A stretch of DNA of 64,000 bases from Jiangella sp. DSM 45060 (GTDB lineage: Bacteria > Actinomycetota > Actinomycetes > Jiangellales > Jiangellaceae), in contig NZ_LT629771.1 of assembly GCF_900105175.1 (NCBI RefSeq), positions 3,596,001 through 3,660,000 of the forward strand. Direction: 5' to 3'. Positions 1 through 64,000 of the stretch are shown here, in pieces (within the stretch, counting starts at the first letter, position 1; each line of letters opens with the position of its first letter). Below the pieces are notes generated by a model. That model ran no database searches. It was not told the origin of the DNA and worked only from the letters and a program-made list of their open reading frames with translations. Position numbers and translations under genes: made by a program.

Positions 1-595
1 CGACCAGGGCGAACGCCCGCGGCATGTTCCCGAACATCTGCCACATCTCGGCGTTGACGAACAGCACGAGCGAGAAGATCAGCAGCAGCGGCAGCGTCCG
101 GACCAGCCGGCCCAGCGACGCCGCGAGCTCGTCGGCCATGCGGCTGAGCGCCCAGAGCACCGTCGCGATGAGGCCGTACCCGACCACCAGGTACACCAGC
201 AGCAGGAACACCGAGTTGCCGATGATGATGCCGAAGAACTGCCGCCACTGACCGGAGAAGATCACCGGCAGCAGCGCCGGCACCAGCACGAACGCCGCCA
301 GCTCGGGCCGTCCGACCTCGCGCGGCAGTTCCAGGAAGCGGCGGCCGCGAACGCGGTTGAGCGCCCCGAACGCGGCGACCAGGATCGCCAGCCCGCCGAG
401 CGCGGCGGCCACGTTGAGCAGGAACGGCCACTCCAGCTCGGTCGCGCCGAGCATCTCGCCCAGGAACACCAGCGCCAGCCACGGCGCCGCGCGGGTGAAG
501 ATGTCCTCGCTCGCCGTGTAGTCCTCGATGAACAAGGGCAGGCCACTGCGCCGGAACCGGCGCTCGTAGGCGGCGAGGTCCTCGCTGTGAGCCAC
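1..595 (-). CDS. Membrane protein, 3' end cut by window edge
   Basis: About 198 codons of a leftward gene are visible; its C-terminus lies beyond the window. I place the start at a GTG (593-595) followed by an acidic/basic N-terminus (VAHSEDLAAYERRFRRSG). It then has at least four hydrophobic stretches: WLALVFLGEML, a segment ending LGGLAILVAAFGAL, one around LAAFVLVPALLPVIFSG, and FGIIIGNSVFLLLVYLVVGYG. A further stretch around LPLLLIFSLVLFVNAE follows. No catalytic motif or named family is recognised. It is divergent from the DUF6328 gene at 682, so a shared promoter region of about 85 bases separates them. Existence of the gene is well supported by third-position GC bias; function is unknown. 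Confidence 0.7.
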   Translation of the reverse strand, partial: MAHSEDLAAYERRFRRSGLPLFIEDYTASEDIFTRAAPWLALVFLGEMLGATELEWPFLLNVAAALGGLAILVAAFGALNRVRGRRFLELPREVGRPELAAFVLVPALLPVIFSGQWRQFFGIIIGNSVFLLLVYLVVGYGLIATVLWALSRMADELAASLGRLVRTLPLLLIFSLVLFVNAEMWQMFGNMPRAFALV

Positions 596-671
596 GGTCG
601 GACTCTACCGAGCGGCGGCTCGCGCGCCGGGCAAGCTCGCCCATGCGGCTTTTGGGTACGATCCGCCCGAT

Positions 672-679
672 AGGAGGTG
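672..679 (+). promoter_or_regulatory. Strong Shine-Dalgarno deciding the start at 682
   Basis: The sequence AGGAGGTG matches the 16S anti-Shine-Dalgarno core very well and sits just upstream of GTG 682. It favours that start over the in-frame ATG at 643, which would place the ribosome-binding site inside the coding region. Confidence 0.7.
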
Positions 680-681
680 CT

Positions 682-1158
682 GTGGACGAACCACGGTACA
701 CGCGCAACGAAGACCAGGCCGGGCGCTACGACCGGCACTGGAACGAGCTGCTGCAGGAGTTGCGCATCGCGCAGACCGGTGTGCAGATCCTGTTCGCGTT
801 CCTGCTCACCATCGCGTTCACGTCGCCGTTCCGCGACGCCGACGACTTCACCCACGACGTGTACGCGGTGACGATCGTGCTGTCGGCGATGTCGATGGCG
901 CTGCTGATCGCGCCGGTCTCGTTCCACCGCATCGTGTTCCGGCAGGGCCTGCGCGACCGGATGATCCCGCTGGCGTCGCGGATGACCGCGGGCGGGCTGG
1001 CGCTGCTGATGCTGGCGGTCTGCGGCGGGCTGCTGCTGGCGTTGGACGTCGTGCTGGTGCGCTGGCTGGCGATCACCGTCGCCTCAGCGGCACTACTCTG
1101 GTTCATCGTGTTCTGGTACGTGATCCCGGCCCGCGTCCGCGCGCGGAGCGCGTCTTGA
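682..1158 (+). CDS. DUF6328 family membrane protein
   Basis: The 158-residue protein has the family hallmark near the N-terminus (WNELLQELRIAQTGVQILFA), leading into the first membrane segment (FAFLLTIAFTSPF). Three more hydrophobic segments follow: VYAVTIVLSAMSMALLIAPV, LALLMLAVCGGLLLALDVVL and WLAITVASAALLWFIVFWYV. This is the usual length and four-helix pattern of DUF6328, an actinobacterial family of unknown function. The start is GTG at 682, chosen because of the ribosome-binding site at 672-679. Its stop codon overlaps the TTG start of the Nudix gene, so the two are probably translated together. The family call is from memory of the N-terminal motif, not a search. Confidence 0.8.
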   Translation: MDEPRYTRNEDQAGRYDRHWNELLQELRIAQTGVQILFAFLLTIAFTSPFRDADDFTHDVYAVTIVLSAMSMALLIAPVSFHRIVFRQGLRDRMIPLASRMTAGGLALLMLAVCGGLLLALDVVLVRWLAITVASAALLWFIVFWYVIPARVRARSAS

Positions 1159-2030
1159 CCCTCGTCCACCACCGGCACGACGGCGACGGCTGGATCGACT
1201 GCGCCTGCGGGCAGCGGCACTGGGGCCGGTTCGGCGCGGCCGGCCTGATGCTGGTCGACGACGAGCGCGGCGTGCTGCTGCAGCACCGCGCGCACTGGAG
1301 CCACCACGGCGGCACCTGGGGCGTGCCCGGCGGTGCGCGCTCGTCGGGCGAGACTGCGCTGGAGGCGGCGCTGCGCGAGGCCGCCGAGGAGGCCGCCGTC
1401 CCGCCCGACGCCGTCCGGCCCAGCCACGCCTGGGTCGAGGACCACGGCCCGTGGTCCTACACGACGATCGTCGCGCGCGCGTCGCGGCCGGTGGACGGGC
1501 GTGCGGCCGACCCGGAGAGCCTCGACATCACCTGGATCCCGCTCGACGACGTCTCGGCGCTGCCGCTGCTGCCGGCGTTCGGCGCGATGTGGCCGCGCAT
1601 CCGGGCGGCGGCGCCGTCCGACCTCGTGCTGGTGGTCGACGCGGCGAACGTGGTGGGCTCGCGGCCCGACGGCTGGTGGCGCGACCGCGTGGGCGCCACG
1701 ACCCGGCTGCGCGACGAGCTGGGACTGCTGGCGCCGGTGCCCGCGGCGGCGCTGGAGCTGCCTGCGGCGCAGTGGTGGCCGCGGATCACGCTGGTCGCGG
1801 AGGGCCGGGCCCGAGGCGTCGCCTCGCTCGACGGCGTCACAGTGGTCGACGCTCCCGGCAGCGGCGACGACGCCATCGCAGCCACCGTCGCCTCCGCCGT
1901 CGCCGAACGCCCCGCCGACCACGTCGTCGCGGTGACGGCCGACCGCGAGCTGCGCGCGCGGGTCGGCGCCGCGGGTGGGCGCAGCGTCGGCCCGTCCACC
2001 CTGTTCGAGCTGACCGCCCGCGACCGCTGA
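1155..2030 (+). CDS. Nudix hydrolase fused to NYN/PIN-like domain
   Basis: The 291-residue protein has two parts. Residues about 30-145 are a Nudix domain: the Nudix box runs from GGARSSGE through REAAEEAAV, keeping the catalytic REXXEE helix with Ala where the consensus has the last Gly. Residues about 155-288 contain VLVVDAANVVGSRPDGWW and a later AVTADRELRARV. These Asp/Asn positions resemble the acidic residues of NYN/PIN-type nuclease folds. Nudix enzymes cleave nucleoside diphosphates linked to another group; the substrate here is unknown. Translation probably starts at TTG 1155, overlapping the previous stop as TTGA with a weak GGAG upstream. No ATG or GTG lies nearby in frame. It converges on Ku across a palindrome-rich gap. 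Confidence 0.8.
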   Translation: MTLVHHRHDGDGWIDCACGQRHWGRFGAAGLMLVDDERGVLLQHRAHWSHHGGTWGVPGGARSSGETALEAALREAAEEAAVPPDAVRPSHAWVEDHGPWSYTTIVARASRPVDGRAADPESLDITWIPLDDVSALPLLPAFGAMWPRIRAAAPSDLVLVVDAANVVGSRPDGWWRDRVGATTRLRDELGLLAPVPAAALELPAAQWWPRITLVAEGRARGVASLDGVTVVDAPGSGDDAIAATVASAVAERPADHVVAVTADRELRARVGAAGGRSVGPSTLFELTARDR

Positions 2031-2053
2031 GCGGCGCCCAGCCCGCTGCTTCC

Positions 2054-2232
2054 TCACCTGATCATCTTCACGATGTGGACGGCAAACGATCAGGTGACAC
2101 AACCGCGCCCGATCGTGCCCTCTACGTCACCTGATCGTTTCGCGTCCGAATGGTGGAGATGATCAGGTGACACAACTGGGCCGGACCGCGCCGTTGCGTC
2201 ACCTGATCGGGCGGGCGGAAACGATCAGGTGA
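2054..2232. repeat. Array of three inverted repeats sharing one 10-mer
   Basis: The 10-mer TCACCTGATC occurs at 2054, 2127 and 2199. Its reverse complement occurs at 2088, 2161 and 2223, strictly alternating. This makes three potential hairpins: 2054-2097, 2127-2170 and 2197-2234. The first two have 24-base loops; the third has 12-bp arms and a short loop. The 16-mer beginning GATCAGGTGACACAAC is exact at 2088 and 2161. The array fills the gap between the convergent Nudix and Ku genes. It may act as a bidirectional terminator or be a REP-like extragenic palindrome cluster; the sequence does not decide. Confidence 0.85.
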
Positions 2233-2272
2233 CGTAAGCGGGCTGGGTGGGCCGGAGGACGGGTGTGAGCCG

Positions 2273-3139
2273 TCAGGCGGACTTGCGCTTGGCGGCCGCC
2301 TTCTTCGCCGTCTTCTTCGCGGGGGCCGGCGCCTCCTCGGCGTCGGCCTTGCCGGCCGCCCGGTTCTGCTTGGCCTCCTCGACGCTGCGGCGCAGCGCCT
2401 CCATGAGGTCGACGACCTTGCCCTCGGCGGGCTCGGCCTCCGGCGCCGCGATGACCTCGGCGCCCTCGGCCTTGGCCTCGACCACCTTCAGCAGCGCCTC
2501 GCGGTAGTCGTCGTGGTACTCGTCGGGGTCGAAGTCGCCGGAGAGGGTGTCGATGTAGGACTCGGCCATCGCCATCTCCTGCTTGCGGACCTCGATGTCC
2601 TCGCCCAGGAAGTCGAACTCGGGCTTGCGGATCTCGTCGGGCCACAGCATGGTCTGCACGATCAGCGTGCCCTCGAACGAGCGCAGCACCGCCAGCCGCT
2701 CCTTGTTGCGCAGCGCCACCTTGACGACGCCGACGCGGCCGGAGCGTTCGAGGGAGTCGCGCAGCAGCGCGTACGGCTTGGTGTCGCCGGTGGGCTCGGC
2801 GTAGTAGGCGCGGTTCAGCGACGTGGGGTCGATCTGCGAGAACGGCACGAACCCGAGCACCTCGACCGACCGCGAGGACGTGATGGGGAGGTCCTCGAAG
2901 TCTTCGTCGGTGAGCACCACCAGCTGGCCGCCGGGCAGCTCGTAGCCCTTCGCGATGTCGGCGTAGGCGACCTCGTGCCCGCCCGCCTCGCAGACCCGCT
3001 TGTACCGGATGCGCCCGCCGTCGGCGGCGTGCACCTGCCGGAAGCTGACGTCCTTCTCCTGCGTCGCCGACACCAGCCGGACCGGGATCGACACCAGTCC
3101 GAACGAGATCGAACCCTTCCAGACCGTTTGCACAGGCAT
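2273..3139 (-). CDS. ku: Non-homologous end-joining protein Ku
   Basis: The 288-residue protein has the classical bacterial Ku start (MPVQTVWKGSISFGLVSIPV) and keeps the family pattern through KGYELPGGQLVVLTDEDF and LRNKERLAVLRSFEGTLIVQ. Ku binds double-strand DNA ends as a homodimer and recruits the ligase LigD. The C-terminus is an Ala/Lys/Arg-rich tail (PAKKTAKKAAAKRKSA), a known feature of many actinobacterial Ku proteins that adds DNA binding. Length is normal for the family. No ligD is in the window, so its partner must lie elsewhere. The gene is read leftward and faces the palindrome array downstream. Confidence 0.95.
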   Translation of the reverse strand: MPVQTVWKGSISFGLVSIPVRLVSATQEKDVSFRQVHAADGGRIRYKRVCEAGGHEVAYADIAKGYELPGGQLVVLTDEDFEDLPITSSRSVEVLGFVPFSQIDPTSLNRAYYAEPTGDTKPYALLRDSLERSGRVGVVKVALRNKERLAVLRSFEGTLIVQTMLWPDEIRKPEFDFLGEDIEVRKQEMAMAESYIDTLSGDFDPDEYHDDYREALLKVVEAKAEGAEVIAAPEAEPAEGKVVDLMEALRRSVEEAKQNRAAGKADAEEAPAPAKKTAKKAAAKRKSA

Positions 3140-3254
3140 GTTCCACTCCGTCCGCCAGCACCTTCATCCGATGCGTGCCCCAAGCCTATTGTGGCTCGTG
3201 ACGGCCCCGGCGCGCCTCCTGGGCCCCTTCCGCGCCGCGTGTCACCCTCAGATC

Positions 3255-3464
3255 ATGAGGCCAAGACGAAACCTGAACGTCGCGGCGCCCGAACTGCTCA
3301 TCGGGTCCCTCACGGCCTGGTGCGGCGAATGCGACGCGGAGACCGAGTTCGACAAGGTCCCGGGCGGCATGGGCGTCGAGTTCGCCTGCCGCGAGTGCTC
3401 GGCGGCGGTCTTCAACGGCGATCTCCCGCTCATCGAGTCGATCTTCCAGCCGGTCGCTGTCTAG
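3255..3464 (+). CDS. Small protein with two Cys-x2-Cys pairs
   Basis: A 69-codon frame starts at ATG 3255 and encodes two CxxC knuckles, WCGEC and ACREC, about 21 residues apart. This suggests a small zinc-ribbon-like fold. From the seventh codon on, nearly every codon ends in G or C, which marks real coding sequence rather than a shadow frame. It is divergent from ku. No strong ribosome-binding site is seen, so the exact start is uncertain. Its 3' end runs into the PhzF-like gene, which uses another frame. No function can be named. Confidence 0.6.
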   Translation: MRPRRNLNVAAPELLIGSLTAWCGECDAETEFDKVPGGMGVEFACRECSAAVFNGDLPLIESIFQPVAV

Positions 3465-3528
3465 GGGGCCGGCCGCCACCCTCGTCGCCGCCTGCCTGCG
3501 CGACGGCGACGGTGGCAGCCCGACGGCC

Positions 3529-4290
3529 GTGCTGGACGACGCGCCGCTGTCCGACGCCGACCGGCGCCGCGTCCCTGTGCTGGCCGGCACGTCGCACGCC
3601 GTCTTCGTCACGGACGGCGACCCGGTGCGGCTGCGCTTCTTCACCTCGGCCGGCGAGCTGCCCGCCTGCGGCCACGGCACGCTGGCCGCGCTCGCGCTGC
3701 TGGCCCACCAGAGCGGTGGCGACGTCGACGTCACCCTCACCGCGGGCCGGCGCACCTTCGCCGGCCGGGCGGTCCGGACCGGCTCGCTGGTCGCCGCCGA
3801 GTTCGACCCCGGCCCCGTCACGCTCCGCGGCCCCGGGACTGCCGAGTACCGCGCCGTCCGCGACGCTCTCGGCGCCGCGCCGGGGACGATCGCGGACGGC
3901 GCCGTCGTCGCGTCGTCGGGGCGGCCGCGGCTGCTCGGCCCGCTCGCCACGCGCGCCGCCGTCGCCGCGCTCGCCCCGGACCTCGACCGGCTCCGGGCGG
4001 CCTGTGACGACCACGGCCTGCTGGGCTGCTACGTGCACTCGGCGCCGGACGACGACGGCCGGGTGGCCGCCCGCATGTTCGCCCCGTCGATCGGGGTTCC
4101 CGAGGACGTCGCGAACGCCAACAGCACCGCCTGCCTCGCCGCCCACCTGGCCCGCTTCGGGCGCGCCCGGGTGACGGCGGACCTGGGCGACGCGCTCGGG
4201 CGGCCGGCCACCGTCACCGCGACGGTCCGCCCGGACGGCGCCGTGCGCGTCGGTGGCACGGCCGCCGTCGCCGGCCCGCTCCTGCTGTGA
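3529..4290 (+). CDS. PhzF/DapF-fold protein, start uncertain
   Basis: The protein resembles PhzF-type isomerases: the CGHGTLAALALLA segment matches the conserved Cys-Gly-His turn. The tail around NANSTACLAAHL takes the place of the usual second glycine-rich motif. At the position where active PhzF enzymes carry a catalytic Glu (in an S-E-T/S motif), this one reads TSHAVFV, so classical PhzF chemistry may be absent. GTG 3529 is the first canonical start. However, the same frame encodes plausible PhzF N-terminal sequence upstream (VAACLRDGDGGSPTAVLDD) from about 3463, with high third-position GC. The true start may therefore be a rare codon such as CTG 3457, or the N-terminus may be damaged. 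It converges on the ABC gene at 4304. Confidence 0.75.
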   Translation: MLDDAPLSDADRRRVPVLAGTSHAVFVTDGDPVRLRFFTSAGELPACGHGTLAALALLAHQSGGDVDVTLTAGRRTFAGRAVRTGSLVAAEFDPGPVTLRGPGTAEYRAVRDALGAAPGTIADGAVVASSGRPRLLGPLATRAAVAALAPDLDRLRAACDDHGLLGCYVHSAPDDDGRVAARMFAPSIGVPEDVANANSTACLAAHLARFGRARVTADLGDALGRPATVTATVRPDGAVRVGGTAAVAGPLLL

Positions 4291-4303
4291 CGGCGACAGC
4301 GGC

Positions 4304-5017
4304 TCAGGCCGCGGCCGCCGCGTCCACCACCCGGCCGTCGCGGAGTTCGAGGGTGCGGTCGGCCTGTTCCATCAGGGCGGGGTCGTGGGTGGCGACGACG
4401 GCCGTCATGCCGCGACGGCGGACGAGGTCGTGGATGAGCGCCATGACCGAGGCGCCGGTGCGGGTGTCCAGCTGCGCCGTCGGCTCGTCGGCGATCAGCA
4501 CGTCCGGGTCGCCCGCGAGCGCCCGCGCGATGCCGACCCGCTGCTGCTGCCCGCCGGACAGCTCGTACGGACGCTGCTCGGCGTGGCCGTCCAGCCCGAC
4601 CAGCGCCAGCAGCTCCACGACCCGGGCCGCCCGCGCGACCGGGTCGAGCTCCTGTAGCCGCAGCGGGATCTCGACGTTCTCGGCCGCGGTGAGGATGGGG
4701 ATCAGCCCGAACGACTGGAACACGTAGCCGATCTGGTGGCGGCGCACGGGGACGAGCTCCTTCTCGCCCATCGCGGACACCTCGAGGTCACCGACGTACA
4801 CGTGGCCGCTGGTGGGCCGGTCCAGCGCGCCGAGCAGGTTGAGCAGCGTCGTCTTCCCGGACCCGGACGGCCCCTTGACGACCAGCAGCTCGCCGGGGTG
4901 CGCCTCGAGGTCGACGGCGTTGACGGCGTGCACCTCGCGGGCGCCGCTGCCGAAGACCCGGCTGACGGCGACGGCGCGGACGGCGTGGTTCTCACTCACC
5001 GGCGACCCCTTCTCCAC
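4304..5017 (-). CDS. ABC transporter ATPase, MacB/LolD type
   Basis: The 237-residue ATPase has a Walker A (GPSGSGKTTLLN), a Q-loop (YVFQSFGLIP), a signature LSGGQQQRVGIARAL, a Walker B (VLIADEPT) and an H-loop (ATHDPAL). The single-domain size and the ENVEIPL pattern are those of LolD/MacB/FtsE-type ATPases, which drive FtsX-like permeases rather than classic importers. It is the last gene of a leftward four-gene module with another ATPase and two FtsX-like permeases. The start could be ATG 5017 or GTG 4999. The latter gives an 8-base overlap with the preceding gene's stop. Confidence 0.9.
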   Translation of the reverse strand: MEKGSPVSENHAVRAVAVSRVFGSGAREVHAVNAVDLEAHPGELLVVKGPSGSGKTTLLNLLGALDRPTSGHVYVGDLEVSAMGEKELVPVRRHQIGYVFQSFGLIPILTAAENVEIPLRLQELDPVARAARVVELLALVGLDGHAEQRPYELSGGQQQRVGIARALAGDPDVLIADEPTAQLDTRTGASVMALIHDLVRRRGMTAVVATHDPALMEQADRTLELRDGRVVDAAAAA

Positions 5018-5903
5018 GGCGTTCCTTCTCGTCCGGCCACACCCCGATGTGGTCCGGTTCCAGCGCCAGCCGGACGCGGTCCTCCAGCCGCAGCGCGCCG
5101 ACGAAGTCGTCGGGCAGCTGCAGCCGGCCGGCGCGGTCGAGCACGGCGAACTCCTCGGCGATGTGCCGCTCCTGGCCGTGCTCGTCCAGCTCGGTGCGCC
5201 GCAGGATCTCCGTGGCCGTGCGGCCGTCGCGGATCTGCACCGTCCGCCCGACGTGCCCGGCGACGGCCTGGTCGTGCGTCACCACCAGGACCGTCACGCC
5301 GAACTCGGTGTTCGCGTGCCGGATCGCCTCGAACACGTCGGCCGACGTGGCCTCGTCCAGCTCGCCGGTGGGCTCGTCGGCCAGCAGCACGCGCGGCTCG
5401 TTGACCAGCGCGACGGCGATGGCGACACGCTGCTGCTCGCCGCCGGACAGCTCGGCGGGACGGCGGTCGCGGCAGTGCGCGACGCCCATGGCCTCGAGCA
5501 GCAGCTCGACCCGGGCCGAGCGGGACCGGCGCCCGGCGATGGCGGCCGGGACGGCGACGTTCTCGGCCGCGGTGAGGTACGGCAGCAGGTTGCGCGACGT
5601 CTGCTGCCACACGAACCCGACGGTGTGCCGCTGGTAGCGGACCCGCTCGCGGCCCTTCATCGTCAGCATGTCCAGCCCGGCGACCTTGGCCACGCCCGCC
5701 GTGGGCGTGTCGAGCCCGGACAGGATGTTCAGCAGCGTCGACTTGCCCGAGCCGGAGGCGCCGACGACGGCGACCACCTCGCCCGCGTCGACGCGCAGGT
5801 TGAGCCCCTGCAGGGCCTGCACCTCGACGCCCTCGGCGGTGTAGATGCGCACGAGGTCCTCGCACACGATGTCGCGGCGCTCGGCCGCCAGCAGCTCCGT
5901 CAC
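4992..5903 (-). CDS. ABC transporter ATPase with AbrB-like C-terminal extension
   Basis: Residues 1-235 form a MacB/LolD-type ATPase: Walker A GASGSGKSTLLN, signature LSGGEQQRVAIAVAL, Walker B VLLADEPTGELD and H-loop VTHDQAVA. The remaining roughly 65 residues are not part of a normal ATPase. The stretch EFAVLDRAGRLQLPDDF then LRLEDRVRLALEPDHIGVWP has the pattern of a SpoVT/AbrB swapped-hairpin domain (D-x-x-GR-hydrophobic-x-hydrophobic-P, then a second beta strand). It overlaps the upstream permease by ATGA and the downstream ATPase by up to 26 bases, showing tight translational coupling. Two ATPases plus two permeases suggest one heteromeric exporter or mechanotransmission complex. Confidence 0.9.
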   Translation of the reverse strand: MTELLAAERRDIVCEDLVRIYTAEGVEVQALQGLNLRVDAGEVVAVVGASGSGKSTLLNILSGLDTPTAGVAKVAGLDMLTMKGRERVRYQRHTVGFVWQQTSRNLLPYLTAAENVAVPAAIAGRRSRSARVELLLEAMGVAHCRDRRPAELSGGEQQRVAIAVALVNEPRVLLADEPTGELDEATSADVFEAIRHANTEFGVTVLVVTHDQAVAGHVGRTVQIRDGRTATEILRRTELDEHGQERHIAEEFAVLDRAGRLQLPDDFVGALRLEDRVRLALEPDHIGVWPDEKERRGEGVAGE

Positions 5904-8587
5904 GTCTCGTCACCTATCCGTAGGATCCCCGCCGGCGTCAGCCGCCGTCCCGTCAGCACCGACACCACCACCGCCACGCCGACCACCAGCACGAAGCCCA
6001 GGGTCACGACACCGAGCAGGCCGAGCGGCAGGTGCACCGCCGGTTGCTCGCCGCCGCCGGTCAGCGACCGCAGGTCGACACCGGAGAGCACCGCCCACGG
6101 CAGCGCCACGCCCAGCACCAGCCCGGTCACTAACGAAACCGCCGCCACCGGCGCGGCCTCCCAGACGACCAGGCCCTCGCCCTGCCGGCTGGACAGCCCG
6201 AGCGTGCGCAGCTGTGACAGCAACCGCCCACGCGACGGCGCGCCCACCACCATGGTGAGCACGACGGCGGCCGCGCACAACAGCCCGGTGAGCGCGATGG
6301 CCCCGACGATGGCCCGCGCGGTGCCGTCGGTCACCGGGCCGCGCAGGTCCGCGACCGCCGACGCCGGTGTGATCACCGCCCGGTCCCCCACCTCGGCGGC
6401 GACGGCGGACGCGGACCCGCCGGAGCCGAGGTCGACCAGCGTGACCCGCGGCGGGATGATCGGCACGCCGGCGTCCTCGAGCACACCGCGATCGGCCAGC
6501 ATCCACTGGCTGCCGGTCGTCAGCCCGGGGATCGAGTCGGCGGTCCCGGCGACGACGGCGTCCAGCCGCTCGCTCAGCGACAGCTGTCCGGTGGCGCCCT
6601 CGTCGACGACGCCGCCGGCGACCAGCAGCGGGATCGCGCCGTCCGGCCCTGGCTCGGTCAGCCCGGCCGGCAGCGGGTCCAGCGCGGTCCCGGCGGCGCG
6701 CAGCGCGTTGAGGGCGGCGACGTCGACGACGTAGAGCGGGACGCGGTTGTCGATGGCACCGACCTTGAACAGCGTCGGCCCGGTGGTCACGACGGGGACG
6801 ACGGCGTCGACGCCGGGCACGTCCGCGACGGCGGCCAGCTCGTCCTCGGTGAGCGGCGTGCCGGTCACCCGGGCGTCCGCGCCGACCTCCTGCCACGCGG
6901 TCTGCTCGATGCCCCGCTCGGTGGTGGACCAGACGACGATCGAGAACGCGGCGATCGACATGCCGACGACCAGCGCGAGCATCGGGACGAACCCGGCGAC
7001 CGGGTCGCGGACGGCCCGCGCGGCGCCGAGATAGGCGACGGTGCCGCGGCGGCCGCCGAGCAGCCGGCCCAGCGTCGCCATCGGCCGCGGGTACAGCCGC
7101 ATGACGAGCACGCTGACGGCCAGCGCGAGCAGCAGCGGCGTGGCGGCCGTCAGCGGGTCGACACCCCCGCCGCCGGCGTCCAGGCCGCGGGCGTTGAGCG
7201 CGAGGGCGGCCGCCGCGGCCGCGCCGACGGCCAGCCCCTCGACCAGCTTGCGGGCCCGCGACGGCCGGGTCAGCCCGAGATCGCGGCGGACGGCGCGCAG
7301 CCCCTTCGGGCGCGCCGCCAGCGGCAGCAGCACGGCCGGCGCCAGGCCCACGACCAGCGGCAACGCCAGTCCGGCAGACCCGCCGACGCCGTCGACGAAG
7401 ACGCCGGCGAGCGCGGTGGCCAACGCGGCGGCGGGCAGCCCCAGCAGCAGCCCTTCGGTGACCATCAGCAGCCGCAACTGCAGCGGCGACGCGCCGCGCG
7501 CGCCGATCAGCGCGAGCGCGGACCGGCGCCGCTCCACCATCAGGCGGGCGGCCAGCGCCAGCACCGCCAGCGCGACGCCGAGCGGCCCGGCCGCGACGAT
7601 CGCCACCACCGCCTGGGAGCTGTCGTGCCGCTCGGCCACCCGGTCCAGGACGTCGACCGAGCCGGTGGTGAGGATCGGCGAGAACGGCAGACCGTAGATG
7701 TTCGTCCCGGCATCGACAGGCGGTGCCGCGGCGATGAACCGGCTCAACGCGTCGCGCAGCGGCACGGTGAAGTCCGCCCGCGCGGACGAGACGTCCACCG
7801 GGTACCAGAGCCGCGTCTCCATCGGGGACCCGAGCACGGGCGCGAGCGCCGCCCACGACTGCGGGTCGACATACGCGGCGACGGTCACCGCCCGGCCGCG
7901 GTCCCAGTCGTCGTAGACCTCCGGCGTCTGCGCGGCGCGGTGGTGCGCCCACGCCGGCGCGCCGGCGTCCAGCGGCTCGTACACACCGGACAGCCGATAC
8001 GTCATCTCCAGCATGCTGACCGGCTGGAACGCCTGCGTGACGCTGCCGACCGTCCAGCCGATCTCCTCGGCCGACGCCCGTGACAGCATGACGTCGACGA
8101 CCAGCGACTCACCCGGCGTGACCGGTCCGGTGACCGGCGCCGGCGCCTCGCCCTCGACCACGCGGACGGTCTCGGCCCAGTACGGGTCGGCGGTCGGCAG
8201 CAGGTTGGTGACGCTGTCGGACGCGCGCACCTCGGCCCGCCAGGTCGGCGCGGTCACGACGAAGCGGCCGGGTCCGGTCGCCGTACGAACCGCCTCAGGG
8301 GCGCCGTCGCGGACCGCGGCGATCGATTGGTCGAGCGGCGCCCAGAGGTCACCGTCCTCGCCCATGGGCGGCGGCGCGGCGACCACCGACGTCACATCGC
8401 GCAGCGCCGGCCGGGTGCCCGCCATCTCCGAGCGAAGATCGTCGGTGAACACCTGCTCGGCCAGCCGCGGCAGCGCCGCCGCGACCAGCGCCAGCACGAA
8501 CACCACCCCGACGACGACCAGCGCCGCCGCGCGGTCGGCGAGGAACTGCCGGCGGAACAGCCGCCCGGTCCCCAGACCCCGGCTCAT
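5900..8587 (-). CDS. FtsX-like ABC permease, large
   Basis: The protein of about 895 residues starts at ATG 8587, preceded by GGGGAGGTGG eight bases upstream. A longer frame to 8659 lacks such a site. After an N-terminal membrane segment (ALVVVGVVFVLALVAAALP) comes a large extracytoplasmic region. Next is a first membrane bundle near residues 350-430, with GAAAAAALALNARGLDA in the middle, then a second extracytoplasmic domain. A final FtsX bundle lies at about 780-880 (IALTGLLCAAAVVLTMVV and LGLLGVVTLGFVLVVGVAVV). This duplicated layout is typical of the MacB/FtsX permease superfamily. No substrate can be deduced. Its stop overlaps the ATPase start by four bases. Confidence 0.85.
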   Translation of the reverse strand: MSRGLGTGRLFRRQFLADRAAALVVVGVVFVLALVAAALPRLAEQVFTDDLRSEMAGTRPALRDVTSVVAAPPPMGEDGDLWAPLDQSIAAVRDGAPEAVRTATGPGRFVVTAPTWRAEVRASDSVTNLLPTADPYWAETVRVVEGEAPAPVTGPVTPGESLVVDVMLSRASAEEIGWTVGSVTQAFQPVSMLEMTYRLSGVYEPLDAGAPAWAHHRAAQTPEVYDDWDRGRAVTVAAYVDPQSWAALAPVLGSPMETRLWYPVDVSSARADFTVPLRDALSRFIAAAPPVDAGTNIYGLPFSPILTTGSVDVLDRVAERHDSSQAVVAIVAAGPLGVALAVLALAARLMVERRRSALALIGARGASPLQLRLLMVTEGLLLGLPAAALATALAGVFVDGVGGSAGLALPLVVGLAPAVLLPLAARPKGLRAVRRDLGLTRPSRARKLVEGLAVGAAAAAALALNARGLDAGGGGVDPLTAATPLLLALAVSVLVMRLYPRPMATLGRLLGGRRGTVAYLGAARAVRDPVAGFVPMLALVVGMSIAAFSIVVWSTTERGIEQTAWQEVGADARVTGTPLTEDELAAVADVPGVDAVVPVVTTGPTLFKVGAIDNRVPLYVVDVAALNALRAAGTALDPLPAGLTEPGPDGAIPLLVAGGVVDEGATGQLSLSERLDAVVAGTADSIPGLTTGSQWMLADRGVLEDAGVPIIPPRVTLVDLGSGGSASAVAAEVGDRAVITPASAVADLRGPVTDGTARAIVGAIALTGLLCAAAVVLTMVVGAPSRGRLLSQLRTLGLSSRQGEGLVVWEAAPVAAVSLVTGLVLGVALPWAVLSGVDLRSLTGGGEQPAVHLPLGLLGVVTLGFVLVVGVAVVVSVLTGRRLTPAGILRIGDET

Positions 8588-8678
8588 CGCCGCGCCACCT
8601 CCCCGGCCGCTCCCGGTGATGCGTATCGGTGCTCGTTGCAAAGCGAGCCGACCGGCCACCCCGCGCCACGAGGCTCGT

Positions 8679-11600
8679 TCATCGCCGCTCCTCCCCTGGA
8701 ACGGCCGCGGCCGCGTCTCGTCCGGCCCGCGACGCCTGCAGCAGCGCCACCGCGGCGACCACTCCGGCCAGCGCGACCCCGAACACGGCCAGCGCGCCCA
8801 GGTTGGCGCCGCCGACCGGGTCCAGCGCCTGCGGCACCCCGGACGTCGCGGCGCGGGCCAGCACCGTCACCGTCAGCGCGGCGACCACCACCCCGCCCAG
8901 CGCGCCCGCCACCATCGCCAGCAGCCCCATGCCGGCCTGCTCGATCCGCCGTGACCGCGCCTGCTCCGACGGCGCCACGCCGACGACGCGCAGCACGGCC
9001 AGCTCGCCGCGCCGCTGCCGCCGCAACGTCGCCGCCGACGCGACCGCGCCGATCGCCGTCAGCACCACCGCCGCCGCGGCCACCGACCAGAACGCCGGCA
9101 CGACGTGCCGGGCCAGGCCGTGGTCGAGCAGCCCGGAGCGGACGGTCTCGCGGTCGGTCACGTCCGCCGCGCTCGCCAGACCGGCGTCCTCGACCGCCGC
9201 GGCCAGCGCCGCGGTGTCGCCGCCGCCGGCGCTCAGCCACACCTCGGTGATGCGCTGCGGCCGGTCCGCGACCCGCAGCAGCGCCGCCGTGACGCTGGGG
9301 AGGTCGGCCACGAACGCGACCGGCTCGGCCACGCCGGGCACGACCGGCACCTCGTCGACGACGCTCGCGTCGATCCTGGCGCCGACGACGTGCAGGGTGA
9401 CCGGGTCACCGACCTGCAGGCCGAAGCGGTCCAGGGCGTCCCGCGAAGCCACGACGGGCACCGGGTCGCCGGTCGCGGCGGGCGGGGTCAGCCGCACGGT
9501 GGCGCCGGGCTGGAACGCCACGGCCGCGGCCGACAGCGGCGACGCCGTGCCGGGTTCCGCGGCGTCGACGCGGTAGCTGGCCTCGGCCTGCGGCTGCCAC
9601 GCCCCGGCGCCGTCCAGCGGCACGTCGGTGGCCGTCCCGGACGCGTCGACCGCGCGCACCGCCGTCACGGCCGGCTCGCTCTCACCGGCCACGGCGAGGG
9701 TGAGGTCCGCGGCGACGACGGTGCCGAAGCCGGCCGGCACGGCCGCGACGCCGTCCTCGACGACGGCCTGGGCCAGCACGCCGCCGGCGTCGGCGACCAG
9801 CAGCGTCGCCGCACCGACGCCGGTCGCGTCGACCTCCAGCCGCTCGGTGCCCTCGGGCAGCTCCAGGCCGGCCAGCGGCGGTTCCGCGGGCGCGACCTCG
9901 GCGGCAACCCGATCGGCGGGGAACACGTCGTCGCGGCCCTCGACGACCGCGCCCAGGCCGGCGGCCGGCATCGCGAGCAGCGCCGTGCTCTCGTCGCCGA
10001 TGCGGGCGCCGGTGGACAGCACCCCGACGGCCTCGGCGGCGCCGTCGACCTGCCCGTACGGCAGCGCCGACTCCGCCGGGCGGGCCGCCGTGAGCGGCCC
10101 CGCGCGGTCGAACGTCACCCGCACGTCGGCGCCGGAGCGGACGTCGGCGAGGTCCTCCTGCAGGCCGGTCCAGGTGGCGGAGTAGGACGCCGCGAGCACG
10201 CCCGCGCCCGCCGTCACCACCACGAGCACGACCACCGACGCGTACACCGGTAGCCGGCGGGTCACCTGCCAGGCCGGCAGCAGCAGCCCGAGCCGGCGGC
10301 GCCCGGCCAGCGCCCGCTCGGCCAGCGCCAGCGGGAACGGGACGGCCAGCAGGGCGAGCGCCGCGCAGGCCAGCAGCGCCAGCGCCGGACCCGGGGTGGC
10401 GAGCAGATCGGCGCCGCCAGTGCCCGACGCCTCGCCGTAGCGGCGCAGCTGCCAGATCGCGACCGCGGCGGCGATCAGCGCGACGGCGGCGAAGCTCCAG
10501 CCGATGGCGCCGGTGGCGCGGCGGCTGCTGAACGCGACGGTGTCCTCGACCCGGCGGCGGGCGGTCGCGGCGGCGCCTGCGACCAGCAGCGCGAGCGTCC
10601 CGGCGGCGACGCCCCCGGCGCACCACGCGGCCACCCCGGTGTCGACGGCCGGCCCGCCGGCGGCTCGCAGCGCGGCCACCGTCGCGGCGGCGCCGAGCGC
10701 GGCCGCGGGCACGACCACCGCGACCGACTCCAGCACCGACCACCACACCAGCTGCGCCGCGGAGAGCCCACGCGAGCGCAGCAGCGTCGTCTCGACCTCG
10801 CGGACCACGCCGAGCAGCCGGGCCACCTGCGCACCGGTGACGATCGCGACTGCCACCAGCACGACCAGCGGGACGGCGGACACGCTGGTGCCGCGGCTGA
10901 CGTCGGCGTCCAGCGACCCGGCGGTCGCCGCGAGCTCGCCGCTCACGGCGACGCCGCGGACGTCGACGCGGTTGTCGCCCTCCAGCGCACCGGGCAGCCC
11001 CGGCAGCGCGCCGGCCAGCGCGGCCACCTGCCCGGGCGTGATCGCGTCGGCCTGCGGCGTGACGCGCCAGCGCACCCGCGGCGACGGCTCGACGGCGGTC
11101 AGCGCCTCCTCGGTGACCACGAAAGGCCCGTACGCGGAGCCGTCGACGCCGGTCACCTCGATCGGCTCGCCGAACCAGAACGGGTCGTCGGGGTCGGCCG
11201 GCAGCCAGGTGCCGGTCACCCGCACGAGGGTCTCGCCGACGGTGATCTGGTCGCCGACGGCCAGGCCGAGCGCCTCGGCGGCGGTCGCGTGCAGCGCTGC
11301 CTGGGTGACCCTGCCGCCGTCGACCGGCCACCCGCCGTCGACCAGCTCGGCGTGCTCCTCCAGGCCCTCGTAGACGGTGAGGACGCCGCGCGCGTCCTGG
11401 TCGCTGCTGGGCACGGCCAGGGCGTCCTCGCCGCCGGCCAGGCTGCGGTACGCCGCCAGCGGCGCCCCGCCGGACCGCTCCGCCACCACCTCACGGACGG
11501 CGGCGTCCTGGTCGGCGGGGTCGGGCGCCAGCCGGGTGACGACCTGCACGGCGGCCTCCGCCGGCGGCGCGGTGCGCAACGCCTCACGGACGCCGTCCTG

Positions 11601-11714
11601 GCTGGCCACGACCAGGTAGCCGACCAGTCCGGTGGTGACGGCCGCCACCACGAACGCCCAGGCGGCCACCGTCGCCACGACGGCGGCGTGGGCGCGGGCC
11701 CGCTTGATTCGCAT
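8679..11714 (-). CDS. FtsX-like ABC permease, large
   Basis: The 1,011-residue protein begins with a basic stretch (MRIKRARAHAAVVA) and a membrane anchor (WAFVVAAVTTGLVGYLVVAS). A large outer domain follows, then a central bundle (VPLVVLVAVAIVTGAQVARLL and neighbours) and a second outer domain. The C-terminal FtsX bundle has WSVAAAAVVLTAIGAVASAA, MGLLAMVAGALGGVVVAALT and LGALAVFGVALAGVVAAVAL. The motif LRRQRRGELAVLRVVGVAP is the cytoplasmic coupling segment common to this superfamily. It is the first permease of the four-gene ABC module and is separated from the second by about 90 bases. The SpoU methyltransferase gene ends 53 bases upstream, so a promoter of its own is possible. Substrate unknown. 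Confidence 0.85.
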   Translation of the reverse strand: MRIKRARAHAAVVATVAAWAFVVAAVTTGLVGYLVVASQDGVREALRTAPPAEAAVQVVTRLAPDPADQDAAVREVVAERSGGAPLAAYRSLAGGEDALAVPSSDQDARGVLTVYEGLEEHAELVDGGWPVDGGRVTQAALHATAAEALGLAVGDQITVGETLVRVTGTWLPADPDDPFWFGEPIEVTGVDGSAYGPFVVTEEALTAVEPSPRVRWRVTPQADAITPGQVAALAGALPGLPGALEGDNRVDVRGVAVSGELAATAGSLDADVSRGTSVSAVPLVVLVAVAIVTGAQVARLLGVVREVETTLLRSRGLSAAQLVWWSVLESVAVVVPAAALGAAATVAALRAAGGPAVDTGVAAWCAGGVAAGTLALLVAGAAATARRRVEDTVAFSSRRATGAIGWSFAAVALIAAAVAIWQLRRYGEASGTGGADLLATPGPALALLACAALALLAVPFPLALAERALAGRRRLGLLLPAWQVTRRLPVYASVVVLVVVTAGAGVLAASYSATWTGLQEDLADVRSGADVRVTFDRAGPLTAARPAESALPYGQVDGAAEAVGVLSTGARIGDESTALLAMPAAGLGAVVEGRDDVFPADRVAAEVAPAEPPLAGLELPEGTERLEVDATGVGAATLLVADAGGVLAQAVVEDGVAAVPAGFGTVVAADLTLAVAGESEPAVTAVRAVDASGTATDVPLDGAGAWQPQAEASYRVDAAEPGTASPLSAAAVAFQPGATVRLTPPAATGDPVPVVASRDALDRFGLQVGDPVTLHVVGARIDASVVDEVPVVPGVAEPVAFVADLPSVTAALLRVADRPQRITEVWLSAGGGDTAALAAAVEDAGLASAADVTDRETVRSGLLDHGLARHVVPAFWSVAAAAVVLTAIGAVASAATLRRQRRGELAVLRVVGVAPSEQARSRRIEQAGMGLLAMVAGALGGVVVAALTVTVLARAATSGVPQALDPVGGANLGALAVFGVALAGVVAAVALLQASRAGRDAAAAVPGEERR

Positions 11715-11767
11715 CAGCCGTGCTCACCAGCCCGGCAATCGTTTCCCCCACGCATGATCGGCACAGA

Positions 11768-12580
11768 CTACCGGGGACGACGCAGGGCATAACAGGCCAC
11801 AGCAGTCGCTGAGGCCACATTGAGACTGTCGACGCCGGCCTGCATCGGGATGCGTACGCGCCGGTCAGCGGCCGCCATCCAGCGCGCCGACAATCCGTGC
11901 CCCTCGCCGCCGACGAGCAGCGCCGTCCGCTCGGCCGGGTCCACGTCGGCGAGGTCGACGGCGTCGTCGGCCGGGGTGAGCGCGAGCGTCTCGAACCCGG
12001 CGGCGGCCAGCGCGGCAGGCGCGTCGTACCACTCCTCGACCCGGGTGTACGGGACGGAGAACACGGTGCCCATCGACACCTTGACGGCGCGCCGGTACAG
12101 CGGGTCGGCGCAGCGCGGGCCGAGCAGGACGGCGTCCCAGCCCAGCGCCGCGGCGCAGCGGAAGATCGCGCCGACGTTGGTGTGGTCGACGAGGTCCTCC
12201 AGGACGACCACCCGCCGGGCCGTGGCCAGCACCTCGTCGATCGGCGGCAGCGGCCGGCGGTGCAGCGACGCCAGCGCGCCGCGGTGCACGTGGAAGCCGG
12301 TGACGCCCTCGATGACCGGCTCCGGCGCCACGTAGACGGGGACGTCGCCGGCCGCGGCGAGCACGTCGGACAGCGCGTCGACCCAGCGCGGCGCCATGAG
12401 GAACGAGCGCGGCCGGAAGCCCGCGGCGACCGCCCGGCGCACCACCTTCTCGCCCTCGGCGAGGAACAGCCCGTGCTCGGCCTCCAGCGACGTGCGCAAC
12501 TGGACGTCGCGCAGTGAGACGTAGTCGGCCAGCCGCGGGTCGTCGACCCCGGCGACCTCGACCAGGCGCGGGCCCGTCAT
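11768..12580 (-). CDS. SpoU/TrmH-family RNA 2'-O-methyltransferase
   Basis: The 270-residue SPOUT enzyme transfers methyl from S-adenosylmethionine to a ribose 2'-hydroxyl of rRNA or tRNA. Residues 1-105 are the SpoU substrate-binding domain (LRTSLEAEHGLFLAEGEKVV). The catalytic SPOUT knot follows: motif 1 VLEDLVDHTNVGAIFRCAAA with the key Asn-x-Gly and Arg, motif 2 LLVGGEGHGLS, and motif 3 IPMQAGVDSLNVASATAVA. All three are intact. Its ATG overlaps the stop of the TSUP permease gene as ATGA. Whether the target is 23S rRNA or tRNA cannot be told from sequence. Confidence 0.92.
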   Translation of the reverse strand: MTGPRLVEVAGVDDPRLADYVSLRDVQLRTSLEAEHGLFLAEGEKVVRRAVAAGFRPRSFLMAPRWVDALSDVLAAAGDVPVYVAPEPVIEGVTGFHVHRGALASLHRRPLPPIDEVLATARRVVVLEDLVDHTNVGAIFRCAAALGWDAVLLGPRCADPLYRRAVKVSMGTVFSVPYTRVEEWYDAPAALAAAGFETLALTPADDAVDLADVDPAERTALLVGGEGHGLSARWMAAADRRVRIPMQAGVDSLNVASATAVACYALRRPR

Positions 12581-13329
12581 CGCAGCACCAGCACGACGAC
12601 GGCGGTGACGCCGACGACCACGATCACGACGCGCAGCACCAGCGGCGACAGCCGCCGCCCGATCCGCGCGCCGACCAGACCGCCGGTCGCGGCGCCGAGC
12701 GCGATCAGCCCGGCCACCGCCCAGTCGACGTCGGCCACCACCATGAACACCAGCCCCGCGACCAGGTTCACCAGCCCGGCCTGCACGTTCTTGACCGCGT
12801 TGAGCCGCTGCAGCGAGTCCGACAGTCCCAGCCCCAGCACGGCGAGCAGCAGCACGCCCTGCGCGGCGCCGAAGTAGCCGCCGTAGACCGCGGTCAGCAG
12901 CACCAGCAGCCAGATGACCGGCCCGCCGTGCTCACGTCCGGACGGGCGCTGCTTGAGCCGCCGCGCGATCCACGGCTGCGCCGCCACCAGCACACAGGCC
13001 AGCACGATCAGCACCGGCACGATCGCCTCGAACGCGCCGGGCGGCAACGCCAGCAGCAGCACCGCGCCACCGGCGCCACCCACGAGCGCGGCCAGCCCGA
13101 ACCGGAGCACCCGGTCGCGCTGGCCGCGCAGTTCCCGCCGATAGCCCCAGGCCCCCATGAGCGAGCCCGGGACCAGCCCGACGGTGTTGGACACGTTGGC
13201 CACCACGGGCGGGTAGCCCAGCGCCAGCAACGTCGGGAACGTGATCATCGTCCCGGAGCCCACGACGACGTTGATCGCACCCGCGGCGAACCCGGCCGCG
13301 ACGATCGCGACGACGTCGAGCAGGCTCAC
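12577..13329 (-). CDS. TSUP (TauE/SafE) family permease
   Basis: The 250-residue membrane protein has the TSUP start pattern: an N-terminal helix ending in GFAAGAINVVVGSGTMITFP, then ALGYPPVVANVSNTVGLVPGS. A second repeat half follows (AVYGGYFGAAQGVLLLAVLG, LNAVKNVQAGLVNLVAGLVF). The GxGxG-like turn and Asn-containing helices recur in both halves, as expected for this family of sulfite/sulfoacetate/small-anion exporters. Substrate is unknown. The GTG start overlaps the SPFH gene's TGA, and its stop overlaps the methyltransferase start, so three genes are chained. Confidence 0.9.
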   Translation of the reverse strand: MSLLDVVAIVAAGFAAGAINVVVGSGTMITFPTLLALGYPPVVANVSNTVGLVPGSLMGAWGYRRELRGQRDRVLRFGLAALVGGAGGAVLLLALPPGAFEAIVPVLIVLACVLVAAQPWIARRLKQRPSGREHGGPVIWLLVLLTAVYGGYFGAAQGVLLLAVLGLGLSDSLQRLNAVKNVQAGLVNLVAGLVFMVVADVDWAVAGLIALGAATGGLVGARIGRRLSPLVLRVVIVVVGVTAVVVLVLR

Positions 13330-14633
13330 CCCGCCGGAGGCGCGGGCGGTGCGGGCGGCGGCGTGGACGGCGGCTCGTCACCGGGGTCCTGGGTCAGGTC
13401 GCGGCCCAGGGCCGGGCCGGTCGCGCCGTTGCCCGCGGGACCGCGCTCGTCGCCGGACGCGCCGTCGCCGGACGCGGCGTCGCCGGACACGGCGTCGCCG
13501 GACGCGGAGTCGTCGCTCTGCTCACTGACGTCGGCGTCGGACGGCGGCAGCGGCTTGGACGGGTCGGACGCGACCTCGGCGGCCGCCAGCGCCCGGCGGA
13601 CCTCCTCGGCGGCAGCGGCCGCGGCCGCCTCGCCCTCGGCGGCGGCCTCCTGGGCGGCGGCCTCGATCTCCTCGGCCGCGTTGTCGTCGGCCGGGATGGC
13701 GCCCGGCGCGAAACCGGAGCCGAACCGGCCGACGGCGTCGCCGAGGCCCTCGAGCGCCTTACCGAACTCGCTCGGCACGATCCAGACCTTGTTGGAGTCG
13801 CCCTTCGCGATCTCGGGCATCATCTGCAGGTACTGGTAGGCCAGCAGCTTCTGGTCGGGGTTGCCGCGGTGGATGGCGTCGAAGACGGCGCCGATGGCCT
13901 TCGCCTCACCGTCGGCGCGCAGGATCTGCGCCTGCTTCTCGGCCTCGGCCCGCAGGACGGTCGACTGCTTGTCGCCCTCGGCGGTCAGGATGGCGGACTG
14001 CTTCTGGCCCTCGGCTGTGAGGATCTGCGACTGCCGCACACCCTCGGCGTTGAGGATCGCCGCGCGCTTGTCGCGGTCGGCGCGCATCTGCTTCTCCATG
14101 GAGTCCTGGATGGACGGCGGCGGGTCGATGGCCTTCAGCTCGACCCGGTTCACCCGGATGCCCCACTTGCCGGTGGCGTCGTCGAGGACGCCGCGCAGTG
14201 CGTTGTTGATCTCTTCGCGGCTGGTCAGCGTGCGCTCGAGGTCCATGCCACCGATGACGTTACGCAGCGTGGTGACGGTCAGCTGCTCGATGCCCTGGAT
14301 GTAGTTGGCGATCTCGTAGGTCGCCGCCTTGGGGTCGTTCACCTGGTAGTAGATGACGGTGTCGATGGAGACCACCAGGTTGTCCTGGGTGATCACCGGC
14401 TGCGGCGGGAACGACACGACCTGCTCGCGGAGGTCGAGCAGCGGCAGCACGCGGTCGATGAACGGCACGACCACCGTCAGGCCGGGGTCGAGGGTGCGCT
14501 GGTAGCGGCCCAGCCGCTCGACGATGCCGGCCCGCGCCTGCGGCACGATGCGCACCGACTTGGCCAGCGTCACCAGCACGAAGATGGCCAGGAGAATGAC
14601 GACGAGGAGAACGAATATCTGACCGGCTTCCAT
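13326..14633 (-). CDS. SPFH/band-7 membrane scaffold protein
   Basis: A 435-residue stomatin/QmcA-like protein. The N-terminal membrane anchor is FVLLVVILLAIFVLVTLAKS, followed by the SPFH core (RIVPQARAGIVERLGRYQRT, VSFPPQPVITQDNLVVSIDT, YEIANYIQGIEQLTVTTLRN). After that comes the conserved coiled coil in which ILTAEGQKQSAILTAEGDKQ repeats. Such proteins form oligomeric membrane microdomain scaffolds. The last 100 residues are an acidic, disordered tail with five-residue units of the type SGDAA encoded by a 15-base repeat near 13,450-13,515. The NfeD gene lies just upstream, the usual partner of SPFH proteins. Confidence 0.93.
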   Translation of the reverse strand: MEAGQIFVLLVVILLAIFVLVTLAKSVRIVPQARAGIVERLGRYQRTLDPGLTVVVPFIDRVLPLLDLREQVVSFPPQPVITQDNLVVSIDTVIYYQVNDPKAATYEIANYIQGIEQLTVTTLRNVIGGMDLERTLTSREEINNALRGVLDDATGKWGIRVNRVELKAIDPPPSIQDSMEKQMRADRDKRAAILNAEGVRQSQILTAEGQKQSAILTAEGDKQSTVLRAEAEKQAQILRADGEAKAIGAVFDAIHRGNPDQKLLAYQYLQMMPEIAKGDSNKVWIVPSEFGKALEGLGDAVGRFGSGFAPGAIPADDNAAEEIEAAAQEAAAEGEAAAAAAAEEVRRALAAAEVASDPSKPLPPSDADVSEQSDDSASGDAVSGDAASGDGASGDERGPAGNGATGPALGRDLTQDPGDEPPSTPPPAPPAPPAG

Positions 14634-14694
14634 GAATTGACCTTCCGAGTTTCCGTGGCCGGGCGAGTCGCGGCAAAACCTATCAGTGCCGGGT

Positions 14695-15162
14695 CTATCG
14701 CGGGTCGGCCTCGAACACGAGCGCCGTCGCCCCCTGGATCTCGATGACGTCGACGTCGCGGCCGGCCTCGATGACCGAGGTGCCGTCGTAGCAGCGGGCG
14801 GTCCAGATCTCGCCGGCGAGCTTGATGAGGCCGCGCTCGGAGTCGACCGTCTCGACGACGACGCCCTTGCGCCCGACCAGCGCGGCGGCCCCGGTGCGGG
14901 TGCTGCCGCTGGTGCGCAGGTGCCGCTTGGCGACCGGCCGGACGAACCCGAGCAGCGCGACGCTGACGGCGATGGCGATGACGATCTGCAGCCACAGCGC
15001 GTCGATGCCGACGAGCGCCGCCACCGCGCCGGCCGCCGCCCCGCCGGCCAGCATGAGGAAGATGAGGTCGACCGTGGTGGTCTCGACGATGCCGAGGACG
15101 AACGCCAGACCGAGCCAGGCGACCCAGTCGTGTTCGCCGAGCCAGTCCAGGAAGTCCTGCAT
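14695..15162 (-). CDS. NfeD-like membrane protein
   Basis: The 155-residue short NfeD has N-terminal membrane helices (WVAWLGLAFVLGIVETTTVD, IFLMLAGGAAAGAVAALVGI, LQIVIAIAVSVALLGFVRPV). The C-terminal OB-fold contains ALVGRKGVVVETVDSERGLI, LAGEIWTARCYDGTSVIEAG and ending VDVIEIQGATALVFEAD. This order and size are typical of the NfeD1b class, which works with SPFH proteins at the membrane. It lies 61 bases upstream of the SPFH gene and 9 bases downstream of an ABC ATPase gene. Confidence 0.93.
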   Translation of the reverse strand: MQDFLDWLGEHDWVAWLGLAFVLGIVETTTVDLIFLMLAGGAAAGAVAALVGIDALWLQIVIAIAVSVALLGFVRPVAKRHLRTSGSTRTGAAALVGRKGVVVETVDSERGLIKLAGEIWTARCYDGTSVIEAGRDVDVIEIQGATALVFEADPR

Positions 15163-15171
15163 GGTCTCAGT

Positions 15172-15984
<813 letters not shown>

Positions 15985-16080
15985 CGCGTGGACGGCTCCC
16001 TCGACAACGGCTGACGGAGGCGACGCGCTCGCCCCGGATCCCCGCCCGACTCTAGCGGGCGGGTCGTAGGCTCTAGAGTC

Positions 16081-16836
16081 ATGGTCACCCTCCCCCGCTC
16101 CGCCCGCCTCGCGGCGTGGGGCACGGCCTGGCTGCGGAACGAGGCGGGTCTCGACGACGTCGTCGACCGCGTCCGCGCCGACGACGAGCCGCACGACGCC
16201 GTCGACGTCCCCGGCGCCGCCACCGCGACCGGCCTGTCCGAGGCGCTGCGGGCGCTGCGCGAGGCCGGCGCCACGGCGTTCCTCGTCGCGCTGCCGGTGC
16301 CCGGCGACCCCAGCGGCCTGGGCGGGCCGGCCGACCTCAACGGCTACGCGGTCGACGCCGGCGAGGCGGTCATCGCCGACGGCGCGCCGTACGCGCTGGT
16401 GCCCGACGTCCGCACGTTCGGCCCGCCCGGCGACCAGGGCCACCTGGTCACCTGGATGGTCCGCCCGGCGCAGCCGGCGCCGGCCGCCCCGTCGCTCGCC
16501 GACACCGACAAGGAGCTGACGACGGCGCTGCTGGCGGCGGGGTCGATCCTCACCGACCTCGACGTCCCGTCGTGGCGGCCCGAGGTCGAGGCGCTGCTCG
16601 CCGACATCCGCACCAACCGCGAGTCCGACCCGCTGCCGCGCGCGTTCCCGCCGCAGGCGCAGGCCGTGGCGGCGCGCGCGGCCCGGCTGCTGGCCGTCGT
16701 CCGGTTCGCGCTCGGCGACGACGGCGGCGCGGTCACGACGTCCGAGGCGTCGTCGCGGCGGGCGGCGCTGACGCCGCTGGAGCGGGCGTCGCGCTCGGCC
16801 CTGGCCGCCGCGTGCAACGCGCTGGCCACCCGATAG
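16081..16836 (+). CDS. Conserved hypothetical protein
   Basis: A 251-residue soluble protein rich in Ala, Asp and Arg with no membrane segment or signal peptide. Recognisable stretches are ARLAAWGTAWLRNEAGLDDV near the start, the central PADLNGYAVDAGEAVI and the C-terminal LTPLERASRSALAAACNALA. Third-position GC bias is strong, so the gene is real. It ends 14 bases before serB and is probably cotranscribed with it. I know no function for it. Confidence 0.75.
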   Translation: MVTLPRSARLAAWGTAWLRNEAGLDDVVDRVRADDEPHDAVDVPGAATATGLSEALRALREAGATAFLVALPVPGDPSGLGGPADLNGYAVDAGEAVIADGAPYALVPDVRTFGPPGDQGHLVTWMVRPAQPAPAAPSLADTDKELTTALLAAGSILTDLDVPSWRPEVEALLADIRTNRESDPLPRAFPPQAQAVAARAARLLAVVRFALGDDGGAVTTSEASSRRAALTPLERASRSALAAACNALATR

Positions 16837-16850
16837 CGTTGCGGCTTGCG

Positions 16851-18077
16851 ATGAGCCTGCCACCGGAACCCCCCGCCACCACCCTGCTGGTCACCCTCAC
16901 CGGACGCGACCGGCCGGGGCTGACTGCCCAGCTGTTCACGGCGCTGACCGCCCACGACGTCGAGGTGCTCGACGTCGAACAGGTCACCGTCCGCGGCCGC
17001 CTGGTCCTCGCGGTGCTGCTGAAACCGGCGTCCGCCGACGAGCCCGATCTGCGGCGCACGCTGGCCGATCTCGCCGGTCTGCTCGACGTCGAGATCGAGG
17101 TGTCGGCCGGCCACGGCGACCGCCGCCGCCCGCCGGGGCGTGCCCACATCACCGTCCTCGGCTTCCCGCTGCGCCCGGGCGCCGTCGCCGCGCTCACCGA
17201 CGCCGTCGCGAAGGCCGGCGCGAACATCGACCGCATCGTGCGGCTGGCGTCCTACCCGGTCACGTCGATCGAGTTCGAGGTGTCCGGCGCCGACCCCGCC
17301 CGGCTGCGGGCCGACCTCGCCGCCGTCGCGCTGGCCGAGGGCGCCGACGTCGCCGTCCAACCGTCCGGGCTGCTGCGCCGGGCCAAGCGGCTGGTCGTCA
17401 TGGACGTCGACTCCACGCTGGTGCAGGGCGAGGTCATCGAGATGCTGGCCGCCCATGCCGGGGTGCAGGACCAGGTCGCGTCCGTCACCGAGCGGGCCAT
17501 GCGCGGCGAGCTCGACTTCGCGGCGTCGCTGCGCGAGCGGGTCCGGCTGCTCGCCGGGCTGCCCGCGTCCGCCGTCGCCGAGGTGCGCCACGCCGTGCAA
17601 CTGACCCCCGGCGCGCGGACGCTGGTGCGCACGCTCAAGCGGCTCGGCTACAAGTGCGCCATCGTCAGCGGCGGGTTCTCGCAGATCACCGACCCGCTGG
17701 CGGACGAGTTGGGCATCGACTACGCGGCCGCCAACACGCTGGAGATCGACGGCGACGTCCTCACCGGCGGGCTGGTCGGGCCGATCCTGGACCGTCCCGG
17801 CAAGGCCGCAGCGCTGGCCCGGTTCGCCGCCGCCGAGGGCATCCCGCTGTCGCAGACCATCGCGGTCGGCGACGGCGCCAACGACCTCGACATGATCGCC
17901 GCCGCCGGGCTGGGCGTCGCGTTCAACGCCAAGCCGGTGGTCCGCAGCGCCGCCGACACCGCCGTCAACGTCCCGTACCTCGACGCGATCCTCTACCTGC
18001 TGGGCATCAGCCGCGACGACATCGAGGCCGCCGACGCCGCCGACGGCACGCCCACGCCCGCTCCCCCGGTTCGCTAA
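16851..18077 (+). CDS. serB: Phosphoserine phosphatase SerB with two ACT domains
   Basis: The 408-residue enzyme dephosphorylates O-phospho-L-serine, the last step of serine synthesis. Residues about 8-85 form a first ACT domain (LLVTLTGRDRPGLTAQLFTA) and about 95-175 a second (HITVLGFPLRPGAVAALTDA), as in mycobacterial SerB2. The HAD core follows: motif I VVMDVDSTLVQGEVIEMLA with the nucleophile Asp and DxDST, motif II AIVSGGFSQI and motif IV AVGDGANDLDMIAAAGLGVA. The ACT domains normally sense amino acids. The start ATG 16851 directly precedes the first ACT strand. The final TAA overlaps the convergent sixA stop by four bases. Confidence 0.95.
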   Translation: MSLPPEPPATTLLVTLTGRDRPGLTAQLFTALTAHDVEVLDVEQVTVRGRLVLAVLLKPASADEPDLRRTLADLAGLLDVEIEVSAGHGDRRRPPGRAHITVLGFPLRPGAVAALTDAVAKAGANIDRIVRLASYPVTSIEFEVSGADPARLRADLAAVALAEGADVAVQPSGLLRRAKRLVVMDVDSTLVQGEVIEMLAAHAGVQDQVASVTERAMRGELDFAASLRERVRLLAGLPASAVAEVRHAVQLTPGARTLVRTLKRLGYKCAIVSGGFSQITDPLADELGIDYAAANTLEIDGDVLTGGLVGPILDRPGKAAALARFAAAEGIPLSQTIAVGDGANDLDMIAAAGLGVAFNAKPVVRSAADTAVNVPYLDAILYLLGISRDDIEAADAADGTPTPAPPVR

Positions 18078-18583
18078 CCGCGGGCGACGGTGTAGCCGAC
18101 CAGCCGGACGCCGCCCGGGTCGACCGCCGACCAGTCGCCCTCGACGGCGAACACCGCGACCGACGACGTCGGGAAGCCGGTGCGCATGCGCGTGGTGTCG
18201 CCGACCGTGGAGTCGCCGTCGTCGAGGGCGTTGGCCAGCATGCCGATGCCCGGGTTGTGCCCGACGAGCACCGCCGACTCCGCCTCCGGCGGCAGCGCCC
18301 GCACGATCTCGAGGAGGTCGCCGGCCGACGCGTAGTAGACGTCGTCCGTGACGACCGGGTCGGGCGCGGCGCTCAGCTCGGCGGCCAGCAGCTCGTACGT
18401 CTCGCGGGTGCGCAGGGCGCTCGACACGACCGCGACCTGCGGCGCGACGTCCTGCGAGCGCAGCCAGCGGCCGATGACCGGCGCGTCGCGGCGACCCTGT
18501 CCGGCCAGCGCGCGGCCGTGGTCGGCGCGGTCGTCGGGGTGCTGCGCCTTCGCGTGCCGGATGAGCACGAGGGTCCTCGCCAT
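18074..18583 (-). CDS. SixA-like histidine phosphatase
   Basis: The 169-residue phosphoglycerate-mutase-fold protein has the catalytic RHG-type motif (LVLIRHAKAQHPDD) at residues 4-17, with the nucleophilic His. A second conserved His lies in AVLVGHNPGIGMLAN, and an Arg in SSALRTRETYELL. SixA proteins remove phosphate from phosphohistidine, but many actinobacterial members have unknown substrates. The start ATG 18583 gives a compact N-terminus typical of the family. It converges with serB and the two share bases of their stop codons (CTAA at 18074-18077). Confidence 0.9.
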   Translation of the reverse strand: MARTLVLIRHAKAQHPDDRADHGRALAGQGRRDAPVIGRWLRSQDVAPQVAVVSSALRTRETYELLAAELSAAPDPVVTDDVYYASAGDLLEIVRALPPEAESAVLVGHNPGIGMLANALDDGDSTVGDTTRMRTGFPTSSVAVFAVEGDWSAVDPGGVRLVGYTVARG

Positions 18584-18680
18584 CCATGCAAGCCTAGGTG
18601 CTCCAGTACCCTGCGGCAGGATGGGGTCGCCCGCGATGGCGGGCATAGCCACGATCGTCCCGATCTGGTAAGGATTCGCT

Positions 18681-19979
18681 GTGGAGATCACCGTGCCCGA
18701 TGCCGATGCCGACGCCACCGTGCCCGACGTCCCGCCGCCGCCCGCCGCCCCCGACCCCGCGGCGCCGCCGGTGGCCAGTTCGCGCGCCGATCTGCGGCAC
18801 CGGTTGAACACGGCCACGGCCGGCTTCGAGGCGCCGCTCGCCGCCATCGACATGGAGGCGTGGGACGTCAACGCCGCCGACCTCGTCAGGCGCGCGGCGG
18901 GCAAGCCCATCCGGGTGGCCAGCAAGTCGCTGCGCAGCCGCATGCTGCTGCGCGACGTGCTGGGCCGCGACGGCTTCCACGGCGTGCTGGCGCTGACGCT
19001 GTCCGAGGCGCTGTGGCTCGTGGGCACCGAGCTCAGCTCCGACGTCGTCGTCGGCTACCCCACCGCCGACCGCCGCGGCCTGGCCCGGCTGGCGGGCGAC
19101 GAGGAGCTGGCGGCCGGCATCACGCTCATGGTCGACGACGTCGCACAGCTCGACCTCGTCGACGCCGTGGCACCGACCGACGGGCGGGTCGAGATCCGGG
19201 TCTGCCTCGAACTGGACCTCTCCTGGCAGCCGCTGGGCGGGCGCATGCGCGTCGGCGCGAAGCGCTCGCCGCTGCACACCGTCGACGACCTCGTCCGGCT
19301 GGCCCACGCGGTGCAGTCGCGGCCGGGATTCCGGCTGGTCGGGGTCATGGGCTACGAGTCGCAGATCGCCGGCGTCCAGGACGCACCGCCCGGGCGCGGC
19401 TGGCGCGGGCGCATGGTGCGGTCGATGCAGAAGCGGTCGTGGGCGGAGCTGTCCGAGCGGCGGGTCGAGGCGGTCGAGGCGGTGCGCAAGTTCGCCGACC
19501 TCGAGTTCGTCAACGGCGGCGGCAGCGGCTCGGTCGAACGCACGGTCTCCGACGTGTCGATCACCGAGGTCACAGCCGGGTCGGGGCTGCTGGCGCCGCG
19601 GCTGTTCGACGGCTACACCAGCTTCTCGCCGCGCCCGGCGGCGTTCTTCGCGGTGCCCGTGGTGCGCCGGCCCGGCCCGGGCGTCGTCACCGTGCAGGGC
19701 GGCGGCTACGTCGCCAGCGGCGCCGCCGGCGACGACCGCCTCCCGGTGCCGTGGCTGCCCGAGGGCCTGACGCTCGACAAGGACGAAGGCGCCGGCGAGG
19801 CGCAGACCCCGCTGCTCGGCTCCCCCGCCGACGACCTCGCCATCGGCGACCGCGTCTGGTTCCGGCACGCCAAGGCCGGCGAGCTGGCCGAGCGGTTCGA
19901 CCAGTACTACCTCGTGCGCGGCGAGCGGCTGGTCGACACCATCGCGACGTACCGCGGGGACGGCAAGACGTTCCTGTAG
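18681..19979 (+). CDS. PLP-dependent alanine-racemase-N-domain / D-threonine-aldolase-like protein
   Basis: The 432-residue protein has a Pro/Ala-rich disordered N-terminus (about 40 residues). A type III PLP barrel follows, with the PLP lysine in PIRVASKSLRSRMLLRDV. Substrate and phosphate-binding segments are VLALTLSEALWLVGTELSSD and FVNGGGSGSVERTVSDVSIT. The C-terminal beta domain contains GVVTVQGGGYVASGAAG, where D-threonine aldolases and D-serine dehydratases carry metal ligands. Likely activity is on D-amino acids, but the substrate is not decided. The GTG start has AAGGA 6 bases upstream. Its stop codon abuts the 161-bp inverted-repeat element. Confidence 0.8.
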   Translation: MEITVPDADADATVPDVPPPPAAPDPAAPPVASSRADLRHRLNTATAGFEAPLAAIDMEAWDVNAADLVRRAAGKPIRVASKSLRSRMLLRDVLGRDGFHGVLALTLSEALWLVGTELSSDVVVGYPTADRRGLARLAGDEELAAGITLMVDDVAQLDLVDAVAPTDGRVEIRVCLELDLSWQPLGGRMRVGAKRSPLHTVDDLVRLAHAVQSRPGFRLVGVMGYESQIAGVQDAPPGRGWRGRMVRSMQKRSWAELSERRVEAVEAVRKFADLEFVNGGGSGSVERTVSDVSITEVTAGSGLLAPRLFDGYTSFSPRPAAFFAVPVVRRPGPGVVTVQGGGYVASGAAGDDRLPVPWLPEGLTLDKDEGAGEAQTPLLGSPADDLAIGDRVWFRHAKAGELAERFDQYYLVRGERLVDTIATYRGDGKTFL

Positions 19980-20139
19980 GGGGTGTCTGACGGGTATTGA
20001 CGGATGCGGGCGGCGTCCAGGCGTCGGTCCAGCAAGGCGGAGGAGGAGGTCGATGCGGAGCCATCGAGCGACGACGACAACGCCGCTGGTCGGCGTCTGG
20101 GCGTCGATCCGCGCCGCCGAAGACCCGTCAGCCACCCCC
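19979..20139. mobile_element. Candidate 161-bp MITE-like inverted-repeat element
   Basis: The ends form 17-base inverted repeats: GGGGGTGTCTGACGGGT at 19979-19995 matches the reverse complement of 20123-20139 with one mismatch. The interior is itself imperfectly self-complementary, for example the CCAGGCGTCGGTCCAGC region against the reverse complement of the CTGGTCGGCGTCTGGGCGT region. The whole could fold as one long hairpin. It starts at the last base of the preceding stop codon and ends 4 bases before the proposed kinase start. No clear target duplication is seen. It may be a mobile miniature element, or a structured terminator. Confidence 0.5.
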
Positions 20140-20143
20140 TGAA

Positions 20144-20743
20144 GTGGGCGTTCTCTCCTTCGACGCGCTGGCCGAGCGGGTCCGGTCGCTGCCGCCGCGG
20201 GCCGGCTCGACCGTCGTCGTCGCCGTCGACGGGCCGGCCGGGTCCGGCAAGACGACGCTGGCCGGGCGGCTGGCGGCGCGGCTCGACGACGCGCCCGTCC
20301 TGCACATGGACGACCTCTACCCCGGCTGGGACGGGCTCGCGCACGCCGCTGCCGCCGTCGCGGCCGAGGTGCTGGCGCCGCTGGCCGAGGGGCGTCCGGC
20401 GCGGTACCGGCGGTGGGACTGGCACGCGGACCGCTGGGCGGGGTGGGTGGACGTTCCCGCCGCCCCGGTGCTTGTCGTCGAGGGCAGCGGCAGCGGGTCC
20501 ACGCCCGGCGCGCCGTACCTGTCGCTGCTGCTGTGGGTCGACGCGCCGCACGACCTGCGTCAGGCGCGCGGCTTCGAGCGCGACGGCGACGGCTTCCGGC
20601 CGCACTGGTCGCGCTGGGCCCGTCAGGAGGAGGCGCTGTTCGCGGCCGAGCGCACCCGCGAGCGGGCCGACCTGCGCGTCGACACCGCGTCGCCGGTCCC
20701 GCACGACCCCGCGCGCGAGGTCGTCGCCGAATCTCGACTCTGA
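20144..20743 (+). CDS. Uridine-kinase-like P-loop protein
   Basis: About 199 residues with a Walker A VAVDGPAGSGKTTLAGRLAA and DDAPVLHMDDLYPGWDGL, the pattern of uridine kinase-like nucleoside/pantothenate-type kinases. VVEGSGSGSTPG follows where uridine kinases have the base-binding loop. I place the start at GTG 20144, because the longer in-frame start at 19997 would read through the inverted-repeat element and yields low-complexity Gly/Arg sequence. There is no convincing ribosome-binding site, so the start remains open. The substrate is not certain. A MOSC gene follows after 31 bases. Confidence 0.8.
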   Translation: MGVLSFDALAERVRSLPPRAGSTVVVAVDGPAGSGKTTLAGRLAARLDDAPVLHMDDLYPGWDGLAHAAAAVAAEVLAPLAEGRPARYRRWDWHADRWAGWVDVPAAPVLVVEGSGSGSTPGAPYLSLLLWVDAPHDLRQARGFERDGDGFRPHWSRWARQEEALFAAERTRERADLRVDTASPVPHDPAREVVAESRL

Positions 20744-20774
20744 GCCGGCGCCGGTTCTCGGTTAGCGTGGTGCC

Positions 20775-21605
20775 GTGCGCGTCGTCGAGCTGAACGTCTA
20801 CCCCGTCAAGTCGACGCGTGGGCAGTCGCGCACCCAGGCCGAGGTCGAGCCGTGGGGGCTGGCCGACGACCGCCGCTGGATGGTCGTCGACGACGCCGGC
20901 TACGTCGTCACCGCGCGGGTGTGGCCGGCACTGCTGGGCGTCACCGCCACGCCGCTGGGCCGCGGCCGGCTCCGGCTGGAGGGCCCGCACGCCGCGCCGC
21001 TGGAGGTCGACGCCACCGGGACGCACGACTACGTGCCGGTGCAGATCTGGAAGAACACCCTCGACGCCGTCCGGCCCAGCGCCGCCGCCGACTCCTGGTT
21101 CGGCAAGCTGCTCGACCACGACGTCCGCCTCGTCTGGCTCGACGACCCCACGCGGCGGCCGGTCAACCCCGCCTACGGCCTGCCCGCCGACCGCGTCTCG
21201 TTCGCCGACGCGTTCCCGCTGCTGCTCACCACCACCGGGTCGCTGGCGCGCCTGAACGACTGGGTCGTCGAGGAGGCGCTGCTGCGCGGCGAGGAGCCGC
21301 CGGCCGAGCCGCTGCCGATGCGCCGGTTCCGCCCCAGCGTCGTCGTCGACGGCCCCGACGCGTTCGCCGAGGACACCTGGTGCCGGCTCCGCATCGGCGA
21401 CGTCCCCTTCCGCGCCGTCAAGCTGTGCGACCGCTGCGTCCTCACCACCATCGACCCCGACACCCGGGTGCGCGGCAAGGAGCCGCTGCGCACGCTGGCC
21501 CGGCACCGCCGCTGGGACGGCAAGGTCTGGTTCGGCATGAACCTCGTCCCCGACGCCCCCGGCGTACTCTCCCTCGGCGACGACGTCGAGGTCACCGCCG
21601 GCTGA
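20775..21605 (+). CDS. MOSC domain protein
   Basis: The 276-residue protein has a MOSC N-terminal beta-barrel domain (ELNVYPVKSTRGQSRTQAEV, GLADDRRWMVVDDAGYVVTA). The catalytic MOSC domain follows, with the conserved Cys in FRAVKLCDRCVLTTIDPDT and RFRPSVVVDGPDAFAED. Such proteins carry sulfur or bind molybdenum cofactor (as in YcbX/mARC types) and reduce N-hydroxylated compounds. The start is GTG 20775. It ends five bases from the convergent sigma-partner gene. Confidence 0.9.
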   Translation: MRVVELNVYPVKSTRGQSRTQAEVEPWGLADDRRWMVVDDAGYVVTARVWPALLGVTATPLGRGRLRLEGPHAAPLEVDATGTHDYVPVQIWKNTLDAVRPSAAADSWFGKLLDHDVRLVWLDDPTRRPVNPAYGLPADRVSFADAFPLLLTTTGSLARLNDWVVEEALLRGEEPPAEPLPMRRFRPSVVVDGPDAFAEDTWCRLRIGDVPFRAVKLCDRCVLTTIDPDTRVRGKEPLRTLARHRRWDGKVWFGMNLVPDAPGVLSLGDDVEVTAG

Positions 21606-21610
21606 GCGCG

Positions 21611-22855
21611 TCAGTCGCCGCTCAGCGACGCCGGCGTGACGCTGACACGACGGGGAATGATCTGGCGCAAGGTGTCGCCCGCCCGGCCGATGACCCCCGC
21701 CTCGCTGGCGGTGATCAGGACGTGCCCGAGGCCCGCGTCGGCCAGCGACCAATCGAGTATCTGCTGCTCCAGCCGGTAGTCGTCCGGCGTTCCGGCGACC
21801 CAGGACTCGCACGTCCGAGCCCCCGGACCCGTGCACAGGTTGTCGTAGAATCTGTCGTCCTGCCAGACGGTCAGAGCGACCTCGATGTCGTCCGCGGTGA
21901 CGTACCGCGCACGGATCGTCGACGGATCGTCATCCTCGAATTCCACCCGGGTCAGCGGGCCGAGGCCCGTCGCGGCCTGGAGGGCCAGCTCGAGGTCCGG
22001 CCAGGCCCGGCGCGTCGCGGCCAGGTCGAACCCCGAGGTGAGCTCCGCGGCGCCGGAGCGGGCGCCGACCTCCCAGGCCGCCTCCGCGATGCCGTTCGCC
22101 TCGTCCGGCGTCAACGTCCCGGCGAGGCTTCCTTCGGTCTGCGTGCCGTCGGCGGCCTCGACGGGGGCAGGAAGCCACGACACCATGGCCGACGCGCTGC
22201 CGCCTTCGGCGATGGCCACCCCCAGGCTCGGCCCGGCGTGTCCGACGACGCGCCAGCGCCCCCGGTCGTCGTAGCCCTGCGCGCAGGAGTCCCACCGGGC
22301 CACGCCATCGGGGATCTCCGCCGGTGTCGTGCACGGCTCGAACTCCGGCAGGTCGGGCCGGGCGTCCTGGAGGCGGACACTGAGGTGGAACACGACGCCG
22401 TCACGCCGCGCCTGGAGCTGCACGACCGGCTGGAGGGTGGGGTCGTACTCCTCGTGCAGCACGTGGACGTCGGCCGGCATCGCGCCCCGGACCGCCGACG
22501 ACAACTCGGTGGCCGCTCTCGCGTCGCCGGTCTCCGCGTAGGCCTGCTGCGGTCCGCCCGACAACCTGCCGGGTTCCTGAGCCGACGATCGGGCGGCGCC
22601 GTCGTACGGCCAGACCTGGTCCTCGGGCGCCACACCGCCCGCCGCCGGAGCACCGTCGTCGGGGAGGAGCGACGGCCCGACGAGGCCGAGCGAGCCGGCC
22701 GCGAGGACACCGACGACGCCGGCGGTGAGGCGGCCGCGCCTGCGCCTGGCCCGGTGGGCGCGGCCGCGGGCGATGTCCTCGTCCGGCGACACCATGCGGT
22801 CCGGCTCGTCGAGGAGCGCGTCGGCGAACAGCTCCTTGAGCGCGTCGTCGGTCAT
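21611..22855 (-). CDS. Membrane-anchored partner of the sigma factor at 22852
   Basis: The 414-residue protein starts at ATG 22855 overlapping the sigma stop (ATGA). The N-terminal cytoplasmic segment DALKELFADALLDEP...VSPDEDIARGRAHRARRRR leads to one membrane helix (LTAGVVGVLAAGSLGLVGPS) and a large extracytoplasmic domain. Order and coupling suggest an anti-sigma or regulatory role, but no zinc-binding anti-sigma motif is present. The neighbouring protein at 23451-24674 has the same layout and related motifs (DEDxxRGRAxxRR), so the two are paralogues. The extracytoplasmic ligand is unknown. Confidence 0.75.
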   Translation of the reverse strand: MTDDALKELFADALLDEPDRMVSPDEDIARGRAHRARRRRGRLTAGVVGVLAAGSLGLVGPSLLPDDGAPAAGGVAPEDQVWPYDGAARSSAQEPGRLSGGPQQAYAETGDARAATELSSAVRGAMPADVHVLHEEYDPTLQPVVQLQARRDGVVFHLSVRLQDARPDLPEFEPCTTPAEIPDGVARWDSCAQGYDDRGRWRVVGHAGPSLGVAIAEGGSASAMVSWLPAPVEAADGTQTEGSLAGTLTPDEANGIAEAAWEVGARSGAAELTSGFDLAATRRAWPDLELALQAATGLGPLTRVEFEDDDPSTIRARYVTADDIEVALTVWQDDRFYDNLCTGPGARTCESWVAGTPDDYRLEQQILDWSLADAGLGHVLITASEAGVIGRAGDTLRQIIPRRVSVTPASLSGD

Positions 22856-23373
22856 CGCACCTCCCTGATCGAGGCGAGCTGGGCCGGGCCGAGGACCTCG
22901 CGCAACCGGTCCAGGCCGCGCGCCGTCTGGCTCTTGACGTTGCCGGTGCTGCAGTCGAGCAGCTCGGCCACCTGCTCGACCGCGAGGTCCTCCCAGAACC
23001 GCAGCACGAGCACCGCCCGCTGCCGCGGCGGCACCGCCGCGAGCGCCCTCATGAGCCGCGACCTGGTGTCGGGGTCGGCGGCGTCGGCCGGGTCGCCGCC
23101 GCCGGACCGGTCCGGCACGACGGCGACGGCCTGCTCGCGCCGCCACGGGCGCCGGGTGCTGTCGACGTAGGCGTTGAGCATGATGCGGCGGGCGTACGAC
23201 GGCGCGTCCTCGCGGCGGCGGACCCGGCGCCAGCTCAGGTACAGCTTCGTCAGGGTCTCCTGGACGAGGTCCTCGGCGGCGTGCCAGTCACCGGTCAGCA
23301 GGTACGCGGTGCGCAGCAGGCCGCGGCGGCGCACCGACACGAACTCCCGGTACGACGCCTCGTCGATCGCCAT
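22852..23373 (-). CDS. SigE-family ECF RNA polymerase sigma factor
   Basis: The 173-residue protein has sigma region 2 (RRGLLRTAYLLTGDWHAAED, VQETLTKLYLSWRRVRRRED) and region 4 (LAAVPPRQRAVLVLRFWEDL, VEQVAELLDCSTGNVKSQTA). Both are characteristic of the actinobacterial SigE-family ECF group. It directs RNA polymerase to its own promoter class. It is followed without a gap by its membrane partner gene. It is nearly the same as the sigma factor at 24671 in region 4, so the two pairs arose by tandem duplication. An ECF-type promoter lies just upstream at 23417-23444. Confidence 0.92.
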   Translation of the reverse strand: MAIDEASYREFVSVRRRGLLRTAYLLTGDWHAAEDLVQETLTKLYLSWRRVRRREDAPSYARRIMLNAYVDSTRRPWRREQAVAVVPDRSGGGDPADAADPDTRSRLMRALAAVPPRQRAVLVLRFWEDLAVEQVAELLDCSTGNVKSQTARGLDRLREVLGPAQLASIREVR

Positions 23374-23416
23374 GCACCGCCTCCCCCCACGCCCGGTCCG
23401 TGCCCGTCACCCCTTG

Positions 23417-23444
23417 GACGGGAGCGGGGACGTTCCGGGTTGCA
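23417..23444 (-). promoter_or_regulatory. ECF-type promoter ahead of the first sigma/partner pair
   Basis: On the minus strand TGCAACC (23438-23444) is followed after 17 bases by CGTC (23417-23420). This is the -35 AAC and -10 CGTC layout of ECF promoters. The same arrangement with the same 17-base spacing lies at 25233-25260 before the duplicate gene. The 17 bases CG[T/C]TCCGGGTTGCATCG around the -35 element differ at only one position between the two sites, so autoregulation is likely. Confidence 0.65.
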
Positions 23445-23450
23445 TCGGGC

Positions 23451-24674
23451 TCAGCCGGCGTCGAGCGGCGACTGGACGAGCGGCGCCAGCAGCTCCTGAA
23501 CCGCCTGGAGCACGTCATCGTAGACTGCCACCACACGCTCGTCGCCCGGGATCGCGGAGACCAGCACCCAGGCGTCGCCGCGCATCCCCACCTGCACGCC
23601 AGGCACAACACCGCTACCCATCGCCGGTTGCCCGGCGGTGACCGCGAAGCACCACGTGATCCGATCGCGGCACGTCAGCTCGGACACCCGCGACCGTTGC
23701 CTGAACCAGAGCTCCACCTCGAGACCGTCGTCGGTCACGTACTCGGCTGAGACAGTGCCCTCCTGGTGCTCGGCGTCCCGCAGGTCGACGACCGGGTCCT
23801 CGGCGCTGACCGCCGTCAACTCGGCCCCGACGGCCTCCTCGAGGACGTTCGTCAGCTCCGGCCACGCCTCCGCGACGGCGGCGAGCTCGACGCCGCTGGT
23901 GAGGTCGGCGGGGTCCAGGTCGGCGGCCGCCGCGAGCACCGCATCACCGATGGCCTCGCCCTCGGCGCGGTCCAGCGCCGACGCAGGGTGCGGGTCGTCC
24001 GGCGGCGGCTGGTCGGAGCCGGCCGATCTGGGCGGATGGACGGCCCAGCGCACCGTGACGGAGACATCGTCGTTCTCCGCGAGCACCTCTGACGCCACGA
24101 AGCCGTTCAGATCGCCGGCGGCCCGGTACACGCCGTTGTCGTCGCGGCCCTCCTCGCAGTTCAGCCACTGGCCCGGCATGCCGTCGTACAGGCCCGGCTC
24201 GCTGCACGGCCGGTACTCGGGCAGGTCGGTCCGGGTCGGCTCCAGCGTCACGGCGAGATCGAAGCTCACCCCGCTGCCGCCGCGGATCAGCGTCACGTCG
24301 ATGATCGGGCCGGTTGCCGGCGCGGCCTCGTCCCCCGATTCCTCGATGGAGGCGACCTCGACGTCGGCCGGCAGCGCCGGCTCGATCGCGTCCCACATGC
24401 GCTGCTTGACCGGGTCGGCGCCGATCTGCGGCGGGTAGTCGGCCGGGTCGCCCGCCACGACGTCGTCGCGGTCGTCGTCGAGGACGGCCGGGAGCGTCGC
24501 CGCGCCGAGGCCGGCGACCGCCAGGACGGCCACGCCACCGGCGATGCGGCGGCGCCACAGCCGCCGCACCCGGGCGCGCCCGCGGGACACGTCCTCGTCG
24601 GCGACGACCGGGTCAGCCGGCTCGCCGGTCAGCGTCTTCTGGAACAGGTCCCTGAGGCTGGGTTCGGTCATCAC
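23451..24674 (-). CDS. Membrane-anchored partner of the sigma factor at 24671
   Basis: The 407-residue protein has an N-terminal cytoplasmic part (LRDLFQKTLTGEPADPVVAD, then EDVSRGRARVRRLWRRR), one membrane segment (IAGGVAVLAVAGLGAATLPA) and a long outer domain. The outer domain has four Cys that could form disulfides (in YRPCSEPG, WLNCEEG, LTCRDR and TWCFAV). Coupled translation with the sigma gene (its GTG overlaps the TGA) suggests a membrane regulator. It is the paralogue of the gene at 21611, with the same order of segments. Its function is otherwise unknown. Confidence 0.75.
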   Translation of the reverse strand: MMTEPSLRDLFQKTLTGEPADPVVADEDVSRGRARVRRLWRRRIAGGVAVLAVAGLGAATLPAVLDDDRDDVVAGDPADYPPQIGADPVKQRMWDAIEPALPADVEVASIEESGDEAAPATGPIIDVTLIRGGSGVSFDLAVTLEPTRTDLPEYRPCSEPGLYDGMPGQWLNCEEGRDDNGVYRAAGDLNGFVASEVLAENDDVSVTVRWAVHPPRSAGSDQPPPDDPHPASALDRAEGEAIGDAVLAAAADLDPADLTSGVELAAVAEAWPELTNVLEEAVGAELTAVSAEDPVVDLRDAEHQEGTVSAEYVTDDGLEVELWFRQRSRVSELTCRDRITWCFAVTAGQPAMGSGVVPGVQVGMRGDAWVLVSAIPGDERVVAVYDDVLQAVQELLAPLVQSPLDAG

Positions 24675-25189
24675 GCCTCCTTCGATTCGGCGAAGGCCTC
24701 GGAGCCGAGCACGTCGCGCAGCCGGTCCAGGCCGCGCGCCGTCTGGCTCTTGACGTTGCCGGTGCTGCAGTCGAGGAGGTCGGCGACCTGCTCGACCGAG
24801 AGGTCCTCCCAGAACCGCAGCACGAGCGTCGCCCGCTGCCGCGGCGGGACGACCGCCAGGGCCGCCAGCAGCCGCTCCCGCGTGTACGGGTCCCCGGCGT
24901 CCGCCGGGTCAGCGGCGGCGAAGTCCGGGACGACGTCGACGGCATGCTCGCGCCGCCACGGCCGCCGGGTCCCGTCGATGTGGGCGTTGACGAGGACCCG
25001 CCGGGCGTATGCGAGCAGGTCGTCGCCGCGGTACAGCCGCCGCCACGACACGTACAGCTTGGTCAGCGCCTCCTGGACGAGGTCCTCCGCGGCGTGCCAG
25101 TCGCCCGTCAGCAGGAAGGCGGTTCGCAGCAGCGCACGGCGCCTGGCGGTGACGAAGTCCTTGTATGACGCCTCGTCCGCTGCGTGCAT
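24671..25189 (-). CDS. SigE-family ECF RNA polymerase sigma factor (duplicate)
   Basis: The 172-residue sigma factor has region 2 (RRALLRTAFLLTGDWHAAED, VQEALTKLYVSWRRLYRGDD) and region 4 (VPPRQRATLVLRFWEDLSVE, then LLDCSTGNVKSQTARGLDRL). Region 4 is almost identical to that of the sigma factor at 22852. The two genes read in the same direction, each followed by a membrane-partner gene. It has its own ECF-type promoter at 25233-25260, between it and hisG. Recognition specificity is probably shared with its paralogue, which would let the two cross-regulate. Confidence 0.92.
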   Translation of the reverse strand: MHAADEASYKDFVTARRRALLRTAFLLTGDWHAAEDLVQEALTKLYVSWRRLYRGDDLLAYARRVLVNAHIDGTRRPWRREHAVDVVPDFAAADPADAGDPYTRERLLAALAVVPPRQRATLVLRFWEDLSVEQVADLLDCSTGNVKSQTARGLDRLRDVLGSEAFAESKEA

Positions 25190-25232
25190 CCACCGCCTCC
25201 GCTGCCGTTCCGGGTGAGGTCCTCACCGGGTG

Positions 25233-25260
25233 CACGGAACGGCGGTCGCTCCGGGTTGCA
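25233..25260 (-). promoter_or_regulatory. ECF-type promoter ahead of the duplicate sigma/partner pair
   Basis: On the minus strand TGCAACC (25254-25260) is followed after exactly 17 bases by CGTG (25233-25236). The flanking sequence matches the site at 23417-23444, differing at one position in the 17 bases around the -35 element. This conservation in otherwise unrelated intergenic DNA supports a shared regulator, most simply the sigma factors themselves. Confidence 0.6.
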
Positions 25261-25281
25261 TCGCTGCGTCCCAGGAACGGT

Positions 25282-26133
25282 TCAGATGCGGCAGGCCAGG
25301 ATCTCCGTCACCAGGATGGCCCGCGCGCCGACCGCCCACAGGTCGTCCATCACCTTCTGCGCCTCGGACCGCGGCACCATGGCCCGGACGGCGACCCAGC
25401 CCTCGCGGTGCAGCGGCGACACCGTCGGCGACTCGAGGCCCGGAGTGAGCGCGCTGGCCTCGTCGACGTGGTCGGCGCGGATGTCGTAGTCCATCATCAC
25501 GTAGCCGCGGGCGACCATGACGCCGTTGAGGCGGCGCAGCAGCAGGTCGATGGCGGACGGACGCTCGCCGCCGGCGCGGGCGATGAGGACGGCCTCGGAG
25601 CGCAGGATCGGCTCGCCGACGACCTCGAGCCCGGCCTGCCGCAGCGTCGTCCCGGTCTCGACGACGTCAGCGATGACGTCGGCGACGCCCAGCTGCACGG
25701 CCGTCTCGACGGCGCCGTCGAGCCGAACCACCGACGCGTCGACGCCGCGGTCGGCGAGGTAGTCGCGCAGCAGACCCGGGAACGACGTGGCGACCCGCAG
25801 GCCGCCGAAGTCGGACACCTTCTCCGCGGTGCCCGGCCGCGTCGCGAAGTGGAAGCTGGAGCCGCCGAAGCCGAGCGGCAGCAGCTCCTCGGCCGACGCA
25901 CCGGAGTCGAGCAGCAGATCGCGCCCCGTGATCCCGGCGTCGACCGTTCCCGCACCGACGTACACCGCGATGTCGCGCGGACGCAGGTAGAAGAACTCGA
26001 CGTCGTTGTCGGGGTCGCGCAGCACCAGCTCGCGGCCGCCGTCGGCGCGCTGCCGGTAGCCGGCCTCGCGCATCATGTCGGCGGCCGGTCCGGACAGCGA
26101 GCCCTTGTTGGGCACGGCGATGCGAAGAGTCAT
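25282..26133 (-). CDS. hisG: ATP phosphoribosyltransferase HisG (long form)
   Basis: The 283-residue enzyme catalyses the first step of histidine synthesis, joining ATP and PRPP. It starts at ATG 26133 (MTLRIAVPNKGSLSGPAAD). Conserved parts are LRPRDIAVYVGAGTVDAGIT, the PRPP loop ADVIADVVETGTTLRQAGL and the C-terminal regulatory domain typical of the long form (GWVAVRAMVPRSEAQKVMDD). The long form binds histidine for feedback inhibition. hisE ends one base upstream, so hisE-hisG form a unit downstream of the riboflavin operon. Confidence 0.96.
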   Translation of the reverse strand: MTLRIAVPNKGSLSGPAADMMREAGYRQRADGGRELVLRDPDNDVEFFYLRPRDIAVYVGAGTVDAGITGRDLLLDSGASAEELLPLGFGGSSFHFATRPGTAEKVSDFGGLRVATSFPGLLRDYLADRGVDASVVRLDGAVETAVQLGVADVIADVVETGTTLRQAGLEVVGEPILRSEAVLIARAGGERPSAIDLLLRRLNGVMVARGYVMMDYDIRADHVDEASALTPGLESPTVSPLHREGWVAVRAMVPRSEAQKVMDDLWAVGARAILVTEILACRI

Positions 26134-26134
26134 G

Positions 26135-26398
26135 TCAGAGCCTTTCGTAGACGTCGGCGAGGGTGATGCCGCGGGCGAGCATGAGCACCTGAACGTGGTA
26201 GAGCAGCTGCGAGATCTCCTCGGCCGCTCGTTCGGTGCTCTCGTGCTCTGCCGCCATCCACGCCTCGGCGGCCTCTTCCACGACCTTCTTGCCGACGTGA
26301 TGGACCCCATGGCGGACCGCCTCGACGGTGCCGGAACCGGCCGCACCGGACTCCACCTTCGCCGACAGCTCGACCCAGAGGTCCTCGAAACTCTTCAC
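26135..26398 (-). CDS. hisE: Phosphoribosyl-ATP pyrophosphatase HisE
   Basis: The 87-residue protein hydrolyses phosphoribosyl-ATP to phosphoribosyl-AMP, the second step of histidine synthesis. The diagnostic segments are [40 protein letters not shown] and [20 protein letters not shown], with the acidic residues that hold Mg. GTG 26398 ([14 protein letters not shown]) gives the normal family start; a start at 26446 would add 16 residues with no support. It precedes hisG by one base. Confidence 0.93.
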
Positions 26399-26543
26399 GT
26401 CGCACAAGGGTACGGAAACGGTGGCCCTCGCCGCCGCCCGGTTCACGAGGCGGACAGTCCGGGCCGCGCGACCAGCGCGCTTCCGCCCGCATCCGGCCCG
26501 CCTCGGGCGTCACCCACCAGCGGGCGAGCCGTCTCCGTCCGCG

Positions 26544-27020
26544 TCAGGCGTAGCAGGCGCGCAACGCGACGACCGTGGCCAGCGCGGCCTGCGTCGCCTC
26601 GTAGCCCTTGTCCTCCTTGGACCCCGGGAGCCCGGCCCGCGCCAGCGCCTGCGCTTCGTCGTCGCAGGTCAGGACGCCGAAGCCGACCGGCACCCCGGTG
26701 TCGACCGCGACCCGGGTGAGGCCGTCGGTGGCCGCCTGGCAGACGTAGTCGAAGTGCGGCGTCTCGCCCCGGACCACCACGCCGAGCGCCACGACCGCCT
26801 CGTAGTTGGCCCGCGCCAGCCGCGCCGCGACGACCGGCAGCTCGAACGAGCCGGGCACCCGCAGGATCAGCGGGTCGTGCACCCCGGCCTCGTCCAGCGC
26901 CCGCTGCGCACCGGCGATCAGGCCGTCCATGACCTGCTGATGCCACAGCGACGCGACGACCGCGACCCGGAGGTCGCCCACCTTGCCCACCTGCAGTTCG
27001 GGCGCGCCCTGACCACTCAT
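26544..27020 (-). CDS. ribH: 6,7-dimethyl-8-ribityllumazine synthase RibH
   Basis: The 158-residue enzyme condenses the pyrimidine and butanone phosphate precursors to lumazine. It has [35 protein letters not shown] and the active-site part [20 protein letters not shown] with the catalytic His. Its ATG overlaps the ribBA stop. It normally assembles into an icosahedral shell or pentamer. It is the last rib gene of the operon. Confidence 0.96.
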
Positions 27021-28282
27021 CGTCCGGTGTCCTCTCGTTCCGCGGAATCCTCAGAGCCTGGCAGATCGCCCAGGTCGTGGCCCATGCGGTCCCGCTTCGT
27101 CGTCAGGTACCGCAGGTTCTCGGGGTTGACGGCGACCGGCAGCTCGACCCGCTCGGCCAGCTTGAGCCCGTATCCCTCGACGCCGGTCAGCTTGGCCGGG
27201 TTGTTCGTCATCAGCGCGATGGTGTGCACCCCGAGGTCGGCGAGGATCTGCGCGCCCGTCCCGTAGTCGCGGCCGTCGGCGGGCAGGCCCAGCTCGACGT
27301 TGGCGTCGACGGTGTCGAGGCCGCCGTCCTGCAGCTCGTACGCCTGCAGCTTGTGCGCCAGCCCGATGCCGCGGCCCTCGTGGCCGCGCAGGTACACGAC
27401 GACGCCGCGGCCGGCGCCGGCGACGAGGTCCATGGCGGCGCGCAGCTGCGGGCCGCAGTCGCAGCGCAGCGAGCCGAACGCGTCGCCCGTCAGGCACTCG
27501 GAGTGCAGCCTGACCAGCACCGCCTCGTCGCCCACCGCGTCGGCACCGACGTCGCCCATGACCAGCGCGACGTGCTCGCTCCCGTCGAGGACGTCGCGGT
27601 AGGCGTGCGCCGTGAACGTGCCGTGAGCCGTCGGCAGGCGGGTCGTGGCGACCCGTTCGATCTGCCGCTCGGTGCGGCGGCGGTACCGGATGAGGTCGGC
27701 GATCGAGATCATCGCCAGCCCGTGCTCGTCGGCGAACTCGCGCAACGCCGGCGCCCGCATCATCGAGCCGTCGTCGTGGACGATCTCGCACAACACGCCC
27801 GCGGGCGTCAGGCCGGCCAGCCGGGCGAGGTCGACCGCGGCCTCGGTGTGACCGGGACGGGTGAGCACGCCGCCCTCGCGCGCACGCAGCGGGAACACGT
27901 GACCCGGCCGGCTGAGCTCGTACGCCTCCGTCGCGGAGTCGGCCAGCACCCGCGCCGTGTGGGCGCGCTCGGCCGCGGAGATGCCGGTCGTGATACCGTG
28001 CCGCGCGTCGACGGACACGGCGAACGCGGTGCCCTTGCGGTCCTCGTTGACGACGGTCATCGGCGGGAGGTCGAGCCGGTCCAGTTCGCCGCCGAGCATC
28101 GGGACGCAGATGACGCCCGACGTGTGCCGGATGGTGAAGCCCATCAGCTCCGGCGTGGCCTTGGCAGCGGCGAAGATCAGGTCGCCCTCGTTCTCCCTGT
28201 CCTCGTCGTCGACGACGACCACCGCCTTGCCCGCGGCGATGTCGGCGATCGCCCGCTCGACGGTGTCCAGTTGCACGGTCAT
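27017..28282 (-). CDS. ribBA: Bifunctional RibBA: DHBP synthase / GTP cyclohydrolase II
   Basis: The 421-residue protein carries both entry activities of riboflavin synthesis. Residues 1-200 are 3,4-dihydroxy-2-butanone-4-phosphate synthase: [17 protein letters not shown] holds the acidic Mg-binding residues, and [20 protein letters not shown] is the substrate loop. Residues 205-400 are GTP cyclohydrolase [22 protein letters not shown] contains the three Cys that bind zinc, and [20 protein letters not shown] the catalytic loop. Both ends overlap neighbouring genes by four bases, so ribE, ribBA and ribH are translationally coupled. Confidence 0.97.
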
Positions 28283-28989
28283 GCGTCCACCTCTGTCGTG
28301 TTCTCGCCGGTCCCGCCCGTTCCGCCGGCCTCGCCGGCCTCGCCCGCTCCGCCGGCCTCGCCCGCTCCGCCGGCCTCGCCGGTTCCGCTGGCCCCGCGCT
28401 TCTCGCTCGCCAGGAGCCGCTCGACGTACTTCGCGACCACGTCGACCTCGAGGTTCACGCCGTCGCCCGGTTGCCGCCGGCCGAGCGTCGTCAGCTCGAG
28501 CGTGGTCGGGATGAGGCTCACCTCGAACCAGTCGGCGCCGAGCCCGGACACCGTCAGCGAGACGCCGTCGACGGCGATCGATCCCTTCTCCGCGACGTAG
28601 CGCAGCAGCCCGGCGGGCGCCTCGACGCGCACGACCTCCCAGCGGCTGCCCGGCGTGCGCGACACCACCGTGCCGACGCCGTCGACGTGGCCCTGCACGA
28701 TGTGGCCGCCGAGCCGGTCGCTGGCCCGCACCGCCCGCTCGAGGTTGACGACGTCGCCGGTGCCCAGCTTCGCCAACGTGCTGCGGTCGAACGTCTCGCG
28801 CATGACGTCGACGGTGAAGGTGTCGCCGTCGATGGCGGTGACGGTCAGGCAGACGCCGTCGACGGCGATCGACGCGCCGTGCACGGCGTCCTCGGCGACC
28901 TTCGGGCCGCGGACGGTGAGCCGCCCGTCGTCGGCGTCGCCCTCGATGGCGACGAGCTCGCCCAGTTCCTCGACGATCCCGGTGAACAT
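28279..28989 (-). CDS. ribE: Riboflavin synthase RibE, with repetitive tail
   Basis: The 236-residue enzyme dismutates two lumazines to riboflavin. It has the two homologous lumazine-binding halves: [20 protein letters not shown] with [19 protein letters not shown], then [14 protein letters not shown] with [20 protein letters not shown]. After residue 200 it has an unusual Gly/Ala/Glu tail ([20 protein letters not shown] and similar), encoded by an 18-base repeat around 28,320-28,390. The tail is not part of the enzyme fold. ribBA starts before its stop, so they are coupled. Confidence 0.95.
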
Positions 28990-28993
28990 GGCC

Positions 28994-30505
28994 TCACGCC
29001 TTCCTGTGGTCGTGCGGGGTTGCGGTGATGCGCAGATCGGGCCCGACCATCCGCACGTCGGCGACGTCCAGCCTGATCGCGGCGTCGATGGTGTTCACGC
29101 CGGCGTCGGCCAGCGCGGCCGGTCCGGCGCCGAGCAGAGCGGGCGCGACGTAGCCGACGACCCGGTCGATCAGACCGGCCCGCCAGAACGCCCCGGCCAG
29201 CGTCGGGCCGCCTTCGAGCAGCACGTAGCGCTGGCCGCGCTCGTAGAGCTGGGTCAGCAGCCTGGTGAGGTCGACGCGCCCGTCAGCGGTCGCCCCGACC
29301 TCCTCGGCCGTCGCGATCCACGTCTCCGCCTCGTCGTCGCGCACCCGCGCCGACGCCGGCGTCGTCCCCCCACTGTCGACGACGACCCGCAGCGGCTGCA
29401 CCACTGCCGGCCCGCCCGGCGGCAGGGCACCCTGCGGCGCGCTGACGCCGCCTGCCCCAGCGCCGGTCACGGCAACGCCGCCGCCTGCCCCAACGCCGCT
29501 ACCTGTCCCAGCGCCACCGCGAACCGCGTCGCCGGCGTCGAGCACGACAGCACCGCCATCGCCGGTCACAGCGCCGCCGCGGCCCGCCTCAGCGCCACGA
29601 GCCGCTGCGCCGCCGTCGCGAGCCGAACCGCCGTCGCCGGGCAGACCGTGGACGCGGGCCGGCCGTGCGTCGTCGGGGACGTGGGCCGGCGGCAGGTCGC
29701 CGGAGACGTGCCCAGGCGGCAGGTCGCCGGGGACGTGGGCCGGCGGCAGGTCGCCGGAGACGTGCCCAGGCGGCAGGTCGCCGGAGACGTGCCCAGGCGG
29801 CAGGTCGCCGGAGACGTGCCCAGGCGGCAGGTCGTCGGCGCTGGTCTCCGTGACAGCCGGGTCGGCCGGGTCGAGCCGGACGGTGAGCTGCGGATCGTCC
29901 GCCCGCACGGTCCCCGCCCCGACGACCACGGTGTCGACCGCGGCGCGGAGCCGGTGCACGTCAGCACGGGCCTCGGGTCCGGTGATCCAGCGGCTGGTGC
30001 CGTCGGCGGCCGCGCTCCTCCCGTCGAGCGTCGCGGCGAACTTCCAGACCACGAACGGCCGATGGGTGCGGAACGGCGTGAGCCAGCGCGCGTTCGCCTC
30101 GGCCGCCTCGTCCGTCAGCACGCCCAGCTCCACGTCCACGCCGTGCGCCCGCAGCGTCGCCGCTCCCCCGGCGGCGGCCGGGTTCGGATCGGCGACGGCC
30201 ACTACCACCCGCGCGACGCCGGCCGCGAGCAGCGCCTGCGTGCACGGTCCGGTGCGCCCGGTGTGGTCGCACGGCTCCAGCGTCACGACGGCGGTGCCGC
30301 CACGGGCTCGTTCGCCGGCCTGGGTGAGGGCGTTGACCTCGGCATGCGGGCCGCCGGGCCAGGCGTGCCAGCCCTCGCCCACCGTCGCGCCGGTCGCGTC
30401 GAGGACGACGCAGCCGACGTCGGGGTTGGGTGGCGTCGTGGAGGCGCCGTTCAGGGACAGCTCGATGGCGCGGCGCATGGCCGTCAGCTCCACCGGACTC
30501 GCCAC
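28994..30505 (-). CDS. ribD: Bifunctional deaminase/reductase RibD with large low-complexity insert
   Basis: The N-terminal 150 residues are the pyrimidine deaminase: MRRAIELSLNGASTTPPNPD, HAEVNALTQAGERARGGTAV and EPCDHTGRTGPC carry the zinc ligands. The reductase domain opens with RPFVVWKFAATLDGRSAAAD and DVHRLRAAVDTVVVGAGTVR, and closes with VLLEGGPTLAGAFWRAGLID. Between about residues 220 and 375 the reductase is interrupted by a Pro/Gly/Ala-rich stretch beginning with six copies of SGDLPPGHV. This makes the protein 503 residues long, against about 350 in the usual family. The GTG start has GAGGAGG about 6 bases upstream. The gene is under the FMN riboswitch. Confidence 0.93.
   Translation of the reverse strand: MASPVELTAMRRAIELSLNGASTTPPNPDVGCVVLDATGATVGEGWHAWPGGPHAEVNALTQAGERARGGTAVVTLEPCDHTGRTGPCTQALLAAGVARVVVAVADPNPAAAGGAATLRAHGVDVELGVLTDEAAEANARWLTPFRTHRPFVVWKFAATLDGRSAAADGTSRWITGPEARADVHRLRAAVDTVVVGAGTVRADDPQLTVRLDPADPAVTETSADDLPPGHVSGDLPPGHVSGDLPPGHVSGDLPPAHVPGDLPPGHVSGDLPPAHVPDDARPARVHGLPGDGGSARDGGAAARGAEAGRGGAVTGDGGAVVLDAGDAVRGGAGTGSGVGAGGGVAVTGAGAGGVSAPQGALPPGGPAVVQPLRVVVDSGGTTPASARVRDDEAETWIATAEEVGATADGRVDLTRLLTQLYERGQRYVLLEGGPTLAGAFWRAGLIDRVVGYVAPALLGAGPAALADAGVNTIDAAIRLDVADVRMVGPDLRITATPHDHRKA
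29678..29839. repeat. Six copies of a 27-bp tandem repeat inside ribD
   Basis: Units begin GACGTG at 29678, 29705, 29732, 29759, 29786 and 29813, each 27 bp, with few differences between copies. Each unit encodes nine residues of the form SGDLPPGHV in ribD, so the frame is kept. The repeats form the start of the low-complexity insert in the reductase domain. Confidence 0.9.
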
Positions 30506-30510
30506 CGGAC

Positions 30511-30532
30511 CCTCCTCGCCTCATCGGGCGAG
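30511..30532 (-). promoter_or_regulatory. Hairpin overlapping the ribD ribosome-binding site
   Basis: On the minus strand CTCGCC (30527-30532) and GGCGAG (30515-30520) can pair around a six-base loop. The 3' arm overlaps GAGGAGG (30511-30517), the ribosome-binding site of ribD. It lies between the FMN riboswitch and the start codon, so it could hide the site when the riboswitch is bound. This role is an inference. Confidence 0.45.
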
Positions 30533-30615
30533 CTCCGGGGCGGACGCGGGTGCGCCACAGACGACCGGCTCGGCGGTACGGACGCGCACCAGGACGCGAC
30601 CCGCCGAGACGGCCG

Positions 30616-30757
30616 CGCGTGCTACCTCCCATCCGGACTTTCACCGTCGGTCCCGGAGTTCCACCGGGTCAACCGTCCGTCGCCCGCTGGTGCGGACGCC
30701 GACCGGGTCGCGGACTGTCACCGCCGGTTCGGATTTTCACCGACCCCGGAGCACGCG
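30616..30757 (-). ncRNA. FMN riboswitch (RFN element)
   Basis: On the minus strand the conserved RFN blocks appear in order: GGGGTCGGTGAAAATCCG, ACCGGCGGTGACAGTCCGCG, GTTGACCCGGTGGAACTCCG, and GACCGACGGTGAAAGTCCGG followed by ATGGGAGGTAGCACG. The closing stem P1 is formed by CGCGTGCT (30750-30757) and AGCACGCG (30616-30623), 8 bp. It lies about 110 bases upstream of ribD and should repress the operon when flavin mononucleotide is high. No terminator hairpin with a T-run follows, so control at translation is more likely. Confidence 0.95.
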
Positions 30758-30889
30758 TCGTGTCTCTTGAAGCCTAACCTCCACCGCGCGGAACGCATTC
30801 CCCGGCCACACTCCGTGCTTCTTCTCACATGGGGATCACCTCCTGACCCTTATCACCTCGTCGCCAGAACCGTGTCGCATCCGCCCAGC

Positions 30890-31513
30890 TCAGACCCCCT
30901 CCCAGTTGTCGGCGGCCGACGGCGCCAGGGCCGACCAGACGTCGGCGAGCGCGGGCACGTCGACGGTGAGCGGCCACGGGTGGTCGGTGCTGAACCTCGC
31001 CGACGTGGCCGGGGTGCGTTCCGTGTACGCGCCCGTCGCCGCGTCGCGGCGCAGCTCGGTGACCTCGACATCGGGCGGGCGGCGCCGCGGGGTCACGATC
31101 CAGTACGCAGGCACGCCCGCCCGCGCGTACAACGCCCGCTTCGTCACGGTGTCGCGCAGCGCCGACGTGGACGACACCACCTCGACCACCAGCGTCAGCG
31201 CACCGACCGGGATCGGTGTGGTCTCGGCCAGCGCCACCTGCGCCACCACGACGTCGGGCCGCACCTCGTCGTGCTCGCCGATGTGCACCGGCTGGCCGCG
31301 ATCGACGACGAGCGGACTGCCCCGGTTGGCGACCTCGAGGGTGTTCGCCAGCCACCGCCAGACCGCGGTCTCGGCGACGGACGGCGGCGGCGACACCTGG
31401 ACGCACCCCTCGATGACCTCGTAGCGCGGCCCGCCGTCGGGCAGGGCACGAAGGTCGGCGGCGCGGTAGCCGCGTGATCCGGGCGAGTGGGCCAGCAACT
31501 GGGCAACGTTCAC
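30890..31513 (-). CDS. Uma2-family (PD-(D/E)XK-like) protein
   Basis: The 207-residue protein shows the Uma2 pattern: GPRYEVIEGCVQVSPPPS, the acidic site in HDEVRPDVVVAQVALAET, and LTLVVEVVSSTSALRDTVTK followed by KRALYARAGVPAYWIVTP. The conserved Asp, Glu and Lys fit the restriction-endonuclease-like fold. These proteins are common in actinobacteria and cyanobacteria, but their biological role is not established. The start is GTG 31513. No methylase or partner is adjacent, so a restriction function is not supported here. Confidence 0.9.
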   Translation of the reverse strand: MNVAQLLAHSPGSRGYRAADLRALPDGGPRYEVIEGCVQVSPPPSVAETAVWRWLANTLEVANRGSPLVVDRGQPVHIGEHDEVRPDVVVAQVALAETTPIPVGALTLVVEVVSSTSALRDTVTKRALYARAGVPAYWIVTPRRRPPDVEVTELRRDAATGAYTERTPATSARFSTDHPWPLTVDVPALADVWSALAPSAADNWEGV

Positions 31514-31873
31514 GACGACTCCTCGGGGTGCTGCACGCCTGCCGGCGGAGCGCGGACGATCCGCGCCTCACACCACGCTAAGCAGCTCGAACGCCGATTG
31601 TCGCCTCGAAATCGCGGCTCGGCGGTTGCCCGTTTCCGGGCAAGTCTGCCCGAGCGAATCGAGTCCGTCCGGGCTAACTTCCGGGCTAACTCCCGACCTT
31701 GCGAAACGCCGGAAAGCACGCTCAGCGAGGCCGGGATTTCCTGTGAGTCCGGCCGCCGCAGCCCGTTCTGCCCCGGCCGGACGCCGGGCAACCGGCCCCA
31801 CCGCGCGCCCGGCTCACAGGGTTCTCCCAGAAGCTCCCCGGAACCGCCCGGATCGGCCGGTCACGATCGCCTC
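31514..31873. other. Intergenic region between divergent Uma2 and ABC genes
   Basis: This 360-base gap has lower GC than its surroundings and no convincing gene. It holds a perfect hairpin, TTGCCCG (31626-31632) with CGGGCAA (31637-31643) around TTTC, and two adjacent 12-base direct repeats of CCGGGCTAACT[T/C] at 31669 and 31681. These lie where promoters of both genes are expected and could be operator half-sites. No specific regulator can be assigned. Confidence 0.5.
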
Positions 31874-32788
31874 ATGACGACGATCGAGCTACGCGGACTG
31901 ACCAAGCGCTACGGACCCGACATCGTGGTGGACGACGTCTCGTTCACCGTCGAACCCGGCCAGGTGACCGGGTTCCTCGGGCCGAACGGCGCCGGCAAGT
32001 CCACCACGATGAAGATGATCACAGGGCTGGCCGCGCCGACCCACGGATCGGTGACGATCGGCGGCCGCCGCTACCGCGACCTGCCCGTCCCGCTGACGAC
32101 GGTCGGCGCGCTGCTCGACGCCGGCGCCGTCCACGGTGGCCGGACCGCCCGCGACCACCTGCTGGCGCTCGCACTGAGCAACGGGCTGCCCCGCCGCCGG
32201 GTCGACGAGGTGCTCGCACGGACCGGGCTCGACGGCGTGGCCGGCAAGCGCGCCGGCGGGTTCTCGCTGGGCATGCGGCAGCGGCTCGGGATCGCGGCGA
32301 CCCTGCTCGGCGACCCGCAGGCGCTGATCTTCGACGAGCCGGTGAACGGGCTGGACCCCGAGGGCATCCGCTGGATCCGCGACCTGATGCGCACGCTCGC
32401 GCGGGAAGGGCGGTCCGTGCTGGTGTCCAGCCACCTGATGAGCGAGATGGCGCAGAGCGCCGACCACCTCGTCGTCATCGGCCGTGGCCGGGTCATCGCG
32501 GACACCGGCATGAGCGAGTTCCTGCGCGCCAGCGGCGAGGGCACCGTCCTCGTCCGCACGCGCGAGCCGCGCGCGTTCGCCGTGCGGCTGACCGCCGCCG
32601 GCGCCACCGTGCGCGAAGGGCTGGAGTCGTCGCTGGTCGTGTCGGGCATGAGCAGCGACGACGTCGGCGCGCTCGCCGCCTTCCACGGCGTGGCCCTGAG
32701 CGAGCTCACCCCGCAGCGCGCCTCCCTCGAGGACGCCTTCATGGAGCTGACCAGGGACAGCGTCCAGTATCAGGGGGTGGCCGCATGA
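31874..32788 (+). CDS. ABC transporter ATPase, drug/bacitracin (BcrA) type
   Basis: The 304-residue ATPase starts at ATG 31874 (MTTIELRGLTKRYGPDIVVD). It has Walker A LGPNGAGKSTTMKMI, signature FSLGMRQRLGIAATLLGDPQ, Walker B LIFDEPVNGLDPEG and H-loop SSHLMSEMAQS. The ending extension with VALSELTPQRASLEDAFMEL is the family's usual C-terminal regulatory part. It is the DrrA/BcrA type of exporter ATPase, paired with the permease that overlaps it by ATGA. A two-component system lies downstream, as in many drug-sensing ABC clusters. Confidence 0.92.
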   Translation: MTTIELRGLTKRYGPDIVVDDVSFTVEPGQVTGFLGPNGAGKSTTMKMITGLAAPTHGSVTIGGRRYRDLPVPLTTVGALLDAGAVHGGRTARDHLLALALSNGLPRRRVDEVLARTGLDGVAGKRAGGFSLGMRQRLGIAATLLGDPQALIFDEPVNGLDPEGIRWIRDLMRTLAREGRSVLVSSHLMSEMAQSADHLVVIGRGRVIADTGMSEFLRASGEGTVLVRTREPRAFAVRLTAAGATVREGLESSLVVSGMSSDDVGALAAFHGVALSELTPQRASLEDAFMELTRDSVQYQGVAA

Positions 32789-33585
32789 GCACACTGGTCA
32801 CGGCGCCAGCGGTGACGTTCGCCGACACCCTGCGCGCGGAGTGGGTCAAGCTCCGCAGCCTCCGGTCGACGTGGTCGACGCTGGCCTGCCTCTTCGGCGT
32901 CGGGCTCGGCGTCACGGCGCTGGCGATGAGCTCGGCCGGGACCGACTACGCGGACGCCTCCGCGGCGGAGCGGGCCGCCTGGGACCCGACCAACCTCAGT
33001 CTGACGACGTACATCGTCGCGCAGCTGATCATCGGCGTCCTGGGCATCCTGATCGTCACATCCGAGTACGCCACCGGCCTGATGCAGACGTCGCTGATGG
33101 CGACGCCGCGCCGGAGCCGGCTGCTGGCGGCCAAGGTCGCGGTGGCCGCCGCGGTCGCCGTCGTGGCCGGTCAGCTGCTGATGCTCGCGTCGTTCCTGCT
33201 CGGGCAGGCGATGCTGAGCGCGCAGGACGTGCCGTCGGCGTCGCTCGGCGATCCCGGCGTGCTGGCGGCCGTCGGCGGCGGCGGGCTGTACCTGACGGCG
33301 ATCGCGCTGCTCGCGGCCGGTCTGGGCACGATCATGCGGGCGACGGCGGGTGCGCTGGCCACACTCGTCGGGATCGTGTTCCTGGTGCCCGCGCTCGCCG
33401 GGCTGTTCCCGTCGTGGCTGCAGGGTCTGGTCGACGTGTGGCCGACGCGGGGTGCGGCCGCGGTGTTCGCGACGGTGCCGGACCCCGAGTATCCGCACCC
33501 CTGGCTGAACCTGGGCGGGATGTGCCTGGGCGTGGTCGCCGTGCTGGTCGCGGCGTTCGTCGTCTTCCGTCGCCGCGACGTGTGA
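32785..33585 (+). CDS. ABC-2 type permease of the BcrB/DrrB group
   Basis: The 266-residue permease has an N-terminal cytoplasmic helix (TFADTLRAEWVKLRSLRSTW). Six membrane segments follow, among them LACLFGVGLGVTALAMSSAG, LIIGVLGILIVTSEYATGLM, VAAAVAVVAGQLLMLASFLL, LYLTAIALLAAGLGTIMRAT, ALATLVGIVFLVPALAGLFP and LGGMCLGVVAVLVAAFVVFR. The RAEWVKLRS opening and SEYATGLMQTSLMATPRR cytoplasmic loop are typical of actinobacterial ABC-2 permeases. It works with the ATPase encoded just upstream. The cargo is unknown. Confidence 0.9.
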   Translation: MSTLVTAPAVTFADTLRAEWVKLRSLRSTWSTLACLFGVGLGVTALAMSSAGTDYADASAAERAAWDPTNLSLTTYIVAQLIIGVLGILIVTSEYATGLMQTSLMATPRRSRLLAAKVAVAAAVAVVAGQLLMLASFLLGQAMLSAQDVPSASLGDPGVLAAVGGGGLYLTAIALLAAGLGTIMRATAGALATLVGIVFLVPALAGLFPSWLQGLVDVWPTRGAAAVFATVPDPEYPHPWLNLGGMCLGVVAVLVAAFVVFRRRDV

Positions 33586-33586
33586 C

Positions 33587-34783
33587 GTGGCACCGCGGCC
33601 AAAGGACGTCGGCGCCGGCCTGGTCGCGGGCGCGGCGGCGCTGCTGACGATGGCGGGCGTCGCCGCGGCCGGGCTGCTGCTGCTCGACGCGGGCCGGATC
33701 GGCGCGACCGGCGAGCTGACGGCGACCGTGGTCGCGCTGGCCGCGGGTGGCCGGGCGGCGCTGACGACGACGGCGCCGGGCGAGCTGCCGATCCCGCTGC
33801 GTGCGGGGGTCGAGGTGCTGCCGCTGGGGGTGACGCTGGCGGGCGCGGTGGTGCTCGGCGTGCTGGTGCTGCGACGGGGCCGGGACGGGTTCGGCGTGCG
33901 GGCCGCTTCCGCGACGGTGGCCGTGGCGGCCGGGCTGCTGGCGGTGGCGCAGCTGGCCGGCGGGACCGTGACGGTCTCGCTCCCGGCCGACGCGGCGGCG
34001 GGGCGGTCGTCGGCAGACGGGTGCCTGGACGGCGGCGGGTTGCCGTTCGGCGCGGGTGGATCGGCAGGTCCCTTGGAGGTCGGGTACTCGGTGACGGGCG
34101 GTCCGGTGGCGGTGACCGGCGCGGCAGGTGCGTTGGCCGTCGTCGGTGTGGGTTGGCTGGTGCTGCGGTTCGGCGGATCGGCGCGGCGGACGCGGGCCGG
34201 GTGGTGGGCGGTGGCCGGAGCCGTCGTCGTCGGGATGGGGATGGTGGCCGCCGGAGCGTCGGGCGGGCGCCAGGCCGCGGGCGGGGTGCTGCTGATGCTG
34301 CCGCTCGCGGTGGCCGGCGCGCTGCCGGCCGGGCTCGGGGTGCCGGTGACGGTGCGGGCGGACGGCCTGCTGGGGTGCGCGTTGGACGGCGCCGCGCCGA
34401 TGGTCTCGACGACGCCGCTGCGGTGGGTGTCGGGGGCGGCACTGCTCGCGCTCGGCGTGCTCGTCACCGCGAAGGCACGGAGGCAGGGAGGCCGGGCGCC
34501 GCACGTCAGAACCTGGCGCGAGTTGATGGTCGTCGGTGGGATGGCGGTGTCGACGGGGGCAGGGCTGGCCGCGATGACGCTGCTCACGACAGTGAACGTC
34601 GACGTGGGCGTGGGCGGGCTGGACCTCCTCGACGCCGGCCTGGGCGCCGACCCGGCAGCAGCACTCGCCGTCGGTGCGGCGGTGGGCGCCGTCGCGGGCG
34701 CGGCCGGAGTCGCCGTCGTCCGGGCGGCAGGGGCGCTGTCTTCACTACCCTGGCGACCGTGGAAGGACCGGGCCCGGCCATGA
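33587..34783 (+). CDS. Polytopic membrane protein (possibly streptophobe type)
   Basis: The 398-residue protein begins at GTG 33587, one base after the permease stop. It has several hydrophobic helices, including LVAGAAALLTMAGVAAAGLL, VLPLGVTLAGAVVLGVLVLR and ATVAVAAGLLAVAQLAGG, plus a long Gly/Ala-rich middle region. The extracytoplasmic loop includes TTTAPGELPIPLRAGVEV. The layout is like that of actinobacterial streptophobe proteins, but I cannot confirm that. It ends within the start codon of the response regulator, so it is cotranscribed with the two-component genes. Confidence 0.7.
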   Translation: MAPRPKDVGAGLVAGAAALLTMAGVAAAGLLLLDAGRIGATGELTATVVALAAGGRAALTTTAPGELPIPLRAGVEVLPLGVTLAGAVVLGVLVLRRGRDGFGVRAASATVAVAAGLLAVAQLAGGTVTVSLPADAAAGRSSADGCLDGGGLPFGAGGSAGPLEVGYSVTGGPVAVTGAAGALAVVGVGWLVLRFGGSARRTRAGWWAVAGAVVVGMGMVAAGASGGRQAAGGVLLMLPLAVAGALPAGLGVPVTVRADGLLGCALDGAAPMVSTTPLRWVSGAALLALGVLVTAKARRQGGRAPHVRTWRELMVVGGMAVSTGAGLAAMTLLTTVNVDVGVGGLDLLDAGLGADPAAALAVGAAVGAVAGAAGVAVVRAAGALSSLPWRPWKDRARP

Positions 34784-35472
34784 CGTCCCAGCGGCTGCTC
34801 GTGGTCGACGACGAGGCGACGGTCAGGGAGTTGCTGTCGGCGGCGCTGCGCTTCGCCGGGTTCGGGGTGTCCTCCGCGGCGACCGGCGCCGAGGCCGTCG
34901 CGGCGGCACGACAGGAACCGCCCGACCTGGTCCTGCTGGACGTCATGCTGCCGGACATGGACGGCTTCGAGGTGGTCCGCCGGCTGCGCGAGGCCGCGAC
35001 CGGGAGCAGGGGGCCCGTGCCCGTCCTCTTCCTGACCGCCCGCGACCGCCAGGCCGACAAGGTCACCGGCCTCTCGCTGGGCGCCGACGACTACGTGACC
35101 AAGCCGTTCGACCTGGAGGAGCTGATCGCCCGCATCCGCGCGATCCTACGCCGCACGTCGGGCAACCCCGCCGACCTCCTCCGGACCGGGCCGCTGACGC
35201 TGGATCCGGCGGGCCACCAGGTGACCCGCGACGGCGCCGCCGTCCGCCTGTCCCCCACCGAGTTCCGGCTGCTCAGATACCTGATGGAGAACGCCGGACA
35301 GGTGGTGTCGAAGGCGCAGATCCTCGACCGCGTCTGGCGCTACGACTTCGGCGGCGACGCCAGCATCGTCGACACCTACATCTCGTACCTGCGCCGGAAG
35401 ATCGACGCGGAGGAACCGAAACTGATCCGGACCGTGCACGGGGTCGGCTACGTGCTGCGGGAACCGCGGTGA
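34780..35472 (+). CDS. OmpR/PhoB-family response regulator
   Basis: The 230-residue regulator starts at ATG 34780. The receiver domain contains LLVVDDEATVRELLSAALRF with the acidic pair, the phosphorylated Asp in LVLLDVMLPDMDGFEVVRRL and the Lys in GADDYVTKPFDLEEL. The DNA-binding winged helix runs from GPLTLDPAGHQVTRDGAAVR through LSPTEFRLLRYLMENAG to SIVDTYISYLRRKIDAEEPK. The histidine kinase gene overlaps its stop (GTGA). It likely controls the ABC genes upstream. Confidence 0.95.
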   Translation: MTSQRLLVVDDEATVRELLSAALRFAGFGVSSAATGAEAVAAARQEPPDLVLLDVMLPDMDGFEVVRRLREAATGSRGPVPVLFLTARDRQADKVTGLSLGADDYVTKPFDLEELIARIRAILRRTSGNPADLLRTGPLTLDPAGHQVTRDGAAVRLSPTEFRLLRYLMENAGQVVSKAQILDRVWRYDFGGDASIVDTYISYLRRKIDAEEPKLIRTVHGVGYVLREPR

Positions 35473-36920
35473 GGCGGCTGTCGCTGCGGTCGCGGCTGCT
35501 GCTGCTGACCTCGGGGCTGCTGCTGGCCGGACTGACGCTGATCAGCGCGGTCGTCGCGAACAACCTGGAGCGCTACCAGCTGGACCGCATCGACGGCCAG
35601 CTCGAATCGCTCACCGCGATCCTGACCAGCGTCTCGGCCGGCGGCCCGCCGCAGCCGATCGACACCGAGGGCCGGCCGGAGCTGCTGGACGCCGCGCTCG
35701 ACCTGATCGGCGCGCCGTACCTCGTGTACCTCGACGCGGACGGGACGGTCGCGGGCGGGCTGCGCACGTCTGGCCTGGACAGCGGTGAGCTGCCGGCAAC
35801 CGACGAGCTGATCGGGCTGTCCGACGGCACCCCGGTCAGCCTCCCGGCGGCCGACGGCGACGGGCGGTGGCGGGCGGTCGGCGTGTCCGCGGCCGGCTGG
35901 GACGGGACGGTCGTCGCGGCGGCCCCGCTGGACACGGCGGACGCGACGATCGACCGGCTCCGCGTGACGAGCATCGTCAGCGGCGCCGTCCTGCTGGTGC
36001 TGCTGACGGCGATCGGCTGGCTGGCGCTGGGCCGGGGGCTGCGCCCGCTGCGCCGCATCGAGCACACGGCGGCCGCGATCGCCGGCGGCGACCTCACGCA
36101 GCGCGTCCCCGGCCTCGCCGCGCCGAGCACCGAGGTCGGGCATCTCGCGGCGTCCCTCAACACCATGCTCGGCCAGCTGGAACGCGCCTTCGCCGACCGA
36201 GCCGAGGCCGAGGCGCGCATGCGCACGTTCCTGTCGGACGTGAGCCACGAGCTGCGCACGCCGCTGGTCGGCATCAAGGGCTCGGCCGAGCTGTACCGCA
36301 TGGGCGCGCTGCCCGAGCGCGCCGACGTCGACGCGGCGATGCTGCGGATCGACCGTGAGGCCACCCGGCTGGCGGCGCTGACGGAGGACCTGCTGCTGCT
36401 GGCCCGGCTGGACGAGGCGCCCGAGGGCCAGCTGGACCGCGCGCCGATGGACCTGCGCACGCTGGCCGGCGACGCCCGGCACGACCTGCGCGCGCTCGAC
36501 CCGTCCAGAACGGTGGAGCTGACCGGCCCGGACGGCGACGGCGCGCCGGGCCCGGCCCCGGTCGACGCCGACGAGGACCGGCTGCGGCAGGTCGTCGCGA
36601 ACCTCGTCGGCAACGCCGTCGCGCACACGCCGCCGGGCAGCGCCGTCCGCATCGGCGTCGGCACCGTCGACAGCCGGTCGGTGCTGGACGTCGTCGACGA
36701 CGGCCCGGGCCTGACCGCCGAGCAGGCGGACCGCGTCTTCGACCGGTTCTACCGGGCCAACCGCTCGCGCGACCGGTCCGGCGGCGCCAGCGCGGGGCTC
36801 GGGCTGTCGATCGCCCGCTCGCTGGCCCGCGCTCACGGCGGCGACGTCGAGGTGCGGACGCGGCTCGGCGACGGCGCCCGCTTCCGCCTGACGCTTCCGC
36901 TGGCGGAGCCGGAGGACTAG
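35469..36920 (+). CDS. Sensor histidine kinase
   Basis: The 483-residue kinase starts at GTG 35469, overlapping the regulator stop. It has a membrane helix ([20 protein letters not shown]), an extracytoplasmic sensor domain and a second helix ([20 protein letters not shown]). Then come a HAMP linker ([20 protein letters not shown]), the phosphoacceptor His in [20 protein letters not shown], and the ATP-binding N, G and F boxes: [33 protein letters not shown] and [18 protein letters not shown]. All parts are intact. The sensed signal is unknown. Its stop overlaps that of rpe by CTAG. Confidence 0.95.
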
Positions 36921-37579
36921 TGCGCGGCCTTCGCCGCCAGCTCGCGCAGCTCGGTGACGGCGGCCGCGGCGTCCTCGGCGCCGTACACGGCCGACCCGGC
37001 GACGAACACGTCCGCCCCGGCGTCGGCGCAGCGCTCGATCGTCTCGGCCGACACGCCGCCGTCGACCTGGATCCAGACGTCCAGCCCGGACCGCGACACC
37101 AGCTCGCGCGCCCGCCGGATCTTCGGCAGGCACACGTCGAGGAACGGCTGGCCGCCGAACCCGGGCTCGACCGTCATGACCAGCAGCATGTCGATCTCGG
37201 GCAGGAGGTCGGCCCACGGCTCGACGGGGGTGGCCGGACGCAGGCCGACGCCGGCCCGCGCCCCGTGCCGGCGCAGCTCACGGGCCAGCCGGACCGGCGC
37301 GGCGGCCGCCTCGGCGTGGAACGTGACGTTGTGCGCGCCGGCCTCGGCGTACCCCGGCGCCCACCGGTCCGGCTCGTCGATCATCAGGTGGCAGTCGACG
37401 AGCCGGTCGGTGCGGGCCAGGATCGCCTCGACGATCGGCAGGCCGAGCGTGAGGTTGGGGACGAAGTGGTTGTCCATGACGTCGACGTGCACGAGGTCGG
37501 CGTCGCCCAGGCGGGCGATCTCGGCCTCGAGGTTGGCGAAGTCGGACGACAGGATGCTCGGCGCGATCTGAATCCCCAC
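36917..37579 (-). CDS. rpe: Ribulose-phosphate 3-epimerase
   Basis: The 220-residue TIM-barrel enzyme interconverts ribulose-5-phosphate and xylulose-5-phosphate in the pentose phosphate pathway. It has [20 protein letters not shown], the metal ligands in [16 protein letters not shown] and [12 protein letters not shown], and the later segments [20 protein letters not shown] and [20 protein letters not shown]. Length is normal. It converges with the histidine kinase gene and the two genes share stop codon bases. The start is a GTG at 37579. Confidence 0.96.
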
Positions 37580-37590
37580 GAGCGCTCAGG

Positions 37591-39126
37591 TTACTCGTGC
37601 GAGCCCGCGCTCACCGGCGTCCGGTGGTGCCGCAGCACGACCAGGGCCTGGACGGCGGCCGCGACCACCATCAGCGCGCCGACCACGCTGGTCACCTCGA
37701 CGGCCCGGGTGAAGGCGTCCTCGGCGGCTGTGACCAGGGCGGATGCCGCCGGCGACGGCAGTGTCCCGGCGAGGTCGACCGCACCGCCCAACGTCTCGCG
37801 CGCCTGCGCCAGCGTGGCGCCGTCGACGCCGCTCACCGCGCCCAGCGACGACCCGTACACCGCGGTCAGCAGGCTGCCGAGCACCGCGGTGCCCATGCCG
37901 CCGCCGACCTCGTACGCCGTTTCCGACACGGCCGCGGCGGCGCCGGCGCGATCCGGGTCGACGGCGCCCATGATGACGTTGTTGGTGATCGTCTGCACCA
38001 GCCCGACACCGCCGCCGACCAGCACGAACGCCACCACCACCAGCCCGGCGCCGAGGTCGCGGCCGGCCAGCACCATCAGCGCGAACCCGGCCGCCACGAC
38101 CATCAGCGCGCCGAACAGCAGGTACGGCATCGGCAGCCGGCGCATCAGCGGCACCGCGAACAGGCCGGTCGCGATCGCCAGCGCCAGGCCCGGCACCAGC
38201 ACGAGCGCCGCCCGCAGCGGCTGCATGCCCAGCACGATCTGCAGGTACTGGGTCATGAAGAACAGCGCGCCGATCATCGCGAACGTCGTCAGCAGGTTCG
38301 TCATGACCGATGCCCGGAACGCGGGCCGCGCGAACAGGCCGAGGTCCAGCAGCGGCGTCTCGAGCTGCCGCTGCCGCCGGACGAACGCGACGCCGACCAG
38401 CACGCCGGCCACCAGCGCGGCGCCGTACCCGAGCGACGGCCCGTGCTTGACCAGTCCCTTGATGCCGTACACCGCGAGCAGCATCGCGACCAGCGACAGC
38501 CCGGCGCTCGGCAGGTCGTAGCGGCCCGGCGCGGGGTTGCGCGACTCGGGCACCAGGAACGGCGCGAAGATCAGCAGCAGCGCCAACACCGGCAGCGCGA
38601 CCAGGAACACCGAGCCCCACCAGAAGTGCTCGAGCAGCCAGCCGCCGACGATCGGGCCGAGCGCGGCTCCGGCGGAGAACATCGTGGCCCAGATGGCGAT
38701 CGCGAGCGTCCGCTGCCGCGCGTCGTGGAAGATGTTGCGGATGAGCGACAGTGTCGACGGCATGAGCGTCGCCCCGGCCACGCCGAGCAGGGCGCGCGCC
38801 ACGATCAGCATCTCCGGCGATGTCGCGTACGCCGCCAGCACGGACGCCACGCCGAACGCCGTCGCGCCGGCCAGCAGCAGCTTGCGCCGTCCGATCCGGT
38901 CGCCGAGCGTGCCGGCCGTCACCAGCAGGCCCGCGATCATGAAGCCGTACACGTCGACGATCCACAGCAGCTGGGTGCCCGTCGGCGCGAGATCCTCGCT
39001 GAGGTGCGGGACGGCGAAGCTGAGCACCGTCATGTCGACCGAGATGAGCAGGACCGGCAGCAGCAGCACGACGAGGGCGCCCCATTCCCGCGGCCCCGCC
39101 AGCACTCGCTGCTCCATCATCGTCAT
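37591..39126 (-). CDS. MFS multidrug exporter, DHA2 (EmrB/QacA) type
   Basis: A 511-residue protein with about 14 membrane segments. It starts at ATG 39126 preceded by GGAGGTG; the longer frame to 39174 has no such site and would cover the operator. Family signatures include LLISVDMTVLSFAVPHLSED, YGFMIAGLLVTAGTLGDRIG and RRKLLLAGATAFGVASVLAA. VARALLGVAGATLMPSTLSL is the conserved motif C-like turn. It exports hydrophobic compounds or antiseptics with protons. The divergent TetR gene and the intergenic palindrome indicate local repression. Confidence 0.93.
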   Translation of the reverse strand: MTMMEQRVLAGPREWGALVVLLLPVLLISVDMTVLSFAVPHLSEDLAPTGTQLLWIVDVYGFMIAGLLVTAGTLGDRIGRRKLLLAGATAFGVASVLAAYATSPEMLIVARALLGVAGATLMPSTLSLIRNIFHDARQRTLAIAIWATMFSAGAALGPIVGGWLLEHFWWGSVFLVALPVLALLLIFAPFLVPESRNPAPGRYDLPSAGLSLVAMLLAVYGIKGLVKHGPSLGYGAALVAGVLVGVAFVRRQRQLETPLLDLGLFARPAFRASVMTNLLTTFAMIGALFFMTQYLQIVLGMQPLRAALVLVPGLALAIATGLFAVPLMRRLPMPYLLFGALMVVAAGFALMVLAGRDLGAGLVVVAFVLVGGGVGLVQTITNNVIMGAVDPDRAGAAAAVSETAYEVGGGMGTAVLGSLLTAVYGSSLGAVSGVDGATLAQARETLGGAVDLAGTLPSPAASALVTAAEDAFTRAVEVTSVVGALMVVAAAVQALVVLRHHRTPVSAGSHE

Positions 39127-39140
39127 CGCAACACCTCCGA

Positions 39141-39154
39141 GGTAAGCTAAACCG
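39141..39154. promoter_or_regulatory. Perfect palindrome, likely TetR operator
   Basis: ACCGTCCGGACGGT is a perfect 14-base palindrome in the 72-base gap between the divergent exporter (start 39126) and TetR gene (start 39199). It lies 15 bases from the exporter's start and 45 from that of tetR, as expected for an autoregulating TetR repressor controlling the pump. Confidence 0.75.
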
Positions 39155-39198
39155 TCCGGACGGTACAGTAACACCGTCAGAATCGAGGTTCATCCCTG

Positions 39199-39738
39199 AT
39201 GCCGCGCCCTTCTTCTCGCGATCGCATCCTCGACGCGCTGGAGCGCATCCTCGTCGACTCGGGCCTGCACGCGGTGACGCTGGAGTCCGTCGCCGCGAAG
39301 GCCGGCGTCTCGAAGGGCGGCCTGCTCTACCACTTCCCCAGCAAGGAAGCGCTGATCACCGGACTGGCCCGGCGGCTGGCCGAGGCGGTCGAGGCGGAGT
39401 TCGAACAGGCCGAGCGCACCGACGACGTCGTCGGGTTCTTCCTGCGCACCTCGGTGCCGTCGTCCGAGGACGGCGCCGTCTACTGGTCGCTGCTGGCGGC
39501 GCTGCGCACCAACGACGTCGCCAGCGAGGAGGCCCGGCGGCTGGTGATGTACTGCTTCGTCCGGTGGGCGGAGATCCTGCGCGAGCACATCGACGACCCC
39601 GTGACGGCCGAGATCGTGCGGCTGGTCGGCGACGGCCTGTACCTCAGCGCGCTGGCCGGGCTGCCGATGCCGGACCCCGCCCTGCTGGACGAGCTCCGGC
39701 AACGGCTGACGCGCGACGCGACGGCGGGCACGTCGTGA
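39199..39738 (+). CDS. TetR-family transcriptional regulator
   Basis: The 179-residue repressor has the N-terminal helix-turn-helix (SRDRILDALERILVDSGLHA, VTLESVAAKAGVSKGGLLYH with FPSKEALITGLA). A C-terminal ligand-binding helical domain follows. It is divergent from the DHA2 exporter gene and likely binds the palindrome at 39141-39154, repressing the exporter and itself until a substrate is bound. The start ATG is well placed. The ligand is unknown. Confidence 0.95.
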   Translation: MPRPSSRDRILDALERILVDSGLHAVTLESVAAKAGVSKGGLLYHFPSKEALITGLARRLAEAVEAEFEQAERTDDVVGFFLRTSVPSSEDGAVYWSLLAALRTNDVASEEARRLVMYCFVRWAEILREHIDDPVTAEIVRLVGDGLYLSALAGLPMPDPALLDELRQRLTRDATAGTS

Positions 39739-39754
39739 CGTACGCCGCGCCGGG

Positions 39755-39798
39755 CCGTAGGTAGACCCCTCCCGGCCCGGGTGGGGCCCACCCTACGG
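39755..39798. terminator. Strong hairpin between convergent TetR and pyrG genes
   Basis: CCGTAGG (39755-39761) pairs with CCTACGG (39792-39798). Inside this, CCCC (39766-39769) pairs with GGGG (39783-39786), and CCC (39771-39773) with GGG (39779-39781). The outcome is a long GC-rich stem without a T-tract, which can serve convergent transcription from both sides. The rest of this 206-base gap is low-complexity C-rich sequence without a gene. Confidence 0.55.
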
Positions 39799-39944
39799 GC
39801 GGGCACCGACAACCACGCGCGACGACGACCTCGCCCGCCGACCTCACGCCACGGCCTCACCCGCCGAACGCGCGCGACGCCCCCGCCCGCCGACCCCGCC
39901 CGCCGGCCTCACACCACGACCGGCTGGACGAGGGACTCTCCCAG

Positions 39945-41633
<1,689 letters not shown>

Positions 41634-41645
41634 TCAATCCGTCAA

Positions 41646-41843
41646 CTAGCGGCTCGGCGACGAAACGCTGAACCTTTGCTCCACGGACCTCCAGCCTAAC
41701 AGTCCCGGAGCACCGCGCGGGCCGACTCGCCGCACCGCGTGTTCGCCGTCGTAGAACTTGATGAGATCTTTCCCCGATCGGGGTGGCTTGCCGATCTTGA
41801 TCCGGTACGTTTGGCTTCGGCCACTTTCCCCCGTGGTGGCCAC
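41646..41843 (-). CDS. Doubtful small ORF upstream of pyrG
   Basis: A 65-codon frame with a fairly basic product (YRIKIGKPPRSGKDLIKF near its middle) lies between pyrG and the glycosyltransferase gene. The middle part is less GC-rich than its surroundings and its third-position bias is weaker than in real genes nearby, so it may be non-coding. I see no homology or motif. It may simply be the pyrG leader region. Low confidence. Confidence 0.25.
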   Translation of the reverse strand: MATTGESGRSQTYRIKIGKPPRSGKDLIKFYDGEHAVRRVGPRGAPGLLGWRSVEQRFSVSSPSR

Positions 41844-41888
41844 CGCCCCCGCCGGACTCGCGGCTGGCGGGGGCGGACCAAGCCTGCG

Positions 41889-42980
41889 TCAGCGCCCGGT
41901 GAGGTCCCGGCAGAGGTCGGCGACCAGCCGGGCGTTGTCGTCCTCGTCGGGCCACGTCTCTGCCTGCTTGCGGCCGCGCTCGCCCAGCTCGGCCCGCGCC
42001 CGCGGGTCGTCGAGCAGGGCACTGACGGCCTCGGCGACGGCCGCGACGTCGCCCACGGGCACGATCGTGGCGCCGTCGCCGACCAGCTCGGGCACGCCGC
42101 CGGCCGCCGTCGTCACCACGGGCAGGCCCACCTGCATGGCCTCCTGGATGACCAGTGGGCGACCCTCCCAGACCGACGTCAGCACGTAGATGTCCGCGGC
42201 GCCCAGCAGGTCGGGGATGTCGGAGCGCCGGCCGAGCAGCCGCACCGGCAGGTCGTCGCGGTCCACGGCCGCGGCCAGCTCGGCCTCCAGGGGGCCGTCT
42301 CCGGCCACCACGACCAGCGGCGACGGGATGCGCGCGGCCCAGCGGGCGGCGGCCGCCAGCAGGACGTCCAGGCCCTTCTGCTCGGCCAGCCGGTTCACCG
42401 CCAGCAGCAGCGGCCGGTCCCCCGCGCCCAGCTCGGCCCGGACGGCGTCCGCGTCACGCTTCGCAGGCTGCACCCGCGGCGCCGCGACCGGGGCCAGCCG
42501 GACGTCCGGGGCGCCGAGCTCGCGGGCCCGGGCGACGAGGTCGGACGAGACGCCGAGCGTGACGTCGGCCCGGCGTGCCGCCAACCGTTCCAGGCCGGCG
42601 ATCAGCACCCGCTTCGGTCCGGTCGCGATGACGGCGTTGTGCCAGGTGGCCAGCAGCGGGACGCGTCCGGTCCGCCGGCGGCCGAGCGCCAGCCCGGACA
42701 GCGCGGCCGCCCGGAACCCGTGCGCGTGCACGACATCGGTGCCGCGGAACGCCCGCCGCAGCCCTCGGACCGCCGCGAGGTCGGCCGGCGGGTTCGGCGC
42801 GCTGCCGATGCGGACCGGCGCGAACCGGGCGCCGGCCCCAGTGAAGTCGAACCGTTCCTCGGTCTCCGGCGGGCCGGCCACGCCGACCTCGATGCCGAGC
42901 CCGCCCAGCCGCTGCACCAGCGACCGCACGTGCATGCCGACGCCCCCCGCCGTCATGCCGACGACGATCGTCAGCCTCAT
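41889..42980 (-). CDS. Glycosyltransferase family 4 (GT-B fold)
   Basis: A 363-residue glycosyltransferase starting at ATG 42980 (MRLTIVVGMTAGGVGMHVRS) with GGAGAGAGGAG upstream; the extended frame reaching 43043 would cross the palindrome. The N-terminal half has GTDVVHAHGFRAAALSG and ATWHNAVIATGPKR. The nucleotide-sugar domain contains LLLAVNRLAEQKGLDVLLAA, VVVAGDGPLEAELAAAVDRD and the acidic EAMQVGLPVVTTAAGGVPEL with the EX7E motif just before (VWEGRPLVIQE). Donor and acceptor are unknown. It follows murJ, so a role in envelope glycan synthesis is plausible. Confidence 0.9.
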   Translation of the reverse strand: MRLTIVVGMTAGGVGMHVRSLVQRLGGLGIEVGVAGPPETEERFDFTGAGARFAPVRIGSAPNPPADLAAVRGLRRAFRGTDVVHAHGFRAAALSGLALGRRRTGRVPLLATWHNAVIATGPKRVLIAGLERLAARRADVTLGVSSDLVARARELGAPDVRLAPVAAPRVQPAKRDADAVRAELGAGDRPLLLAVNRLAEQKGLDVLLAAAARWAARIPSPLVVVAGDGPLEAELAAAVDRDDLPVRLLGRRSDIPDLLGAADIYVLTSVWEGRPLVIQEAMQVGLPVVTTAAGGVPELVGDGATIVPVGDVAAVAEAVSALLDDPRARAELGERGRKQAETWPDEDDNARLVADLCRDLTGR

Positions 42981-42998
42981 CGCTCTCCTCTCTCCAGC

Positions 42999-43056
42999 CC
43001 CATGATCATCAATGATCCGACCCCCCATAGGTGGTTGGATCATTGATGATCATGGG
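42999..43056. repeat. 20-bp perfect inverted repeat covering the murJ stop
   Basis: The arm CCCATGATCATCAATGATCC (42999-43018) is matched exactly in reverse complement at 43037-43056, with an 18-base loop. The arms are much more AT-rich than the rest of the window. The murJ stop codon (43050-43052) lies inside one arm and the glycosyltransferase start (42980) just beyond the other. It may end or slow transcription between the two genes, or stabilise the murJ mRNA end. Confidence 0.85.
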
Positions 43057-44630
43057 CGCAACCCGCGCAGCACCGGCCAGGCCAGGGCGCCCGCGACCAC
43101 CGTCACCGTCGCCGCGGCCGCCACGCCGGCGACCACCAGCGACACCGCGGACCCCGGCCCGAACGCCGACGCGACCGCCCACCCGGCCGCCCCGCCCGCA
43201 CCCGCCGCCACCGCGCCCACTACGAACGTCCGCGCCACTCCGGCCAGCGCCACGCCGCCGGAGTCGCGCACCATGCCGGCCAGCAGCAGCACGCCGGCCA
43301 CGCTCAGCCCGGCCGTGTGCGCCACCCCGAGCGCCGCCGTCGTGCCGTCCTCGCCCACCGACGAGGTCAGCGTGATGGCCAGCACGATGACCACCAGCCA
43401 GCCCCCCGCCGTGGCCGCGGCCGCCGTCTTGCCCCGTCCGCGCGCGTACAGGGCCCGGCCCAGGTGCGCGACCAGCCCGTAGCCGACCAGCCCCGGCGCG
43501 AACGCCACCAGCGCCCACGCCATGCGCTCCGCCGGCGCGTCGCCGGCGCCGATGGCGGCGAAGAACCGCGCGACGGGCCAGGCGACGGCCGTCAGCACCG
43601 CCGCACCCAGCAGCGACACCAGCACGACCGCCCGGGTCGACCGCGCCAGCACCTCCGCGTACGCCGGCCGCGACGTCTCGGCGTGCTCGGACAGCCGCGG
43701 GAACGCCGCCGTCGCGATCGGGACCGCCAGCACGGCGTACGGCAGCAGGAACACCATCCAGCTGTTCAGGTAGGTCACCGCGCCGCCGGTGCCGCCGTGC
43801 TCGTTCGACATCAGGTACGACGTCAGGTATGCCAGCTGCTGCGCGACCAACGTCACCAGCCCAGCGCCGGCCAGCACGACGGCCCGCCGCCTGACGCCGT
43901 CCGGGAAGCGCAGCGTGGGCCGCAGCCCGGTCACCCGCAACAGCATCGGCAGCAGCGTCGCCAGCGCCAGCGCGAGCACCCCGAGCGTCGTCCCGCCGGC
44001 CAGCACCAGCTCGTCGCCGCGGTCGACGGTGCCGAGGTCGTTCGCGTCGCCGGTGAACACCGCCCCGAACGCGACGTACGCCCCGGCCACGACCAGGCTC
44101 GACACCACCGGCGCCAGCGCCGCCGCCAGGAACCGGCGGTGCGCCTGCAGCGTGCCGGCGGTCACGACGGCGATGCCGTACAGCGGGATCTGCGGCAGGA
44201 ACAACAGCAGCATGGAGCGCCCGACGGTGACGCCCTCGGAGCCGCCGGCGTCGCCCAGCATGACCTCCATCAGCGGTCCGGCGATCAGCACGCCGAGCAG
44301 CGCCACCGGCACCAGCAGCACCAGCGTCCAGCCGAGCAGCGCCGACACCGTCTGCCGGACGTGCTCGTGGTCGCCCCGCCCGGCAGCGGCGGCCAGCAGC
44401 GGGACGACGGCGCCGGCCAGCGCGCCGCCGGCGACGATCTCGAAGACGACGTTGGGGATCGCGTTGGCCGTGGCGTACACGCTGCCGAGCAGCGTCTCGC
44501 CGACCTGCGACTGGAAGACCAGCTGGCGGCCGAAGCCGACCACCCGGGCGAGCACGCTGACCACGGCGATCAGCGCCGCGCCCCCGGCGATCCCGGCGGC
44601 CGCCCCGGCGGCGACCCGGCGCGCGCTCAC
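43050..44630 (-). CDS. murJ: MurJ-like lipid II flippase (MVF family)
   Basis: The 526-residue protein has about 14 membrane helices. Family motifs are RVVGFGRQLVFQSQVGETLL, the helix with ANAIPNVVFEIVAGGALAGA, and LYGIAVVTAGTLQAHRRFLA, found in MurJ/MviN. It moves lipid II across the membrane during peptidoglycan synthesis. In the M. tuberculosis genome MurJ has a large pseudokinase extension, absent here. It is downstream of a MraY/WecA-like gene by four bases. The start is GTG. Confidence 0.88.
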   Translation of the reverse strand: MSARRVAAGAAAGIAGGAALIAVVSVLARVVGFGRQLVFQSQVGETLLGSVYATANAIPNVVFEIVAGGALAGAVVPLLAAAAGRGDHEHVRQTVSALLGWTLVLLVPVALLGVLIAGPLMEVMLGDAGGSEGVTVGRSMLLLFLPQIPLYGIAVVTAGTLQAHRRFLAAALAPVVSSLVVAGAYVAFGAVFTGDANDLGTVDRGDELVLAGGTTLGVLALALATLLPMLLRVTGLRPTLRFPDGVRRRAVVLAGAGLVTLVAQQLAYLTSYLMSNEHGGTGGAVTYLNSWMVFLLPYAVLAVPIATAAFPRLSEHAETSRPAYAEVLARSTRAVVLVSLLGAAVLTAVAWPVARFFAAIGAGDAPAERMAWALVAFAPGLVGYGLVAHLGRALYARGRGKTAAAATAGGWLVVIVLAITLTSSVGEDGTTAALGVAHTAGLSVAGVLLLAGMVRDSGGVALAGVARTFVVGAVAAGAGGAAGWAVASAFGPGSAVSLVVAGVAAAATVTVVAGALAWPVLRGLRP

Positions 44631-44634
44631 CGGG

Positions 44635-45447
44635 TCAGCGCTGGCGGCCGAGGCCGTCGAGCTCGCGCAGCACGGGCGTGCGCTCGATGACCTTGGTGAA
44701 GCTGACCTTCTCGCTGGCCAGCGTGAGTCCGGTGACGACGGCGAGGTGCGCCAGCCGCGCGGCCCGCCCCTCGCGGGCGACCAGCGCCAGCCCGAGCAGC
44801 GCGCCCAGCGTGTTGGCGCCGGCGTCGCCGAGCATCGTGCGTTCGCCGAGGTCGTCCGGGAGCAGCGCCAGCGCGGTGCCGACGGCGGCCGCGCCGACCG
44901 GCGCCGCGGGGCCGCCGAGCACGGCCGGCGCGTGCAGCAGCACGGTCTTGTTGGCCCGGCCGGGCCGGAGGTCGAGCAGGTTCAGCAGGTTCGCGTGGCC
45001 GGCGATCGCGGCGCCACCGATGGCGGCGTCGACGACGTTGTCGCTGACCAGCGCCCCGCCGATGACCCCAGCCGCGCCGATGACGCCGATCTTCACGACG
45101 CCGCTGGTGACCTCGCCGGACTGCAGCGCGCTGAGGTGGCCGCGCAGCCCCTTGCTGGACGTGCTGCCGAAGAGGTCGTCGTAGAGCCCGACGGCGCCGA
45201 CGGCGACCGCGGCGCTCACCCCGGCGGTGCGGGCCCGCGCCGTCAGCCCCGGCGCGACGGCGACGCCCGCCGCGGCACCCGCGGCGGCGGCCGGGCCGGC
45301 GGCCAGCGTCAGCGTGGAGCCGCGGAAGTTCTTGCGCTCCCACAGCTCGGCGCCGCCGGGCTTCGCGTCACCGATCTTGCGGGCCGCCAGCCAGGCGACC
45401 GCGCCCGCGGCGCCCGCCGCGACCAGCGAGCCGACGACGCGCCTCAC
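44635..45447 (-). CDS. MraY/WecA-like membrane glycosyl-phosphotransferase, short
   Basis: The 270-residue membrane protein shows traces of the polyprenyl-phosphate phosphotransferase motifs: acidic pair in AVGLYDDLFGSTSSKG, Asn and Asp in AGHANLLNLLDLRPGRANKT, and the loop RTMLGDAGANTLGALLGLAL. It ends with the conserved FTKVIERTPVLRELDGLGRQ, known in actinobacterial neighbours of murJ. It is shorter than MraY or WecA, so the activity is not proven. The GTG start overlaps the mctB stop (GTGA). A role in cell-envelope synthesis next to MurJ is an inference. Confidence 0.75.
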   Translation of the reverse strand: MRRVVGSLVAAGAAGAVAWLAARKIGDAKPGGAELWERKNFRGSTLTLAAGPAAAAGAAAGVAVAPGLTARARTAGVSAAVAVGAVGLYDDLFGSTSSKGLRGHLSALQSGEVTSGVVKIGVIGAAGVIGGALVSDNVVDAAIGGAAIAGHANLLNLLDLRPGRANKTVLLHAPAVLGGPAAPVGAAAVGTALALLPDDLGERTMLGDAGANTLGALLGLALVAREGRAARLAHLAVVTGLTLASEKVSFTKVIERTPVLRELDGLGRQR

Positions 45448-46424
45448 GACGAGCTCCCCTCGGTGGGCTCGTCGGTGACCGACGCGCCGGGTTCCTCGGG
45501 CACCGGCGGCAGCGCGCCGTCGGTCTCGCCGACCACGCCGTACTGGCCGGAGCCGCCACCGGCCTGCTCGCTCAGTGCGAAGACGACGGCCGCGCGGCCG
45601 CTGGGCAGGTCGACGGAGTCGACGGTGGACACGACCTCGGCGAGGTCGCCGTTGTCGCGGATGGTGCGCAGCAGGCCGTCCTCGGCGGTCGAGGCGGGAC
45701 CGGCCACGACGGTGCCGGCGTCGGCGGCGTCGATGCTGCCGACCAGCGTGGCCAGCCGGTCCAGCCGGTCCTCCGCGTCGTCGCCGGAGACGTTGCCCGC
45801 GACCAGCACCGCCATGGACGGCGCCACCGACGCGTCCTGCTCGAGCGTGATGAGGTCGGACTCCTCGAACGCCGTGACCGTGGCGGTGTCGATGGTCTCG
45901 TGCGAGGCGCCGGGCTCGGTGGGCGGCGCCATCAGCGCGGACGCCAGCACGGCGGCGCCGCGGGCGTAGCCGCCGCCCTCGGTCGGCAGCTCGGTGCCGG
46001 ACGACACGAGCTCGGTGGCCAGCTCGTCGAGAGTCGGCTCGGAGTCGGGGTCGGTCCACGTCGGCTCGATGCGCACGGTGAGGTCGGCCGTCGCGCCGGC
46101 CTGCGCCAGCGTGTCGCGCACGGCGGTGACGGTCTCTTCGTCGGCGCCCGGCAGCGCGATGACCCCGACGTACTCGCCCTCGAGCTGGCCGGTGACCAGC
46201 CGCGGCGTGACCTCCTCGAGGAAGGCCTGCTGGTACGCGGTGTCGCGTTCGGTGTCCTCGAGCTGCTGGCGCAGGTCGCGGTTCTCGTCGCGCAGCGACG
46301 ACGTCTGCTCGGCCAGCGTGTCGTCGACGGTGTCGCCGAGCGGGCCCGCGCCGAGCACGATGCCGGCCGCCAACGCGAAGAAGACAGCGATGATCGAGAC
46401 CAGGTGGTAGCGAAAGTCGATCAC
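45444..46424 (-). CDS. mctB: Copper-transport-associated protein MctB
   Basis: The 326-residue protein has the MctB N-terminus with one membrane segment (MIDFRYHLVSIIAVFFALAA then GIVLGAGPLG). A coiled region (EQTSSLRDENRDLRQQLEDT) and a long extracytoplasmic alpha/beta domain follow. MctB is linked to copper tolerance in mycobacteria; its exact mechanism is disputed. It follows steA and precedes the MraY-like gene, the mycobacterial order. The gene is translationally coupled downstream and separated from steA by one base. Confidence 0.9.
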   Translation of the reverse strand: MIDFRYHLVSIIAVFFALAAGIVLGAGPLGDTVDDTLAEQTSSLRDENRDLRQQLEDTERDTAYQQAFLEEVTPRLVTGQLEGEYVGVIALPGADEETVTAVRDTLAQAGATADLTVRIEPTWTDPDSEPTLDELATELVSSGTELPTEGGGYARGAAVLASALMAPPTEPGASHETIDTATVTAFEESDLITLEQDASVAPSMAVLVAGNVSGDDAEDRLDRLATLVGSIDAADAGTVVAGPASTAEDGLLRTIRDNGDLAEVVSTVDSVDLPSGRAAVVFALSEQAGGGSGQYGVVGETDGALPPVPEEPGASVTDEPTEGSSS

Positions 46425-46425
46425 G

Positions 46426-47604
46426 TCAGAAGAGTCCCTTGACCCAGAAATAGAAGCGGTCCCACCACGAGCCGACGATGTCGAGATAGGCCTGGCCCGT
46501 CGGGGTGGAGTACATGGCGGCGACGACCGCGGTGATGCCGGCGACGACGAGCACGGCCAGCATCCACGCCGGGACGCTGCTGTGGTAGAGCCGGCTCACG
46601 CCCTTGGCGTCGACCAGCTTGCTGCCCACCCGCAGCCTGGTGAGGAAGGTGCTGGCCATGCCGGAGCGGCCCTTGTCGAGGAACTCGACCAGGGTGGCGT
46701 GGGTGCCGACGGCCACGATGAGGCTGGCGCCCTTGTCGTCGGCCAGCAGCATGGCGATGTCCTCGCTGGTGCCGGTGGCCGCGAACGGGACGCCGGACAG
46801 CCCCATGCGCTCGAGCCGTCCCAGCCCCGGCGCGCGGCCGTCGCGGTAGGCGTGCACGATCAGCTCGGCGCCGCTGGACAGCGCGTCGTCGGACACGGAG
46901 TCCATGTCGCCGACGATGATGTCGGGCTTCTGCCCGACCTCCAGCAGCGCGTCGGCCCCGCCGTCGACGCCGATGAGGACCGGGTCGTACTCGCGGATGT
47001 ACGGCCGCAGCGTGACGAGGTCTTCCTTGTAGTCGTACCCGCGCACGACGATGAGGACGTGCCGGCCATCGAGGTCGGTGCGGATCTCGGGCACGCCGAC
47101 GCCGTCGAGGAGCAGCTCGCGCTCGCGCTTGAGGTACTCCATGGTGTTGGCGGCGAACGCCTCGAGCTGCGCGGAGAGACCCTCGCGGGCCGCGCTCATC
47201 AGCTTGGCGAGGCTCTCTTCGTCGTGCCGGATGCCGGCGCCGACGGCCTCGCCGGTGCCCTCGCGGTAGAGCGTGGTGCCGTCGACGCGGACCCGCTCGC
47301 CCTCTTTGATGGCGCTGAAGAGGTCGGGGCCGACGTCGTCGACCAGCGGGATGCCGGCCCGGACGATGATGTCGGGGCCGAGGTTGGGGTAGCGGCCGCT
47401 GACCGACGGGCGGACGTTGACGACGGCGCCGGCCTGGCAGGCGACGAGCGCCTCGGCGGAGACGCGGTCGAGATCGAGGTGATCGATGACGGCGATCTCG
47501 CCCGCTTTGAGCCGTTTCGTGAGGTTCTTGGTGCGGTGATCGAGGCGCACGACGCCGCTGACCCCGGGCAGGTCATCGGGCTTGCGGCGGCGTAGTGCAG
47601 GCAT
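46426..47604 (-). CDS. steA: SteA-like cytokinetic ring protein
   Basis: The 392-residue protein starts at ATG 47604 (MPALRRRKPDDLPGVSGVVR). The sequence LTKRLKAGEIAVIDHLDLDR, NVRPSVSGRYPNLGPDIIVR and the thiamine-pyrophosphokinase-like part PVLIGVDGGADALLEVGQKP, DIIVGDMDSVSDDAL fit SteA. One membrane helix lies near the C-terminus (WMLAVLVVAGITAVVAAMYS). In Corynebacterium SteA acts with SteB in cell separation. The kinase-like domain's catalytic state is uncertain. Position next to mctB agrees with the mycobacterial order. Confidence 0.9.
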   Translation of the reverse strand: MPALRRRKPDDLPGVSGVVRLDHRTKNLTKRLKAGEIAVIDHLDLDRVSAEALVACQAGAVVNVRPSVSGRYPNLGPDIIVRAGIPLVDDVGPDLFSAIKEGERVRVDGTTLYREGTGEAVGAGIRHDEESLAKLMSAAREGLSAQLEAFAANTMEYLKRERELLLDGVGVPEIRTDLDGRHVLIVVRGYDYKEDLVTLRPYIREYDPVLIGVDGGADALLEVGQKPDIIVGDMDSVSDDALSSGAELIVHAYRDGRAPGLGRLERMGLSGVPFAATGTSEDIAMLLADDKGASLIVAVGTHATLVEFLDKGRSGMASTFLTRLRVGSKLVDAKGVSRLYHSSVPAWMLAVLVVAGITAVVAAMYSTPTGQAYLDIVGSWWDRFYFWVKGLF

Positions 47605-47866
47605 CCTCACCAAGCGAATCCTGCCATGTCCGGGCCCGTAACACCGCATCGGTCCGGTGTGTGTTGGCCGATTCCCGCAGGTTCACCGGGACCGCGACGG
47701 ACGATCTCCGGGCCGGGTCCGGGACGGGTTCCGGCCGGCCCGGCGGTCACCGGCGAGCCGGCGCGATGCGGATCTGCGCCGCATGATCGACGACGCCGTC
47801 GCCGGACACGCCCGGGAACGCCCGCCCGGCCGGGTACGCCGTCAGCGGCATCGCCGCGCTCCCCCG

Positions 47867-48262
47867 TCAGACCAGCAACTTGGCCTTCTGCGACTGGAAC
47901 TCCTCCGGGCTGAGCACCCCCTCGTCGCGCAGCCGCGCCAGCTTCGTCAGCTCGTCGGCCGTACTCGCGCCGGCGCCGTCGCTCGCCGCGTCGCGCACGT
48001 ACTCGCGGAACGCTTCGTCACGGCGCTGGTAGTCGGCGGCCATCCGCTCGGCCATGCCGGAACCACGCGCGATCAGGTAGATGAGCGCACCGAACAGCGG
48101 CAGCACCAGGATGAAGACCGTCCAGAGCGCCTTCGTCCAGCCGCCGAGGTCCTTGCTGCGGAACACGTCGGTGAGCAGTGTCACCAGCAGCCAGATCCAG
48201 GCGATGAACAGGAAGAACCAGAGCATCGTCAGGAACAGGTTCAGGAGCGGGTAATCGTCCAT
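47867..48262 (-). CDS. Small membrane protein with SHOCT C-terminus
   Basis: The 131-residue protein has two membrane helices (FLTMLWFFLFIAWIWLLVTL and LWTVFILVLPLFGALIYLIA), like the phospholipase D N-terminal small-membrane-domain proteins. It closes with a SHOCT domain (ADELTKLARLRDEGVLSPEE, FQSQKAKLLV), a short oligomerisation motif. A role in stress or membrane organisation is possible but unproven. It is separated from the ion channel gene by 46 bases. The start is ATG 48262. Confidence 0.9.
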   Translation of the reverse strand: MDDYPLLNLFLTMLWFFLFIAWIWLLVTLLTDVFRSKDLGGWTKALWTVFILVLPLFGALIYLIARGSGMAERMAADYQRRDEAFREYVRDAASDGAGASTADELTKLARLRDEGVLSPEEFQSQKAKLLV

Positions 48263-48308
48263 GGTCCACCTCCGACCGACAGCCTGGCCCGCGGCGGCCG
48301 CGTGCTCC

Positions 48309-48848
48309 TCACCCCTCGCGGGTGATCCCGGGCGGCTCGCCCTCGCCGCGCTCGCTCTCCGCCCGCGCGACGCTCAGCCGGTGCGCGATCTGCGACGACG
48401 CGACGGCGAACAGCGCGCCGATCACGACCAGGTCGAACACGATCTGCACCATCGCCGCGATCCGCGCCTCCTGGCCCACGGCGTGCACGTCGCCGTAGCC
48501 GACGGTGCCCAGCGTGACGATGCTGAAGTAGAGGGCGTCGGTGCGGGTGCTCAGGCCGGCGAACTGGCCCGGGTCGTTGCGTTCCATCAGGTAGTACGCC
48601 AGCGCGAAGAACACCACCACCACGTAGAGCACCGCCAGCAGGCCGGACACCCGCGCCCGCGTCTGCCCGAGGTGAGCGGCGAATCGGCGGACCTCGTGCA
48701 ACGTCAGCCAGATCAGGCCGGCCACCCCGGCGGCGAACGCCACCGCGCCGACGACCTCGCCCAGCTCGTCCGGCGCACGCAGCGGCAGCGTGTAGTAGAC
48801 CAGGATCGTGCAGGCCAGCATGCCCGCACTGCGCAGGACGTTCCTCAC
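48309..48848 (-). CDS. Two-pore-type potassium channel protein
   Basis: The 179-residue protein has membrane helices (AGMLACTILVYYTLPLRAPD, LAVLYVVVVFFALAYYLMER), the pore helix and the potassium filter in YFSIVTLGTVGYGDVHAVGQ. The closing helix is MVQIVFDLVVIGALFAVASS. The TVGYGD filter is that of potassium channels. It starts at GTG 48848, overlapping the RDD gene's stop (GTGA). A long cytoplasmic regulatory domain is missing, so it is a minimal channel. The gating signal is unknown. Confidence 0.9.
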   Translation of the reverse strand: MRNVLRSAGMLACTILVYYTLPLRAPDELGEVVGAVAFAAGVAGLIWLTLHEVRRFAAHLGQTRARVSGLLAVLYVVVVFFALAYYLMERNDPGQFAGLSTRTDALYFSIVTLGTVGYGDVHAVGQEARIAAMVQIVFDLVVIGALFAVASSQIAHRLSVARAESERGEGEPPGITREG

Positions 48849-49291
48849 CGTGCCGCCTCCCTCGGCGGGTCGTACACCACCGCCGTCCCCGCCACCACGT
48901 CCCCGACGGCGCGGGTGTCGCGGCTGACCAGCGTCCACAGCACCCCGATCGGGAACACGACCGTGACGACGGCGCGCACCAGCGCCCGGCCGACGCCCAG
49001 CGGCCACGTCCCGGGCGACCGGCCCGCCAGCGTCACGACGCGCAGGCCGAGCACCTGCTGGCCGGGCGTCCGCCCGATCAGCGCCCAGCCCGTGGCCAGG
49101 TAGGCCACTACCAGCACCGAATGCCCCGCGCCGTACGCCCACCCCGGCAGCGACGGCAGCGCGAACGGCGGTCCCTGCACCGTGTACCGGATGCCGCTCA
49201 GCACCACACCCACCAGCGCCGTCGCAGCGGCCACCACGGCGACGTCGACCACCGCCGCCGCGGTCCGCGACACCAGGCCCGCCCCGCTCAC
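48845..49291 (-). CDS. RDD-family membrane protein
   Basis: The 148-residue protein has the RDD pattern: Arg in LVSRTAAAVVDVAVVAAATA, Asp soon after, and a second helix (GAGHSVLVVAYLATGWALIG) leading to RTPGQQVLGLRVVT. A third helix is near RAVVTVVFPIGVLWTLVSRD. The function of such proteins is mostly unknown. It starts at GTG 49291 inside the previous gene's stop and ends at the channel start, so the three genes make an overlapping chain. Confidence 0.88.
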   Translation of the reverse strand: MSGAGLVSRTAAAVVDVAVVAAATALVGVVLSGIRYTVQGPPFALPSLPGWAYGAGHSVLVVAYLATGWALIGRTPGQQVLGLRVVTLAGRSPGTWPLGVGRALVRAVVTVVFPIGVLWTLVSRDTRAVGDVVAGTAVVYDPPREAAR

Positions 49292-50241
49292 GGCGGCGCT
49301 CGCCCCGTCCCGTCGCCCGCGGGCTCCTCGTCCACCGCACTGTTGCGCTCCGGCGCGGCCGCCACCCGGACGCCGTCACGGGGTGGCCGGCGCAGGACGA
49401 CCCGGTCGACGAAGCCGTTGAGCACCCGGTCCGCGCCGGCGCTGCGCACCCGCACCGCGTCGACCGTCTCGGCGGCCATCCCGGCGCTGGACTCGCGCAC
49501 GATCCGGCCGAGGTCGATGTCGTCCAGCACCTGCTCGACCAGCTCAGGCACCCGCAGCCGCACGATGACGGCGTCCAGGTCGACCCGCTCCACCACGGCG
49601 TCGACGTCCACCCGGCTGACGGCGGCGTTCAGGTCCACGCGGCGGACCACGCCGTCGAGGTCCACGCGCCGCACGATCCCGTCCACGTCGACCTCGTCCA
49701 GCACGGCGCCGACGTCGGTCACGGCGACAGCGCCCACCACCGAGCGCCGCCACGCCGACCGGAACAGCAGCGCCGCCTCACGCTCGTTCCGGCGCTGCTC
49801 CTCGCGGCCGATGCGGGCCAGCCGGTCCACCCGCCGCGCCACGCCCGTCCGCCCGGCAACGACCGCACCGGCCCTGACCAGCACCGACGCCGCTGCCTCG
49901 ATCGGCATCGCCACCCCCGCGGCGACGTCGAGCGTCCGGCGGCTTGTCAACGCGGCCATCCCGAGCGCCGCCTCCCCCAGCCGTCCGGCCGCCGCGATCA
50001 CCGTCGCGCCGGTCTCCGCCCGGGTCGCGCGCCGTTCAGGCGGAGGCGGCGGCGCGGGCCGGCCGTCCGCCGTCCGCCCGTTCTCCGTCCGCCCGTTCGC
50101 GCTGGCCGGCCCCGGCTCGCGCGGCGGCGCGACCAGGCTCGTCAAGCCGCGGACCGTCAGCCCGGCCCCGCCCACAAGCACGCGCCCGAACCGTCCGGCC
50201 GCCCGGACCGCCGCGGGCCGCTCCGTCCCGTTCGCGCCCAT
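49288..50241 (-). CDS. Repeat protein with VDxDxVVxR nonapeptides
   Basis: The 317-residue protein has a Pro/Gly/Ala-rich part near residues 40-75 and a central repeat: nine-residue units of the type VDLDGVVRR, at least six of them (VDVDGIVRR, VDLDGVVRR, VDLNAAVSR, VDVDAVVER and VDLDAVIVR among them), around residues 185-235. These should make a regular alternating helix or beta-type repeat. The surrounding genes encode membrane proteins; a membrane role is possible. I do not recognise a function. It overlaps the RDD gene start by GTGA. Confidence 0.7.
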   Translation of the reverse strand: MGANGTERPAAVRAAGRFGRVLVGGAGLTVRGLTSLVAPPREPGPASANGRTENGRTADGRPAPPPPPERRATRAETGATVIAAAGRLGEAALGMAALTSRRTLDVAAGVAMPIEAAASVLVRAGAVVAGRTGVARRVDRLARIGREEQRRNEREAALLFRSAWRRSVVGAVAVTDVGAVLDEVDVDGIVRRVDLDGVVRRVDLNAAVSRVDVDAVVERVDLDAVIVRLRVPELVEQVLDDIDLGRIVRESSAGMAAETVDAVRVRSAGADRVLNGFVDRVVLRRPPRDGVRVAAAPERNSAVDEEPAGDGTGRAPP

Positions 50242-50256
50242 CGCGCCACCTCACCC

Positions 50257-52335
50257 TCACGGCAAGGCTCCCGCGGACACCTCCGGCCGGTCCTCACCCG
50301 CGTCAGGTGATCCGGCCCGCAGGCTCAGATCGACGTACAGGTAGCCGAGCACGAGCGCGACGAACGGGATGGTGACGACGTAGACCAGCGCGGTGATCAG
50401 ATTGATCACGTTGAACGAGCCGTCGGACACCAGCAGCAGCACGACCCCCACGAACGGCCCCGTGATCGCGCCCAGCCCCACCACCAGCGCCGCCACCGCC
50501 GTCGCCCGCCACCACTGACCGCGCACGACGTCGCGGCTGCGGTGGAACGCCGCGCCGGCCGGGCGGTCCTCCATCATGACGGCCTGGACGGCGAACCCGT
50601 TGCGCACCGCGTAGATCAGCGCGAGCGGCGCCGTGAAGACGAACAGCAGCAGCGCCCACACCACGAGCACCAGCCGCGCCGCCACCAGCGCCAGCGGCCG
50701 CAGCTTGGCCCGCACCGCCCGGTACGCCGACAGCACCGTCACCGGCTGCCCGTCGTCGAGGTCGCGCAGCGCCTGCGCCGTCGCCGCGACGACGCAGAAG
50801 TACGCGAGCAGCGAGATCGCCCCGCCCATCAGCACGACGACGAACACCGTCGCCGCGTTCTGGTCGCCGTCGGTGTCGACCAGCGACGTCAGTTCGCCGG
50901 CCTCGACCAGCAGCCACTGCAGCCCCGCCGCCAGCAGCATGACCGGCAGGTACACCAGCCCGATCCCGATGAACAGCAGCGGGTGCCGCCCGTACATGCG
51001 CCGCGCGGCGACGATGATCCGGCCCCAGCTGCGCCGCTGTCTGACGGGGTACGGGTCGCCGGGACCCCAGCGGGTGCGGCTGGCGATGGCGGCGAGCACC
51101 CCGACGATGACCGCGAGACCGAGCAGCACGGCCGGCGGGTTGCGGATCAGCTGCCGCAGCAGGTTCGAGCCGCCCTCGACGACGCCGCAGAACGCGTCGG
51201 TGGCCGTCGGCGCGAGCGACGCGCCGAGGGGGACGGTCGCGCTGGAGTCGCGCCAGCTGTCCTCCGACCAGCGGATCGGCGCCGTCCACTGGGTCTTCAT
51301 GTTCGGGCCGGTCGGGCCGTTGTAGAACGCTTCCTGACGTTCGCCCCAGCGGCCGCGGAACCCCAGCCACGGGTAGCCGTCCTGGGAGCCGGCGGTGGGC
51401 ACGACGTCGGTCCGGGTGCGCAGCTGGGTGTGCGGCCCGGTGGCGTCGTCGCAGCCCACTCCGGTCGCGGAGCTGGCGCCGAGGTACAGCGCCGGGCTGA
51501 AGAAGTTCGCGTGCGAGCCCTCCGCCGGGTAGACGACCGGGTGCGTGCCGTCGACGATCTCCATCTTCTTGTCGCCCCAGTCGGCCCGCTCGGCGCCGGA
51601 GTGCTGGCTGTAGCCGATGCTCGTCGGGTCGACCTCCAGCGCGGCCGCGGCGTCGGGGGCGTCGAAGACGAGCTGGATCATCTCCCAGTCGCCCTCGTGG
51701 AGGTTGTTGAAGTCGTTGAAGATGTAGAAGAACCAGTACTGGACGGCGAGCTGGTCGGGCCGCGCGGCGTCCTCGACGACCCGGCCGTAGACGGTCGGGA
51801 CGGTGCCACTGCTGACGGTCCGGGCCCACTGCTCGTAGCCGCACCCCGGGTCGAGCGCGTCGCCGGGGAAGTCGAGGTGGTAGTCGAGCAGGCCGGCGCC
51901 GATGTCGTCGGCGCTCGGCGCGATGCCGACCAGGTCGTTCGTCGTCCACGGGCCGCGCAGCGCCACACCGTCGTTGTCCATCAGCACGTCGACGTCGACC
52001 GGCAGGTACGGCTCACCGTTGCCGCACGGCTCCAGCTGCTCCCTGACGCGCACGACCGGCGCGTACCGCTCGACCAGCTCGTCCTCCTCCGGCTCCAGCG
52101 TCCGGACGGCGGACGGCGGCGGCGCGCTCGCGACGGGAACGGCGTCGACGGTGACGGCAGCGGCCGCCCCGGCCGTCGTCGCCGCCGCGACGGGGACAGC
52201 GTCCAGAGTGACACCGGCGGGCGCCCCAGCCGTCGTCGTCGCGGCCGCCGCGGCGTCGGCCGGAGCCAGGACCGCGGGCATCGTCGTCGCCGCAACCGCG
52301 ACCAGGGCGAGCAGCGCCGGCACCATGGCGATCAC
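50257..52335 (-). CDS. Vps62-like extracytoplasmic domain fused to membrane domain
   Basis: The 692-residue protein has a signal sequence (MVPALLALVAVAATTMPAVL) and an Ala/Thr/Val linker with an internal duplicate around TLDAVPVAAATTAG and TVDAVPVASAPPP. Residues about 80-390 resemble the Vps62 family (AVQYWFFYIFNDFNNLHEGD, WEMIQLVFDAP, YPAEGSHANFFS). The rest has about six membrane helices, such as LLGLAVIVGVLAAIASRT, LVARLVLVVWALL-type segments and VVGLGAITGPFVGVVLLL. The C-terminal part resembles actinobacterial DUF7847-like membrane domains. The fusion suggests an exported lipid- or wall-linked sensor or transporter; the role is not known. Confidence 0.75.
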   Translation of the reverse strand: MIAMVPALLALVAVAATTMPAVLAPADAAAAATTTAGAPAGVTLDAVPVAAATTAGAAAAVTVDAVPVASAPPPSAVRTLEPEEDELVERYAPVVRVREQLEPCGNGEPYLPVDVDVLMDNDGVALRGPWTTNDLVGIAPSADDIGAGLLDYHLDFPGDALDPGCGYEQWARTVSSGTVPTVYGRVVEDAARPDQLAVQYWFFYIFNDFNNLHEGDWEMIQLVFDAPDAAAALEVDPTSIGYSQHSGAERADWGDKKMEIVDGTHPVVYPAEGSHANFFSPALYLGASSATGVGCDDATGPHTQLRTRTDVVPTAGSQDGYPWLGFRGRWGERQEAFYNGPTGPNMKTQWTAPIRWSEDSWRDSSATVPLGASLAPTATDAFCGVVEGGSNLLRQLIRNPPAVLLGLAVIVGVLAAIASRTRWGPGDPYPVRQRRSWGRIIVAARRMYGRHPLLFIGIGLVYLPVMLLAAGLQWLLVEAGELTSLVDTDGDQNAATVFVVVLMGGAISLLAYFCVVAATAQALRDLDDGQPVTVLSAYRAVRAKLRPLALVAARLVLVVWALLLFVFTAPLALIYAVRNGFAVQAVMMEDRPAGAAFHRSRDVVRGQWWRATAVAALVVGLGAITGPFVGVVLLLVSDGSFNVINLITALVYVVTIPFVALVLGYLYVDLSLRAGSPDAGEDRPEVSAGALP

Positions 52336-52368
52336 CCTAGCCCCGCGCCGGGACCGTGGGCGGGAGGT

Positions 52369-54111
52369 TCAGCGGGCCCGTTTGGAGCTGGCCGCGCTCT
52401 CGAGCAGTTCCTCGGCGTGCGCCCGCGCCGACGCCGATCCCTCGAGGCCGGCGAGCATGCGTGACAGCTCGCTCACCCGGCCGGTGTCGTCGAGGGTTTC
52501 GACGCCGCTGCTGGTGACGCGGCCGTCGTCGGACTTCACGACCTTGAGGTGGTGGTCGGCGAACGCCGCGACCTGCGGCAGGTGCGTCACCACCAGGACC
52601 TGCGCGTGCTTCGCCAGCATGGCCAGCCGCCTGCCGACCTCGACCGCCGCCTTCCCGCCCACCCCGGCGTCGACCTCGTCGAACACGAACGTCGGGACCG
52701 GGTCGGCGCCGGCGAACACCACCTCGATGGCCAGCATGAGCCGGGACAGCTCGCCGCCGGACGCGCCCTTGTCGAGCGGCCGCGGCTGGCCGCCGTTGTG
52801 CGCGGTGAACAGGATCTCGACGTCGTCGACGCCGTTCGGGCCGAAGCCGTCGCGCGGCCGGACCTCGACGACGATGCGGGCGTGCGGCATGGCGAGCGCG
52901 GTGAGCTCGACGCTGACGTCGTCGGCGAACCGGGCGGCGGCCTCGGTGCGCGCCTTGGTGATGGTCGTGGCGAGGTCGCCCAGCTCGGCGGTCAGCGACT
53001 CGCGCTCCTGTCCGAGCGCCGCGACCCGATCGTCGTCGCCGTCGAGCTCGAGCAGCCGCCGCGACCCCTGCTCGGCCCACGCCAGGACCTCGTCGATGGT
53101 CTCGCCGTATTTCCTGGTCAGCGCGGTGAGCGCGGCGCGGCGGGACTGGACCTCGGCGAGCCGCTCGGGGTCGGTGTCGATGCCGGCGCCGTAGGACGCG
53201 AGGTCGGCGGCGACGTCGCCGACCAGGTACGCGACCTCGGCGAGCCGGTCGGCCAGGGCGGCCAGCTCGGGGTCGTGGTCGCGTTCGGGGTCGAGCGCCT
53301 GGCGGGCCTGCGCCATCAGGGCGAGCACGTCCGGCGCGTCGGGCACGGTCTCGTCGCCGGACAGGTTCTGGTGCGCGGTGACGGCGGCGGTGCGCAGCGC
53401 GTCGGCGTGCGCGAGCCGGCCCTCCTCGCCGCGCAGGGCCTCGTCCTCGCCGGGCTGCGGGTCGACGCCCTCGACCTCGCCGAGGCCGAGCCGCAGCAGG
53501 TCGGCCTCCTGGGCGCGCTCGCGGGCCTTCGACGTGACCTCGTCAAGCTCGGCCTCGACGGCGCGCAGCCGCGCGTACCTCGTCGCATACTCGGCCAGCG
53601 GCTCGGCGACCGCGGCGCCGGCGTACCGGTCGAGCGCGGCGAGCTGCCGCGACGTCCGGAGCAGCCGCTGCTGGTCGCTCTGCCCGTGCACCGCGACCAG
53701 CCCGTCGGCGAGCTCGCCGAGCAGGCTGACCGGCGCGCTGTGCCCGCCGACGTGGGCGCGGGACCGGCCCTCGGCCATGACGGTGCGGCTGAGCAGCAGT
53801 TCGACGCGTGCGGTCTTCTTCTTGCCCGTGCCGGCAGGTTCGGCGGGCTCGAGCTCGGCGCCGGCCTCGGCCGCCCGCTCGGCCACCACCCCTCCGGCGT
53901 CGATCGTGACGCGGCCCTCGACCAGCGCGCGGCTGGTTCCGGTGCGGACGGCGCCGCCGTCGGCACGGCCGCCCATGAGCAGGTTGAGGCCGGTCAGCAC
54001 CATGGTCTTGCCGGCGCCCGTCTCCCCCGTCACGACGGTGAGCCCGGACCCCAGCTCCAGCTGAGCGTCGTCGATGACGCCGAGTCCACGGATACGGATT
54101 TCCTCAAGCAC
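52369..54111 (-). CDS. recN: DNA repair protein RecN
   Basis: The 580-residue SMC-like ATPase acts early in double-strand break repair. It starts at GTG 54111 with LEEIRIRGLGVIDDAQLELG, then the Walker A VVTGETGAGKTMVLTGLNLL. A long coiled coil follows around residues 170-350. The C-terminal signature is LDKGASGGELSRLMLAIEVV and the Walker B FVFDEVDAGVGGKAAVEVGR. Length and order match the family. It is followed leftward, after 33 bases, by the Vps62 fusion gene and preceded by nadK across a 287-base gap. Ku is also in this window, so two break-repair proteins are near each other but not linked. Confidence 0.96.
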   Translation of the reverse strand: MLEEIRIRGLGVIDDAQLELGSGLTVVTGETGAGKTMVLTGLNLLMGGRADGGAVRTGTSRALVEGRVTIDAGGVVAERAAEAGAELEPAEPAGTGKKKTARVELLLSRTVMAEGRSRAHVGGHSAPVSLLGELADGLVAVHGQSDQQRLLRTSRQLAALDRYAGAAVAEPLAEYATRYARLRAVEAELDEVTSKARERAQEADLLRLGLGEVEGVDPQPGEDEALRGEEGRLAHADALRTAAVTAHQNLSGDETVPDAPDVLALMAQARQALDPERDHDPELAALADRLAEVAYLVGDVAADLASYGAGIDTDPERLAEVQSRRAALTALTRKYGETIDEVLAWAEQGSRRLLELDGDDDRVAALGQERESLTAELGDLATTITKARTEAAARFADDVSVELTALAMPHARIVVEVRPRDGFGPNGVDDVEILFTAHNGGQPRPLDKGASGGELSRLMLAIEVVFAGADPVPTFVFDEVDAGVGGKAAVEVGRRLAMLAKHAQVLVVTHLPQVAAFADHHLKVVKSDDGRVTSSGVETLDDTGRVSELSRMLAGLEGSASARAHAEELLESAASSKRAR

Positions 54112-54227
54112 GGGACCTCAGCCTACCGTCGCAGGGCCGCGGGACGCGGTTGCGACTTGTCGGTGGATGCGTGGTTGTTCCCGGTCGCCGGACGCTCGAA
54201 CCCACGACATCCGAGCCTCGCGCCGCC

Positions 54228-54307
54228 GCGAGCCGCCCGGCCCCGCGAGCCACCCGGCCCCACGCGCCACCCGGCCCCACGCGCAACGCCCGGCCCCGCG
54301 AGCCACC
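54228..54307. repeat. 17-bp tandem repeat between recN and nadK
   Basis: Units of the form GCGAGCCACCCGGCCCC begin at 54228, 54245, 54262 and 54279, with a partial unit from 54298. They lie in the 287-base gap between recN and nadK (54112-54398), which shows no credible gene. The repeats are C-rich on the plus strand; several open frames cross them but their products are low-complexity Arg/Gly/Pro. Confidence 0.75.
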
Positions 54308-54398
54308 CCGCGCGCCGCGCGGCCTGGCCGCCACCCAGGCCTCGTCGAGCCGCCGTCGAGCCTGCCCGCATCGGCCGCCGTCGAACCGCACGTCCCGG

Positions 54399-55301
54399 TC
54401 ATGAGCGCGCGCCGCGCCAACCCTCGACCGGAAGCGCGAACTTCGCGACCAGCCGGTCGGTGAACGGGGCAGTGTGCAGCCGCGCGAGCCGAACCGGTTG
54501 CGTCCCGCGCGAAACCTCCACCCGTGCGCCGGGCGGCAGCTCGACCGCTCGGCGGCCGTCGCACCAGAGCACCGCGCCGCGGGTCCGATGCTGCACCGTG
54601 ACCGCCATGACCGACGTCGGCGCGACCACGAGCGGCCGGGCGAACAGGGCGTGCGCGCTGATCGGGACCATCAACAGCGCCTCGACCTCCGGCCACACCA
54701 CCGGCCCGCCGGCGCTGAACGCGTACGCCGTCGATCCCGTCGGTGTCGCCATGACGACGCCGTCGCAGCCCCACCGCGACAGCGCCCGCCCGTCGATCTC
54801 GGCGACGAGGTCGAGCATGCGCTCGCGGCTGGCCTTCTCGACACTGACCTCGTTGAGCGCCCAGCCGACGGCGGTCCGCGTGCCGTCGTTCCGCACGGCG
54901 ACGTCGATGGTCATGCGTTCCTCGACGACGTAGTCGCGCTTCACGATGTGGTCGACGGTGAATCCGAGATCGTCGACCTCGGACTCGGCGAGGAAGCCGA
55001 CGTGGCCGAGGTTGACGCCCAGGATCGGCGTGCCGGTGGGCCGGGCGACCTCGGCGCCGCGCAGGATCGTCCCGTCGCCGCCGATGACGACGACCAGTTC
55101 GCAGCCGTCGGCCGCGTTCGGATCGCCCTCGGCGACGACCGCCGCGACCCCGTCGGACTCGGGGATGTCGATGTCGTGACGCTCGTCGGCCATGACGCGG
55201 ACGTCGATGCCGGCCGCGCCGAGCTTGCCGATCACCTTCGCGGCGATCTGCCTGGCCTCCTCGCGCCCGGTGTGGGTGACGAGCAGCACCGTGCGGGTCA
55301 T
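54399..55301 (-). CDS. nadK: NAD kinase
   Basis: The 300-residue enzyme phosphorylates NAD to NADP using ATP or polyphosphate. It has the GGDG motif in LVVVIGGDGTILRGAEVARP, the Asn-Glu in VGWALNEVSVEKASRERMLD, and the conserved VMATPTGSTAYAFSAGGPVV. The C-terminal part GARVEVSRGTQPVRLARLHT is normal. The ATG overlaps the tlyA stop by four bases. The order tlyA-nadK-recN is the same as in mycobacteria. Confidence 0.96.
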   Translation of the reverse strand: MTRTVLLVTHTGREEARQIAAKVIGKLGAAGIDVRVMADERHDIDIPESDGVAAVVAEGDPNAADGCELVVVIGGDGTILRGAEVARPTGTPILGVNLGHVGFLAESEVDDLGFTVDHIVKRDYVVEERMTIDVAVRNDGTRTAVGWALNEVSVEKASRERMLDLVAEIDGRALSRWGCDGVVMATPTGSTAYAFSAGGPVVWPEVEALLMVPISAHALFARPLVVAPTSVMAVTVQHRTRGAVLWCDGRRAVELPPGARVEVSRGTQPVRLARLHTAPFTDRLVAKFALPVEGWRGARS

Positions 55302-56104
55302 GGCGGCCCTTCCTCTACAGCGCGCTGGACGTCTTCGGGGCGGACCTCGGGCGCGCCGGAGCGCAGCCAGAGGAAGTACTCGACGTTGCCGGAAGGGCCG
55401 GGCAGCGGGCTCGCGGTGACGCCGTTGACACCCAGGCCCAGCTCGCCGGCCGCCCGCGCGACGTCGACCACGGCCTCGGCCCGCAACGCGGGATCGCGCA
55501 CGACGCCGCCCTTGCCGACCCGTTCCTTGCCGACCTCGAACTGCGGCTTCACCATCAGCGCGAAGTCGGCGCCGGGCCGGCTCACCGTCACCAGCGGGCC
55601 CAGCACCAGTCGCAACGAGATGAACGACAGGTCGCCCACCACGACGTCGACCGGCTCGCCCACGATCTCCGGCGTCAGCTCACGGACGTTCGTGCGGTCG
55701 TGCACCTCGACCCGGTCGTCGGAGCGGATCGACCACGCCAGCTGCCCATACCCGACGTCGACCGCCACCACCGACGCCGCGCCGCGCCGCAACAGCACGT
55801 CGGTGAAGCCGCCGGTCGACGCGCCGGCGTCGAGACACCGCCGCCCGGCGACCGTGAACCCGGCCGGCTCGAACACATCCAGGGCGCCGGCCAGCTTGTG
55901 ACCGCCGCGCGAGACGTACTCGTCGCCCTCGGCCGGCTCGGTCACCAGCACCGCGTCGGCCGGATCGACCGCCGTCGCCGGCTTCGTCGCCACCCGCCCA
56001 CCGACCATCACCCGGCCATCGCCCACCAGCGTCGCCGCGTGTTCGCGCGAACGGGCCAGGCCACGGCGCACCAGTTCCGCATCGAGACGTCGTCGAGGTG
56101 GCAC
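55298..56104 (-). CDS. tlyA: TlyA 16S/23S rRNA cytidine-2'-O-methyltransferase (hemolysin A)
   Basis: The 268-residue enzyme methylates 16S and 23S rRNA; its loss gives capreomycin resistance in mycobacteria. The N-terminal S4 RNA-binding domain (RRRLDAELVRRGLARSREHA, DGRVMVGGRVATKPATAVDP) is followed by the FtsJ-like methyltransferase domain. That domain has VSRGGHKLAGALDVFEPAGF, CLDAGASTGGFTDVLLRRGA and VVGDLSFISLRLVLGPLVTV. I place the start at GTG 56104, which gives the same length as the mycobacterial protein. A longer frame to 56563 would run through the repeated tail of the neighbour in another frame and is rejected. Confidence 0.94.
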   Translation of the reverse strand: MPPRRRLDAELVRRGLARSREHAATLVGDGRVMVGGRVATKPATAVDPADAVLVTEPAEGDEYVSRGGHKLAGALDVFEPAGFTVAGRRCLDAGASTGGFTDVLLRRGAASVVAVDVGYGQLAWSIRSDDRVEVHDRTNVRELTPEIVGEPVDVVVGDLSFISLRLVLGPLVTVSRPGADFALMVKPQFEVGKERVGKGGVVRDPALRAEAVVDVARAAGELGLGVNGVTASPLPGPSGNVEYFLWLRSGAPEVRPEDVQRAVEEGPP

Positions 56105-56111
56105 CGCGCGA

Positions 56112-56747
56112 TCAGCCTTCGCCGTCGCCGGAGCCGGCGCTGCCCGTGTCCTCGCCCGGCGCCGACGCGGCACCAGGCTTCGACGTCCCGCCAGACACCA
56201 GCCACCCGCCAGGCGTCGGTCCCGCGCCGGGCGTCGGTCCCGCGCCGGGCCGCGGCGATCCACCGGCCACCGGCGCGACGCCAGGCGACGGTGATCCACC
56301 GGCCGCCGCCCCCGCGCCGGGCCGCGCCGAACCACCGGCCACCGACCCCGCACCAGGCGTCGCCGAACCACCGGCCACCGACCCCGCACCAGGCCTCGCC
56401 GAACCACCGGCCACCGACCCCGCACCAGGCCTCGCCGAACCACCGGCCACCGCCCCCGCACCAGGCGTCGGCGATCCGTCAGTCGTCCGCACCGCACCGG
56501 CTGCCGGCCGTGCGCCAGGCTCTGCGGCGTCACTGGGCGAGTCCGCCGCGCCGTGGCCGTCATCGCCGAAGTCGTCGTCGGCCACCGCGTCGGGCTCGCC
56601 GGACAGCCGGTCCTGCAGCACCTGATGGACCCACTCGACCACCGGGGCGTGCTCGTGCACCGGCAGACCCTCCAGCGCCTCGAGCGTCCGCACCGCCTCG
56701 TCGACCTGGGCGTCTCCGCTGCCGCCGTCGTCCGTCAGTTCCTGCAT
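56112..56747 (-). CDS. Rv1693-like protein with repetitive Gly/Pro/Ala tail
   Basis: The 211-residue protein starts at ATG 56747. Residues 1-60 (AVRTLEALEGLPVHEHAPVV, EWVHQVLQDRLSG) resemble the small conserved protein found upstream of tlyA in actinobacteria. After a short acidic part (ADDDFGDDGHGAADSPSDAA) comes a long tail with 12-residue units of the type VAGGSARPGAGS, six of them, encoded by 36-base repeats. The tail is disordered and its number of copies may vary between strains. The TlyA start is seven bases downstream. Role unknown; function of the core is not established. Confidence 0.8.
   Translation of the reverse strand: MQELTDDGGSGDAQVDEAVRTLEALEGLPVHEHAPVVEWVHQVLQDRLSGEPDAVADDDFGDDGHGAADSPSDAAEPGARPAAGAVRTTDGSPTPGAGAVAGGSARPGAGSVAGGSARPGAGSVAGGSATPGAGSVAGGSARPGAGAAAGGSPSPGVAPVAGGSPRPGAGPTPGAGPTPGGWLVSGGTSKPGAASAPGEDTGSAGSGDGEG
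56257..56472. repeat. Six 36-bp tandem repeats in the TlyA neighbour gene
   Basis: Units start GA[A/T]CCACCGGCC at 56257 and recur every 36 bp for six copies to 56472. The third to fifth copies are almost identical. 36 is divisible by three, so the repeat is in-frame in the gene read on the minus strand. Read in other frames the same DNA also yields long open frames, which explains several spurious ORFs here. Confidence 0.88.
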
Positions 56748-56757
56748 GACGACAACG

Positions 56758-57876
56758 CTAGTACGGCCGCGTGGGAGCACGGGTGATTCGGGCGGCATCG
56801 AGCGCGGCCCGGACCGACGCCGGGCCGGCGACCGTCCCGTTGCCGGCCTCGGCGGCATCGGCCGCGGCCCAGGCGGCGCCGCACGCCGCTCGCAGCGCGT
56901 CGAGCCCGCCTTCACCTGTACCGTCGCCGTCGACGCCCCCGCCGTCGACGCCCCCGCCGCCGGCTCCATCGCCGCGCGGGCCGACCTCGTCCGCCGTGAC
57001 CCGGGCGATCCGCAGGGTCCCACTGTCGACGACCGCGTGCCAGTCGCCCACCTTCGACTCGCCCGCGCGAACCGACAACGCCTCCGCCGGCCATCGCAGC
57101 GCCCGTAAGTCGAACCCCACGTAGGTCGGACGCAGCCGGGGCGGTGCGAGCACGAGGTCGATCGGATCGGTCACGCCGGTGAGTACCAGCAGGCTGTCCG
57201 CGCCGGACGCGTTGGCCCCCTCGATGTCGGTGTCGAGACGGTCGCCGACCACCAGCGGCCGCTCCGCCCGCGAGCGCAGCATGGCCTCGCGGTGCATCGG
57301 TGGCTCCGGCTTACCGGCGACTACCGGCTCGCGCCCGGTGGCCGTTCGAATCGCGTCGACCAGCGTGCCGTTGCCCGGCGCCCGTCCGCGGGCGGTGGGA
57401 ACCACCGGATCGGTGTTCGTGGCGACCCACGGCAATCCGGAGGAGACCGCGTACGTGCCCTCCGCCAGCATCGGCCAGCCGACCTGTGGTGAGAATCCCT
57501 GCACGACCGCGACCGGGCCGTCGTCGGCGCTCGACACCGGGATCAGGCACTGTTCGCGCAGCGCCACCTCGAGCCCTTCGCCGCCGACCACCAGCACCTT
57601 CGAGCCGCTAGGCAGCTGCTCGGCCAGCAGCCGCGCGGCCGCCTGAGCGGACGTGACGACCTCGTCGGGCCGTGCTTCGACGCCGATCTCACTGAGATGC
57701 GCGGCGACCCGTTCCGGCGGCCGCGAGGCGTTGTTGGTGACGAAGGCCAGCCGCATGCCGGCCGCGCGAGCCACCTGCAACGCGTCGGGCGCGTGCGGCA
57801 CCGGGTGGTCGCCGACGTAGACGACGCCGTCGAGGTCGAGGAGGGCGACGTCGTAGGTCTGGGTCAGGGGATGCAC
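56758..57876 (-). CDS. HAD-superfamily sugar/glycerol phosphatase (NagD type)
   Basis: The 372-residue phosphatase has motif I VALLDLDGVVYVGDHPVPHA with the nucleophile Asp, motif II LAFVTNNASRPPERVAAHLS and motif IV RPLVVGDRLDTDIEGANASG. The cap region contains GKPEPPMHREAML. It matches the mycobacterial gene at this place, described as a glycerol-3-phosphate phosphatase. The last 100 residues add a Gly/Asp-rich linker (GGGGVDGGGVDGDG) and an Ala-rich helix. I choose GTG 57876, nine bases after GGGAGG, rather than ATG 57885, which would touch that site. Confidence 0.88.
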   Translation of the reverse strand: MHPLTQTYDVALLDLDGVVYVGDHPVPHAPDALQVARAAGMRLAFVTNNASRPPERVAAHLSEIGVEARPDEVVTSAQAAARLLAEQLPSGSKVLVVGGEGLEVALREQCLIPVSSADDGPVAVVQGFSPQVGWPMLAEGTYAVSSGLPWVATNTDPVVPTARGRAPGNGTLVDAIRTATGREPVVAGKPEPPMHREAMLRSRAERPLVVGDRLDTDIEGANASGADSLLVLTGVTDPIDLVLAPPRLRPTYVGFDLRALRWPAEALSVRAGESKVGDWHAVVDSGTLRIARVTADEVGPRGDGAGGGGVDGGGVDGDGTGEGGLDALRAACGAAWAAADAAEAGNGTVAGPASVRAALDAARITRAPTRPY

Positions 57877-57885
57877 GGCACCCAT

Positions 57886-57891
57886 CCTCCC
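57886..57891 (-). promoter_or_regulatory. Ribosome-binding site deciding the HAD start
   Basis: On the minus strand GGGAGG lies directly before ATG 57885 (no spacing) and 9 bases before GTG 57876. Normal spacing supports the GTG as the true start. Confidence 0.6.
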
Positions 57892-57951
57892 AGCAGGTTC
57901 CCCCGGTGGTCGTGGCCGGGCAGCGGGTGCGGCCCGCGTACCATCCGCTAG

Positions 57952-59187
57952 ATGACCACCGCCGGGCCGCCGCTGCGGCTGACGCCGTTCCGCGCGACCA
58001 CGTACGCACCCGGCGCCGACCTGGCCGCGGTGGTATGTCCGCCGTACGACGTGATCGGTGACCGCGCGCTCGCCGAGTTCGAGGCGCACGACCCGCACAA
58101 CATCGTTCACCTGACGCTCCCCCGGCCGCTGCCGGGCGACGGCGACCGGTACGCCCGGGCCGCGCACACGCTGCGCGAGTGGCGCGAAGCCGGCGTGCTG
58201 CGCCGCGACCCGTCTCCGGCGCTGTACGTCTACCAGCACGTGACCACCGGGGGTTCGGCGATCGGCCTGGTGGGCGGCGTCGGTCTGGACGGACCCGTTC
58301 TTCCACATGAGAACACCTTTCCCGGCCCGGTGGCCGACCGCGCCGCGCTGATGAGCGCGACCCGGATGCAGCTCGAGCCGATCCTGCTGACGTATGACGG
58401 CGGCGGCGCGGCCAGCGAGGTCGTCGACCACGCGGCCGGCACGGAGCCGCACCTGGAGTTCACTGTCGCCGGCGAGTCGCACCGGCTCTGGCGCGTCGAC
58501 CAGCCCGACGCGCTGGCCGCCGTCGCCGCCGACCTGGCCGGCCGGACCGCGTTGATCGCCGACGGGCACCATCGGTTCGCCGCCTATCGCGCCGTACACG
58601 CCGCCGACCCCGTCCCTGCCGCCACCGATCACGGCCTCGCCCTGCTCGTCGACGCCGCACGGCATCCGCTGGAGCTGCGCGGCATCCACCGCAGTGTCTC
58701 GGGGCTCACCCTCGACGAGGCGGCGACCACCGCGGCGAAAGCCTTCGACGTCGTCGCGCTCGCTGCCGACGACGACCCCGCTGCCGCACTCGAAGCCGAG
58801 CGAGGCACCGCGTTCGTCATCGGCGACGGGCAGCGACAGGCGCTGCTGCGCTCGCCGCAGCCGACGACACTCGTCGAGGTCGTCCCCGCCGACCGCCCGG
58901 ACGGCTGGGCCGCCCTGGACGCCGGTGTGCTGGTGGACGTGCTGCTGGCTCATCTGTGGGGGGTCGACGACTCCGATCCACGCGTGACGTACCACCACGA
59001 CCGCCGGGACGCGCTGCGCGCGGCCGGGCGCGGTGCAGGGGTCGCCGTGCTGGTGCGACCGCCCGCGCTGGCGGACGTCCTGGCCCTGGCGGCCCGCGGT
59101 GAGCGGATGCCACGCAAGTCGACGTCGTTCGGGCCGAAGCCGTGGACGGGGCTACTGATGCGCGACCTCACCGCCGACCAGGACTAG
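57952..59187 (+). CDS. DUF1015 family protein
   Basis: The 411-residue protein has the family's N-terminus (LRLTPFRATTYAPGADLAAV, VCPPYDVIGD), the central LIADGHHRFAAYRAVHAADP and the C-terminal MPRKSTSFGPKPWTGLLMRD. These are the hallmark segments of DUF1015, a widespread family of unknown function, often with a suspected regulatory or kinase-like role. The start ATG 57952 is preceded by no strong ribosome-binding site. It is divergent from the HAD gene and overlaps the convergent SSB-like gene by 36 bases. Confidence 0.88.
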   Translation: MTTAGPPLRLTPFRATTYAPGADLAAVVCPPYDVIGDRALAEFEAHDPHNIVHLTLPRPLPGDGDRYARAAHTLREWREAGVLRRDPSPALYVYQHVTTGGSAIGLVGGVGLDGPVLPHENTFPGPVADRAALMSATRMQLEPILLTYDGGGAASEVVDHAAGTEPHLEFTVAGESHRLWRVDQPDALAAVAADLAGRTALIADGHHRFAAYRAVHAADPVPAATDHGLALLVDAARHPLELRGIHRSVSGLTLDEAATTAAKAFDVVALAADDDPAAALEAERGTAFVIGDGQRQALLRSPQPTTLVEVVPADRPDGWAALDAGVLVDVLLAHLWGVDDSDPRVTYHHDRRDALRAAGRGAGVAVLVRPPALADVLALAARGERMPRKSTSFGPKPWTGLLMRDLTADQD

Positions 59188-59625
59188 GCGCCTCTCGGTC
59201 TGCGGATCGGGCTCCGGCGGCCGCTGTGCCGCTGCCGACGCACTTGCGGCGCGCTTCCTCGGTGTCGGCGGTGGTTCGCGGGCCATGAAGTTGGCCGTCT
59301 CGACCTCGATCTCGAACGTGCTCTGTCCAGGTCCGGCGCCCGACCGCCAGAACCGGCGGCGAAGCGCCCCCGTGATCTCGACCGTGTCGCCCTCACCGAG
59401 GAGACGCAGGTTGCGCCGCTGCGTCGGCCCCCACGCGGTGCAGGTGACGGTGTCCACGCGGCGCGGTGCGGGCGGGCCCGCCGGTGGACGTGGCCGCTGG
59501 ACCACCAAACGAGTCGTCACGATCTCGTCGCCGCTGGGCAGCATGACAGCCTCGGGTTCGACGGACAGCCGGCCGATCAGCCGGACCTCGTTGGTGTGCT
59601 CGACGGGGCTCGTACTCGTGCTCAT
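59152..59625 (-). CDS. SSB-like OB-fold protein
   Basis: The 157-residue protein has the single-stranded DNA-binding pattern: NEVRLIGRLSVEPEAVMLPS, EIVTTRLVVQRPRPPAG, DTVTCTAWGPTQRRNLRLLG and EGDTVEITGALRRRFWRSGA. The usual acidic SSB tail is missing; the C-terminus is basic then Glu/Arg-rich. It is a paralogue rather than the main chromosomal ssb. Start ATG 59625 has GAAGGAG upstream. The extended frame to 59793 is rejected because it lacks a ribosome-binding site. Its 3' end overlaps the convergent DUF1015 gene. Confidence 0.85.
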   Translation of the reverse strand: MSTSTSPVEHTNEVRLIGRLSVEPEAVMLPSGDEIVTTRLVVQRPRPPAGPPAPRRVDTVTCTAWGPTQRRNLRLLGEGDTVEITGALRRRFWRSGAGPGQSTFEIEVETANFMAREPPPTPRKRAASASAAAQRPPEPDPQTERRLVLVGGEVAHQ

Positions 59626-59840
59626 CGTGCGGCTCCTTCGGGTGAATGGGAAGTGGATCTGGTCCCATCGTGGGCGGGGATGAAGGAGCTCGCAGCTGCG
59701 GAATCGCGAATTGTGGATGAGCGGGCAAAGTGATCGAGGCTGTGGACAAGGGACGGCTCGGGGGGACTTCGCGCGCCGAATCACCTGCGGCAACGGGCCG
59801 GCGGTCGTTGCGGGGCCGCGACGGCGACGGTGGCCGGGCT
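59626..59840. other. SSB-like gene upstream region with two DnaA-box-like sites
   Basis: TGTGGATGA (59712-59720) and TGTGGACAA (59741-59749) lie 20 bases apart in this intergenic region. The second is the reverse complement of TTGTCCACA, the common actinobacterial DnaA box; the first differs by one base from TTATCCACA read in reverse. Two copies may bind DnaA and link the SSB-like gene to replication, but two nine-base matches could be chance. No gene is seen here. Confidence 0.4.
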
Positions 59841-59848
59841 CGGACCGG
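59841..59848. repeat. 8-bp target-site duplication, left copy
   Basis: CGGACCGG directly before the left inverted repeat of the insertion sequence is repeated exactly at 61270-61277 after the right one, as left by transposase cutting. This fixes the ends of the element. Confidence 0.85.
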
Positions 59849-59876
59849 GGTGACGTCCCTTGGCGTGGTGGAGTTC
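59849..59876 (+). repeat. IS256-family left inverted repeat
   Basis: 28 bases from GGTGACGTCCC to GGTGGAGTTC match the reverse complement of 61242-61269 at 23 positions. The mismatches lie in the middle, as is common in this family. Confidence 0.85.
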
Positions 59877-59980
59877 CCGGCCCGCTTGAGCGTCGTCGTG
59901 TCGACGGTGGCGTAGGGCGGCCATCGTGCGACGGTCAGTGAGACCTGACTAGGGATCTCACGAGAGGACACGAACGCACG

Positions 59981-61210
59981 ATGGCCTTGGACCATGCTGC
60001 CCTACTTGAGGTGCTCGAGGCGATGCGGGCCGCTGACGTGGACGATCGGGTTCGCACCGCGGCGCAGGCGATGTATCAGGCGTTGATCGAGGCCGAGGCG
60101 ACGGCGGTGATCGGCGCCGGTCCGTGGGAACGCAGCGCGGATCGGACCGCGCACCGCAACGGCTCGCGACCGCGGACCCTGTCGACCACGGCCGGGGATC
60201 TGGAGTTGCGCATTCCCAAGTTGCGCACCGGGTCGTTCTTCCCCTCCCTGTTGGAGCGGCGCCGCCGAGTCGACCAGGCGTTGTTCGCCGTGATCATGGA
60301 GGCCTACCTGCACGGGGTGTCGACCCGCAAGGTCGACGACCTGGTCAAGGCGCTGGGCGCGGACAGCGGGATCTCCAAGTCGGAGGTGTCGCGGATCTGC
60401 GCCGACCTCGACGCCGAGGTCTCCAGCTTCCGGGACCGGTCGCTGGCCGATCAGGCCTATCCGTACGTGTTCCTCGACGCCACCTACTGCAAGGCTCGGG
60501 TGAACCGCCGCGTGGTGTCCCAGGCGGTGGTCATCGCCACCGGCGTCACCGCCGACGGGCGCCGCGAGGTGCTCGGATTCGACGTCGGTGACAGCGAGGA
60601 CGGCGCGTTCTGGACCGCGTTCCTGCGCTCGTTGAAGGCCCGCGGGCTGGGCGGTGTCCAGCTGGTCATCTCCGACGCCCACACCGGCCTCAAGCACGCC
60701 ATCGCCTCGGTCCTGCTCGGGGCGGCCTGGCAGCGCTGCCGGGTGCACTTCCTACGCAACGTGCTCGCCCAGGTCCCCAAGGGCAACGCCGAGATGGTGG
60801 CCGCAGCGATCCGCACGATCTTCGCCCAGCCCGACGCCGAGCACGTGCACGAGCAGTTCGACGTCATCGCCACCATGCTCGGCCGGCAACTACCCAAGGT
60901 CGAACAGATGCTGCGCGACGCCAGTAACGATCTCCTCGCGTTCACCGCGTTCCCGATCAGTCACTGGAAGAAGATCTGGTCCACCAACCCGCTGGAACGG
61001 CTGAACAAGGAGGTCAAACGCCGCACCGACGTCGTCGGAGTGTTCCCCAACCCCGCCGCCCTGCTCCGCCTGGCCGGCGCTGTCCTGGTGGAGGCCCACG
61101 ATGAATGGCAGGTCGCCGCCGAACGCCGCTACCTCTCCGAAGCCTCCATGGCGCTACTCACCACACCCACCACCAAGGAGGTGGCCAAACCCGAACTCAT
61201 GACGGCATGA
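59981..61210 (+). CDS. IS256-family (mutator type) transposase
   Basis: The 409-residue transposase has the DDE pattern: Asp in YPYVFLDATYCKARVNRR, Asp in GGVQLVISDAHTGLKHAIAS, and Glu in WSTNPLERLNKEVKRRTDVV. The segments GRREVLGFDVGDSEDGAFWT and WQRCRVHFLRNVLAQVPKGN are specific to the family. It begins with ATG and has full length. The gene lies within its inverted repeats, with 104 bases from the left repeat to the start and 31 from the stop to the right repeat. Nothing suggests inactivation. It cuts and moves the element. Confidence 0.96.
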   Translation: MALDHAALLEVLEAMRAADVDDRVRTAAQAMYQALIEAEATAVIGAGPWERSADRTAHRNGSRPRTLSTTAGDLELRIPKLRTGSFFPSLLERRRRVDQALFAVIMEAYLHGVSTRKVDDLVKALGADSGISKSEVSRICADLDAEVSSFRDRSLADQAYPYVFLDATYCKARVNRRVVSQAVVIATGVTADGRREVLGFDVGDSEDGAFWTAFLRSLKARGLGGVQLVISDAHTGLKHAIASVLLGAAWQRCRVHFLRNVLAQVPKGNAEMVAAAIRTIFAQPDAEHVHEQFDVIATMLGRQLPKVEQMLRDASNDLLAFTAFPISHWKKIWSTNPLERLNKEVKRRTDVVGVFPNPAALLRLAGAVLVEAHDEWQVAAERRYLSEASMALLTTPTTKEVAKPELMTA

Positions 61211-61241
61211 TCTAACCCACTGACCCCGCACAGTGGTCGAA

Positions 61242-61269
61242 GAACTCCACCTCTCAGCGGGACGTCACC
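61242..61269 (-). repeat. IS256-family right inverted repeat
   Basis: Read on the minus strand, 28 bases begin GGTGACGTCCC and end GGTGGAGTTC like the left end. The element's last base is at 61269, followed directly by the 8-bp target duplication. Confidence 0.85.
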
Positions 61270-61277
61270 CGGACCGG
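61270..61277. repeat. 8-bp target-site duplication, right copy
   Basis: CGGACCGG repeats exactly the bases at 59841-59848. Together they prove the insertion boundaries. Confidence 0.85.
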
Positions 61278-62020
61278 GGTGGACCGCCGTCACGACCGAC
61301 GCGGACCGCTCGCCGGGACGGCGCGCTCAGCTGCTGGCCGATCAGCCGTCGCTCGGTATCGACGGTGCCGCTCAGCCCATGCGACCGTCGGCCGCCGGAC
61401 CGCGGCACCGTCCACCCCGAACGGCACGCTAGCCCGCTGGCCGATCAGCCGTCGCCCGGTATCGGCGGTGCCGCTCAGCCCATGCGACCGTCGGCCGCCG
61501 GACCGCGGCACCGTCCACCCCGAACGGCACGCTAGCCCGCTGGCCCAGCAGCCGTCGCCCGGTATCGGCGGTGCCGTTCAGCCCATGCGATCGTCGGCCG
61601 CGTCTACTCCGAGCGCGCACAGCTCGGCCAGATGAGGGCGGAGCGGATCGCTCGGTCGTCAACGTGGCGGCGCGACTCCGGGATGCGACCGTTGGCTCGC
61701 CCGTCCGCGCGACCGTCCACTCAACGCACACCGCTCGGCCACGATCACAGCAGGACGGACACCGGGTTGTCATCGTGACGCCGCCGCCGTTCCCCGGCAT
61801 GCGGCCATCGATCGCCGGTCCGCGCGAACGTCCACTCACCCACACCGCTCGGCCACGATGACGGCAGGCGGGGCCATCCGGTCGTCATCGTGACGCCGCC
61901 GTTCCCCGGCATGCGACCGTCGATTGCCGTCCGCGCAGCCGCCGTCCACCCGAGCGCAGACCGCTACACCACGACCACGGCAAGGCGGACCGCACGGTCG
62001 TCGTCGCGCGACGGGCACGG
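61278..62020. repeat. Degenerate tandem array, unit about 98-116 bp
   Basis: The landmark CATGCGACCGTCG or a close variant occurs at 61378, 61481, 61584, about 61682, 61798 and 61910. The first three are exactly 103 bp apart and the copies from 61334 to 61583 nearly identical. The later ones drift to 98-116 bp. The 103-bp period is not a multiple of three, so long open frames here are not credible genes. Each unit can form a hairpin (CGGTGCCGC with GCGGCACCG). The array occupies the gene-free stretch between the insertion sequence and the TPR gene (61,278-62,173). Confidence 0.85.
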
Positions 62021-62173
62021 GTGATCGATCATCGCTCTGTTCCAGGGCAACGCGATCGGATGGCCGGTCGCACGTGATCAGCTTGTCCACCCATCCACCG
62101 GCGCGGCGGCAGCGTGCGCCGCTATCCCAGGTCGAGTTCGGCCGCCCGCTTGGCGTTGCGGCGGCGCGGGCCG

Positions 62174-63979
62174 TCAGTCCTCGCCCAGTTCGGCCGCCCG
62201 CTCGGCGGCGTCGGTCTCCTCGTCGACGTCGGCTTCGGCGGCGCGGAGGAACCAGCGGCGGGCCTCCTTGTCGCGTCCGGCGGCCAGCAGCGCGTCGGCG
62301 TAGGCGTAACGGAGGCGGGCGACCCACTCGGCGCGAGCGTTCGAACGCAGCTCGGGGACCTGCAACGACACGGCGGCGGCCTCGTGGTCACCGAGATCGC
62401 GGCGGGCGCCGGCGGCGACGATGAGCATCTCGACGCGGCCGGCGGTGTTCAGACCGGTGACGGCGGGGTCGTGCGAGAGGTCGAGGGCACGCTGCGGACG
62501 GCCAAGGCCGCGTTCGGCGTCGGCCATCATCGGCAGGTACTCGGCCGATCCCGTCATCCGGCGGGCGGCCCGCAGTTCGGCAAGCGCGTCGGCGTACTTG
62601 CCGGCCAGATACGCGGCGACGCCGGCGGCCTCGCGGACCACGCCGATGCGGCCGGCCTTCCGCCGCGCGGCCATCGCGTGCTCGTACGCCTGCTCGGGGT
62701 CGTCCTCGAGCAGGCGCTGCGCCATCACCAGGTGCCGGGCGACGGCGGCGGACATCTGCCCGGACAGCGCGCTCAGTTCGGACCTGATCTCCTCATCCAG
62801 CTCGCGGCCGGTCACGTCCTCGTCGACGATCGGGTCCGGAACGCGGGGCGCGCTGCTCGGTCCCGGCGCCGTGCGGAATCCGTCGCCGCCGTCGGCCGGG
62901 CCGCGAGAGGCGCTTCCGCGCGGACCACGGTCGCCGCCGCCACGACGCTCGCCGCCCGGGCGATCGCTGCCACGGCCGCCACCACCCGAACGGCCACTCG
63001 ACGGGCCTCCGCCCCAACGGCCGCCACCCGAGTCGGAACCGCGGCCGCCGCCGTACGAGCGCTCGCCGCCGCGGGAGTCGTCACCGGAGCGGGGACGGTA
63101 GGGACGGTCTCCGGAGGAGCGGCCGCTGCCACGGGAGTCGTCGCCAGAGCGCTGGCCGTATGGGCGGCCACCGCCAGGACCGCCTCGGCGTTCGCCGCCG
63201 CCACCCGAGCCACGGTCGTCGCGGCGCGGGGAGTAGGAGCGGCCGCCACCGGACGGGCGGCCGGAGCCGCGGGAGTCGTCGGGGCGGTTGTAGGAGCGGC
63301 CGCCGCCGGAGGACCGGTTGCCGCCGCGGGGGTCGTCGCCACGGGGGCCGGACGGGCGGCCGGAGCCGCGGGAGTCGTCGGGGCGGTTGTAGGAGCGGCC
63401 GCCGCCGGAGGACCGGTTGCCGCCGCGGGGGTCGTCGCCACGGGGGCCGGACGGGCGGCCGGAGCCGCGGGAGTCGTCGGGGCGGTCGTAGGAGCGGCCG
63501 CCGCCGGAGGACCGGTTGCCGCCGCGGGGGTCGTCGCCACGGCGGTCAGAGGGGCGGCCGGAGCCGCGGGAGTCGTCGGGGCGGTTGTAGGAACGGCCGC
63601 CGCCACGAGAGTCGTCGTCGCGAGAGGGGTAGGAACGGCCACCGGACGGGCGGCCGGAGCCGCGGGAGTCGTCGGGGCGGTTGTAGGAACGGCCGCCGCC
63701 GGATGACCGGTTGCCGCCGCGCGGGTCGTCACCACGGCGGTCAGAGGGGCGACCGGAGCCGCGGGGGTTGTCGTTGGGACGCGAGCCGGAGGAACGGTTG
63801 CCGCCGCGGGAGTCGTCGCCGGAGCGGCGGCCGGAGCCGCGGGAATCGGGCTTGCCCGGGCCGCCGGAGCCACGCCGAGGGGCGCCTCCGCCGGATCGGT
63901 CGTCTCGGCCACCGCCGCTTCGCCCAGCTCGGCCGTCGTCGGACGGATCCGGCGTGCCTTGGCGGTCGGGACCAGACAT
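62174..63979 (-). CDS. TPR protein with Arg/Gly/Ser/Asp-rich repeat N-terminus
   Basis: A 601-residue protein. Residues 1-370 are a disordered region of repeated RG, SG, DD and NR motifs (DDSRGSGRPSGPRGDDPRG, GNRSSGGGRSYNRPDD), the longest unit being 33 residues. Residues about 380-600 are alpha-helical TPR-like pairs (HLVMAQRLLEDDPEQAYEHA, EAAGVAAYLAGKYADALAEL, RLRYAYADALLAAGRDKEAR, RWFLRAAEADVDEETDAAER). It corresponds to the mycobacterial TPR gene next to the HAD phosphatase. The Arg/Gly repeats may bind RNA or form condensates. The ATG start at 63979 is the only candidate. Confidence 0.88.
   Translation of the reverse strand: MSGPDRQGTPDPSDDGRAGRSGGGRDDRSGGGAPRRGSGGPGKPDSRGSGRRSGDDSRGGNRSSGSRPNDNPRGSGRPSDRRGDDPRGGNRSSGGGRSYNRPDDSRGSGRPSGGRSYPSRDDDSRGGGRSYNRPDDSRGSGRPSDRRGDDPRGGNRSSGGGRSYDRPDDSRGSGRPSGPRGDDPRGGNRSSGGGRSYNRPDDSRGSGRPSGPRGDDPRGGNRSSGGGRSYNRPDDSRGSGRPSGGGRSYSPRRDDRGSGGGGERRGGPGGGRPYGQRSGDDSRGSGRSSGDRPYRPRSGDDSRGGERSYGGGRGSDSGGGRWGGGPSSGRSGGGGRGSDRPGGERRGGGDRGPRGSASRGPADGGDGFRTAPGPSSAPRVPDPIVDEDVTGRELDEEIRSELSALSGQMSAAVARHLVMAQRLLEDDPEQAYEHAMAARRKAGRIGVVREAAGVAAYLAGKYADALAELRAARRMTGSAEYLPMMADAERGLGRPQRALDLSHDPAVTGLNTAGRVEMLIVAAGARRDLGDHEAAAVSLQVPELRSNARAEWVARLRYAYADALLAAGRDKEARRWFLRAAEADVDEETDAAERAAELGED
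63230..63720. repeat. 99-bp coding repeats in the TPR gene
   Basis: The landmark GACCGGTTGCC recurs at 63312, 63411 and 63510 (99-bp spacing) and again at 63705 (195 bp later, two degenerate units). Each 99-bp unit encodes 33 residues on the minus strand. The units at 63312-63510 are nearly identical, so recent expansion is likely. Confidence 0.85.
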
Positions 63980-64000
63980 CGATGATTCCTCTCGTTCCGC

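Follow-up and report, generated by a model that had tools for sequence, protein, structure and literature searches.

An intergenic inverted-repeat element of Jiangella sp. DSM 45060 with signs of both mobility and RNA-level structure

Within the window, by which we mean the whole 64,000-nucleotide stretch of Jiangella sp. DSM 45060 DNA that was analysed, a 161-bp inverted-repeat element lies between two forward-strand reading frames. The features of the locus are as follows.

18681-19979, + strand: upstream ORF with an alanine-racemase-N-like match (E 4e-5, slightly under the Pfam cut-off)
19975-19978, + strand: left flank TGTA, adjoining the start of the element
19979-20139, + strand: entire element, 161 bp, with + denoting the strand whose fold contains the conserved core and the G-U pairs
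19979-19995, + strand: left terminal inverted repeat (TIR), GGGGGTGTCTGACGGGT; 15 of the first 18 bases match a 1019-bp insertion sequence (IS) of the same genome
20032-20045, + strand: 5' half of the conserved core, GCAAGGCGGAGGAG
20046-20072, + strand: apical hairpin separating the core halves, variable in sequence and length and covarying in relatives
20073-20083, + strand: 3' half of the conserved core, GACGACAACGC
20123-20139, - strand: right TIR, GGGGGTGGCTGACGGGT as read on the - strand
20140-20143, + strand: right flank TGAA, adjoining the end of the element
20144-20743, + strand: downstream P-loop kinase-like ORF (NF005115, E 2e-51), with a GTG start as in congeners

An earlier note on this DNA had placed a near-palindromic element at 19979-20139, and these coordinates are correct. 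The TIRs, 19979-19995 against 20123-20139, pair at 16 of 17 positions, and an inverted-repeat finder extends the arms to 21 nt at 90% identity. As the note had it, the first base of the element is the G of the upstream TAG stop, the TA coming from the flank, and the final base lies 4 bases before the GTG at 20144. The imperfect self-complementarity described for the interior is also real and spans the entire length, with the correction that it includes an asymmetric loop region. Because the element is an imperfect palindrome with such a loop, its two strands are not equivalent. Folded as RNA, the + strand has a minimum free energy of -110.8 kcal/mol (z -8.7) and the - strand one of -81.6 kcal/mol (z -3.5), neither being equalled by any of 200 shuffles; with DNA energies the two strands of this copy are nearly equal (-51.1 for + vs -47.1 for -).

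The element is absent from the same junction in all 11 of the other genomes of the genus that were searched. In five of these the upstream stop overlaps the kinase GTG (TAGTG; for example CCTGTAGTGGGTG in L231), and in the remaining six stop and GTG are separated by 3 to roughly 75 unrelated bases, whereas the window reads CCTGTA-[161]-TGAAGTGGGCG, with about 165 bp between stop and GTG after the insertion. The suggestion that the element had displaced or replaced the original start of the kinase gene does not hold, as the same GTG is kept and is found directly at the junction in those five congeners. What has likely been lost in the window is an ancestral overlap of the upstream stop with the kinase GTG, and splitting this stop/start junction with a strong hairpin has likely led to a local loss of translational coupling. 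The TGTA and TGAA flanks are possibly an imperfect, ambiguous 4-bp target duplication at an ancestral TGTA-GTG junction. In another species (L238, G003), a different short inverted repeat, GATCATGTGAGTTCT...AGAACTCACATGATC, occupies the junction of the same two genes.

The Jiangella sp. DSM 45060 genome (G000; 7.49 Mb, one contig) contains 10 full-length copies at 83-100% identity and a second subfamily of 15 copies, with 68-73% identity across the aligned part, plus two fragments. BLAST found the element in 30 of 99 genomes and a covariance model, built on 44 diverse sequences, in 23 of the 60 genomes around G000, with G000 counted in both cases; a closely similar element is carried by J. muralis (L181). 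Fourteen other insertions in G000 were compared with four congeners: for 11 of them, one or more of the congeners shows a short empty junction; L038 is ambiguous, and for L031 and L046 no junction was seen among the 30 loci inspected. Sites turn over fast, since across the 97 copies fetched for seven genomes a shared site is seen in three pairs only, and one genome (G011) has seven identical copies. Exact CTA/TAG flanks are present in 45 of the 97 copies, and empty sites, such as GCCTAGGAAGGC compared with GCCTA[..]TAAGAAGGC, are compatible with duplication of either a 2-bp TA or a 4-bp CTAG.

As judged by comparative genomics, therefore, the element is mobile, and the miniature inverted-repeat transposable element (MITE) proposed earlier is borne out by its multiple copies, empty sites, CTAG-like flanks and a resident IS whose ends match; the checks proposed with it gave 25 copies plus fragments in G000 and the empty site in 11 of 11 congeners. 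The element is 161 bp long, below the 500 bp taken as the upper limit for MITEs. The note had set against mobility a terminator or a structured RNA, the latter to be recognized by a single copy at one place in all relatives together with covariation of stem bases. The copies are many and their sites differ, the covariation is strong (see below), and no T-run or terminator-like site was found. Since strong covariation does not exclude mobility, MITE and structured RNA both hold, and the terminator is not supported.

Several copies depart from the common form. The flanks of L042 (G000) are TTA/TAA, complementary to each other, where the empty site of a relative has CTAG, and those of L100 (G004) are TCA/TGA, complementary though not CTA/TAG; both look as if the two arms had been corrected against each other. 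In L154, L215, L027 and L257, two cores, whole or partial, follow in close succession as tandem or dimeric elements, and four Streptomyces copies (L115, L117, L188 and L213) carry additional sequence in the left arm, as if another small element had inserted there.

A resident autonomous element with ends in common is present in G000, in the form of five identical 1019-bp IS copies with the TIR GGGAGTGTCTGACGGATC and CTA/TAG flanks. This IS encodes DUF4096 and DDE_Tnp_1 in two overlapping frames, with NF033580 (IS5_3) above its cut-off in both, and we take this partner to be IS427-like. The ends and the CTAG-type target are thus common to the IS and the window element (15 of 18 end bases); the window element differs in having no transposase, and past the ends the interiors are unrelated, with 10-13 of 42 bases matching, which is the chance level. 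A second case comes from Streptomyces sp. CCM_MD2014. Its 945-bp IS, in which NF033580 likewise exceeds its cut-off in each frame, agrees at 19 of 22 terminal bases, and at 14 of the 40 that follow, with the elements L139, L172 and L187 from three other Streptomyces. Against the sole comparable element end in its own genome (L131, G115) it matches at 8 of 22. In six of the nine element-bearing genomes of the genus, G000 among the nine, no relative of the IS5 transposase was found at E <= 1e-20, nor did the listings for G004, G009 and G010 include a TIR pair of IS size, so that in most cases the mobilizing enzyme may have been lost. Mini-elements of 56-83 bp with the same kind of TIRs also occur (G000:C1:4251302-4251357, L060; G009:C1:3930853-3930932; G115:C1:1024986-1025068). 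Because they are too short to hold the TIRs plus a core of about 52 nt, the TIRs alone may be mobile.

The interior is marked by an asymmetric 12 + 11 nt motif, CAAGGCGGAGGA...GACGACAACGC. Across 70 covariance-model hits, which need not match the exact core pattern and include AT-rich genomes, 19 of its 23 positions are at least 95% identical and the other four 70-95%. On the modelled strand, the G-C pairs of the core are interrupted by G.A/A.G and G.A/A.A mismatches and closed by the variable apical hairpin, and the arms flanking the core diverge almost completely across lineages, yet still pair. The exact pattern was found in at least 119 stretches of genome contigs. By record titles, 110 of the 119 matches listed are from Actinomycetota, including Streptomyces, Kitasatospora, Nocardia, Gordonia, Rhodococcus, Nocardioides, Micromonospora, Rathayibacter and Leucobacter; eight are from Clostridiales, Lachnospiraceae, Oscillospiraceae, Gracilibacteraceae or Peptococcaceae, and one is from a Myxococcales MAG. 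The Myxococcales member is the weakest, because its 3' core half deviates and its - strand is the better folder. When genomes were picked for holding the core pattern, the model had hits in all 18, with two or more in 17. One Oscillospiraceae MAG (G099, the source of L204) has 126 model hits in 1.9 Mb, or about one per 15 kb. Among 196 genomes sharing a class with an Oscillospiraceae MAG (itself included), 10 gave model hits.

There were four matches in viral contigs and none in E. coli genomes or phage records. Related elements were found in 67 Streptomyces plasmid records; for the 40 listed of these 67, 31 have no gene under the match, four have one and five are unannotated, and in all six plasmid records that were opened (two being the same locus) the element is intergenic. 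A protein-coding core (in one frame it reads K-A-E-E ... D-D-N-A) was considered and rejected: dividing the distance between the halves by three leaves remainders of 0, 1 and 2 in 65, 24 and 111 of 200 elements, so that 135 do not keep the frame, and AT-rich genomes, too, leave the third codon positions unchanged.

The pairing of the arms is conserved well beyond what shuffling yields. For the 70 hits, the covariation score was 0.645 compared with 0.176 shuffled (slid versions reaching at most 0.13), pairing cells made up 88.5% compared with 62.0%, and 468 cells were altered on both sides compared with 152.6, none of these values being reached in 500 shuffles, although the figures are inflated because the alignment was fitted to the covariance model. 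Two further measures discriminate less. Pairs showing at least one double change numbered 20, against 18.6 in the shuffles, of which 52 of 500 did as well, and pair types numbered 75, against 68.4 (3 of 500). A free structure prediction on a MAFFT alignment gave double changes in 18 of 25 pairs.

The question is then whether this structure acts in DNA or in RNA. An ordinary DNA-level MITE, in which the core is a DNA site (a transposition enhancer or a site for a host protein) or the hairpin forms in single-stranded DNA and RNA is uninvolved, has in its favour that the TIRs, the CTAG-like flanks and the matching resident IS5 element are all DNA-level features. If the element were purely a DNA palindrome, G-U and A-C oppositions should be equally frequent, each being the opposite-strand reading of the other. 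With equal scoring we counted 671 G-U and 168 A-C, an excess of about 4:1, and G-U exceeded A-C in 117 of 125 elements (three showed the reverse and five were equal), which speaks against a DNA-level structure over the long term. The near disappearance of the strand asymmetry of the window copy with DNA energies does the same, and among 44 elements the mean strand difference falls from 16.9 kcal/mol with RNA rules to 2.5 with DNA rules and G-T pairs off. However, the + strand is the better folder in 43 of these 44 under DNA rules just as under RNA rules, as a DNA-level reading would have it.

Recent changes are also less one-sided than the long-term record. The consensus stems of genus subfamilies A and B (48 and 41 distinct copies) hold 11 and 8 G-U pairs, respectively, and no A-C, a count biased by the stem register, for which the fold of the + strand was used after adding single mismatches. 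Distinct one-sided events at Watson-Crick pairs numbered 12 G-U (25 cells) and 10 A-C (24 cells) in A, and 8 G-U (16 cells) and 3 A-C (3 cells) in B, next to 14 and 11 double compensating events. The resulting 20 G-U to 13 A-C is a weak bias, which fits a DNA-level MITE better than the 4:1 ratio does. Copies thus drift with little strand bias, whereas the propagating lineage keeps the fold, and for this reason we favour a role of the RNA in the element's own spread or persistence.

Transposition through single-stranded DNA of the IS200/IS605 or REP type was rejected, as replication strand shows no clear bias of the kind it would predict, which also counts against a single-stranded DNA hairpin as the working form of the element. 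In a hand count that assumed circular chromosomes with the terminus opposite dnaA, the + strand was on the lagging template for 9 of the 25 G000 copies and for 9 of the 15 G009 copies listed out of 20. Taking these lines of evidence together, we regard the ordinary DNA-level MITE as rather unlikely, though it is the best of the alternatives.

We consider it improbable that the hairpin is instead kept for the host, as an mRNA 3'-end stabilizer, processing site or terminator in the manner of NEMIS or ERIC, with mobility merely distributing it. Gene context, for which direction was called by a GC3-based heuristic of the analysis, gives this idea some encouragement: in 160 copies, convergent (47) and antisense tandem (48) arrangements are the commonest and divergent ones are rare (14), with 30 sense tandem and 21 without a call. 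The long duplex also makes an RNase III-like target plausible. On the other hand, the sense orientation to the upstream gene is not favoured in tandem contexts, which is why a 3'-UTR function in that orientation was set aside; an intrinsic terminator was rejected for lack of a T-run or terminator-like site; and both the fast turnover of sites and the weakly pair-preserving one-sided changes of resident copies fit poorly with service to a neighbouring gene. No sigma-70-like promoter was found, and this, like the lack of a bias to lie sense to the upstream gene, counts against our own RNA reading. A SINE-like retroelement, whose structured RNA is the mobile intermediate copied by a reverse transcriptase, would suit the selected whole-element RNA fold, the conservation of the core independently of the ends and the six of nine element-bearing genomes without an IS5 transposase relative, but is very improbable given ends that match IS5 TIRs in G000 and, across strains, in Streptomyces, and flanks that resemble YTAR duplications.

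Searches against known classes gave no match to the element. Rfam, with which the comparison with known RNA classes was made, returned two hits at E <= 1 for window positions 19500-20600, each far under the gathering score, and none for 12 loci totalling 94,664 bases; the Transposase-resistance and TwoAYGGAY motifs (Weinberg 2010, PMC2864571) were considered by name alone. No account of the element was found in the consulted portions of the openly accessible literature, including PMC1590033 and PMC2267715, and six papers contain a string of core letters, all on eukaryotes to judge by their titles and the beginnings of their abstracts.

REP/BIME units are 20-40 bp long and carry a GTAG or CGTC tag. 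To our knowledge, Correia/NEMIS and ERIC elements have been described from single genera or families. According to the consulted sections of two reviews (PMC10969869, PMC2229807), the latter two resemble our element in being small, TIR-bounded and intergenic, with an RNA hairpin formed by the whole element, TA-type ends and presumed mobilization in trans; for Correia/NEMIS the likeness we draw is one of size and layout alone. The window element differs from both in its near-invariant core in two phyla, its strand-specific structure and its lineage-dependent TIRs, and neither a cross-phyla core, strand specificity nor independence of core and ends appears in those sections. The Caulobacter CIR repeats, as described in part of PMC2229807, are likewise intergenic (about 110 bp) and RNA-structured, with a motif conserved among species of one class, but they have two arms and a GANTC motif, whereas the window element forms one long hairpin, whose internal loop is GGAGGAG/CGACGACAAC, and its ends are IS5-like. 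REP/BIME sequences with their RAYT transposases, in the excerpts of PMC3733652 consulted, share the character of dispersed intergenic palindromes; the window element is no 20-40 bp tagged palindrome and instead has 161 bp with TIRs and a core, and no clear replication-strand bias.

MITEs are usually viewed as scraps of an IS, short-lived and with an interior that is not conserved. The present element, unlike these, does not give the impression of a transient remnant left by deletion within a single IS. We suggest that it probably belongs to a non-autonomous lineage mobilized in trans by IS5-family transposases, whose + strand RNA hairpin aids its own persistence. The assignment of the enzyme to the IS5 family rests on the matching ends, and strand-specific G-U pairing together with covariation points to a + strand that would function as RNA in its folded form. 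The terminal repeats would be recognized in trans by IS5-family (IS5_3/IS427-like) DDE transposases, with insertion at CTAG-like sites, and the ends would vary by lineage, in G000 resembling those of the resident IS5-type element. The interior would be old and structured, forming a long hairpin whose internal-loop core has stayed nearly invariant across phyla. Selection would be visible on propagating lineages, through the fixed G-U pairs of the subfamily consensuses, more than on resident copies, and the RNA may aid the persistence or spread of the element itself, for example by its core binding a protein, and would not serve the neighbouring gene. The window copy would then be one such insertion at a stop/start junction, uncoupling translation of the two genes.

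More tentatively, and as a possibility that we would not yet press, the element could represent a cross-phylum mobile class of structured RNA, made up of non-autonomous transposons, that has kept its fold and core through very long periods while its ends shifted towards those of different IS5-type elements, the RNA, bound by a transposase or a conserved host protein, being needed for transposition or survival. If true, the element would be a DNA transposon that has no gene of its own and is assisted by RNA, and a large unannotated family of structured nucleic acids would be present in Actinomycetota and Clostridia-type genomes. The defined 12 + 11 nt motif would serve as bait for the protein that reads the core, directly opening the question of whether RNA participates in the movement of a bacterial DNA element.
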